DNA of 37,158 nt from Ruminococcus sp. (lineage in GTDB: Bacteria; Bacillota; Clostridia; Oscillospirales; Acutalibacteraceae). Shown here one piece after another: positions 1 through 37,158 of this stretch. Below the pieces are notes generated by a model. That model was not told the origin of the DNA, ran no database searches, and worked only from the letters and a program-made list of their open reading frames with translations. The stretch is from contig JAILPC010000209.1 in assembly GCA_024690465.1 (NCBI GenBank), positions 1 through 37,158 of the forward strand, in the 5' to 3' direction. Positions within the stretch are counted from its first letter, which is position 1; each line of letters opens with the position of its first letter. The position numbers and the translations under genes were made by a program.

Positions 1-677
1 ATCTGTGAGCCCTCACAATATCCGAAAGGCGTAACGTATTTCAGAAACTCCGCCGAATCCGTTATGTTCGCGATAATGCTGAGCAGATACAGCAGAGCCG
101 CTATGCCCAGCCCGATGCCGATGCTTCCTTTTTTCAGAAACGCGGATATGCCGAAGCAAATTCCCGCGATTTCAAGCTGCAGGATACAATAAGCGAGGTG
201 GAGCAGAGTCAACTCTTTCCACAGAACACTTTCACCGACTGCCGCGATTGAAGCAGCCGAAACGACATATACAACAAGATTAAGCGCGATAATCTGAGCA
301 AAAACAGCAATCAGTTTTTCCGTGATAACGCGCGTTCTGCTGATAGGATGTGACAGCAGAAATTCAGATGTCTTTTCCTTTTCTTCTTTGCTGAGAATCC
401 CGACGGCGCACAGCGCGGCAAAAAAGGCGCCGCCCATTCCGAGCACGTTGCCGCATTCAATCGCGTAGTATCCCGTCAGCGAACCGAAATTCAATTGGTC
501 CATTCCGAACGCCGAGGTGAAAGAGCCCATAGACGAGAACATATCGTTGATTTCGTTCATCTGGCTTTTCATTTCGGGATAAAGGAGTATGCAGACCGCG
601 AGCATAAATACGATTACGCCTGTCCAGATAAAGAACGATATTTTGCCGCGTCTCAGTTCGTGTTTTACGATTGTCAT
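1..677 (-). CDS. ABC-2 type transporter permease, partial (C-terminus beyond window edge)
   Basis: Not in ORF track. Reading minus from ATG at 677 gives MTIVKHELRRGKISFFIWTGVIVFMLAVCILLYPEMKSQMNEI... open to the window edge, with several hydrophobic segments. ATGA overlap with the upstream ATPase stop (674-677). Confidence 0.85.
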   Translation of the reverse strand, partial: MTIVKHELRRGKISFFIWTGVIVFMLAVCILLYPEMKSQMNEINDMFSSMGSFTSAFGMDQLNFGSLTGYYAIECGNVLGMGGAFFAALCAVGILSKEEKEKTSEFLLSHPISRTRVITEKLIAVFAQIIALNLVVYVVSAASIAAVGESVLWKELTLLHLAYCILQLEIAGICFGISAFLKKGSIGIGLGIAALLYLLSIIANITDSAEFLKYVTPFGYCEGSQ

Positions 678-1555
678 ATCTCGCTGTCCTCCTTTTCGTA
701 ATAGTGCAGGAAGATTTCCTCCAAATCAGGTTCGGTGATTCTTATGTCGAAAACATTACCCTCGGAGAGCTTCCTGAGCAGGATGTTGATGTCTCCGTTA
801 TATAGGAAGCTTGCCGCGTTTTCACGGGTGTTGATATCCTTGATACCGTCAAGACCGCCGAGGTCAAATTTGCCGTATACCGAAACGCGCTTCGCTCTGC
901 TCTTTGCCAGGTGTTCAACACTGTCGCAGGCGATAATTTCGCCCTCTCTGATAATCGCCGCTTTGGTACAGTTGCGCTGAACCTCAGAGAGCACATGACT
1001 TGAGAGGAAAACCGTCGCGCCGTTTCGGTTGCGCTCTCTGATGATTTCAAAGAACTCGTGCTGCATAAGCGGGTCAAGTCCGCCTGTCGGCTCATCAAGA
1101 ATGAGCAGCTGCGGATTGCTCTGCAAAGCGCAGACAATCGCTACTTTCTTGCGGTTTCCGAACGACAGCTCGTCAACACGTTTTGATGTGTCGAGCTGAA
1201 GCCGTTCGCAGAGCTTTTTCATTTCTTGTGAACAGTCCTTTTTGCGCAAATCGGCAGACAGCTTCAGAATATCCCGCACTCTCATTCCCGAGTAGAACAG
1301 CGCTTCGGACGGAAGATATCCGACATCGCTCAGAATTGCCTTGTTCTCCTTGATGATGTCTTTTCCGAGGACTTCGGCGCTTCCCGATGTGGGCGAGATA
1401 AATCCGAGCAGGGTTCTGATTGTTGTGGATTTTCCGGCGCCGTTCGGCCCGATAAAGCCGAAGCACTCGCCCTGCTCAACGGTTAAGTCCAGGTCGATTA
1501 TTCCTCTGTTTTTGTTGTAATATTTTGTCAGTTTTGTTGTTTTAATTGCTTTCAT
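674..1555 (-). CDS. ABC transporter ATP-binding protein
   Basis: Walker A GPNGAGKST, signature-like LSFGNRKK, Walker B LLILDEPTGGLDP, switch His SSHVLSE. Confidence 0.96.
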   Translation of the reverse strand: MKAIKTTKLTKYYNKNRGIIDLDLTVEQGECFGFIGPNGAGKSTTIRTLLGFISPTSGSAEVLGKDIIKENKAILSDVGYLPSEALFYSGMRVRDILKLSADLRKKDCSQEMKKLCERLQLDTSKRVDELSFGNRKKVAIVCALQSNPQLLILDEPTGGLDPLMQHEFFEIIRERNRNGATVFLSSHVLSEVQRNCTKAAIIREGEIIACDSVEHLAKSRAKRVSVYGKFDLGGLDGIKDINTRENAASFLYNGDINILLRKLSEGNVFDIRITEPDLEEIFLHYYEKEDSEI

Positions 1556-1562
1556 AACGCAC

Positions 1563-2051
1563 CTATTTCAACTTTTCACAAAACGCGGCGACCGCCTTTT
1601 CGTTATCTTCGCTTGGCTTTTCCTTCGGGTCAATAAGAATCGTTGTCGCTTTGTAATCGGCAATCCCGAGCAGGTTCTTAAGACCGGCAAATGCCTTTTC
1701 CGCGCCGTTGCCTGCCTGACAGGCATACGCGGAAACTGTTTTGTCTTTAAGCGCTTCTTTATTGTCCTCAACAAAAGTGCGCAGAGGCGGAGCTATGCGG
1801 CTCGCCCAGACAGGGAATCCGATAATTACCTGCTCATAGTTCTCCGCGCTGAATGTGTACGGATTGAGCTTCGGCTTTTCGGACATTATCGCGCTCTTTC
1901 CGCCCCAAAGAAATTTCCTGATTCCTTTGCTCGGGTATGTCTTGACGGGTGTGATTTCAATCAAATCAACATCCCCGAGTTTCTTTCTGATTTTGTCGGC
2001 GATAAATTCCGTATTGCCGCACATTGAATAATATACAATCGCAGTTTTCAT
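1563..2051 (-). CDS. Flavodoxin family protein
   Basis: N-terminal FMN-phosphate loop AIVYYSMCGNTEFIA and IIGFPVWASRIAPPLRTF; about 162 aa. Confidence 0.88.
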   Translation of the reverse strand: MKTAIVYYSMCGNTEFIADKIRKKLGDVDLIEITPVKTYPSKGIRKFLWGGKSAIMSEKPKLNPYTFSAENYEQVIIGFPVWASRIAPPLRTFVEDNKEALKDKTVSAYACQAGNGAEKAFAGLKNLLGIADYKATTILIDPKEKPSEDNEKAVAAFCEKLK

Positions 2052-2075
2052 AATTACCTCTCTTTTTTCTGAATT

Positions 2076-2828
2076 TTATCCTATAATCGCGACGTTTCCG
2101 TTCAGCGCGATTCTGATTATACCGATTACGACCAGGTGCGCGGGATAGTAAATGTAGAATAGCCACTTCATGCCTTTCCATTTTCCCCGTTCGCCGTTGT
2201 ACCGGAACAAAAACGGAATCGAAATAAATGTAAACATCTGCAATATTCCGTATATCTTGTCCAGCGTAAAAAAGAACACTGCCGCGTAAACCGCTGTCCA
2301 GAGTACGATATCGATTGCCTGGAGTTTGAAGTTTCCTCTGTGCTGATAGATGAAGAACGGAGTTATAACGGCTATTGATGACCAGTCGGACGGCAGGGCA
2401 AGCGCGCACGCACCGAATATAATGACGTACTTCCAGACTGTCGGAATTTTCTCCATCCGTGTTGTGAAGATTACAACCGCCGCCAGAAACAGCGACCACA
2501 TAACGCTTGTGCGGTTGAGCAAACCGTATGACAAATCAAAGAACGGGATACCGAAGGCGAAGTCGTACGCAAAGTGCGAAATTATCGCGAACCCGAACAG
2601 CCTTGTCAGATATTTGCGTTTGTCGTGAGTGTAAAAACACCCCTCGGCAATAAAGAACCACATTATCGGAGCGGTAAGTCTGCCTATGATGTGCAGGGCG
2701 AACACCCACCAGACCTGCTGATACCCGGGGAAGAACGCCCACGTAAGATGGTCGATTGTCATAGCGATAATCGCAATCAGTTTCAGTTGATTTCCGTTAA
2801 AATGTTTTTTCAGTGTTTTGCTTTTCAT
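2076..2828 (-). CDS. TraX family membrane protein
   Basis: LKLIAIIAMTIDHLTWAFFP...HIIGRLTAPIMWFFIAEGCFYTHDKRKYLTRLFGFAIISHFAYDF matches the TraX family pattern; polytopic. Confidence 0.88.
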   Translation of the reverse strand: MKSKTLKKHFNGNQLKLIAIIAMTIDHLTWAFFPGYQQVWWVFALHIIGRLTAPIMWFFIAEGCFYTHDKRKYLTRLFGFAIISHFAYDFAFGIPFFDLSYGLLNRTSVMWSLFLAAVVIFTTRMEKIPTVWKYVIIFGACALALPSDWSSIAVITPFFIYQHRGNFKLQAIDIVLWTAVYAAVFFFTLDKIYGILQMFTFISIPFLFRYNGERGKWKGMKWLFYIYYPAHLVVIGIIRIALNGNVAIIG

Positions 2829-2843
2829 ATCCGTTTTCTCTTG

Positions 2844-3293
2844 TTACCTCTTTTTGTACGCAATCAATTCAGGCTCACTGCCGTCTACGCTGTAGCTGCA
2901 AACAAGAATAAAATTTGTGTCGGCGACAACACCGTAGCAGATACCCAAATCGGCGAATTCAATCTGAGTGCCGAGATAGATATTTTTGTCGTTGAGCAGC
3001 TTTATATAATCGCCGCTCGGCAAGGGGTAGGGGAGGTTTACATATTTCCCCGACAGCTCACAAAGTTCTGCCGCATCGGGGATATCGTTTGCCCTGAGCA
3101 GGTTGTTGATTTCGCCTAATAACTCCTGTTTGAACTCGCTGTATTTTTCTTTACCGCCGAACCTTATGTATTCAGCCGCCACACATCGTCCGCCGAAAGG
3201 ACTGCCGTTTGTTACAGCGCAGCCTTTGCACTCGTCTTTTGTCGGACACTTTGCGCAGTCCGCGCCGCAGATAGAGTTGTTATTCATTTTCAA
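2844..3293 (-). CDS. DUF3795-like cysteine-rich small protein
   Basis: CGADCAKCPTKDECKGCAVTNGSPFGGRCVAAEY Cys pattern typical of DUF3795 proteins. Confidence 0.75.
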   Translation of the reverse strand: MKMNNNSICGADCAKCPTKDECKGCAVTNGSPFGGRCVAAEYIRFGGKEKYSEFKQELLGEINNLLRANDIPDAAELCELSGKYVNLPYPLPSGDYIKLLNDKNIYLGTQIEFADLGICYGVVADTNFILVCSYSVDGSEPELIAYKKR

Positions 3294-3471
3294 ATGTTCC
3301 TTTCAGAAGGTATATTCCAAGCACCGTGTTGAAGACAACCGCCGAGAATGTACTGAACCTCTCAAAAAGTCCGAACACCGCTTTGGACATAGCGCCCGTG
3401 CCTATTGCGCCGATCATCATCGAGGCGAAACACACAATCGCCCATACCGCGAGCGAGGTTATATACCGCCC
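3286..3471 (-). pseudogene. C-terminal remnant of a polytopic membrane protein (possibly DUF998-like)
   Basis: Manual minus-strand reading: GRYITSLAVWAIVCFASMMIGAIGTGAMSKAVFGLFERFSTFSAVVFNTVLGIYLLKGTFENE*. In-frame TAA immediately upstream (3472-3474), so no N-terminal part. Stop codon overlaps the DUF3795 start. Confidence 0.5.
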
Positions 3472-3537
3472 TTAACAGCATTAATCTTTTCTTATCATTC
3501 TGTTTAGGTGTTAATGTATTGATTTCAGCTTCCGTAT

Positions 3538-4215
3538 TTATTTCTGCTGCTTAATCGCGTAAAATCCGCTCTGCATATATGAGTGCCAGAACAGTTCATA
3601 GGAGCTGAATCCTGTTTTTTTAAGTAGTTCAAAGTGCTCTTTTATAGTGATCGGGAAAAACTCTCTGTTATATCTCGCGGAGTGGTTTTTCACTTCCTCG
3701 GGAGTTCTTCCCGCTTTGAGTTCAAAGCGTTCCAAACGCTTCAGCATAATTTCTTTCCCGACTTCAGAGTTAGGAGCGGTGTTTTCAAAAAAGATAAACA
3801 GTCCGTTTGGTTTGAGCGATTTATAGCAATTTCTTACCGCGGTTTCTCTTGTCGTTTTGTCAAAATAGTGGTGCGACTGAATTGCCGTAACCACATCGAA
3901 TTTGTTTTCGAAAGTCAGGTTCTCCGAGCCCTCGCAAATATATTCGCAAGGGTAATATCCAAGCTTTTTCTTGGCGTCCGCGAGCATTTTCTCGGACGGG
4001 TCGCAAAGCACCATTTTGGAAATGTTCGGCGTATTTTTGGCGATTAACCCGAGTGTACCCGTACCGCACCCGGTGTCAAGAAGTGAAATCTCCTTGCTGC
4101 CGAAATATGTTCTGATCAGGCCGAAAATCTGTTCATATATCTCATCGTAAAACGGAATAACTTTGCGGACATTCCCGTCATATTGATTAACATTAAAAGC
4201 GGATTTGTTATCCAT
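3538..4215 (-). CDS. Class I SAM-dependent methyltransferase
   Basis: Motif I LLDTGCGTGTLGLIA, LCDPSEKMLADAKKK, later FDVVTAIQSHHYF. Confidence 0.93.
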   Translation of the reverse strand: MDNKSAFNVNQYDGNVRKVIPFYDEIYEQIFGLIRTYFGSKEISLLDTGCGTGTLGLIAKNTPNISKMVLCDPSEKMLADAKKKLGYYPCEYICEGSENLTFENKFDVVTAIQSHHYFDKTTRETAVRNCYKSLKPNGLFIFFENTAPNSEVGKEIMLKRLERFELKAGRTPEEVKNHSARYNREFFPITIKEHFELLKKTGFSSYELFWHSYMQSGFYAIKQQK

Positions 4216-4286
4216 AGTTTCCTCCTTTACGCTTTTGATGTTTTAACTCTCATTTTTGTTTATAGATTATCGGAAGAACTTTTTCT

Positions 4287-4373
4287 TCAATAAACTCGAT
4301 GGCTGTGTTTTTCAGAATTGGCGTATATAACATTTCCGCGAGCGATATAATTTTGTATTTCTTCCTTTGCCAT
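4287..4373 (-). other. Short ORF (28 codons) between TetR and methyltransferase; small peptide or frameshifted remnant
   Basis: ATG at 4373 with AGGAG upstream: MAKEEIQNYIARGNVIYANSEKHSHRVY*. A second frame continues as MLYTPILKNTAIEFIEEKVLPIIYKQK*. Confidence 0.35.
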
Positions 4374-4387
4374 TGTTTTTCTCCTGC

Positions 4388-5011
4388 TTATTTCTTAACC
4401 AATTCTTTGAAGATTGCGTCCTTGTCAAAACTGCCGTCTGTAAAGCCGGGGATTTCCTTATAAGCTTTGCAAAGGCTAAGACTGAATCGGGTAAAAATCG
4501 AGCTGATTTCTTCGTCGGTATAGGGACATTCACCCGTAACAATCAGCGTCGTGAAACTGTACGACACAAGCCACAAATCACGGAAATACAGGTCGGCAGT
4601 TACGGCGTCCATATTGTATTTCTTCATCACTGAGTCACGCACGAGCTCCTGCGAGAGCTTCAAGGCTTCCATAGCGCCTCCCGTTGAGCCGTCGGGCTTT
4701 TTAAGGTAAAGTATTTTATACAGCTCAGGTTCTTCCTTGGCAAAGCGCAGATATTGCCTGCCCACTCCAAGGTTGGATATGGGGGCTTTAAGTCCATGCT
4801 GAATATATTCGCGATACAATTCTTTGGCGTAGGCGCGGACCTCGCTTTTGAGCTGTTCCATTGTGTCAAAGTATGTGAAGATAGGTCTTGTCGAAACTCC
4901 GAGCTTTGAGGCGAGTTCTCTCGCGGTCAGCGCGTCGATGCCTTTTTCGCGCGTAATCTCCACAGCGGCATTTACGATTTCTTCCTTTTGAAACTTTACT
5001 TTCGGAGGCAT
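4388..5011 (-). CDS. TetR/AcrR family transcriptional regulator
   Basis: N-terminal HTH: EEIVNAAVEITREKGIDALTARELASKLGVSTRPIFTYFDTMEQL. Start refined to ATG at 5011 (MPPKVKF), preceded by GAAAGGAAAAG. Confidence 0.92.
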   Translation of the reverse strand: MPPKVKFQKEEIVNAAVEITREKGIDALTARELASKLGVSTRPIFTYFDTMEQLKSEVRAYAKELYREYIQHGLKAPISNLGVGRQYLRFAKEEPELYKILYLKKPDGSTGGAMEALKLSQELVRDSVMKKYNMDAVTADLYFRDLWLVSYSFTTLIVTGECPYTDEEISSIFTRFSLSLCKAYKEIPGFTDGSFDKDAIFKELVKK

Positions 5012-5182
5012 TTTTTCTTTTCCTTTCAAACGTTATGCAACACTTGTTATGTAACTAATGTTATCATAATCCTTATATTTTCAATTGTCAATAGTTTTTT
5101 GCGTTTTTTTATTGCGTTTTGTCAGGGTTGTGTGCTAAAATAAATATATAAGCGCTGCTGAGAAAAAAAGGAGTGTTCCGAT

Positions 5183-6826
5183 ATGAAATCGACAATCGTA
5201 ATAGGTCACAAAAATCCCGATACCGACTCAATTTGTTCGGCTATCTGTTATGCTGATTTAAAACACAGAATAACAGGAGAGGAGTTTATCCCGTGCCGCG
5301 CGGGTGAAATCAACAGCGAAACTGAATTTGTGCTCAACCATTTCGGTGTTGAAGTTCCCAAGCTTATTGAGTCGCTTGAACCGACCATTTCCGATGTGAA
5401 TTTTCGCAAAATAGACGGAATATCCTCTCGGATTTCATTGAAGCGCGCGTGGGAGCATATGCGCGACAATAATATTCAGACCGTGCCGATATTAACGGAA
5501 CAAGGCAAAATAAAAGGTATTCTCACCCACGGCGACCAGGCTCGTTTCTATATGGAGGATCAGGACGCGAGCGCGCTGTCAAAAGCGAGAACTCCCTACA
5601 GCAACATAGCCGACACTCTCCAGGGCGAGGTTGTAGTCGGAGATCCCGACGAGTGTTTTACAAAGGGCAAGGTTGTTGTCGCGGCAGCTAATCCCGATAT
5701 AATGGAGGACTATATCGACGAGCATGATATGGTTTTGCTGGGCAACCGTTACGAGTCCCAGCTTTGCGCTATCGAGATGAACGCGGGCTGTATCGTAATC
5801 GGCCTCGGCGCGAAGGTTTCAAAGACGATTAAAAAAATTGCCAAAGAAGCGGGCTGTACCATAATTGTTTCTCCGCTTGATACATACACCTGCGCCAAGC
5901 TGATAAACCAGGCTGTGCCCGTAGGACACATAATGCGCAAAAACAACATTGTTTCGTTCAATCAGCATGATCTCATAACCGACGTGAAAACAGCGGTTTC
6001 AAAACACAGGATTCGTTATTTCCCGATTCTTGACGACGAAAACCGCTACCTCGGCATGATTTCACAGCGTAATTTTTTGAATATTGAACGTCAGAAGGTT
6101 ATTCTCGTGGACCACAACGAAAAAGGTCAGGCGATTGACGGCATCCGAAGCAGTGAGGTTGTCGAGGTAATCGACCACCACAGAATTGACTCAATCGAAA
6201 CGATGAACCCGATTTATTTCAGGAATCAGCCGCTCGGATGCACCTCGACTATAATAGCGATGATGTACAGCGAGAACAACCAGTCGATCTCGCCGAAGAT
6301 TGCGGGACTTCTGTGCTCGGCGATATTATCAGATACGCTCATGTTCCGCTCTCCGACCTGCACTCCCGTGGACGAGAGCACGGCGAGATTCCTCGCTCAG
6401 ATAGCGGGCATTGATATCGAAAATTATTCGACGGCTATGTTCAACGCGGGTTCCAAGCTCGGCAAAAAGACACCCGATGAGATTTTCCATATTGACTGCA
6501 AGCAGTTCAAGACAGAAGGCGTGTCTTTGGTAGTTTCTCAGGTTACAAGCGTGAGCGGAAAAGAACTCGAAAAAGTTAAGGTGAAAATGCTTCCGTATAT
6601 GGAGAACCTCCTGCCTAATTCGGGTATGGATATGCTGTTTATGATGCTTACCAATATTATTGGGGAAAGCACGGAGCTGCTGTTTGTCGGCACAAACGCC
6701 GCGAGCGTTGTCAGGACCGCTTTTGATGTTGAGCCCGAAACTTCCTGTGTGACGCTCAATGGTGTTGTCAGCCGAAAGAAACAGGTGCTCAGTCCGCTGA
6801 TAAACGCTATAGAAACACTGCAATAA
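5183..6826 (+). CDS. ppaC: Manganese-dependent inorganic pyrophosphatase (family II DHH/DHHA2 with CBS and DRTGG insert)
   Basis: GHKNPDTDSICSAICYA (DHH motif), two CBS-like segments, DHNEKGQA, EVIDHHRID, LCSAILSDTLMFRSPT. Confidence 0.94.
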   Translation: MKSTIVIGHKNPDTDSICSAICYADLKHRITGEEFIPCRAGEINSETEFVLNHFGVEVPKLIESLEPTISDVNFRKIDGISSRISLKRAWEHMRDNNIQTVPILTEQGKIKGILTHGDQARFYMEDQDASALSKARTPYSNIADTLQGEVVVGDPDECFTKGKVVVAAANPDIMEDYIDEHDMVLLGNRYESQLCAIEMNAGCIVIGLGAKVSKTIKKIAKEAGCTIIVSPLDTYTCAKLINQAVPVGHIMRKNNIVSFNQHDLITDVKTAVSKHRIRYFPILDDENRYLGMISQRNFLNIERQKVILVDHNEKGQAIDGIRSSEVVEVIDHHRIDSIETMNPIYFRNQPLGCTSTIIAMMYSENNQSISPKIAGLLCSAILSDTLMFRSPTCTPVDESTARFLAQIAGIDIENYSTAMFNAGSKLGKKTPDEIFHIDCKQFKTEGVSLVVSQVTSVSGKELEKVKVKMLPYMENLLPNSGMDMLFMMLTNIIGESTELLFVGTNAASVVRTAFDVEPETSCVTLNGVVSRKKQVLSPLINAIETLQ

Positions 6827-6907
6827 TTGTCAATTGACAAGTGATTTTTATAGTGATAAAATGATTATAAGGATTTTCCGAAAATTTTGCAGAAGGGATT
6901 TGTGAAA

Positions 6908-8083
6908 ATGAAAAAAGTTATATCATTAGTATTGGCGCTTATGCTTATGGTTTCAATCTTTGCGGTTATTCCCGTAACGGCAAGCGCGACTACAACAAAC
7001 TATTCGCTTGAAATCGGCAAGAGCTACACAAAGACTGTCGAGAATCCGGGTACTATGTCGTATTTGCTCAATGGCGCGACCTACCACGACTATACTTTCA
7101 CAATGAGCAAGTCCGCCAATGTTACCGTTTCGGTAGCTTCAAGCTCAAGCGCAATCAGATGGCAGGTCAAAGGCTCAACCTACGGTTCGAGTTATTCGAC
7201 TCAGTCGGGCGCGGGCAGCGCGACCTACTACCTTGCCAAGGGCAAAGCCTTTACTATAAGCGTTTACGCTTACGGCGCGAGCGAAAAAGCGAAGTACACA
7301 CTCAAGACAGCGTACGCGGCTCCCGATAAAATCAAGCTTTCAAAAAAATCAGGCAAGTTCAGCTCGGGAAAAAAGACAATTGTGCTGACCTACACGGGCA
7401 CGGGAGATTATACAATGGATAATCTCACGATTTCAAACAGAAATAAAAAGGTTGCCGAAGTAACATCAAAGACATTCGTTCAGGGCAACAAGTGCAATGT
7501 CGATATCAACCCTGTCCGTATGGGCAAAACCGTAATCACCTTTAAGCTCAAGGGCAGCAACACCGTTAAATATACAGTTTATGTCACCAAGGGCTACTGG
7601 TTTATCGCTAAGGGCAGCAAGGAAAAGGCTCCAAAGCCTTTGGGAGTTTCAAAGCCCAAATGGAAATCCTCGAGCAAAAAGGTTGCTACAATCAACAAAA
7701 AGACAGGCAAAATAAAAGCCAAAAAGGGCGGCAGAGTTACTTTTACCGCCAAGAAGGGCAAGGTTTCCTATAAGCTTTCTACCGTAGTTACAGATTATGT
7801 CAAGCTCGGACGAAAGACCTACAGGGAAGTAAAGAACGTTGTAAATAATCCCGAGAAGCTCAAGGTTTATAACGTATACCGCGGATATTCAAAGCAGATT
7901 TACTCAGGGCTCAAGGTTCCCGTTGTATTGCTCGACTACGGCAGCACAAATGAGAACGGCGCTATGGTAAGAAGCAAGCTTCTCGCGTACTATGACGATG
8001 TTCACGAGCCTCGCTATGCAAGCGGCTGGAACGAGAACAACATTATCGGCAAGAAGAGAATGTCGGTAAGCTCAATCAAATAA
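6908..8083 (+). CDS. Secreted protein with bacterial Ig-like (BIG2-like) region
   Basis: Signal peptide MKKVISLVLALMLMVSIFAVIPVTASA; repeated KLSKKSGKFSSGKKT / WKSSSKKVATINKKTGKIKAKKGGRVTFTAK. Start refined from 6887 to ATG 6908 with upstream AGAAGGG. Confidence 0.8.
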   Translation: MKKVISLVLALMLMVSIFAVIPVTASATTTNYSLEIGKSYTKTVENPGTMSYLLNGATYHDYTFTMSKSANVTVSVASSSSAIRWQVKGSTYGSSYSTQSGAGSATYYLAKGKAFTISVYAYGASEKAKYTLKTAYAAPDKIKLSKKSGKFSSGKKTIVLTYTGTGDYTMDNLTISNRNKKVAEVTSKTFVQGNKCNVDINPVRMGKTVITFKLKGSNTVKYTVYVTKGYWFIAKGSKEKAPKPLGVSKPKWKSSSKKVATINKKTGKIKAKKGGRVTFTAKKGKVSYKLSTVVTDYVKLGRKTYREVKNVVNNPEKLKVYNVYRGYSKQIYSGLKVPVVLLDYGSTNENGAMVRSKLLAYYDDVHEPRYASGWNENNIIGKKRMSVSSIK

Positions 8084-8089
8084 TCCCGT

Positions 8090-8122
8090 AAAGCCGCAGT
8101 GTGTTTCTGCGGCTTTATGTTT
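8090..8122 (+). terminator. Rho-independent terminator
   Basis: AAAGCCGCAG-TGTGTTT-CTGCGGCTTTATGTTTT. Confidence 0.75.
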
Positions 8123-8226
8123 TATACAGGAACGGTTATGCTGTGCGATTTTTTTCAAAAACAAGTACGGTTTTTCTTTTCAGAAACGTCTGTATTTATA
8201 GAGAATCGTTTAAAAGGAGTTTTGAA

Positions 8227-9540
8227 ATGAAAAAATATATTTCAATAATTTTTATCGCGATACTTTTGATGGTGACCGTTTCCTGCGGTGAGAATTCAGC
8301 GAAGAAACAGCCGACTTCTGCCGCGACAACTTCGACAGAGACGTCAGCCGAGTCATCATCAACAGAGAAAAATACTGACAAAACCGAAAATACCTCAAAG
8401 ACGCGGCCGACATCCGCCGCGTCAGCTTCGACGGCTGCTTCAGAGGAGACCGTCGCTTCAACCGCGCCGAATAAATCCGAACCCAAGTCAAAAGATACAG
8501 AGAAGATTGATTATTCATACAAAAGCAAGTATGCCAAAATACGTTGTCCCGAGGTACCGTATTACGGGTTTATCGAACCACTCGAAACTCTGATGTACAA
8601 AAAATATGATCGCGCTGTTAAGCATAACGATACCACAAAATATAAAGGAGATATAGGTTACCGCGATTATAAAAACGGAGTGGAGATTGTCTTGGCTCCC
8701 GATTCGGGCAAGATTCCCGAAAAAATAGACGGAAAGCCCGTTATCAGGCTTGGCGGGTATCTGGATTGTTCCCCTGAAAGCGAAAGCGTTGATACATACT
8801 TCACCAGCTTTGACGATGGTGAAGGTATCGGTAATGTCGAAAAGATTACCATACCTTCGGGAGTAAAGGAGATTGTTTTCGATACATTTGAGTCGCTTAG
8901 AGACCTCGAAAAAATAAACGTTAGCCCGAATAATCCCTACTACTCATCAGTTGACGGAATACTTTACAATAAAGAAAAAACCGTGCTTTTGTTTATCCCG
9001 CTCAATCATTCGGGCAATACGATAAATATTCCCAAAACTGTTAACACAGCCTATTCTCTGTTTTCAAACAATACCGTTACGGTTAATGTTCCCGCCTCGG
9101 TGAATAAGCTTTCCTCGGCTTTGAACGTCAGAGGAGAATACACAAACAGCGTTTATAATCTCGAGGAGCTGTCAATAGATTCGTGTCTGGAAGAAGTAAA
9201 CGTTGACGATGCAAACAAGTCTTTTTCAAGTTTAAACGGCGTATTGTATAATAAAAGCAAAACCAGGCTGTTTGTTTATCCGCGAAACCGTAGTGAAAAA
9301 GTTTTAAAAATTCCTGACAGCGTTAAAACAATAGATTGCATCTATCTCGATTTTTACGATAACCTAAAGGAAATCGATTTCGGTAAAAAAATCAAGAAAA
9401 TCGGTTTCTGTTCGGAGCCCGCTATGGCGGGATATGACAACAAACTGACAGTAAAGGGCTACAAAAATTCCCCTGTCCGCAAATGGATAAAATCTCTTGG
9501 CTGCTGGGATGATAATGTGAAATTTATTGCTCTTGATTAG
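8227..9540 (+). CDS. Lipoprotein with BspA-type leucine-rich-repeat segments
   Basis: Lipobox MVTVSC after the signal peptide; Ser/Thr-rich linker; repeats VSPNNPYYSSVDGILYNKEKTVLLFIP / DDANKSFSSLNGVLYNKSKTRLFVYP. Start refined to ATG 8227. Confidence 0.82.
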   Translation: MKKYISIIFIAILLMVTVSCGENSAKKQPTSAATTSTETSAESSSTEKNTDKTENTSKTRPTSAASASTAASEETVASTAPNKSEPKSKDTEKIDYSYKSKYAKIRCPEVPYYGFIEPLETLMYKKYDRAVKHNDTTKYKGDIGYRDYKNGVEIVLAPDSGKIPEKIDGKPVIRLGGYLDCSPESESVDTYFTSFDDGEGIGNVEKITIPSGVKEIVFDTFESLRDLEKINVSPNNPYYSSVDGILYNKEKTVLLFIPLNHSGNTINIPKTVNTAYSLFSNNTVTVNVPASVNKLSSALNVRGEYTNSVYNLEELSIDSCLEEVNVDDANKSFSSLNGVLYNKSKTRLFVYPRNRSEKVLKIPDSVKTIDCIYLDFYDNLKEIDFGKKIKKIGFCSEPAMAGYDNKLTVKGYKNSPVRKWIKSLGCWDDNVKFIALD

Positions 9541-9553
9541 TATATTCTGATAG

Positions 9554-9590
9554 AAAAATGTGGGTGTCGCATTAAGCTCGACACCCACAT
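9554..9590 (-). terminator. Terminator for the minus-strand Mur ligase gene
   Basis: Perfect 12-bp stem ATGTGGGTGTCG/CGACACCCACAT, followed on the minus strand by TTTTTC. Confidence 0.75.
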
Positions 9591-9599
9591 AAATATTAA

Positions 9600-11057
9600 T
9601 TATTTTCCCTCCAATATCTCCGCGATTAGCTCGCGCTCGTCCATATGATATTTAACGCCCTTGATTTCCTGGTAGTCCTCGTGGCCTTTGCCCGCGAGGA
9701 CTATAATATCGCCGTCCTCGGCGTTGTCAATACAATATTTTATAGCGTCTTTGCGGTTTGGTACGACAACATATTTGCCGTCGGTCTTTGCTATGCCTAC
9801 CTTGATATCCTCGATAATGTCCATAACATCCTCAAAACGACTGTTATCCTCGGTAATGACGCTGAGGTCCGAAAGCCGTCCGCTTGTTTCGCCCATTTCA
9901 TAGCGGCGCACCTTGGGACGGTTTCCTCCCGCGCCGAACAGAGTGATAAGTCGGTGCGGATTGTACTGCCTGAGTGTTGTCAGAACATTCTCCATAGATA
10001 ACGCGTTGTGAGCGTAGTCGATGAGCAGTGTGTAGTTGCCGGGTACAGGCACAGGTTCAACCCTGCCTTTTACCGCGACGGTTTTCAGCCCTTCGGCTAT
10101 GTCTTCGTTACTGATTCCCATTTCGGAGCAAACGCCGATTGCCGCCAGAGCGTTGTATACACTGAAGTGTCCGGGGATAGCTACGTCAACGTTCATTTCG
10201 CGCTTTCCGCCGAGTTTGAATTCTACGCCGAGAAATCCTGCCTTCGACAGAAGCTTGTCGTTTGACGCGGAATAGTCGGAGCTCTTGTCAAATCCGAATG
10301 TAATAATGTCGCAGGCTGCCCCTTCGGTAATCTCCTGCCATTTCTCGTCGTCACGGTTGATTATGCCCGTTTTGCACTTTTTGAACAACATAGCCTTGCA
10401 CTTCAGGTATTCGTCCATATCCTTGTGCTCGGCTCCGCCTATATGGTCGTGTGAGAAATTGGTGAAAATACCGTAGTCAAATTCAATCGCGTCAACTCTG
10501 TGCCACTTCAGGCCGATTGACGACGCTTCGATTATCATCGCCTTACAGCCCTCGCTCACCATATCACGCATAGCCTTCTGTACTTCGTAGCTCTCGGGTG
10601 TGGTGTTGTCTGTCTTTATGTGCCTGTCGCCGATAATAATGCCGAGCGTGCCGATTGTGCCGCTCTTGATACCCGCGCACTCGAGTATGCTCTTAATCAT
10701 AGCGACTGTGGTTGTCTTGCCTTTCGTGCCTGTTATAGCGATTGTTGTTAGTTCCTTAGCAGGATTGTCAAAGAGGTTGGCGCTCATTCGGGCGAGGGTC
10801 TCGCGCGTATCCTTTACTTTGATTACCGCGACATTTTCGGGAATATCGACGTCGTCGCTCACAATAACTGCGGCAGCGCCTTTTTCGGCGGCGTCGGACG
10901 CGAATTTATGTCCGTCAACGTTATATCCCTTCAGGCAAACGAACGCCGTATTATCGCTGACTTTTCTCGAGTCATAGATTAAATCGTATATTTCCGTGTT
11001 CGGGCTGCCTTTGACAGTTTCGAACTCAATGCCGCTTAACAGTTGTGATAATTTCAT
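9600..11057 (-). CDS. murE: MurE-type UDP-N-acetylmuramyl-tripeptide ligase
   Basis: GTKGKTTT ATP-binding loop, DNTTPE, IFTNFSHDHI, DYAHN, FGAGGNRPKVRR, TEDNSRFE, AGKGHEDYQ. Confidence 0.9.
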   Translation of the reverse strand: MKLSQLLSGIEFETVKGSPNTEIYDLIYDSRKVSDNTAFVCLKGYNVDGHKFASDAAEKGAAAVIVSDDVDIPENVAVIKVKDTRETLARMSANLFDNPAKELTTIAITGTKGKTTTVAMIKSILECAGIKSGTIGTLGIIIGDRHIKTDNTTPESYEVQKAMRDMVSEGCKAMIIEASSIGLKWHRVDAIEFDYGIFTNFSHDHIGGAEHKDMDEYLKCKAMLFKKCKTGIINRDDEKWQEITEGAACDIITFGFDKSSDYSASNDKLLSKAGFLGVEFKLGGKREMNVDVAIPGHFSVYNALAAIGVCSEMGISNEDIAEGLKTVAVKGRVEPVPVPGNYTLLIDYAHNALSMENVLTTLRQYNPHRLITLFGAGGNRPKVRRYEMGETSGRLSDLSVITEDNSRFEDVMDIIEDIKVGIAKTDGKYVVVPNRKDAIKYCIDNAEDGDIIVLAGKGHEDYQEIKGVKYHMDERELIAEILEGK

Positions 11058-11382
11058 AAAACCACCCCTTTATTTTTATGAAAATATTATAACAATATCC
11101 TTCGAAAAATACAATAGCAAAATAATTTACAACAAATTGCACAAACTATATAAAATCAACACGTTTTTTTAAACTCAGGACAGGCGGCAAAATTTCTCTT
11201 TTGTAGGAAAGGACTATAAATCATCAAAAGTAATGGGTAAATTGCACAAAGGCATTTTATCATATCGCACAAGAATAAAGACGCATTTTTGTGCAAAACA
11301 TAAAAAAGAGAAAAAATGCTTGGTCAAAGTGCACAATTATAGAGCTCTGTTTTGATGTTTTAGACAAAAAGTACAAAGGGAG

Positions 11383-11412
11383 TTGTATTTTTATGTTAAA
11401 ATGTGTTATTAT
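11383..11412 (+). promoter_or_regulatory. Possible sigma-A promoter upstream of the malE-like gene
   Basis: TTGTAT-18 bp-TATTAT; weak match by eye. Confidence 0.3.
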
Positions 11413-11520
11413 TACTGTAGTGCAAAGGCGTCGTAGTCCCCAATTATGCGATGCCACACTTGGTGCTTTGTTAAAAAGTACTAAAAAATTATATTTTATT
11501 TCAGAAAGAGGGAATTCACT

Positions 11521-12864
11521 ATGAAAAAGATTGTTGCTCTCGTATTAGCAGCAATGATGCTTGTAGCTGCATTTGCAAGCTGCGGCGAACAGGGCGGCTC
11601 AGGCAGCTCATCAGGCAGCAACGGAGGCGGCAGCTCATCATTTGAGAACGCCGGCAAGGGTTTTGACGCCAACGTAGCAGACGCTGATTTCGGCAGCGAG
11701 TCAGGCGCTAAGCTTAAAGTATGGGGTCCCGATGCTTATATCGACCTCCTTACAAAGCAGTGCGACGCATTCAAAGAAAAGTATGCTGACAAGAAGATCA
11801 CCATCGAAGTTGTTCCGCAGAGTGAAGACACAGCGGCTACAATGATGCAGACTGACGCAAAAGCAGGCGCTGACGTATTCGGCTTTGCTTCCGACCAGTT
11901 CTCGAACCTGATCAACGCAGGCATCTTAAGCCCGATCAACGCTAAGTATGCTGCTGACATCGAGGCTACCAACAACAAGGCTTCTGTAGACATCTCCAAG
12001 GCTATGAACAACTCAACAGGTAAGGATGCTCTCTATGCTTACCCCGAGACAGGCAACGGCTACTTCCTCGTTTATGACAAGAGCGTAGTTTCCGATGAGG
12101 ACGCTGCTTCCTTCGAGGCTATCCTTGAAGCTTGTAAGAAGAACGACAAGAAGTTCATCATGGACGTTGGCAACGGCTACTATGCTTGTATGTTCGTATT
12201 CACAGGCGGTCTCCGTCTTGAAGGTCTTGACAAAGACAACAAGCAGAAGTTCAACGATTATGACGAAGACGAAGTTGCAGCTTCAATGAAGGCTTTCTCA
12301 AAGCTCATGCACGACTATAAGGGCACATTCATGAGCGACGCTGTTACAGCTATTCCTTCCGGCTTTACTTCAACCTCAACAAGACCTACAAAGGTTGGCG
12401 CAGGTATCGACGGCAACTGGGATACAGCAGGTATCTCCAAGGCGTTAGGAAAGAACTTCGGCGCTGCTAAGCTTCCGACAATCAACATTGACGGCAAAGA
12501 TACTCAGATCTATTCAATGTATGGTTACAAGATGATTGGTGTTAACGCTAACTCCAAGTATCCCCGTACAGCTCAGATTCTCGGCTACTACCTCGCAAGC
12601 GAAGAGTGCCAGAAGCAGAGAGCTGAAGAGCTCGGCTGGAGCCCGACAAACAACGCAGTTGTTGAGTCCGATGTAGTTAAGAACGACGTTGCTATCTCAG
12701 CGTTAATCGCTCAGAGTGAATTCTCAATTCCTCAGGCTAACGTTGGTCCTATCTGGGATCCCTTCAAGAGCCTCGGCAATAAGCTTCTTGCTGACGACAC
12801 AGATCCCGAGACATTTGATTTCGCAGGACTTCTTGAGAACGTAATCAAGAACATCAACGGCTAA
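11521..12864 (+). CDS. malE: Maltose/maltodextrin-type ABC transporter substrate-binding lipoprotein
   Basis: Lipoprotein signal MKKIVALVLAAMMLVAAFASCG; KLKVWGPDAYIDLLTKQCDAFKEKY; adjacent MalF/MalG-like permeases and amylase. Confidence 0.9.
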   Translation: MKKIVALVLAAMMLVAAFASCGEQGGSGSSSGSNGGGSSSFENAGKGFDANVADADFGSESGAKLKVWGPDAYIDLLTKQCDAFKEKYADKKITIEVVPQSEDTAATMMQTDAKAGADVFGFASDQFSNLINAGILSPINAKYAADIEATNNKASVDISKAMNNSTGKDALYAYPETGNGYFLVYDKSVVSDEDAASFEAILEACKKNDKKFIMDVGNGYYACMFVFTGGLRLEGLDKDNKQKFNDYDEDEVAASMKAFSKLMHDYKGTFMSDAVTAIPSGFTSTSTRPTKVGAGIDGNWDTAGISKALGKNFGAAKLPTINIDGKDTQIYSMYGYKMIGVNANSKYPRTAQILGYYLASEECQKQRAEELGWSPTNNAVVESDVVKNDVAISALIAQSEFSIPQANVGPIWDPFKSLGNKLLADDTDPETFDFAGLLENVIKNING

Positions 12865-12888
12865 TTTTCAGACTGAATTTTTCAATAA

Positions 12889-12916
12889 CAGGCAGCCTGC
12901 TCGCGCGGGCTGCCTG
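12889..12916 (+). other. Stem-loop between malE-like and malF-like genes
   Basis: CAGGCAGCC-TGCTCGCGCG-GGCTGCCTG perfect 9-bp stem, no U-tract after. Confidence 0.7.
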
Positions 12917-13046
12917 ATGCCCCGAAAGCATCTTCCGTTATCATGTAGTTTTAAAAATTGTTTAACTTAAATAGTAATTTTTAAAACAAGGGGAACAGGA
13001 TAACGAAAAATTATTATTTAAATTAATCAAAAGGGAGAGTGATTAG

Positions 13047-14600
13047 ATGAGATATATTGATTATATGCAGCTTAATCCTTTCCAGAAATTCGGTTATAAC
13101 TTTACCCAGTTCTTTAAGAAGCTACCCGGTAATATCGCGCGTTTCTTTAAATTCTTGGGACGTGCGATCGTACATTTCTTCGTAGCAATCGGTAAAGGCT
13201 TTGCCGGATACGGAAAAAGATTCGTTAAGGGCGATATTTTCGTAAAATTATCTTATCTTATTTTTGGTGTCTCTAATATGGTTAGAGGCCAGATTATCAA
13301 AGGACTTATATTCCTGCTGACAGAAGCCGCATACATAAGCTTTATGATATTCTTCGCATGGAACTATATCTCCAAAATCAACGTTACAGGTACAGCGGTT
13401 GTCGGCGGACAGGAAATTCAGGTTCCCCATTCGCTCGGTTACATTGCTAAGAGAGAAGTTTATACAGCTGACGGTTTCCCGCAGACAGAGTTTGTGGACG
13501 ACTCAATGCTTATCCTTCTCTACTCAGTACTTACAATCGTTGTTACAATTATTTTCTTCGCAATCTATATTGCGAACACAAAGAGCGCGTATAAAGTATA
13601 CGAAGCAAAGAAGAACGGTGAGACAATCCCCGGCTTCAAAGCCGAGATCAAGGCTTTCTTTGACGAGAAGTTCCACATTACTCTTATGTCACTTCCCTGT
13701 CTCCTTATTGGCTGCTTCACGGTATTACCGCTCATATTCATGATTCTTATCGCGTTTACTACATATGATAAGAGTCACTTGCCTCCGGGCAACCTGTTCC
13801 AGTGGGCAGGCTTCAACAACTTCGGACAGCTCGTTAACTTCGCGGGCGGTGACGCTAAGGCGCGCACCTTCCTTGACCTGGCAGGATGGACCATCATCTG
13901 GGCTATCTTCGCTACATTCTCCAACTACATCCTCGGAATGGTTGTTGCTCTTATGATCAATAAGAAGGGCATCAAGCTCAAGGCTCTCTGGAGAACATTA
14001 TTCGTAGTAGTTGTAGCTGTTCCGCAGTTTGTATCGCTTCTTCTCATGGCTCAGATCCTTGCAGAAAACGGCGGTGCTCTCAACCAGCTTATTGAAATGA
14101 TTACAGGCAGCCACACGCCGATCAAGTTCCTTAACGGTACGGCGCTCAGTGCCCGAATAACGGTAATCATTGTTAACATCTGGGTTGGTATTCCGTATAC
14201 AATTCTCATCACCTCGGGTATTCTTATGAATATTCCCGCGGACCTTTATGAGTCGGCTACAATTGACGGCGCGGGCCCTGTAAAGAGCTTTACAAAGATT
14301 ACTCTTCCGTATATGCTCTTCGTTACAACTCCGTACCTCATCACAAGCTTCATCGGCAATATCAACAACTTTAACGTTATCTACCTGTTAACAGGCGGAG
14401 GTCCATCGAACCCCGACTACTACAACGCGGGTTATACCGATATCCTTGTAACCTGGCTGTTCAACCTGACTATGGGTGAAAAGCAGGACTACAAGTTAGC
14501 CGCCGCCATAGGTATCCTTGTATTTATTGTTTGCGCGACCTTGTCACTGATTACATTCAATATGACGAAGTCCGCGAAGGATGAGGAGGCGTTCTCATGA
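13047..14600 (+). CDS. malF: Sugar (maltodextrin) ABC transporter permease, MalF-like
   Basis: Permease EAA-like loop ESATIDGAGPVKSFTKITLPYML; FNVIYLLTGGGP; multi-TM. Confidence 0.9.
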   Translation: MRYIDYMQLNPFQKFGYNFTQFFKKLPGNIARFFKFLGRAIVHFFVAIGKGFAGYGKRFVKGDIFVKLSYLIFGVSNMVRGQIIKGLIFLLTEAAYISFMIFFAWNYISKINVTGTAVVGGQEIQVPHSLGYIAKREVYTADGFPQTEFVDDSMLILLYSVLTIVVTIIFFAIYIANTKSAYKVYEAKKNGETIPGFKAEIKAFFDEKFHITLMSLPCLLIGCFTVLPLIFMILIAFTTYDKSHLPPGNLFQWAGFNNFGQLVNFAGGDAKARTFLDLAGWTIIWAIFATFSNYILGMVVALMINKKGIKLKALWRTLFVVVVAVPQFVSLLLMAQILAENGGALNQLIEMITGSHTPIKFLNGTALSARITVIIVNIWVGIPYTILITSGILMNIPADLYESATIDGAGPVKSFTKITLPYMLFVTTPYLITSFIGNINNFNVIYLLTGGGPSNPDYYNAGYTDILVTWLFNLTMGEKQDYKLAAAIGILVFIVCATLSLITFNMTKSAKDEEAFS

Positions 14601-15487
14601 TAAAAAGTTATAAATTAAGACGCGGCCTCGCAAATACATTTATCTATATCATTCTTGCGCTGTTAGGACTCATCTGGATTTCTCCTCTGGCGTATCTGAT
14701 TATTCAGTCATTCTCGGCTGACCCTGAGGCTATTCCTCAGACATTACTTCCCGCGAGTTTCGGCTTTGATAACTACACAAAGCTGTTCACAGAGACAAGC
14801 TCGCTCAACTTCCCGAGATGGTATCTCAACACATTCATTATCGCTTGCTTCAGCTGTGTAATTTCTACAATCAGCGTGCTTATGGTAGCGTATGCGTTCT
14901 CCCGTCTCCGCTTTAAGTCACGTAAAAAGTTCATCAACGTCGGTATGATCCTCGGTATGTTCCCCGGCTTCATGACAATGATCGCTATTTACTACCTCTT
15001 AAAGGCTATGCAGATTCTTGATTTAAAGGGTATCTTCGGTATTCCCGGATTTGACGGTCCGATTCTGTCGCTTATTATCTGCTACAGCTCGGGCGCGGGT
15101 CTCGGCTTCCAGATTTCCAAGGGCTTCTTCGATACAATCCCGAGAGCTCTTGACGAAGCCGCTACAATCGACGGTGCTACTCGTAACCAGATTTTCTGGA
15201 AGATTATCCTTCCGATGTCTAAACCTATCGTAGTATATACCGTACTTACATCCTTTATCGGACCTTGGACAGACTTTATTCTCGCCAAGATTATCGCGGG
15301 TGATAAGGTTGCCAACTACACAGTTGCCATCGGTCTGCAAAAGATGATTGACGTTGACCACAAGAACCAGTGGTTCAAACGTTTCCTCGCGGGTTCGGTA
15401 CTTGTTGCTGTTCCTGTAACTGCCCTGTTCCTCAAGATGCAGAATTATTACGTTGAAGGCGTAACTGCCGGCGGCGTTAAGGGTTAA
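14597..15487 (+). CDS. malG: Sugar (maltodextrin) ABC transporter permease, MalG-like
   Basis: EAA loop DEAATIDGATRNQIFWKIILPMSKPIVVY; ATGA overlap with the malF-like stop; typical C-terminal VEGVTAGGVKG. Confidence 0.92.
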   Translation: MIKSYKLRRGLANTFIYIILALLGLIWISPLAYLIIQSFSADPEAIPQTLLPASFGFDNYTKLFTETSSLNFPRWYLNTFIIACFSCVISTISVLMVAYAFSRLRFKSRKKFINVGMILGMFPGFMTMIAIYYLLKAMQILDLKGIFGIPGFDGPILSLIICYSSGAGLGFQISKGFFDTIPRALDEAATIDGATRNQIFWKIILPMSKPIVVYTVLTSFIGPWTDFILAKIIAGDKVANYTVAIGLQKMIDVDHKNQWFKRFLAGSVLVAVPVTALFLKMQNYYVEGVTAGGVKG

Positions 15488-15507
15488 TTCCCAAATTATA
15501 AAACACA

Positions 15508-15533
15508 GGGGCGACCTCGGTCGCCCCTTTTCC
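15508..15533 (+). terminator. Rho-independent terminator (possibly partial readthrough to amylase)
   Basis: GGGGCGAC-CTCG-GTCGCCCCTTTTCC directly after the malG-like gene. Confidence 0.75.
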
Positions 15534-15550
15534 TTAACGAAAGGGATAAT

Positions 15551-17164
15551 ATGAAACAATTATTTGCAATTCTTTTAACCTTGACAATTATCGCGGGCTG
15601 TCTTTGCTCCTGCGGCACAGCTGAATACAAAGACCCGACTTCGGAAATAAAGACAACCGCGTCAACCGATAAATACAGAAACTTTTACGAGATATTTGTC
15701 TGCTCCTACAACGACAGCGATGACGACGCTGTAGGCGACCTCCAGGGAATTATCGACAAGCTCGACTATCTCAACGACGGCAATCCCGAGACCGATACCG
15801 ACCTGGGAATTGACGGCATCTGGCTCACGCCTATTATGCCCTCACCTTCATATCATAAGTACGATGTCGCCGATTACTTCAACATCGACGAGCGATTCGG
15901 CACGCTCGAAACCTTCGACAAACTCGTTAAGGAGTGCCACAAGCGCGGAATAAAGCTCGTCATCGATATGGTGCTCAACCACTGTTCCAGACTGAATCCG
16001 CTGTTCAAGAGCGCCTGCGCTCAGGCGCTCAAGGGAAACCTCAAGGGCGACGCTAAGTATTTTGAAATCGCGAAATACGACGAAAACCCCGGTGACGGCT
16101 ACACCTCAATCGGCGGGGACTACTTCTACGAGAGCAATTTCTCTCCCGATATGCCCGAGTGGAATCTCAACGCCGATTGCACTCGCGACTATTTCAAGGA
16201 TGTTGCCGAGTTCTGGCTAAAGGACCACGACGTTGACGGATTCCGCCTTGACGCGACGCTCTACTACACCAACGACCACACCAAGGGAGACGAGTTTCTC
16301 AAGTGGTACTACAAGACCGCTCAGAGCATAAAGAAGGATGTCTATATGGTAGGCGAGCACTGGACAGGCAACGCCGAAATCCAGGAGATGTACTCCTCGG
16401 GGATCGACAGCTTCTTTGCTTTCGGCTTCGCGGGAGCTACAGGTCCGATTGTAAACGCTGTCCGCACATCTTCGGGCGCGAACCTTGCCGACATCGTCAA
16501 GACCTACGAGAAAGGCACCAAAAAGCAGAACAAGAACGCTATCGACTGTTTCTTCCTGTCTAATCACGACCAGATAAGAATCGGCAACTCGTTTGTTGAT
16601 GATGCCCAGACCAAAATGGCCGCCTCCGTCTATATGCTGATGCCGGGCAACTCGTTCATCTATTACGGCGAGGAAATCGGTACATCACAGGACGCTTCCC
16701 AGAGCGCCGACGGATACAAGCGCGAGTCTATGATTTGGGACAGCAAGAACCTGCCCGAGATTTACACCGATGGAGCAGGTCCTAATGCCGACCACGTTCC
16801 CTTTGGCGGTGTAAAACAGCAGGAGAAGGACAAAAACTCCATCCTCAACTTCTATAAGCGCGTGATTAAGGTCAAGAACCAGAATCCCGCTATCGCTCGC
16901 GGAACAATCACAGGTGCCGATAACTTCGGCGACAACGCAATCTGCGGATACTATGTTGAATACAAGGGTGAAAAACTCCTCATTGTCCACAATTTGGCAA
17001 AAGATACCGCGAAGACCGTTGAGATTAAGGACAACGCAGAAATCCGTGCCGACCTTACAACTTCCGAAACCAAGGACAAGGACGGCAACGTTCAGCACAT
17101 CACGCTCTCGGGCAAAGAGCTCACCCTTCCGCAGTACTCTACAGCGGTTTTGAAAGTCAGCTGA
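15551..17164 (+). CDS. GH13 alpha-amylase family lipoprotein
   Basis: Lipobox-like IIAGCLC; GH13 motifs DMVLNHCS, DGFRLDATL (nucleophile), VGEHW, FLSNHDQIRIG. Confidence 0.93.
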   Translation: MKQLFAILLTLTIIAGCLCSCGTAEYKDPTSEIKTTASTDKYRNFYEIFVCSYNDSDDDAVGDLQGIIDKLDYLNDGNPETDTDLGIDGIWLTPIMPSPSYHKYDVADYFNIDERFGTLETFDKLVKECHKRGIKLVIDMVLNHCSRLNPLFKSACAQALKGNLKGDAKYFEIAKYDENPGDGYTSIGGDYFYESNFSPDMPEWNLNADCTRDYFKDVAEFWLKDHDVDGFRLDATLYYTNDHTKGDEFLKWYYKTAQSIKKDVYMVGEHWTGNAEIQEMYSSGIDSFFAFGFAGATGPIVNAVRTSSGANLADIVKTYEKGTKKQNKNAIDCFFLSNHDQIRIGNSFVDDAQTKMAASVYMLMPGNSFIYYGEEIGTSQDASQSADGYKRESMIWDSKNLPEIYTDGAGPNADHVPFGGVKQQEKDKNSILNFYKRVIKVKNQNPAIARGTITGADNFGDNAICGYYVEYKGEKLLIVHNLAKDTAKTVEIKDNAEIRADLTTSETKDKDGNVQHITLSGKELTLPQYSTAVLKVS

Positions 17165-17469
17165 TGACCGAGTTTGAGAGCAGGGTGTACGACCTTGTGA
17201 TGAAAGTTCCCGAGGGAATGGTCGTCACCTACGGTGATATCGCGAAGGCTCTGGGTAACCGAGGACTCTCCCGAGCCGTCGGCAACGCACTGCACAAAAA
17301 CCCTTTCGAGGGTATAGTTCCCTGCCACAGAGTGGCGAACGGCGAGGGCAAGCTCGCTCCGCTGTTCGTGTTCGGCGGACTTGAACGGCAAAAACAACTC
17401 CTCGAATTCGAGGGCATAGAAGTCATAAACTTCAAAGTAGATTTAGAAGAATACAGATATACATTTTAG
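17164..17469 (+). CDS. MGMT (methylated-DNA cysteine methyltransferase) C-terminal-domain-only protein
   Basis: VPEGMVVTYGDIAKALGN...RAVGNALHKNPFEGIVPCHRVANGEG: PCHRV active-site motif, helix-turn-helix; no N-terminal Ada/Ogt domain. Confidence 0.9.
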   Translation: MTEFESRVYDLVMKVPEGMVVTYGDIAKALGNRGLSRAVGNALHKNPFEGIVPCHRVANGEGKLAPLFVFGGLERQKQLLEFEGIEVINFKVDLEEYRYTF

Positions 17470-17470
17470 C

Positions 17471-17500
17471 AGGAGCCGCATTAGTGGCTCTTGTTGTTTA
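17471..17500 (+). terminator. Weak terminator-like hairpin
   Basis: GGAGCC-GCATTAGT-GGCTCTTGTTGTTT. Confidence 0.4.
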
Positions 17501-17661
17501 TACGGGTTCTGAGGATGTGGAGATAAAAATCATTTCCGCCTTTTTCCGCTTTTTTGAGTGAAAGTCAATATGGTGAAATTTTAATAACACATTTATGCCA
17601 TCATTATTCCGACTTTTACCGATTTTTTTGCTCAAAACTTTCTATAAAACTCTTACCTGTT

Positions 17662-17694
17662 GTGACAAAACTCTGTGCTCCGCATCATTATAAT
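17662..17694 (+). promoter_or_regulatory. Candidate spoIIE promoter with long spacer
   Basis: GTGACA (17662-17667), 21-bp spacer, TATAAT (17689-17694), 33 bp before the likely start. Confidence 0.4.
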
Positions 17695-17726
17695 TGGTAT
17701 TACCAAAAGATAAAGGATGTTCAAAA

Positions 17727-20039
17727 ATGATTGCAGAGAGAACCTTAAGACGCTACAGAAAAGAAAACGCCGCGGCAATCCGCGAGATAATTGAGGCGGT
17801 TGTGCATTTTTTCCTCGGGATAATCGTCTGCCGCGGTGTGATTTTCGTGAACCTCGCGCCGTTCGGTTCAAGCTATGTTGCCGCCGTGCCGAGAAACAGG
17901 CTCATATGGTCGGTTGCGGGTACAGCTGTCGGCTACATAATCCTCAACCCGTCACAGCCGTTCCGCTATGTCGCGGTGACAATCGCGATTGCCGTAGTGC
18001 GCTGGACGCTCGAGGACGTTAAACTGCTCAGCCGTTCAATCCTCTACGCTCCGACGGTCGCGTTCCTTCCTATATTGGCCTCGGGTATTGCGATGATGTT
18101 CGTCAGCACAAGCACGCTGACTTATTTTTCAACCGTTGTTATCGAGGCGCTTCTCGCGGCAGGAGCGGCGTATTTTCTCAAAAAAAGCATGTTGATTGTT
18201 GATGAGGGCAGACGCTTCACCAGCCTCAGCCAGTCCGAAATGGCATGCATTGTACTCGCGGGCTGTGTGGTTATGCTGTCGCTCGGCAGCATTGAGGTCG
18301 AGCGCGTATCTCTCGGAAGGATCCTGTCTGTCGCGGTAATTATGGTTTGCGCGCGCTACGGCGGAGCGTCGGGCGGAGCGCTTGCGGGCGTCGCGACAGG
18401 CTCGGTGTTCGGGCTGACTGGCAGCGGATACGCGTTCATCTGCGCGGGCTACAGCTTCGGCGGACTTATCGGCGGTCTCTTCTCGGTGTCGGGCAAGCTC
18501 GGCGTGGCGGTGAGCTTTGTAATCTGCGACGCTATAATGCTCCTGTCGGCAGGCGACGGCTCGCTCGTGCTCCCGATGTTTATGGAAACGCTCGTCGGGC
18601 TCAGCATTTTTCTGATACTGCCGAAAGAGGTCGAGCGGTATATTACGCCGCTGTTTCTTCCGCGCGAGTGTACGAAGGGCGAGCGCTCACTGCGCAACTC
18701 CGTTGTAATGCGTCTGGGCTTTGCCTCAAACGCAATAGGAAATGTCATCGATTGCGTCAACAGCGTCAGCCGTGAGCTCAAAAAGCGTTACGCTCCAGAT
18801 GTCGATACCGTCTATGAGGGTGCCGCCGAGGACGTATGTAAAAACTGCGGAATGCGCGTTTACTGCTGGGAGCGGCACAAAAACATAACAAGAGAGGACT
18901 TCGCGCGGCTGTCCGCTCCGCTCAAATCTCAGGGCTTTGTCACCGAAAATGATGTCGAAAGCCTGTTTTCAAAAAAGTGCTGCCGTCAGATTGAGGTTGC
19001 CGACAGTATCAACCGCGGCTACTGCGACTACATCGGCGGGATAGAAGCGAGCGAGCGAGTCGGAGAAATCCGCTCAATGGTTGCGGGACAGTTCTCGGGG
19101 CTCTCCGAAATCCTGGGTGATTTATCCGCGGAGATTGAAAACTACAAAAGCTACGATCTCGATTCAAGCGCGCGTGTGCTTGAGTACCTCAGAGGTGAGG
19201 GACTTATGCCTGTCGAGTGCTCGTGTATGATTGACACAAACGGCAGAATGTCTGTTGAAATCCAGCTCGCCAAAAGCAGAACGGCGCTCAAAAAGAACGC
19301 GCTTGCACGTGATATCTCCGAGCTGTGCGCGAGGTGCTTTGATACTCCGCTCATCAGTGAAATCGGCACCCAAAAGCGCGTTGTTCTCAATGAAATTCCC
19401 GTGTATGATATCGAGGTTGGAGTTTTTCAGCACGTCTTCAACCGCGGAAAGCTCTGCGGCGACTGTGTCAACTGCTTCTCAAACGGATTCGGCGAGTTTG
19501 TTGCTATGATAAGCGACGGTATGGGCACGGGCGGCAGAGCGGCTGTGGACAGCAATATGACGGTTTCGGTTATGACGAAGCTCCTCAAGGCGGGGCTCAG
19601 CGAGGACTGTGCCCTCAAGGTTGTCAACTCCGCGCTTATGGTTAAGAGCGAGGACGAGAGCCTTTCAACTGTTGATTTGCTCAAGATAGATTTGTTCAGC
19701 GGCAAGGCTGTGTTCAACAAGGCGGGCGCGCCGTACTCATACATCAAAAAGAACGGCCACCTGCTTAAGAAAACCGCAACCTCATTGCCTGTCGGGATTC
19801 TGGGCAACGTGAGCTTTTCAAAGGAAAAAATCAAACTGTCAGGGGGAGATGTGGCTGTTATGTTATCCGACGGAGCTTTTTCAAACGATGAAAAATGGCT
19901 CGAAAAGCTGATACGTGACTTTTCAAACGACAGATGTTCAGACCTTGCGAAAGAGGTTGTAAACGAGGCAATAAAACACCGCGATGACGGTCACGACGAT
20001 GACATCACGGCGGTTGTAATAAGAATGATTGAGAATTAG
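17727..20039 (+). CDS. spoIIE: Stage II sporulation protein E (SpoIIE), PP2C-type serine phosphatase
   Basis: Many TM segments at the N-terminus, then a cytosolic part with CKNCGMRVYCWERH, a SpoIIE/PP2C domain MISDGMGTGGRAAVDSNMTVSVMTKLLKAGLSEDCALKVVNSAL, and HRDDGHDDDITAVVIR. Start refined from 17694 to ATG 17727. Confidence 0.95.
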   Translation: MIAERTLRRYRKENAAAIREIIEAVVHFFLGIIVCRGVIFVNLAPFGSSYVAAVPRNRLIWSVAGTAVGYIILNPSQPFRYVAVTIAIAVVRWTLEDVKLLSRSILYAPTVAFLPILASGIAMMFVSTSTLTYFSTVVIEALLAAGAAYFLKKSMLIVDEGRRFTSLSQSEMACIVLAGCVVMLSLGSIEVERVSLGRILSVAVIMVCARYGGASGGALAGVATGSVFGLTGSGYAFICAGYSFGGLIGGLFSVSGKLGVAVSFVICDAIMLLSAGDGSLVLPMFMETLVGLSIFLILPKEVERYITPLFLPRECTKGERSLRNSVVMRLGFASNAIGNVIDCVNSVSRELKKRYAPDVDTVYEGAAEDVCKNCGMRVYCWERHKNITREDFARLSAPLKSQGFVTENDVESLFSKKCCRQIEVADSINRGYCDYIGGIEASERVGEIRSMVAGQFSGLSEILGDLSAEIENYKSYDLDSSARVLEYLRGEGLMPVECSCMIDTNGRMSVEIQLAKSRTALKKNALARDISELCARCFDTPLISEIGTQKRVVLNEIPVYDIEVGVFQHVFNRGKLCGDCVNCFSNGFGEFVAMISDGMGTGGRAAVDSNMTVSVMTKLLKAGLSEDCALKVVNSALMVKSEDESLSTVDLLKIDLFSGKAVFNKAGAPYSYIKKNGHLLKKTATSLPVGILGNVSFSKEKIKLSGGDVAVMLSDGAFSNDEKWLEKLIRDFSNDRCSDLAKEVVNEAIKHRDDGHDDDITAVVIRMIEN

Positions 20040-20041
20040 TA

Positions 20042-20073
20042 AAAGGCTTCCCGCATGGAAGCCTTTGCTTTTT
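20042..20073 (+). terminator. Rho-independent terminator
   Basis: AAAGGCTTCC-CGCAT-GGAAGCCTTTGCTTTTT. Confidence 0.85.
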
Positions 20074-21154
20074 AGTCTTGTTTTTTGAGTTCCGTTTTTT
20101 CCGCTTCTTCCGCCTTTTTTGCCGCGTCTGTTTTGTCCTTAGAGAAGTACGCGAACGGAGCGGTGAAGAATACGACTGCGTAGTAGTTGATGAAGCGCCA
20201 GATAAGCGCTGCGCTCTTGAGAGTTCCGTGAATAAAGAACGGACCGAAGAATACGGTGAAGCTCAGCTCGGCGGCTCCCGAAGCTCCGGGAATCGGTATC
20301 ATTCCGCTGACGAGGTTTACGATAGCCTGGCAGGAGATAATCTGCACCGGACCTGCCTCGTTAAATCCGAGCGCGCGGTAAATAAAATACGATACCAGAA
20401 ACATTGCTACAAACTCGCAGAAGGTCAGGATAGACACCTTGACGAGCAGCTTTGGTTTCTTATAGATATCGCGGTTCGAGGTGTGGAAAGACTCGAGCTG
20501 CTTTTCAATGTTGGCGATTTTCTTGTCCACGTTCTTTACAATCTTGATTTTGTTCAGAATTTTCGCGACTAACATCACCAGCTTGTGCGACAGCTTTTCG
20601 GAGAAGCTGAAGATAAGGAACATCACCGTTACGCCTATCTGGGTAATGAACCCGAGAGCCAGCAGCACGATAATAAGTCTGATATTGTTGTTGGGCTGCG
20701 AGACTATGGTGCCGATGTTGATGAATACGGAGATGATGTTAATCAGCGTCAGTATTACCTGATACACCATAAACTTCTGGATAAGCCTCGACGAGCTGTA
20801 GCCGATAGGAACCTTCATCGAGTGCAAAAGATAGACCTGCATAGGCTGACCGCCGGTTGAGCTCGGCGTTACCGCGCACCAGAAAAATCCCATAAGCGCG
20901 ACCTTGACCGCGTCAATAAATCTGAACCTCGGGAAGTCGTCCTTTATGAATACAAATATTACCGACGCTTCAAAGAGCATAAACACAACCTCGGTTAAGA
21001 GCGCGACAACAATCCACTCCCATATAATAGGAGTGTTTGAGTTCAGCAGGTCTCTGAGTCCGTTTTCACTGAAAAAGAAGTAAAGGATTATTCCTACACA
21101 CAGACCGATTACCGCTATATTAAAAATATATTTTGGTTTAATATATTTTTTCAT
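20072..21154 (-). CDS. Lysylphosphatidylglycerol synthase TM-domain / flippase-like (YbhN/UPF0104-type) protein
   Basis: Polytopic; GFFWCAVTPSSTGGQPMQVYLL and GMIPIPGASGAAELSFTVFFGPF motifs characteristic of the family. Confidence 0.87.
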   Translation of the reverse strand: MKKYIKPKYIFNIAVIGLCVGIILYFFFSENGLRDLLNSNTPIIWEWIVVALLTEVVFMLFEASVIFVFIKDDFPRFRFIDAVKVALMGFFWCAVTPSSTGGQPMQVYLLHSMKVPIGYSSSRLIQKFMVYQVILTLINIISVFINIGTIVSQPNNNIRLIIVLLALGFITQIGVTVMFLIFSFSEKLSHKLVMLVAKILNKIKIVKNVDKKIANIEKQLESFHTSNRDIYKKPKLLVKVSILTFCEFVAMFLVSYFIYRALGFNEAGPVQIISCQAIVNLVSGMIPIPGASGAAELSFTVFFGPFFIHGTLKSAALIWRFINYYAVVFFTAPFAYFSKDKTDAAKKAEEAEKTELKKQD

Positions 21155-21177
21155 AAAATCCTCGGTTTGTTAATTGA

Positions 21178-22281
21178 TTATTTGCTGAGTATCTCGTTAA
21201 TAAGTTCAAAAATCTGCTCTGAGGCGTTGCCTCGGCAGGCTTTGCGGCAGCAATCGCTCATTTCCTTGAGCTTGCTGTCATAGTTAATCAGTGCGCTTAC
21301 TGTTTCGCCGGGGTGCTTGTTGAGCAGGAGCGCGACGCCGCTCTCAACAAGATATTCCGCGTTCTCGGCTTCCTGTCCGGGATACGCGCTGTAAATTGCC
21401 ATCGGCAGACCGCACTGAAGGCTTTCGCTTACGGTAAGTCCGCCCGGTTTTGTGATAATCAAGTCTGAGCAGTGCATATAGTCTTCGACGTTATCAACGA
21501 ATTTTTTGAGGATAGTCCTGTTGTCCTTCACCTTTTCAAACTTGTCGTAGAGCTTCTGGTTGTTGCCCGTGATAACGACGAACTGACAGTTTTCGGTTTT
21601 GTCGGCAATGTCTTTATATATGTCGAGTACTTCGGTAACTCCCCAGCTTCCAGCCATAAAGAGTATAACCTTGGTGTCTGGTTTAAGACCGAGTTTTTCC
21701 TTGAGTTCGTTTTTGTCGGGAGTTTTCGCGAACTTATCAAACGTCGGAATACCGAACGCGTGAACGTGAGAGCTGTTGATGTTGAACCTCGTCTTGAATG
21801 TAGCAACCATTTTTTCGCTGCTGACGATGTAATGGTCGATACCCTCAGCGATATATGTGTAGTGCGGAGCAAAATCCGTAACAAGCGATATAACGGGAAT
21901 GTCAATAACGCCTTTTGTTTTAAGCTCGCCGAGCATAGTTGTGGTGAACGCGTGACACGAGATAATAACGTCGGGTTTGTACGCCGCGATTTCGGGGTAG
22001 AGGTGTTTGCCTTTGCGCTGATTCACACCGTTGCATAGGTCGTTGAGTTTTGACTTTTTATCGGAGTTGATATAAAGCCTGCCGTAAAATTTCGGCGCGA
22101 ACTTTGCTAGCGTAGTGTAGCCGTCGCAAACCAATTTGTTGTAGCCTTTGCCGCCCAGCGCCAGACCGTCGGTTATCTTTACTTCTGCGTTATCGGAATT
22201 TGCCTCTATATATTCCTTCAATGCCGCTGCGGCCCTCTTGTGACCGCCTCCCGTTGAAGCTGAAAAAACCAAAATTCTCAT
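21178..22281 (-). CDS. Glycosyltransferase, MGDG synthase / UgtP-like (GT28)
   Basis: N-terminal ILVFSASTGGGHKRAAAALKEY; ITKPGGLTVSESLQCGLPMAIYSAYPGQEAENAEYL. Start refined to ATG 22281. Confidence 0.92.
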   Translation of the reverse strand: MRILVFSASTGGGHKRAAAALKEYIEANSDNAEVKITDGLALGGKGYNKLVCDGYTTLAKFAPKFYGRLYINSDKKSKLNDLCNGVNQRKGKHLYPEIAAYKPDVIISCHAFTTTMLGELKTKGVIDIPVISLVTDFAPHYTYIAEGIDHYIVSSEKMVATFKTRFNINSSHVHAFGIPTFDKFAKTPDKNELKEKLGLKPDTKVILFMAGSWGVTEVLDIYKDIADKTENCQFVVITGNNQKLYDKFEKVKDNRTILKKFVDNVEDYMHCSDLIITKPGGLTVSESLQCGLPMAIYSAYPGQEAENAEYLVESGVALLLNKHPGETVSALINYDSKLKEMSDCCRKACRGNASEQIFELINEILSK

Positions 22282-22522
22282 ACCGTTCTCCTTGAAAATA
22301 CAAAGCATAAATTATCCTGTGAAAAAAACGGCGGATATTTACGCATATACCTTATATAATTATATACAAAATTGCCTAAAATTTCAATATAAAACAGGAA
22401 AATGTTTTACAAATAAAAACGAAAAATCTTACGATTTACACTTTATTTTTTTCAATAAATGTTATATTATATATTTTGCGGGATTATACCCTATCCGATT
22501 AATACGCAAAGGAGGGCAGACT

Positions 22523-24307
22523 ATGGATAACTTCTATTCCGACAAATATAATCTTGATTTCTATTCAGACAGTAATCCAAGGGAGAGAAATACAGACTCA
22601 CCCGACAGGTCGTCACGCCCTCAGAGAGATGACCGCTTCTCCAAAGAAGCGCGCGCGAAAAGGGCTGCCCGAGCGAAAAAGCCGGCTCCTCAGCCTAAGG
22701 CTGTGCGCAAAAGAGAGGATAAAGCTCCAAAAAAGCAGGCAGTTTCACAATCCTCTCCTGCTCCCCGTAAGCAGCCGAAACAGAAGCCTCCGCGCAAACC
22801 CAAGCCCGCAAAAAAGAATATTTACCGCGCTCAGCGCAAGAAGAAAACAAAAGGACAGAAGATACTCACCGCTGTAATCACAGTGCTTGTTGTCGGCATA
22901 ATCGCTGGCACCGTGTGTGTGGTAGGGTACAATCTTTATCGTGAAAATAAAAAGAGACAGCCGTTCAAGTTCTCCGAGAATGTCAATATTTCGGGTATCA
23001 ATATCGGCGGACTGTCAATGGACGAAGCCAAAGCGAAGCTTAAAAAGAACAGTCTCAAGGCGGTAAATGATATTGACCTGACAATTTCTGCCAACGATAA
23101 AAAGAGCAGTTATACAAAATCCGACTTCACATATACGTTTAATTATGACGCGCCGCTCAGAGAGGCAAAACTATACAGCCTCAAGGAGCAGGGAATCTAT
23201 GATCCTCCCAAGGGCTCGACCGAGCCTAAGGACGAGGGCGAGCTCAAAATGCCCAAGCTCAGGCTTGAATACACATTTGACAAAAAGTCGGCGGCAAAGC
23301 TCGCGAAGGCAATTGCCAAAAAGGTAGATTGCGAACCCAAGAACGCTAAAGTAAAGAAGTTCCACCCCTTTTCGGACGAACGCTTTGAGTACAAGGAAGG
23401 CGACTACGGTTACAGCCTTGACAAAGAAGACTTAGCGTTAAAGATTACCAGGTTTATGCGCTCAGGCAACAATAAAAAGACAATCGAAGCCTCTGTTGAA
23501 CAGCTGACGCCGTCAATCACGGTTGCTGATTTGCAGGAGAAAATCACAGGTCTTTCGACAGCGACCTCGACCTCGTTCAACACCGAAAACGGCAACACAA
23601 ATATGAGAGTTGCGCTCAAGGCGTGCAACGGTTCAATCATTGAACCCGGGGAAACATGGTCGTTTAACGAGTGCACAGGCGACTCCAATGACCCGAAGAA
23701 CGGCTACAAAAAGGCGACTGTTATCACAGACCGCAAGCTCGAGGAAGGCTACGGAGGCGGAATCTGCCAGGCGAGCACAACTATTTTCCAGGCAGGCGCT
23801 TTCGCCAACATGGGCATTTACGAGCGTCACAACCATTACTGGGCGTCGGGTTACGCGTACTCGGGCGAGGACGCCACAATCGACTATCCCAACCTTGACG
23901 TCAAGCTCACCAACCCAACGCAGTATCAGATGTTTATCGAGTGCAGAATGGACGGCAACGTCCTCATCTGCAACATCTACGGCGTTCAGGAGGACTACTA
24001 CGACAATATCAAGATTTACACAAAGAACTACGATATAAAGAAGAAAAAAGGTTATTCAACCCACACCTACCGCGTTTTATATCTCGACGGAAAGATTGTC
24101 AGCGATGATATAATCTGCGAGTCGGATTACAGCCTTACGGACAAGCATGTTGTCCAGGAGGAGGACAAGGGTACATTCAGAACAAAGGTTGACGGCACAC
24201 AGCAGACCGAGACCGATCCGCCAAAGACTGAACCCAACACATCGGGCACGGAGGAAACCTCGTCGAGTGAAGACGCAAATGAAACAATAACAGAACCTGA
24301 TGAATAA
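22523..24307 (+). CDS. VanW family protein with putative peptidoglycan-binding region, single TM
   Basis: Basic Pro/Lys-rich N-terminus, TM ILTAVITVLVVGIIAGTVCVVGYNLY, VanW core SFNTENGNTNMRVALKACNGSIIEPGETWSFNECTG...YGGGICQASTTIFQAG. Start refined to ATG 22523 (AAAGGAGGG upstream). Confidence 0.93.
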   Translation: MDNFYSDKYNLDFYSDSNPRERNTDSPDRSSRPQRDDRFSKEARAKRAARAKKPAPQPKAVRKREDKAPKKQAVSQSSPAPRKQPKQKPPRKPKPAKKNIYRAQRKKKTKGQKILTAVITVLVVGIIAGTVCVVGYNLYRENKKRQPFKFSENVNISGINIGGLSMDEAKAKLKKNSLKAVNDIDLTISANDKKSSYTKSDFTYTFNYDAPLREAKLYSLKEQGIYDPPKGSTEPKDEGELKMPKLRLEYTFDKKSAAKLAKAIAKKVDCEPKNAKVKKFHPFSDERFEYKEGDYGYSLDKEDLALKITRFMRSGNNKKTIEASVEQLTPSITVADLQEKITGLSTATSTSFNTENGNTNMRVALKACNGSIIEPGETWSFNECTGDSNDPKNGYKKATVITDRKLEEGYGGGICQASTTIFQAGAFANMGIYERHNHYWASGYAYSGEDATIDYPNLDVKLTNPTQYQMFIECRMDGNVLICNIYGVQEDYYDNIKIYTKNYDIKKKKGYSTHTYRVLYLDGKIVSDDIICESDYSLTDKHVVQEEDKGTFRTKVDGTQQTETDPPKTEPNTSGTEETSSSEDANETITEPDE

Positions 24308-24311
24308 AATG

Positions 24312-24342
24312 ACCGTTCGCTTTTGCGGACGGTTTTTCTTTT
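24312..24342 (+). terminator. Rho-independent terminator
   Basis: ACCGTTCGC-TTTT-GCGGACGGTTTTTCTTTT. Confidence 0.85.
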
Positions 24343-24385
24343 GTATAAAAGCATATTTGACGCAAAAAATAATTGCGGTGATTAT

Positions 24386-25393
24386 ATGATTAACAGAGTG
24401 GGAAGATACACAATAAGCTTTGAAGAGCGACCGAGGATTAAAGGATTTGGTTCCGCGGCAGGCAAAAAGGAGTCGCAGGGACCTTTAAAAAACAACTTTG
24501 ACAAGCTCTATTATGACTCGTATATTGGACAGAATACTTTCGAGAAAGCCGAGAGTATGCTTCAGCAGGAGGCTTTGCTTAACGCGCTGAACCGCGCGGA
24601 GTGCAGGGCAGAGGACGTCGATTTTATTTTCGCGGGTGATTTGCTGAACCAGTGTATAAGCTCCAGCTTTGGCGTCAGGGATTTCAACATACCGTATCTC
24701 GGTCAGTACGGAGCGTGCTCCACAATGGCACAGGGGCTGATTATGGCGGCGGTTATGGTTGAGAGCGGAGCGGCAAACCAAGCGGCGTGCGTGACTTCCT
24801 CGCATTTCTGTACAGCCGAAAGGCAGTACAGATATCCGCTGGAGTACGGCGGTCAGCGCACTCCCACAGCACAGTGGACGGTGACAGGCTCGGGAAGCTG
24901 CGTTCTGGGGAAAGGCGGCAAAAACCCCTGTATCTCAGCGGCAACAGTCGGCAGAATTGCCGACCTCGGCGTGTCAGACCTCAACAATATGGGCGGAGCT
25001 ATGGCTCCCGCGGCGTCAAACACACTGACGGATTTTTTTAACGACACCGACACTCGTCCGCGTGACTATGATGCGATTTTTACGGGCGACCTCGGATATG
25101 TCGGCTCACAGTGTCTCTATGAGCTTATGTCAAAAGAGGGTATTGATATCCGCAGAAAGCACAGCGACTGCGGTCTGATGATATTTGACAGGGACAAGCA
25201 GGACGTTCACTCGGGCGGCTCGGGCTGCGGCTGCGCCGCGTCGGTTTTGTGCTCGACAATCCTGCCCGAAATGCTCAGCGGAAAATACAAAAATATTCTC
25301 TTTATAGCCACAGGCGCTTTGATGAGTCCGACCTCAGCTCAGCAGGGCGAAACAATCCCCGCGGTTGCTCATTTGGTTAACATTAAAATCTAA
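24386..25393 (+). CDS. spoVAD: Stage V sporulation protein AD
   Basis: Thiolase-like fold sequence: FAGDLLNQCISSSFGVRDFNIPYLGQYGACSTMAQGLIMAAVMVESGAANQAACVTSSHFCTAERQYRYPLEYGGQRTPTAQWTVTGSGS. Start refined to ATG 24386. Confidence 0.96.
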   Translation: MINRVGRYTISFEERPRIKGFGSAAGKKESQGPLKNNFDKLYYDSYIGQNTFEKAESMLQQEALLNALNRAECRAEDVDFIFAGDLLNQCISSSFGVRDFNIPYLGQYGACSTMAQGLIMAAVMVESGAANQAACVTSSHFCTAERQYRYPLEYGGQRTPTAQWTVTGSGSCVLGKGGKNPCISAATVGRIADLGVSDLNNMGGAMAPAASNTLTDFFNDTDTRPRDYDAIFTGDLGYVGSQCLYELMSKEGIDIRRKHSDCGLMIFDRDKQDVHSGGSGCGCAASVLCSTILPEMLSGKYKNILFIATGALMSPTSAQQGETIPAVAHLVNIKI

Positions 25394-25406
25394 AAATATC
25401 TTTTCA

Positions 25407-25449
25407 AACACCTCATGTTGTGATATAATAAATCCAAGTATGAGGTGTT
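25407..25449 (+). promoter_or_regulatory. 10-bp inverted repeat flanking an extended -10 and covering the PAP2 gene SD
   Basis: AACACCTCAT (25407-25416) ... TGATATAAT (25421-25429) ... ATGAGGTGTT (25440-25449); GAGGTG is the likely SD for ATG 25453. Confidence 0.55.
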
Positions 25450-25452
25450 ATT

Positions 25453-25992
25453 ATGTTTAAGAGGATTCAGCGCCTTGACGACAAAATAATCGACAACATC
25501 GTCAAGTTCAGATCTCCTGTTAAAAATAGAATAATGATAGCATTTTCTTCAGCGGGCAACCTCGGCGTAATATGGTTTGCAATATGTCTTCCGTTTCTGA
25601 TTTACGCTCCCACACGTCTTACGGGCGTTAATATCATTTTTTCGCTCGCGCTGACCGAGCTGGTGTGCGAGCTTATGCTCAAGCATATTGTCAAGCGGGA
25701 GAGACCGAGCAACTATCTCTCCGATGAAGAACAGCTGATTCACCGTCCAAAATACTACTCCTTTCCGTCGGGACATACAGCAGCGTCGTTCTGTGTTGTC
25801 GGAACATCACTTCTCAGGTGTCCGTATTATTTTGTGATACCGATATTCATTATCGCGGTTATGATTTCGCTGTCGAGGGTATATCTTCGAGTGCATTACT
25901 TCTCTGACGTTGTCGTCGGCGCTATTCTCGGATTCATCTGCGGCTGCGCGGCGGTCGGTATCTTTAATCAAGTTGTACAATCATTTCTTTAA
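25453..25992 (+). CDS. PAP2 family phosphatase
   Basis: Motifs KRERPSNY, SFPSGHTAASF, SRVYLRVHYFSDVVVG. Confidence 0.94.
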   Translation: MFKRIQRLDDKIIDNIVKFRSPVKNRIMIAFSSAGNLGVIWFAICLPFLIYAPTRLTGVNIIFSLALTELVCELMLKHIVKRERPSNYLSDEEQLIHRPKYYSFPSGHTAASFCVVGTSLLRCPYYFVIPIFIIAVMISLSRVYLRVHYFSDVVVGAILGFICGCAAVGIFNQVVQSFL

Positions 25993-26103
25993 ATCGGGTT
26001 CACGGTTTGTGAGCCTGATTTTTTTATTTTTCTTTTTTGCTGTTGACAAGCTGATTATACAAATTGTAATAAAAAAATTCATATTATTTTCATTAAAGAA
26101 TAT

Positions 26104-26212
26104 TGTGGAAAACTCTGCGGAGAATGTTAAAAGTTAAAAATCTTTCAAAAAACAATGCCGTTATTGCCTGCTTTTAACTCAGTTATTAACACTTTCAACA
26201 GAGTTTTCCACA
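26104..26212. repeat. Inverted repeat with two DnaA-box-like ends in AT-rich intergenic DNA
   Basis: TGTGGAAAACTCTG (26104-26117) and CAGAGTTTTCCACA (26199-26212), perfect 14-bp arms, 81-bp spacer; TTTTCCACA fits TTWTNCACA. Confidence 0.75.
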
Positions 26213-26370
26213 TTTTTGTTTGCTAAATAGAAAATTACAAATTGTATATTTCTCTGAAAAAAATAAAAAAACGGCTAATAATTCCGCTGAGAAATTAAAC
26301 GCAGCAGAATGTTACATTAATGTAATTTTTCGCAAGGATAATTCATAAATTTGTTCGGGGTGATGTCCTT

Positions 26371-26925
26371 ATGAAAAAGAAAACATTAATTATTTCTGAG
26401 ATTACGGGCTTTTTTGTCGTCGCGACAGGAGTGCTGTTGCTCTGGAATATATATGAGCTTACGGACAGGTCAACCCTCGGAGTGGTTTTCGGCGCAGTCA
26501 ATTCAAGCGTGTGGGAGAGAGCGAAGTGTATTTCGATATGCTTTATGCTCTGCGGTCTTTGCGAGCTTCTATGTGTCAGGGTGTATTTCAGAACCTTTGT
26601 CGTTTCAAAAACGCTCGGACTCTGCGTGTCACTGTTGTCGTTCATAATACCCGAAAGCATTTTGGGCGCGGATACTTACGCGGAGTTCCTTGTGCTCAGT
26701 GTTTCGGTGCTGTGCGGGTTTGGCTGTTCATATCTTCTGACGGTATTATCGGTTAATCTGCGTCAGCTGTTCGCTCCCGCGTGCTTTCTGTTAATGCTCA
26801 TTTTTATGATGACATTTTCATTCACGGCATTCGCCCCGAAGCTTTGGCTGTTCCGTGATCCGTACACAGGCTGCTACGGAGTTGTTCCGCGGTCGTTTGA
26901 CATGGGTGCGGTATATCTCGGATAA
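26371..26925 (+). CDS. Small polytopic membrane protein (DUF6512-like)
   Basis: LGVVFGAVNSSVWERAKCISICFML resembles the family pattern; about 5-6 TM segments. Confidence 0.6.
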   Translation: MKKKTLIISEITGFFVVATGVLLLWNIYELTDRSTLGVVFGAVNSSVWERAKCISICFMLCGLCELLCVRVYFRTFVVSKTLGLCVSLLSFIIPESILGADTYAEFLVLSVSVLCGFGCSYLLTVLSVNLRQLFAPACFLLMLIFMMTFSFTAFAPKLWLFRDPYTGCYGVVPRSFDMGAVYLG

Positions 26926-27047
26926 CAAAAACAGAAAATTTATTATTTTGTCTTAAAATAATTATGGTTGTGGTTTGGTTTGGTATACTATACTAGATAT
27001 TGTGTGTTTTTAAGATTACTTATTGTTTTGTAAGGACGCTGAATATT

Positions 27048-27794
27048 ATGGACGATAACAAAAGACAAAAAGACGACGTCATATTCGGACGTAATCCCGT
27101 GAGCGAGGCAGTCCGCTCTTCGAGAACTATCGACAAAATCCTTGTTGCCCGAGGCGACAGGAACGGCGCGGTGGTCGGCATACTCGCCAAGGCAAAAAAG
27201 AAAGACATTCCGATTAAAGAGGTTGACGTTAAAAAGCTCGACTTCCTTTCCGGCGGAGCTAATCATCAGGGGATAGTAGCTCTGACGGCGGTCAAAGAAT
27301 ACGCTTCGGTTGAGGATATCCTCAATCTTGCCGAACAAAGAGGAGAAAAGCCTTTTATAATTATTTTGGATGAAATCGAAGACCCGCACAATCTCGGCGC
27401 GATTATCCGCACAGCCGAGTGCGCGGGCGCTCACGGGGTTATAATTCCTAAACGCCGCAGCGCTGCTCTGAGCTACGCTGTCGGAAAGGCTTCCGCGGGC
27501 GCGGTTGAGTATGTTCCCGTCGCGAGAGTAACAAATATCGCGAACACATTGGACAAGCTCAAGAAGCTCGGGCTCTGGGTTTACGGAGCCGATATGAACG
27601 GTACTGATTATAATAAATGTGATTTCAGCTCGGCGGCAGCTCTTGTAATCGGCAACGAGGGTAAGGGTATAAGCCGTCTGGTGCGTGAAAAATGCGACGA
27701 AATCGTTTCGATCCCGATGAAGGGCAGGATAAACTCCCTCAATGCCTCTGTAGCGGCGGGAGTTTTGATGTACGCGGTATCATCAAAGAGGTGA
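27048..27794 (+). CDS. rlmB: 23S rRNA 2'-O-methyltransferase RlmB-type (SpoU/TrmH family)
   Basis: VIFGRNPVSEAVRS, NHQGIVAL, ILDEIEDPHNLGAIIRTAECAGAHGVIIPKRRSA, LVIGNEGKGISRLVREKCDEIVSIPMKGRINSLNASVAAGVLMYA. Start refined to ATG 27048. Confidence 0.95.
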   Translation: MDDNKRQKDDVIFGRNPVSEAVRSSRTIDKILVARGDRNGAVVGILAKAKKKDIPIKEVDVKKLDFLSGGANHQGIVALTAVKEYASVEDILNLAEQRGEKPFIIILDEIEDPHNLGAIIRTAECAGAHGVIIPKRRSAALSYAVGKASAGAVEYVPVARVTNIANTLDKLKKLGLWVYGADMNGTDYNKCDFSSAAALVIGNEGKGISRLVREKCDEIVSIPMKGRINSLNASVAAGVLMYAVSSKR

Positions 27795-27798
27795 GACA

Positions 27799-30390
27799 AT
27801 GAAGAACAAAAAGAATATCGAAGAATCACAGAAAATCGATATCTCGGCGCAGAGTGTAGCCGACGAGGAAAACGAAAAAAGTTTCAGACTGGAACAGATT
27901 CTTGCCGAAACACGTTTTATCTCAGAGCAGGACGCTATGCGCAAGGCTGCCGAAAAATACGGCGCCCGTCCCCAGATGGACGAGATATTCTCAACAACAG
28001 ATAAAAAGGTTCGTTTGACAAACAGCAATCCTCTCGAGCTTGATGAAGAGGAAAAGAAAGAGAAAAACGCTATTCGTGGCGAAAAGAACGCAACAACAAT
28101 GCAGGCTGAAATAATGATGGAGTCTTTCGAGAACGAAAACAACGTCATTAACCTCACGCCCGAGATTCCCGAGGGCGCGAAGGTTGCCGAGGACGTTATC
28201 GAGGACAGTCCCGAGCTCGCCGAGGTTGACCCCGAACTCGGTTCAATGTTCAGCGCGGGCGATAATTCGTTTGATATCCTCAGGAACAAGACAGGCGACA
28301 GCTCGCCGAGCGATAATAGCTACGAGAAGAAATACGGCGTCAAAAAGCCTGCTCCCGACGCGAAAACTGTTGAGTCAAAGGTTCCTGTTTACAGAAAGAA
28401 CAGCGATGTTGATGAAATCCACCTTAAAGCAGGCAGGTTTTCTCAGGTTGTCAGAGGAGAGTATGAGCATTATCTGCGCTCCAAGAACCCGTCCATTTCC
28501 GAGGTTATCAAGACCGAAATGGCAAAGGTTGAGGAGATTCGCGAGACAGGCGACACACGCTCCAAAAAAGAGAGAGTGCTCTCGGCTGTTGTCGGCTTCT
28601 TCTCTAACGACAATTCCGACGACTCTGACGTTCCCGTAAGCCAGGTCGTAACCGTTGAGGATTACGGCGGAGAAGAGGACACAAAGAGCATTATGTATGA
28701 GCTCAACCTCAATATCCGCAAGCTGTTTATAAGGGGAATGATAATGAGTGTTATCACATTCCTGCAGCTTGTTGTAACCGTGCTTATCGGCGTTATTCCC
28801 GACAAGATTGCTTCTGCCATGCCGTATGCTCCGATTGCGTACGCGGTGCTTAATCTGCTGTTTGCGGGAGCAGTAATATTTCTTAACCGTATTACGATTT
28901 ATTCGGGACTGACGCCGCTGGCTAAGCTCAAGGGCAACTCCGATACAGCCCTTGCCGTTGCCGCAATCGGAATGGGAATCCAGGCGCTGGTTTCGCTGTT
29001 CAGGCTCGGCGGAGTGACAACCTTCAACATCAATTTCTACAGCATTGTTGTCACATTCGGTTTTCTCTGCAACTGCATCGGCAAGCTGATGATGGTTCTC
29101 AGAGTAAAGGACAACTTCAAATTTATTTCAAGTGAAACACCGTCTCACGCGGTAAAGATATATACAAACGAGGAAATCGCCAAGAAAATGATGAGCGGCA
29201 CGCTCAACGACCGTCCTATCATAGGCTATCATCACAAAACAGGCTTCCTTTCAAACTTCCTGCGTATTTCCTACGCTCCAGACCCGAGCGAGGACCTCGC
29301 GGGCAAGGTTGCTCCTGTTACTGTTATCTGTTCTCTCGCTGTAGCTATTATCTACGGCGTGATGAATGTTTCATTCACTGGCGCTGTTGACACACTTGCG
29401 GTAATGACCGCTGTCAGCATTCCGATTTGTACGCTTCTCGCGGTCAATCTGCCGATGAGAATTATGTGCAGAAAGCTCAACAAAAAAGGCGCTATGGTAG
29501 CAGGCTATCCGTCTGTAAAACAGTTCTGCGACACCAACGCGGTTATGATAGATTCCAATGACCTTTATCCCGAAGGCTCTGTTAAGCTCGACGGAATCAA
29601 GACCTTCGCGAACCACCGCACCGACGAGAGCGTTCTCGCGGCGGCAGCAGTTCTCAAGGAAGCCCAGAGTCCGATGGCTACTGTCTTTAACCAGACTATG
29701 CTCAGCGAGGAGCGGGGTGTCAAGCTCCCCGAGGTTGAGTCCGTGCTCTATGAGGACACAATGGGACTGGTGGGCCGTGTTGACGGCGAGCGAATCCTTG
29801 TAGGAAACCGCACATTAATGCGCAAGTATAATATCGAAACTCCCTCAGAGGACTATGAAGAAAAGTATCTCATCGAGGGCAGACAGATTACATATCTCGC
29901 ACAGGCAGGCGAGCTGATTTCGATGTTCGTTACAACTTACACACCCGATCCCGAAATTATCAGCGCGCTGCGCAAGGGCGAGCAGAGAGGTCTCAGCTAC
30001 CTAATCCGCACAACCGACTGCAACATCACCGCAGAGCAGATTGCCGAGGACTTCGGTCTTTTCCTGCGCAGTATCAAGATTCTGCCGACAGGTCTCGGCA
30101 ACGTCTGCAAGGAAGCTCAGTCTCAGGTCGAGGAGAGGTCGCGCGCCTACCTCGGCACACGCGGAAAGATAAGCTCAATGGTTCGCGGTATCGCGGGTTG
30201 TGTTCACATCAAGAGCAACATTTCTCTCGCGATTGTTATTCAGCTCATCGCGATGGTATTAGGATTGCTTCTTGTCGCGACGCTCTGTCTGTACGCGGGC
30301 GCTTCCGTACTCGGAACGCTGCAGATTATGATTTACGCTTTGTTCTGGGCAGCGGCGGCACTGTTGTCGCCCCTAATCTGGAGGTCGTAA
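27799..30390 (+). CDS. Large membrane protein resembling a P1B-type (heavy-metal) ATPase with degenerate catalytic motifs and a long charged N-terminus
   Basis: Roughly 300-aa polar N-terminus, then paired TMs; AVSIPICTLLAVNLPMRIM in the CPC position; AVMIDSNDLYPEG in the DKTGTLTEG position; GLVGRVDGERILVGNRTLM N-domain-like; RTTDCNITAEQIAEDFGL in the TGDN position; C-terminal TM pair. Confidence 0.7.
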   Translation: MKNKKNIEESQKIDISAQSVADEENEKSFRLEQILAETRFISEQDAMRKAAEKYGARPQMDEIFSTTDKKVRLTNSNPLELDEEEKKEKNAIRGEKNATTMQAEIMMESFENENNVINLTPEIPEGAKVAEDVIEDSPELAEVDPELGSMFSAGDNSFDILRNKTGDSSPSDNSYEKKYGVKKPAPDAKTVESKVPVYRKNSDVDEIHLKAGRFSQVVRGEYEHYLRSKNPSISEVIKTEMAKVEEIRETGDTRSKKERVLSAVVGFFSNDNSDDSDVPVSQVVTVEDYGGEEDTKSIMYELNLNIRKLFIRGMIMSVITFLQLVVTVLIGVIPDKIASAMPYAPIAYAVLNLLFAGAVIFLNRITIYSGLTPLAKLKGNSDTALAVAAIGMGIQALVSLFRLGGVTTFNINFYSIVVTFGFLCNCIGKLMMVLRVKDNFKFISSETPSHAVKIYTNEEIAKKMMSGTLNDRPIIGYHHKTGFLSNFLRISYAPDPSEDLAGKVAPVTVICSLAVAIIYGVMNVSFTGAVDTLAVMTAVSIPICTLLAVNLPMRIMCRKLNKKGAMVAGYPSVKQFCDTNAVMIDSNDLYPEGSVKLDGIKTFANHRTDESVLAAAAVLKEAQSPMATVFNQTMLSEERGVKLPEVESVLYEDTMGLVGRVDGERILVGNRTLMRKYNIETPSEDYEEKYLIEGRQITYLAQAGELISMFVTTYTPDPEIISALRKGEQRGLSYLIRTTDCNITAEQIAEDFGLFLRSIKILPTGLGNVCKEAQSQVEERSRAYLGTRGKISSMVRGIAGCVHIKSNISLAIVIQLIAMVLGLLLVATLCLYAGASVLGTLQIMIYALFWAAAALLSPLIWRS

Positions 30391-30392
30391 AC

Positions 30393-30514
30393 AGTTCTCA
30401 GTAGTCAGTTAAGCGTTAACAAGTATTTAATTGGGTTCTGAACGTACATCATTCGAGAGATGTTCTTCTGATATTGTATATTTTTATCGCAAGAACAACT
30501 GACTGCTGATTACT
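30393..30514. repeat. Imperfect inverted-repeat-flanked intergenic element
   Basis: AGTTCTCAGTAGTCAGTT (30393-30410) versus AACTGACTGCTGATTACT (30497-30514): about 15/18 complementary. Confidence 0.6.
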
Positions 30515-30535
30515 AACTCATCAGGAGGTATAATT

Positions 30536-31177
30536 ATGTTGATTGCACCGTCACTTTTATCCTGTGACTTTTCAAAATTCGGCGCCGAAATCAGTCGTAT
30601 GGATAAAGCAGGCGCCGACTATATGCACCTTGACGTTATGGACGGACATTTTGTCCCGAACATAACCTTCGGAGCGCCTGTTATAAAGTATGTCAGAAGC
30701 TTCACCGAAAAGCCTTTTGACGTTCACCTTATGATAAGCGAGCCGTTTAAATATATCGACGATTTCTGCGACGCGGGAGCTGACATTATTACGTTCCACA
30801 TCGAGAGCGACTCGGATCCGATAAAGACGATTGAAAAGATTAAAGCGCGCGGAGTAAAGGCGGGTATTGTCATTAAGCCAAAGACCGATGCGGAGGCTGT
30901 TTTTCCCTACCTCGACAAGCTCGATATGGTTCTCGTTATGACGGTTGAGCCCGGGTTCGGAGGTCAGAGCTTTATGGCTGATATGCTCCCGAAGGTAAAA
31001 GCGCTCAAGGAGGAGATAAAACGCCGTAATCTGAATGTGCTGATTGAAGCGGACGGAGGAATCTCCGAAAGCAATATCGCGCAGTGCATTGACGCGGGCG
31101 TTGACGTTGCCGTAGCGGGTACAGCTGTGTTCAAGGCGGAAAATCCCGCCGAGGCAATCGCGAATCTCAAAAAATAA
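30536..31177 (+). CDS. rpe: Ribulose-phosphate 3-epimerase
   Basis: IAPSLLSCDFSKFGAEI, HLDVMDGHFVPNITFGAPVI, MTVEPGFGGQSFM, EADGGISESNI. Confidence 0.97.
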   Translation: MLIAPSLLSCDFSKFGAEISRMDKAGADYMHLDVMDGHFVPNITFGAPVIKYVRSFTEKPFDVHLMISEPFKYIDDFCDAGADIITFHIESDSDPIKTIEKIKARGVKAGIVIKPKTDAEAVFPYLDKLDMVLVMTVEPGFGGQSFMADMLPKVKALKEEIKRRNLNVLIEADGGISESNIAQCIDAGVDVAVAGTAVFKAENPAEAIANLKK

Positions 31178-31191
31178 ATACGCAAAATATT

Positions 31192-31233
31192 ACTCACAGA
31201 GGACGGAAAAATGCCGTTTTCTGTGAGTTTTTG
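31192..31233 (+). terminator. Rho-independent terminator
   Basis: ACTCACAGA...TCTGTGAGTTTTTGTG. Confidence 0.75.
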
Positions 31234-31328
31234 TGTGTTCGGAATTACAATTGTGTAACTTTACTTGCCCTTATCATAATTGTGTATTAGAATTAAAATG
31301 TTAAGTTATATGTTCAGGAGGTGGGAAA

Positions 31329-32132
31329 ATGGCGGACTTTAACGAATATGTTGAGAGTTTGCCCGACTATAACGTCTTTGACGATAATTCCGCCCCCGCG
31401 CCTGTTGAGCGCAGACGTCCCGCGCGCAGGGGAAACAAAAGACGCGAAAGAAGCCCTCTCGATTATAACGACGGTTTCGGAATCTACGTCGAGCGCAAGG
31501 TGAAGGGACACGATTATCTGATCGTGTTTTGGTTCCCGATTCTTATATTATGGCTCGAGTTTTCTTTGCGTCTCGGCTGCGGTGAGGACTTCGGTTTCAA
31601 CAGCATAATCTACACAGGCGCGTTTTCAATGGTATTCGCCTGCGTGCTGACTGTTATCTGTACGTTCGGCGGACGTGTGTTCAATCTTGTGCTGAATAAC
31701 CTGTTCACTTTTATACTAACAATATGGTTTGTGATTCAGCTCCTATATCAGGGAGCCGAGGGTAAATTCATGAGGGTGAGCGACTTTACGAACGCTGACC
31801 TGTCAAAGCTCTTCGCGCAGATGGGGGACAGGCTCTGGATAATGATTGTTATGTTCCTGCCGTTTCTGTTCAGCGTTGTTATCGGCTGGAAAGTTTTCAC
31901 GTTCAGACGTATCCGTATCCCCGCGAAAATATCTTTGATACTTTTAGCGGTACTGATTCAGCTGTCGACCGCGACAATGATATCCCTCAGCAAAAATAAC
32001 CCCTATGTCGATACGAGCTACAACCTCTACAACAAGGAGTTCAAGATTAACGAGTCGGCTGACAGATTCGGTATCCTCACAACACAGCGGCTCGATATAA
32101 CCAATATGTTTACAAAAGGTACTAAAGGCTGA
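31329..32132 (+). CDS. Membrane protein resembling the TM domain of LTA synthase/sulfatase-family proteins, lacking the catalytic domain
   Basis: Five TM segments followed by YNLYNKEFKINESADRFGILTTQRLDITNMF, like the linker after the TM bundle in LtaS-type proteins; then stop. Confidence 0.55.
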   Translation: MADFNEYVESLPDYNVFDDNSAPAPVERRRPARRGNKRRERSPLDYNDGFGIYVERKVKGHDYLIVFWFPILILWLEFSLRLGCGEDFGFNSIIYTGAFSMVFACVLTVICTFGGRVFNLVLNNLFTFILTIWFVIQLLYQGAEGKFMRVSDFTNADLSKLFAQMGDRLWIMIVMFLPFLFSVVIGWKVFTFRRIRIPAKISLILLAVLIQLSTATMISLSKNNPYVDTSYNLYNKEFKINESADRFGILTTQRLDITNMFTKGTKG

Positions 32133-32185
32133 TTTTGTATATTGTATCCGTATGGTTTTGATGGTAGAATATTTATGGTGATAAT

Positions 32186-32608
32186 ATGCGAAATCTTATA
32201 TATAAATTCCAAACCTTTATGCAGGGACGTTACGGCAGCGACGAGCTGAATATAACCCTGATTGTTTTCTCGGTTATCATCTCGATAGTGAGCAGATTCT
32301 TTATGTTCAACCTTCCCGTTCAGCTCATTCTGATGTTCGTTTCTCTCGGCTTGCTCGGACTCGCGGTGTTCAGGTTTTTGTCCACAAACATATACGGACG
32401 CACCGCCGAAAACCGAAAGTTCAAACCTGTATTTTCAGCCGTAACAGGCTGGTTCAAGCTGACCTACAAAAAGTTCCGTGACGGCAGAACACACCGCTAT
32501 TACAAATGCCCTCAGTGTAAGGCTCAGCTCAGAGTTAAAAACGTAAAAGGAAAACACACTATCCGATGCCCCAAATGCGGAAATAAATTTGAAAAGACCA
32601 TTAGGTAA
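32186..32608 (+). CDS. Small membrane protein with C-terminal zinc ribbon
   Basis: Two TM segments; YKCPQCKAQLRVKNVKGKHTIRCPKCGNKF (two CPxC knuckles). Confidence 0.75.
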   Translation: MRNLIYKFQTFMQGRYGSDELNITLIVFSVIISIVSRFFMFNLPVQLILMFVSLGLLGLAVFRFLSTNIYGRTAENRKFKPVFSAVTGWFKLTYKKFRDGRTHRYYKCPQCKAQLRVKNVKGKHTIRCPKCGNKFEKTIR

Positions 32609-32623
32609 AAGGTAGGAAAAAAT

Positions 32624-33574
32624 ATGGAAAAATTATGGCTGGTAATTCCATGCTACAATGAGGAAGAGGTACTCCCCGAAACGTCTATGCGCCTTTATAA
32701 AATTATGGCGGATATGATTACAAACGACAAAATCTCTCCCGAAAGCAAAATTGCCTTCGTGAACGACGGCAGCAAGGACGATACGTGGAAGCTTATCGAA
32801 AAGTACCACAACAACCTCGATATGTTCGTGGGCATCAACCTCTCGCGCAACAAGGGCCATCAGAACGCTCTGCTCGCAGGGCTCACGGTCGCCAAGGAAT
32901 ACGCCGATATGGTTATCACGCTTGACGCGGATTTGCAGGATGACATCACAAAGATTCCCGAGTTTGTTGACAAATACTACGAGGGCAACGATATTGTCTA
33001 CGGTGTTCGCAACAACCGCGACACCGACACGGGCTTCAAGCGCACTACTGCACAGGGATTTTACAAGTTTATGAGAGCTCTCGGCGTTGATATTGTTGAA
33101 AATCATTCCGACTACCGCCTTATGAGCAAGCGCGCGATTGAGGGACTTCTTGAGTTCGGCGAGGTTAACGTTTTCCTGCGCGGTATTGTTCCTCAGATTG
33201 GTTATCCCAGCGCCATTGTTGAATACAAGCGCAACGAGCGTCTCGCGGGAGAAAGCAAATATCCTCTCAAAAAAATGCTCGCGTTTGCCTTTGACGGCAT
33301 TACCTCATTCTCGATAAAACCGCTCAGAATATCTCTCATACTTGGAATGTTATCGTTCCTTGTAGCGATTGGTTTTCTTATTTACAGTATTGTCAGGTTC
33401 TTTATGGGACAGACAGTCGGAGGCTGGGCAAGCACTATAGTTTCACTCTGGGCAATCGGCGGACTTCAGCTTTTGATGATTGGTATCGTCGGCGAGTATA
33501 TAGGTAAGATTTATCTCGAAACAAAACGCCGTCCGAAGTTTATCATCGAAAAAGTACTTTATAAGGAAATGTAA
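32624..33574 (+). CDS. Family 2 glycosyltransferase, GtrB/polyprenyl-phosphate glycosyltransferase type with two C-terminal TMs
   Basis: VIPCYNEEEVLPET, FVNDGSKDDTW, ITLDADLQDD, SDYRLMSK, ERLAGESKYPLKKML, C-terminal VGEYIGKIYLETKRRPKFIIE. Confidence 0.95.
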   Translation: MEKLWLVIPCYNEEEVLPETSMRLYKIMADMITNDKISPESKIAFVNDGSKDDTWKLIEKYHNNLDMFVGINLSRNKGHQNALLAGLTVAKEYADMVITLDADLQDDITKIPEFVDKYYEGNDIVYGVRNNRDTDTGFKRTTAQGFYKFMRALGVDIVENHSDYRLMSKRAIEGLLEFGEVNVFLRGIVPQIGYPSAIVEYKRNERLAGESKYPLKKMLAFAFDGITSFSIKPLRISLILGMLSFLVAIGFLIYSIVRFFMGQTVGGWASTIVSLWAIGGLQLLMIGIVGEYIGKIYLETKRRPKFIIEKVLYKEM

Positions 33575-33589
33575 TATTTTTGATTCATA

Positions 33590-33615
33590 GGAGACCGAAA
33601 GGTCTCCTTGTTTTG
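33590..33615 (+). terminator. Rho-independent terminator
   Basis: GGAGACC-GAAA-GGTCTCCTTGTTTTG. Confidence 0.85.
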
Positions 33616-33630
33616 TCTGCGCGGCGGCTT

Positions 33631-33655
33631 AAAAATGCTCTGCGGGAGCATTTTT
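33631..33655. other. Perfect 10-bp hairpin, AAAAATGCTC/GAGCATTTTT
   Basis: AAAAATGCTC-TGCGG-GAGCATTTTT. Confidence 0.75.
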
Positions 33656-33657
33656 AC

Positions 33658-33686
33658 CTGTGATTTGCGCACAGCTTAAATCACAG
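33658..33686. other. Perfect 9-bp stem-loop
   Basis: CTGTGATTT-GCGCACAGCTT-AAATCACAG. Confidence 0.65.
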
Positions 33687-33721
33687 ACACAGCCTGTTCA
33701 AGTACGGTCACATTAACGACA

Positions 33722-33758
33722 AAAAATAAGGAGTACCATTTCGGTACTCCTTATTTTT
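33722..33758 (-). terminator. Terminator of the tRNA cluster
   Basis: Perfect 16-bp stem AAAAATAAGGAGTACC / GGTACTCCTTATTTTT with a T-run on the minus strand. Confidence 0.9.
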
Positions 33759-33845
33759 GGTGCCGGTGACCGGACTTGAACCGGTACGGATTATTCGTCC
33801 GAGGGATTTTAAGTCCCTTGTGTCTGCCTATTCCACCACACCGGC
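33758..33845 (-). tRNA. tRNA-Leu (anticodon UAA), CCA encoded
   Basis: GCCGGTGTGGTGGAATAGGCAGACACAAGGGACTTAAAATCCC...GGTTCAAGTCCGGTCACCGGCACCA; long variable arm. Confidence 0.95.
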
Positions 33846-33854
33846 AAATAGTTA

Positions 33855-33878
33855 GGGCAACAGGAACTCCTGTTGCCC
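33855..33878. other. Hairpin between tRNA-Leu and tRNA-Glu
   Basis: GGGCAACAGGA-AC-TCCTGTTGCCC perfect complement. Confidence 0.75.
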
Positions 33879-33881
33879 CAG

Positions 33882-33956
33882 TGGTGACCCGGACGGGAAT
33901 CGAACCCGTGTTACCGCCGTGAAAGGGCGGTGTCTTAACCGCTTGACCACCGGGCC
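33882..33956 (-). tRNA. tRNA-Glu (anticodon UUC), CCA encoded
   Basis: GGCCCGGTGGTCAAGCGGTTAAGACACCGCCCTTTCACGGCGG...GGTTCGATTCCCGTCCGGGTCACCA. Confidence 0.95.
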
Positions 33957-33958
33957 AT

Positions 33959-34035
33959 TGGTAGCGGAAATAGGACTTGAACCTACGACACTTCGGGTAT
34001 GAACCGAATGCTCTAGCCAGCTGAGCTATTCCGCC
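33959..34035 (-). tRNA. tRNA-Met (anticodon CAU; elongator-like), CCA encoded
   Basis: GGCGGAATAGCTCAGCTGGCTAGAGCATTCGGTTCATACCCGAAG...GGTTCAAGTCCTATTTCCGCTACCA. Confidence 0.92.
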
Positions 34036-34099
34036 ACATATGCCGACCTATAAAGTCAGCAAAAGTAATTATATTATAAAATTTTAGGTTTGTCAATAT

Positions 34100-34342
34100 T
34101 TATTTAAAAATATCATTCGGTTCAATTCCAAATATTTTGCAAAAAGCAAGTATTTCAATATCTGTAATAAACCGTTTGCCGCACTCTATCCGTTGAATAG
34201 CGTTTTTATCAATATCTATTCCAATAAGCTGTAGTTTATCTGCAAGTTGTCGTTGGCTGCATTTTGGTTTCATTTGTAGCCTTAGCTCAGTGATTTTTTT
34301 GCCGCAATAGTTATTCTTGCCCTCATTTTTATTCTTAAACAT
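34100..34342 (-). CDS. Small XRE/Cro-family helix-turn-helix regulator (80 aa)
   Basis: ITELRLQMKPKCSQRQLADKLQLIGIDIDKNAIQRIECGKRFITDIEILAFCKIFGIEPNDIF. Confidence 0.9.
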   Translation of the reverse strand: MFKNKNEGKNNYCGKKITELRLQMKPKCSQRQLADKLQLIGIDIDKNAIQRIECGKRFITDIEILAFCKIFGIEPNDIFK

Positions 34343-34358
34343 ATAATTTATTCTCCTC

Positions 34359-34379
34359 TTGACATTTAGTGCTTGTCAA
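34359..34379. promoter_or_regulatory. Operator-like palindrome O1
   Basis: TTGACATTTAGTGCTTGTCAA; overlaps candidate -35 TTGTCA (34373-34378). Confidence 0.75.
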
Positions 34380-34401
34380 CAAGGATATTGTATGCTATTA
34401 T
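34373..34401 (+). promoter_or_regulatory. Candidate promoter for the small peptide ORF
   Basis: TTGTCA-17 bp-TATTAT (34396-34401). Confidence 0.55.
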
Positions 34402-34413
34402 CAGGGTAACAAA

Positions 34414-34432
34414 TGACATTTAGTGAATGTCA
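34414..34432. promoter_or_regulatory. Operator-like palindrome O2
   Basis: TGACATT-TAGTG-AATGTCA, 7-bp perfect arms; shares TGACATTTAGTG with O1. Confidence 0.8.
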
Positions 34433-34450
34433 AATTTAGGAGGTAAAAAA

Positions 34451-34513
34451 TTGTATCAAAAAAGAGGTAGAGGATGCATCGTGTGGGGAATAATTCTCAT
34501 TTTATATTATTAA
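34451..34513 (+). CDS. 20-aa basic/hydrophobic peptide (UUG start), candidate toxin-like or membrane peptide
   Basis: AGGAGGT (34438-34444), 6-nt spacer, TTG: MYQKRGRGCIVWGIILILYY*. Not in ORF track. Confidence 0.5.
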   Translation: MYQKRGRGCIVWGIILILYY

Positions 34514-34515
34514 AC

Positions 34516-34550
34516 CACGGCTCGGAGAAAAAGAATTTCTCCGAGCCGTG
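34516..34550. other. Perfect 15-bp hairpin 2 nt after the small ORF stop
   Basis: CACGGCTCGGAGAAA-AAGAA-TTTCTCCGAGCCGTG; no clear U-tract either side. Confidence 0.85.
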
Positions 34551-34588
34551 TCGTATGATAAATATTTAATTACGAATTGCGAATTGAC

Positions 34589-35560
34589 TTACAGGCACGC
34601 CGCGCCGATGATACCCGCGTCGTTGCCGAGAATACACTCGCAAATCTGTGTCTGCTTTTCGTTGTGTTTTGTGATTCTCTCCTGCTCAACAATAGCTCTT
34701 ACAGGCGCGAGGAGCGTTTCGCCCTGTTTGCTTATGCCGCCGCCGACGCAGAGAATGTCAGGCTGAAAGATGTTTATTACGTTTACAATACCGCAAGCGA
34801 GATAGCTTACATAATTATTGATAACAGCCTTGCCCATGAGGTCGCCCGTGAGCATTGCGTCGAACGGAGTTTTGCCGTTAACCTTTTCGATGTCGCCTTC
34901 AACAGCGTCGAGCATAAACGAGAATTCAGCTTTCTCGTTACGGATAGCGTCCTTGGTCTGATTGATGAGAGCTGTAGCCGAAGCGTAAGCTTCCCAGCAT
35001 CCGCGGCGGCCGCAGCCGCACTTCTTGCCGTCCTTGACGATTACCATATGTCCGAGCTCAGCGCCCGCGAAGTTTGAGCCGCTGTAAATCTTGCCGTCAA
35101 TGATAATTCCGCCGCCGACGCCTGTGCCGAGTGTTACGACAACAGCGTTCTTGCAGCCTTTAGCCGCTCCCGCGAGGAACTCGCCCAGCGCCGCGGCGTT
35201 GGCGTCGTTCTCAATCTTTACATATTTGTTGAGTCTTTCCTCCATCATATTGCTGACTTCCCAGTTTGTGAAGAACAGGTTGGGCGAGGTCTCAACAACT
35301 CTTGTTTCGGGATTTACGGCTCCCGGTACGCCGATACCGATATACGCGATATCGTCCATGGTGAGCTTTGCCTTCTTAATCGCCTGTTTTACAACGTCAG
35401 CCATTGAGTCGCAAACATCAGCCTCGGGACGAGGAATCGCTGTCTTGCAATCGGCTTTGGCGATAATCTCGTATTCGTGCTTTCTCGTGTCGCGTTTTAC
35501 AACACCCGCTACGATATTTGTTCCGCCTAAGTCGATACCGACTGTGTATTCTACTGCCAT
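34589..35560 (-). CDS. glcK: ROK family glucokinase
   Basis: VGIDLGGTNIVAGVV, ENDANAAALGE, VTLGTGVGGGIIIDGKIYSG, ELGHMVI, CGCGRRGCWEAYAS zinc motif. Confidence 0.94.
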   Translation of the reverse strand: MAVEYTVGIDLGGTNIVAGVVKRDTRKHEYEIIAKADCKTAIPRPEADVCDSMADVVKQAIKKAKLTMDDIAYIGIGVPGAVNPETRVVETSPNLFFTNWEVSNMMEERLNKYVKIENDANAAALGEFLAGAAKGCKNAVVVTLGTGVGGGIIIDGKIYSGSNFAGAELGHMVIVKDGKKCGCGRRGCWEAYASATALINQTKDAIRNEKAEFSFMLDAVEGDIEKVNGKTPFDAMLTGDLMGKAVINNYVSYLACGIVNVINIFQPDILCVGGGISKQGETLLAPVRAIVEQERITKHNEKQTQICECILGNDAGIIGAACL

Positions 35561-35580
35561 TAGGATAACCCCCTTATTTT

Positions 35581-35622
35581 AGTGGTCAGTGGTCAGTGGT
35601 TAGTGGTCGGTTAGTAGTTAAC
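35581..35622. repeat. Tandem heptamer repeat AGTGGT(C/T)
   Basis: AGTGGTC AGTGGTC AGTGGTT AGTGGTC GGTTAGTAGTTAAC. Confidence 0.85.
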
Positions 35623-35817
35623 AGACAACCGATACTGATTTAACCGTTTGTTATGATAAATTAATTATATCAATGTATTCTGTAAAAGTCTATATATAAT
35701 CGCAAATTTTGGACAAAAATATTTAATAATCGCACATTAGAAAAACATAGATAAAAAGACTATACAGGCGAATTCGCGAGTACGTGAAATCTATTTTTGA
35801 AAAAATCAAAAAAAGTG

Positions 35818-35846
35818 TTGACAACAGCCCTTCAGATTGCTATAAT
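35818..35846 (+). promoter_or_regulatory. Consensus sigma-A promoter for rplM-rpsI
   Basis: TTGACA-17 bp-TATAAT, with TGC directly before the -10 (extended -10). Confidence 0.92.
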
Positions 35847-35879
35847 AGTCGAGCATCAAAAAGTTTAGGAGGATTTGCT

Positions 35880-36308
35880 ATGTCAACTTATATGGCAAAG
35901 AAAAGCGAAATTGACCGCAAATGGTATGTAATTGACGCGGCAGGCAAACCCCTCGGACGCGTTGCCGCTCAGGCAGCTGTGCTCCTCAGAGGTAAGCATA
36001 AGCCTACATTCACACCTCACGTAGATTGCGGCGACCACGTAATTATCATCAATTGTAAAGATGCTGTTCTCACAGGCAACAAGCTTGCCCAGAAGAAATG
36101 GTATCGTCACACAGGCTATATCGGCCACTTAAAGGAAACAGGTTATGACACTCTTATGGCAACCCGTCCCACAAAGGCTATGGAGCTTGCTGTTAAGGGT
36201 ATGATTCCTTCCAACACTATCGGCAGAGCTGCGCTTTTAAGACTTCGTCTGTTTGAAGGCGCTGAACACAACCACCAGGCTCAGAAGCCTGAGGCTGTAG
36301 AAGCTTAA
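35880..36308 (+). CDS. rplM: 50S ribosomal protein L13
   Basis: MSTYMAKKSEIDRKWYVIDAAGKPLGRVAAQAAVLLRGKHKPTFTPHVDCGDHVIIINC. Start refined to ATG 35880 with AGGAGG. Confidence 0.98.
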   Translation: MSTYMAKKSEIDRKWYVIDAAGKPLGRVAAQAAVLLRGKHKPTFTPHVDCGDHVIIINCKDAVLTGNKLAQKKWYRHTGYIGHLKETGYDTLMATRPTKAMELAVKGMIPSNTIGRAALLRLRLFEGAEHNHQAQKPEAVEA

Positions 36309-36324
36309 GAAGGAGGAATAGACT

Positions 36325-36726
36325 ATGTACGATAAGGCACCGTATTTTTATGGTACAGGCAGAAGAAAATCTTCTGTAGCAAGAGTAAGACTTTACCAGG
36401 GTACAGGTAAAATCACAATCAACGACAGAGACATCGACGATTACTTTGGTCTTGAAACTCTTAAGTTAATCGTTCGTCAGCCTTTTGAGCTCACAGAGAC
36501 AGGCGAGAAGTTTGACGTAGTTTGCCGTGTTAACGGCGGCGGCGTTACAGGCCAGGCGGGTGCAATCCGCCACGGTATCTCCCGCGCTCTTCTTCAGTAT
36601 GACAGCGAAGCGCTTCGTCCCGCCCTCAAGAAGGCTGGATTCCTCACTCGTGACCCGAGAATGAAGGAAAGAAAGAAATACGGTCTCAAAGGAGCCCGTC
36701 GCGCGCCTCAGTTCTCGAAGAGATAA
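36325..36726 (+). CDS. rpsI: 30S ribosomal protein S9
   Basis: [25 protein letters not shown] ... [18 protein letters not shown] ... [26 protein letters not shown]. Confidence 0.98.
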
Positions 36727-36747
36727 TCAGAATATTATCGTCTTTAT

Positions 36748-36779
36748 CAAGGCTTCCGTTTTCGGAAGCCTTGTTTTTT
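36748..36779 (+). terminator. Rho-independent terminator of rplM-rpsI
   Basis: CAAGGCTTCCG-TTTT-CGGAAGCCTTGTTTTTT. Confidence 0.95.
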
Positions 36780-36781
36780 CT

Positions 36782-36857
36782 ACAAGAAAGCGCGCGCGAT
36801 TAGCGCGTCCGCTTTCGTATAGCCATCGCTCGTGCGCGCGCAGCGTGCTACTGAGCG
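36782..36857. repeat. Composite GC-rich repeat, short copy (module A 36782-36812, module B 36824-36857)
   Basis: A = ACAAGAAAGCGCGCGCGATTAGCGCGTCCGC; B = CATCGCTCGTGCGCGCGCAGCGTGCTACTGAGCG. Confidence 0.9.
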
Positions 36858-36875
36858 GGCAATATAAATTATTTT

Positions 36876-36971
36876 TTGTTTGATAGGAGATACCGTAATA
36901 TCAATGCTTAAGAATTATTACTTTATGTATAATTATTTTATACAGTTTTGTTGTACTTTCCTATCAAACAA
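36876..36971. repeat. Inverted-repeat-bounded AT-rich segment
   Basis: TTGTTTGATAGGA (36876-36888) and TCCTATCAAACAA (36959-36971), perfect 13-bp arms. Confidence 0.8.
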
Positions 36972-37158
36972 GAAAGCGCGCGCGATTAGCGCGTCCGCCT
37001 TTTGTATTTTCCCTCACCAAAATATAGTCGTTGTGCGGAGCGCTTGGAGCGCACTCCTTCAACTCCTTATTTTGGAGAGCGCGATTGCTCCTTTAATCCG
37101 CCGCAGGCGGCAGTCGCAACGCTACATCGCTCGTGCGCGCGCAGCGTGCTGCTGAGCG
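36968..37158. repeat. Composite GC-rich repeat, long copy (module A 36968-36998, module B 37125-37158), reaches window edge
   Basis: 31-bp A identical to copy 1; 34-bp B with one mismatch; 126-bp structured insert between them. Confidence 0.9.

Follow-up and report, generated by a model that had tools for sequence, protein, structure and literature searches.

A pseudo-ATPase family derived from P1B-type pumps and retained across one order of Clostridia

An unusually invariant catalytic core is the defining mark of P-type ATPases. What, then, is a protein that keeps the architecture of a heavy-metal (P1B) ATPase and carries other residues at its catalytic places? This question is raised by an open reading frame in the window, by which we mean the whole stretch of DNA analyzed here (37,158 nucleotides of contig JAILPC010000209.1, assembly GCA_024690465.1, from Ruminococcus sp.). 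The original prediction, made from the letters of this stretch, took the product for a P-ATPase fold that no longer pumps and acts instead as a sensor, scaffold or envelope regulator. Sequence comparison across the order in which the family occurs gives good support to its pseudoenzyme status, makes it very likely that these proteins would neither pump nor hydrolyze ATP, and makes a scaffold or sensor role plausible. The features discussed below are collected in Table 1.

Table 1. Features of the pseudo-ATPase gene and its upstream neighbor (window coordinates; residue numbers refer to the pseudo-ATPase).
Feature	Coordinates	Strand	Basis
rlmB, 23S rRNA Gm2251 methyltransferase; start probably 27048	27000..27794	+	TIGR00186, 252 bits
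Pseudo-P1B-ATPase ORF, 863 aa	27799..30390	+	NCBIfam and PDB profile matches, predicted structure
Cytosolic N-terminal extension, aa 1-290; charged, Cys-free, pLDDT mostly low	27799..28668	+	model, composition
Conserved linear motif LEQILAE, aa 31-37	27889..27909	+	motif count versus shuffles
TM1-4, homologous to MA, MB, M1 and M2 of P1B pumps	28672..29130	+	model, 3rfu profile alignment, region profile
Reduced A domain without TGE, aa 445-500	29131..29298	+	model, length comparison
M3-M4 helices, aa 501-562; CPC replaced by SIPIC (aa 540-544), only Pro retained	29299..29484	+	family alignment
Dead phosphorylation site DSNDLYP, aa 585-591	29551..29571	+	family alignment
N domain, aa 606-710; HP lost (QSP, aa 623-625); G656 and G669 invariant	29614..29928	+	family alignment
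Y714, opposite Asp of the EDP segment in CopA 3rfu	29938..29940	+	profile alignment, conservation count
TTDCN, aa 738-742; family motif T-x-D-x-N replacing TGDN	30010..30024	+	family alignment
Site of GDGxND segment deletion, aa 762-790	30082..30168	+	family alignment, 3rfu profile alignment
M5-M6 helices, aa 791-860; W850 nearly invariant	30169..30378	+	family alignment, model

A Pfam search with the window protein returned nothing above the cut-off, and a weak match to a HAD model was obtained for just 2 of 39 family members; its absence from Pfam leaves the family easily overlooked in annotations. NCBIfam models of CopA-type ATPases matched 32 of the 39 members and, for the window protein, gave E values of 4.4e-20 (CopA) and 1.4e-18 (TIGR01525, residues ~499-777), with scores of 67-71 bits that lie far below the curated cut-offs of 346-1316 bits (67 versus 346 for TIGR01525). 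The match to Legionella CopA (PDB 3rfu) went from 8.6e-15 with the single sequence to 5.3e-29 with the family profile, whose alignment falls into three collinear parts: TM1-4 with MA-M2, M3-M4 together with the P and N domains, and M5. Collinearity of the membrane region, M3-M4, P, N and M5 is what the family shares with CopA-type Cu+ ATPases (TIGR01511/TIGR01525, PRK10671; PDB 3rfu and 4bbj). A profile built from TM1-4 alone recovers canonical P1B pumps, so this membrane region, too, descends from P1B pumps; its stretch GLTPLxKxKGNSDT lies opposite the GWxSLxxGxxNMxT region of CopA. An AlphaFold2 model built from a 39-sequence alignment has pLDDT values mostly of 85-94 from residue 290 onward and mostly below 50 in the tail, and predicts eight membrane helices, as in CopA-type pumps. 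P1B pumps are its top matches in the PDB (4bbj, E=6e-19 over 681 columns), with modest global TM-scores (0.3-0.5), which a disordered tail, the lack of an A domain and freely oriented domains would lead one to expect. In both sequence and predicted fold, P-ATPase-type P and N domains accompany a P1B membrane core, so the structure prediction proposed as a check sided with the domain order first read from the sequence. Judged by these matches, P1B (CopA-type) homology covers the membrane helices, the P domain and the N domain and is far beyond chance.

The catalytic motifs are another matter. DKTGT, TGDN, GDGxND and CPC were absent from their catalytic places in all 40 aligned members, drawn from 20 families of the order, and in all 129 distinct proteins surveyed by pattern, and no intermediates between the family and canonical pumps were seen. 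Canonical pumps from other orders carry the four motifs alike, with DKTGT in 18/18 of them versus 0/129 in the family; close homologs with an intact DKTGT, which would have spoken against the original prediction, did not turn up among these proteins. At the dead phosphorylation site the family consensus is D/S-x-[DE]-[LIV]-[FY]-P, versus DKTGTLT in pumps, and the column of the phosphorylated Asp holds D in the window protein but in only 6 of 21 lineages. The replacement at this site had been recognized from the start, as had that of TGDN, although both need new positions: 29551-29571 for DSNDLYP instead of 29545-29580, and 30010-30024 for TTDCN instead of 30013-30024. The same holds for PIC in place of CPC, where the replacement stands and the register is uncertain by 2 residues, CPC lying opposite either I541-P542-I543 or I543-C544-T545. 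The M4 proline is kept in 17/21 lineages, C544 shows no conservation across the family, a CPC-type pair at the M4 site is absent from every lineage examined, and no conserved polar ion site was found in M4-M6 of the family alignment. GDGxND had been described as not visible; beyond that, ~60 aa lie between the TGD position and M5 in all members, and therefore the segment has been deleted (the one match to the pattern among the 129 members lies inside an N-terminal tail). Two losses had been missed. The A-domain region is cut to about 60 aa (49-73 among members) with no TGE at its place, the TGE strings of members sitting in the tail or other regions, and the HP nucleotide-binding motif is gone, with QSP in the window protein and variable residues in other members. 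Unlike CopA, the family thus lacks CPC, DKTGT, TGE, HP, TGDN and GDGxND and has a shrunken A domain; by alignment, nothing is left of the motifs that serve to bind metal, Mg2+ and ATP or to phosphorylate and dephosphorylate the protein.

In a published survey of P-type ATPases, DKTGT was found in 99.77% of sequences, and the 22 of 9,634 with an altered motif were reported as single point mutations (PMC3896382). Those relatives, like the family described here, have no intact DKTGT, but no family with wholesale loss is among them (PMC3896382). Lost motifs with a fold and selection that are kept are a trait of pseudoenzymes in general (PMC10211241, a review whose text has no occurrence of "P-type ATPase"), and we found no published description of a pseudo-P1B family in the open-access literature. 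The nearest precedent found is ERMA/TMEM94, a eukaryotic ER-resident protein whose P-type fold lacks TGES and GDGVND and has a shorter A-domain loop, whereas DKQGIL is kept with an Asp that is needed; it is reported to move Mg2+ (PMC13322241). A degenerate P-type fold, lost counterparts of TGE and GDGxND and a shortened A domain are common to both, and, as ERMA/TMEM94 illustrates, motif loss alone is no proof of absent transport (PMC13322241). The bacterial proteins could accordingly be imagined as noncanonical active transporters that move an ion or a lipid with another energy source or by an unusual use of nucleotides. On the one hand, the family conserves an intact eight-helix core, the M4 proline is present in most lineages, and ERMA is reported as a Mg2+ carrier without TGES and GDGVND (PMC13322241). 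On the other hand, ERMA keeps and needs its catalytic Asp, which is not conserved in the bacterial family; the motif IV (GDG) segment is deleted; and M4-M6 offer no conserved polar ion site. We therefore regard active transport as unlikely. The family nevertheless provides a prokaryotic comparison for the debated ERMA/TMEM94.

Several positions are newly conserved in the family: Y714 and D740 (20/21 lineages each), N742 (18/21), G656 and G669 (21/21 each), and W850. At the dead site, D586 is found in 15/21 lineages and D/E588 in 18/21, a pattern that resembles the DxD of HAD motif I, so the P domain might have reverted to a soluble-type HAD phosphatase using D586-x-[DE]588. This is very improbable and we reject it: the deletion takes away motif IV (GDGxxD), motif III has no conserved Lys, and in the window protein and its genus residue 586 is mostly S or A.

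Full-length matches to the family profile were obtained in 12/12 genomes of the order, which is most likely Oscillospirales in GTDB terms (the Ruminococcus bromii group), versus 0/231 genomes of other orders in the class. Within the order, 281/297 genomes match at 1e-60; 10 of the remaining 16 hold divergent full-length members and 6 are without the gene, which puts the family in about 291/297 genomes (about 98%), a rate that hinges on profile sensitivity and comes mostly from draft MAGs. Named relatives are Ruminococcus bromii and Ruminococcus sp. FMBCY1, along with many rumen or gut MAGs, and members across the order combine a full-length profile match with the absence of catalytic motifs and with rlmB upstream. 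When a helix-region profile was run on 300 genomes of the phylum, the matches outside the order were, where checked, canonical pumps only; with the 0/231 count, this led us to reject full-length members outside the order. In a tree of the M3-N/P region, 27 pseudo-ATPases were split from 44 canonical pumps with 100/100 support; the tree is midpoint-rooted, its deep branches within the family are long and in part poorly resolved, and it singles out no exact sister pump. On this phylogeny, which had been among the checks proposed, the pseudo-ATPases are a single monophyletic family, and the wholesale motif loss, conserved across the whole order, apparently occurred once.

Selection on the gene is strong and purifying. 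NG86 dN/dS for residues 291-863 was 0.034-0.111 in six pairs of genus members, rough values given that synonymous sites are saturated in several pairs, and the dead phosphorylation region (residues 563-605) was among the most constrained, at 0.01-0.08. The loss of all catalytic motifs could in principle mark a heavy-metal pump gene decaying into a pseudogene. Against this stand open frames that remain long in nearly all members, retention throughout the order, and dN/dS of 0.03-0.11, with some of the tightest constraint around the dead site; the idea keeps next to no credit and was rejected, in line with the early remark that the frame is long and intact. One relative (G057, L022:4164-5255, 5268-6560) has an in-frame TGA that separates a 363-aa half, with the tail and membrane part, from a 430-aa half; gene fission, gene disruption or an error in sequencing may account for it.

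Canonical P1B pumps scored above the family cut-off in 30/30 genomes tested; they coexist with the pseudo-ATPase, and therefore it does not replace them. Many pseudoenzymes regulate active relatives, and a pump in every genome tested would suit a regulatory subunit that tunes CopA- or ZntA-like pumps by pairing with them. However, pumps are nearly ubiquitous and equally present in the 6 genomes where the pseudo-ATPase is missing, so that co-occurrence says little, and pump genes are unlinked to the pseudo-ATPase in the loci examined. We consider such pairing improbable.

In place of the N-terminal metal-binding domains of pumps such as CopA, the family has a charged extension that is mostly disordered by prediction (AlphaFold2 pLDDT). 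As originally described, these ~300 residues are unlike metal-binding domains: residues 1-285 of the window protein hold 59 D/E, 42 K/R and no Cys, and no CxxC metal site was found in the tails of 64 members. Tail length ranges from almost none to several hundred residues across the family. One short element, [LVI][DE][DEQ]ILxE, occurs in the tails of 20/45 non-redundant members (strict pattern), versus 0.04 expected in shuffles, an expectation that ignores shared descent. Lineages at 15-20% identity have it in common although their tails otherwise show little conservation, and this speaks for a short motif with a function; it is plausibly docking-like, and the tail may use it to dock a partner. 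With a degenerate DNA pattern over 14 genomes, the motif was found near the N terminus of family members, and most other matches that were read were known proteins, e.g., SecA and CorC-like proteins; in 1.6 Mb of loci it was absent from neighboring genes except for one encoding a CBS-type protein. The alternative that the motif is a general N-terminal tag of many proteins was rejected on these two scans; the strict DNA pattern misses the window version RLEQILAE, which makes the first of them a partial test.

rlmB, the gene of an rRNA methylase and not of an envelope function, is the constant neighbor of the pseudo-ATPase. It lies directly upstream on the same strand in 20/20 loci (L021-L040, 19 other families) and, by an automatic rule, in 150/157 loci with enough flank; the four failures inspected comprised three overlapping frames and one larger gap, and one more was the split gene of L022. 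The gap is usually within about 60 bp and measures 4 bp in the window. The six genomes without the pseudo-ATPase are also without RlmB over the family cut-off, whereas 7/7 controls with the gene have it. Since the two genes adjoin, a contig missing from a draft assembly could explain single cases of co-absence, but neither the pseudo-ATPase nor a recognizable RlmB was found in G322 and G331, both species of genus g213 in family f2, which argues for true co-loss in that genus. Both the adjacency and the co-absence are what one would expect of a protein that anchors RlmB, or the large ribosomal subunit during its assembly, to the membrane or partners with either, and so ties 23S rRNA modification to the membrane. 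Yet most of the control bacteria, which come from outside the order, have an RlmB-type enzyme, so RlmB does not need the pseudo-ATPase, the adjacency may be plain operon inertia, and the co-absence may again come down to missing contigs; we hold an anchoring role to be quite unlikely.

Retention in nearly every species of the order, together with catalytic loss, means that the protein has some other job, and its near-universality suggests a core function that sets the order apart from other Clostridia. We favor, with a probability of roughly 0.6, a P1B-derived pseudo-ATPase that serves as a non-pumping membrane scaffold or sensor. A copper-type P1B ATPase would have turned into a pseudoenzyme once, near the root of the order, and then been kept almost everywhere. 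Anchored in the membrane, neither pumping nor hydrolyzing ATP, it would recruit a partner through [LVI]-[DE]-[DEQ]-I-L-x-E in its disordered cytosolic tail, while the N/P head, with Y714, D740, N742 and [DE]588-x-[FY]590-P591, would bind a partner or small ligand that shifts the position of the head. Co-expression with rlmB may give constitutive, growth-linked production. The sensor, scaffold or envelope-regulator role first proposed would fit a disordered N terminus with a conserved linear motif, although of an envelope role the data gave no sign. Among bacteria, the family would be a plain example of a pump fold put to another use. It is a doubtful further step to see in it a membrane hub that defines the clade, is genetically inseparable from rlmB and uses a new docking motif in its disordered tail to connect the membrane with ribosome maturation or growth state; if true, a pump fold would have been turned into a signaling scaffold.

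Downstream genes vary by family (EF-G-like, Lon, radical SAM, SpoIID, YebC, nitroreductase, rpe), and therefore the context names no pathway; an assignment of function from these neighbors was rejected. In the window, a 267-aa membrane protein with no Pfam or NCBIfam family match is encoded past rpe (31329-32132), and a DUF6512 membrane protein just 5' of rlmB (26371-26925). Farther upstream (17694-25393), SpoIIE, LPG synthase-like, MGDG synthase-like, VanW-domain and SpoVAD genes stand in a row, and this set of sporulation and wall/lipid genes fits a spore former related to Ruminococcus bromii.
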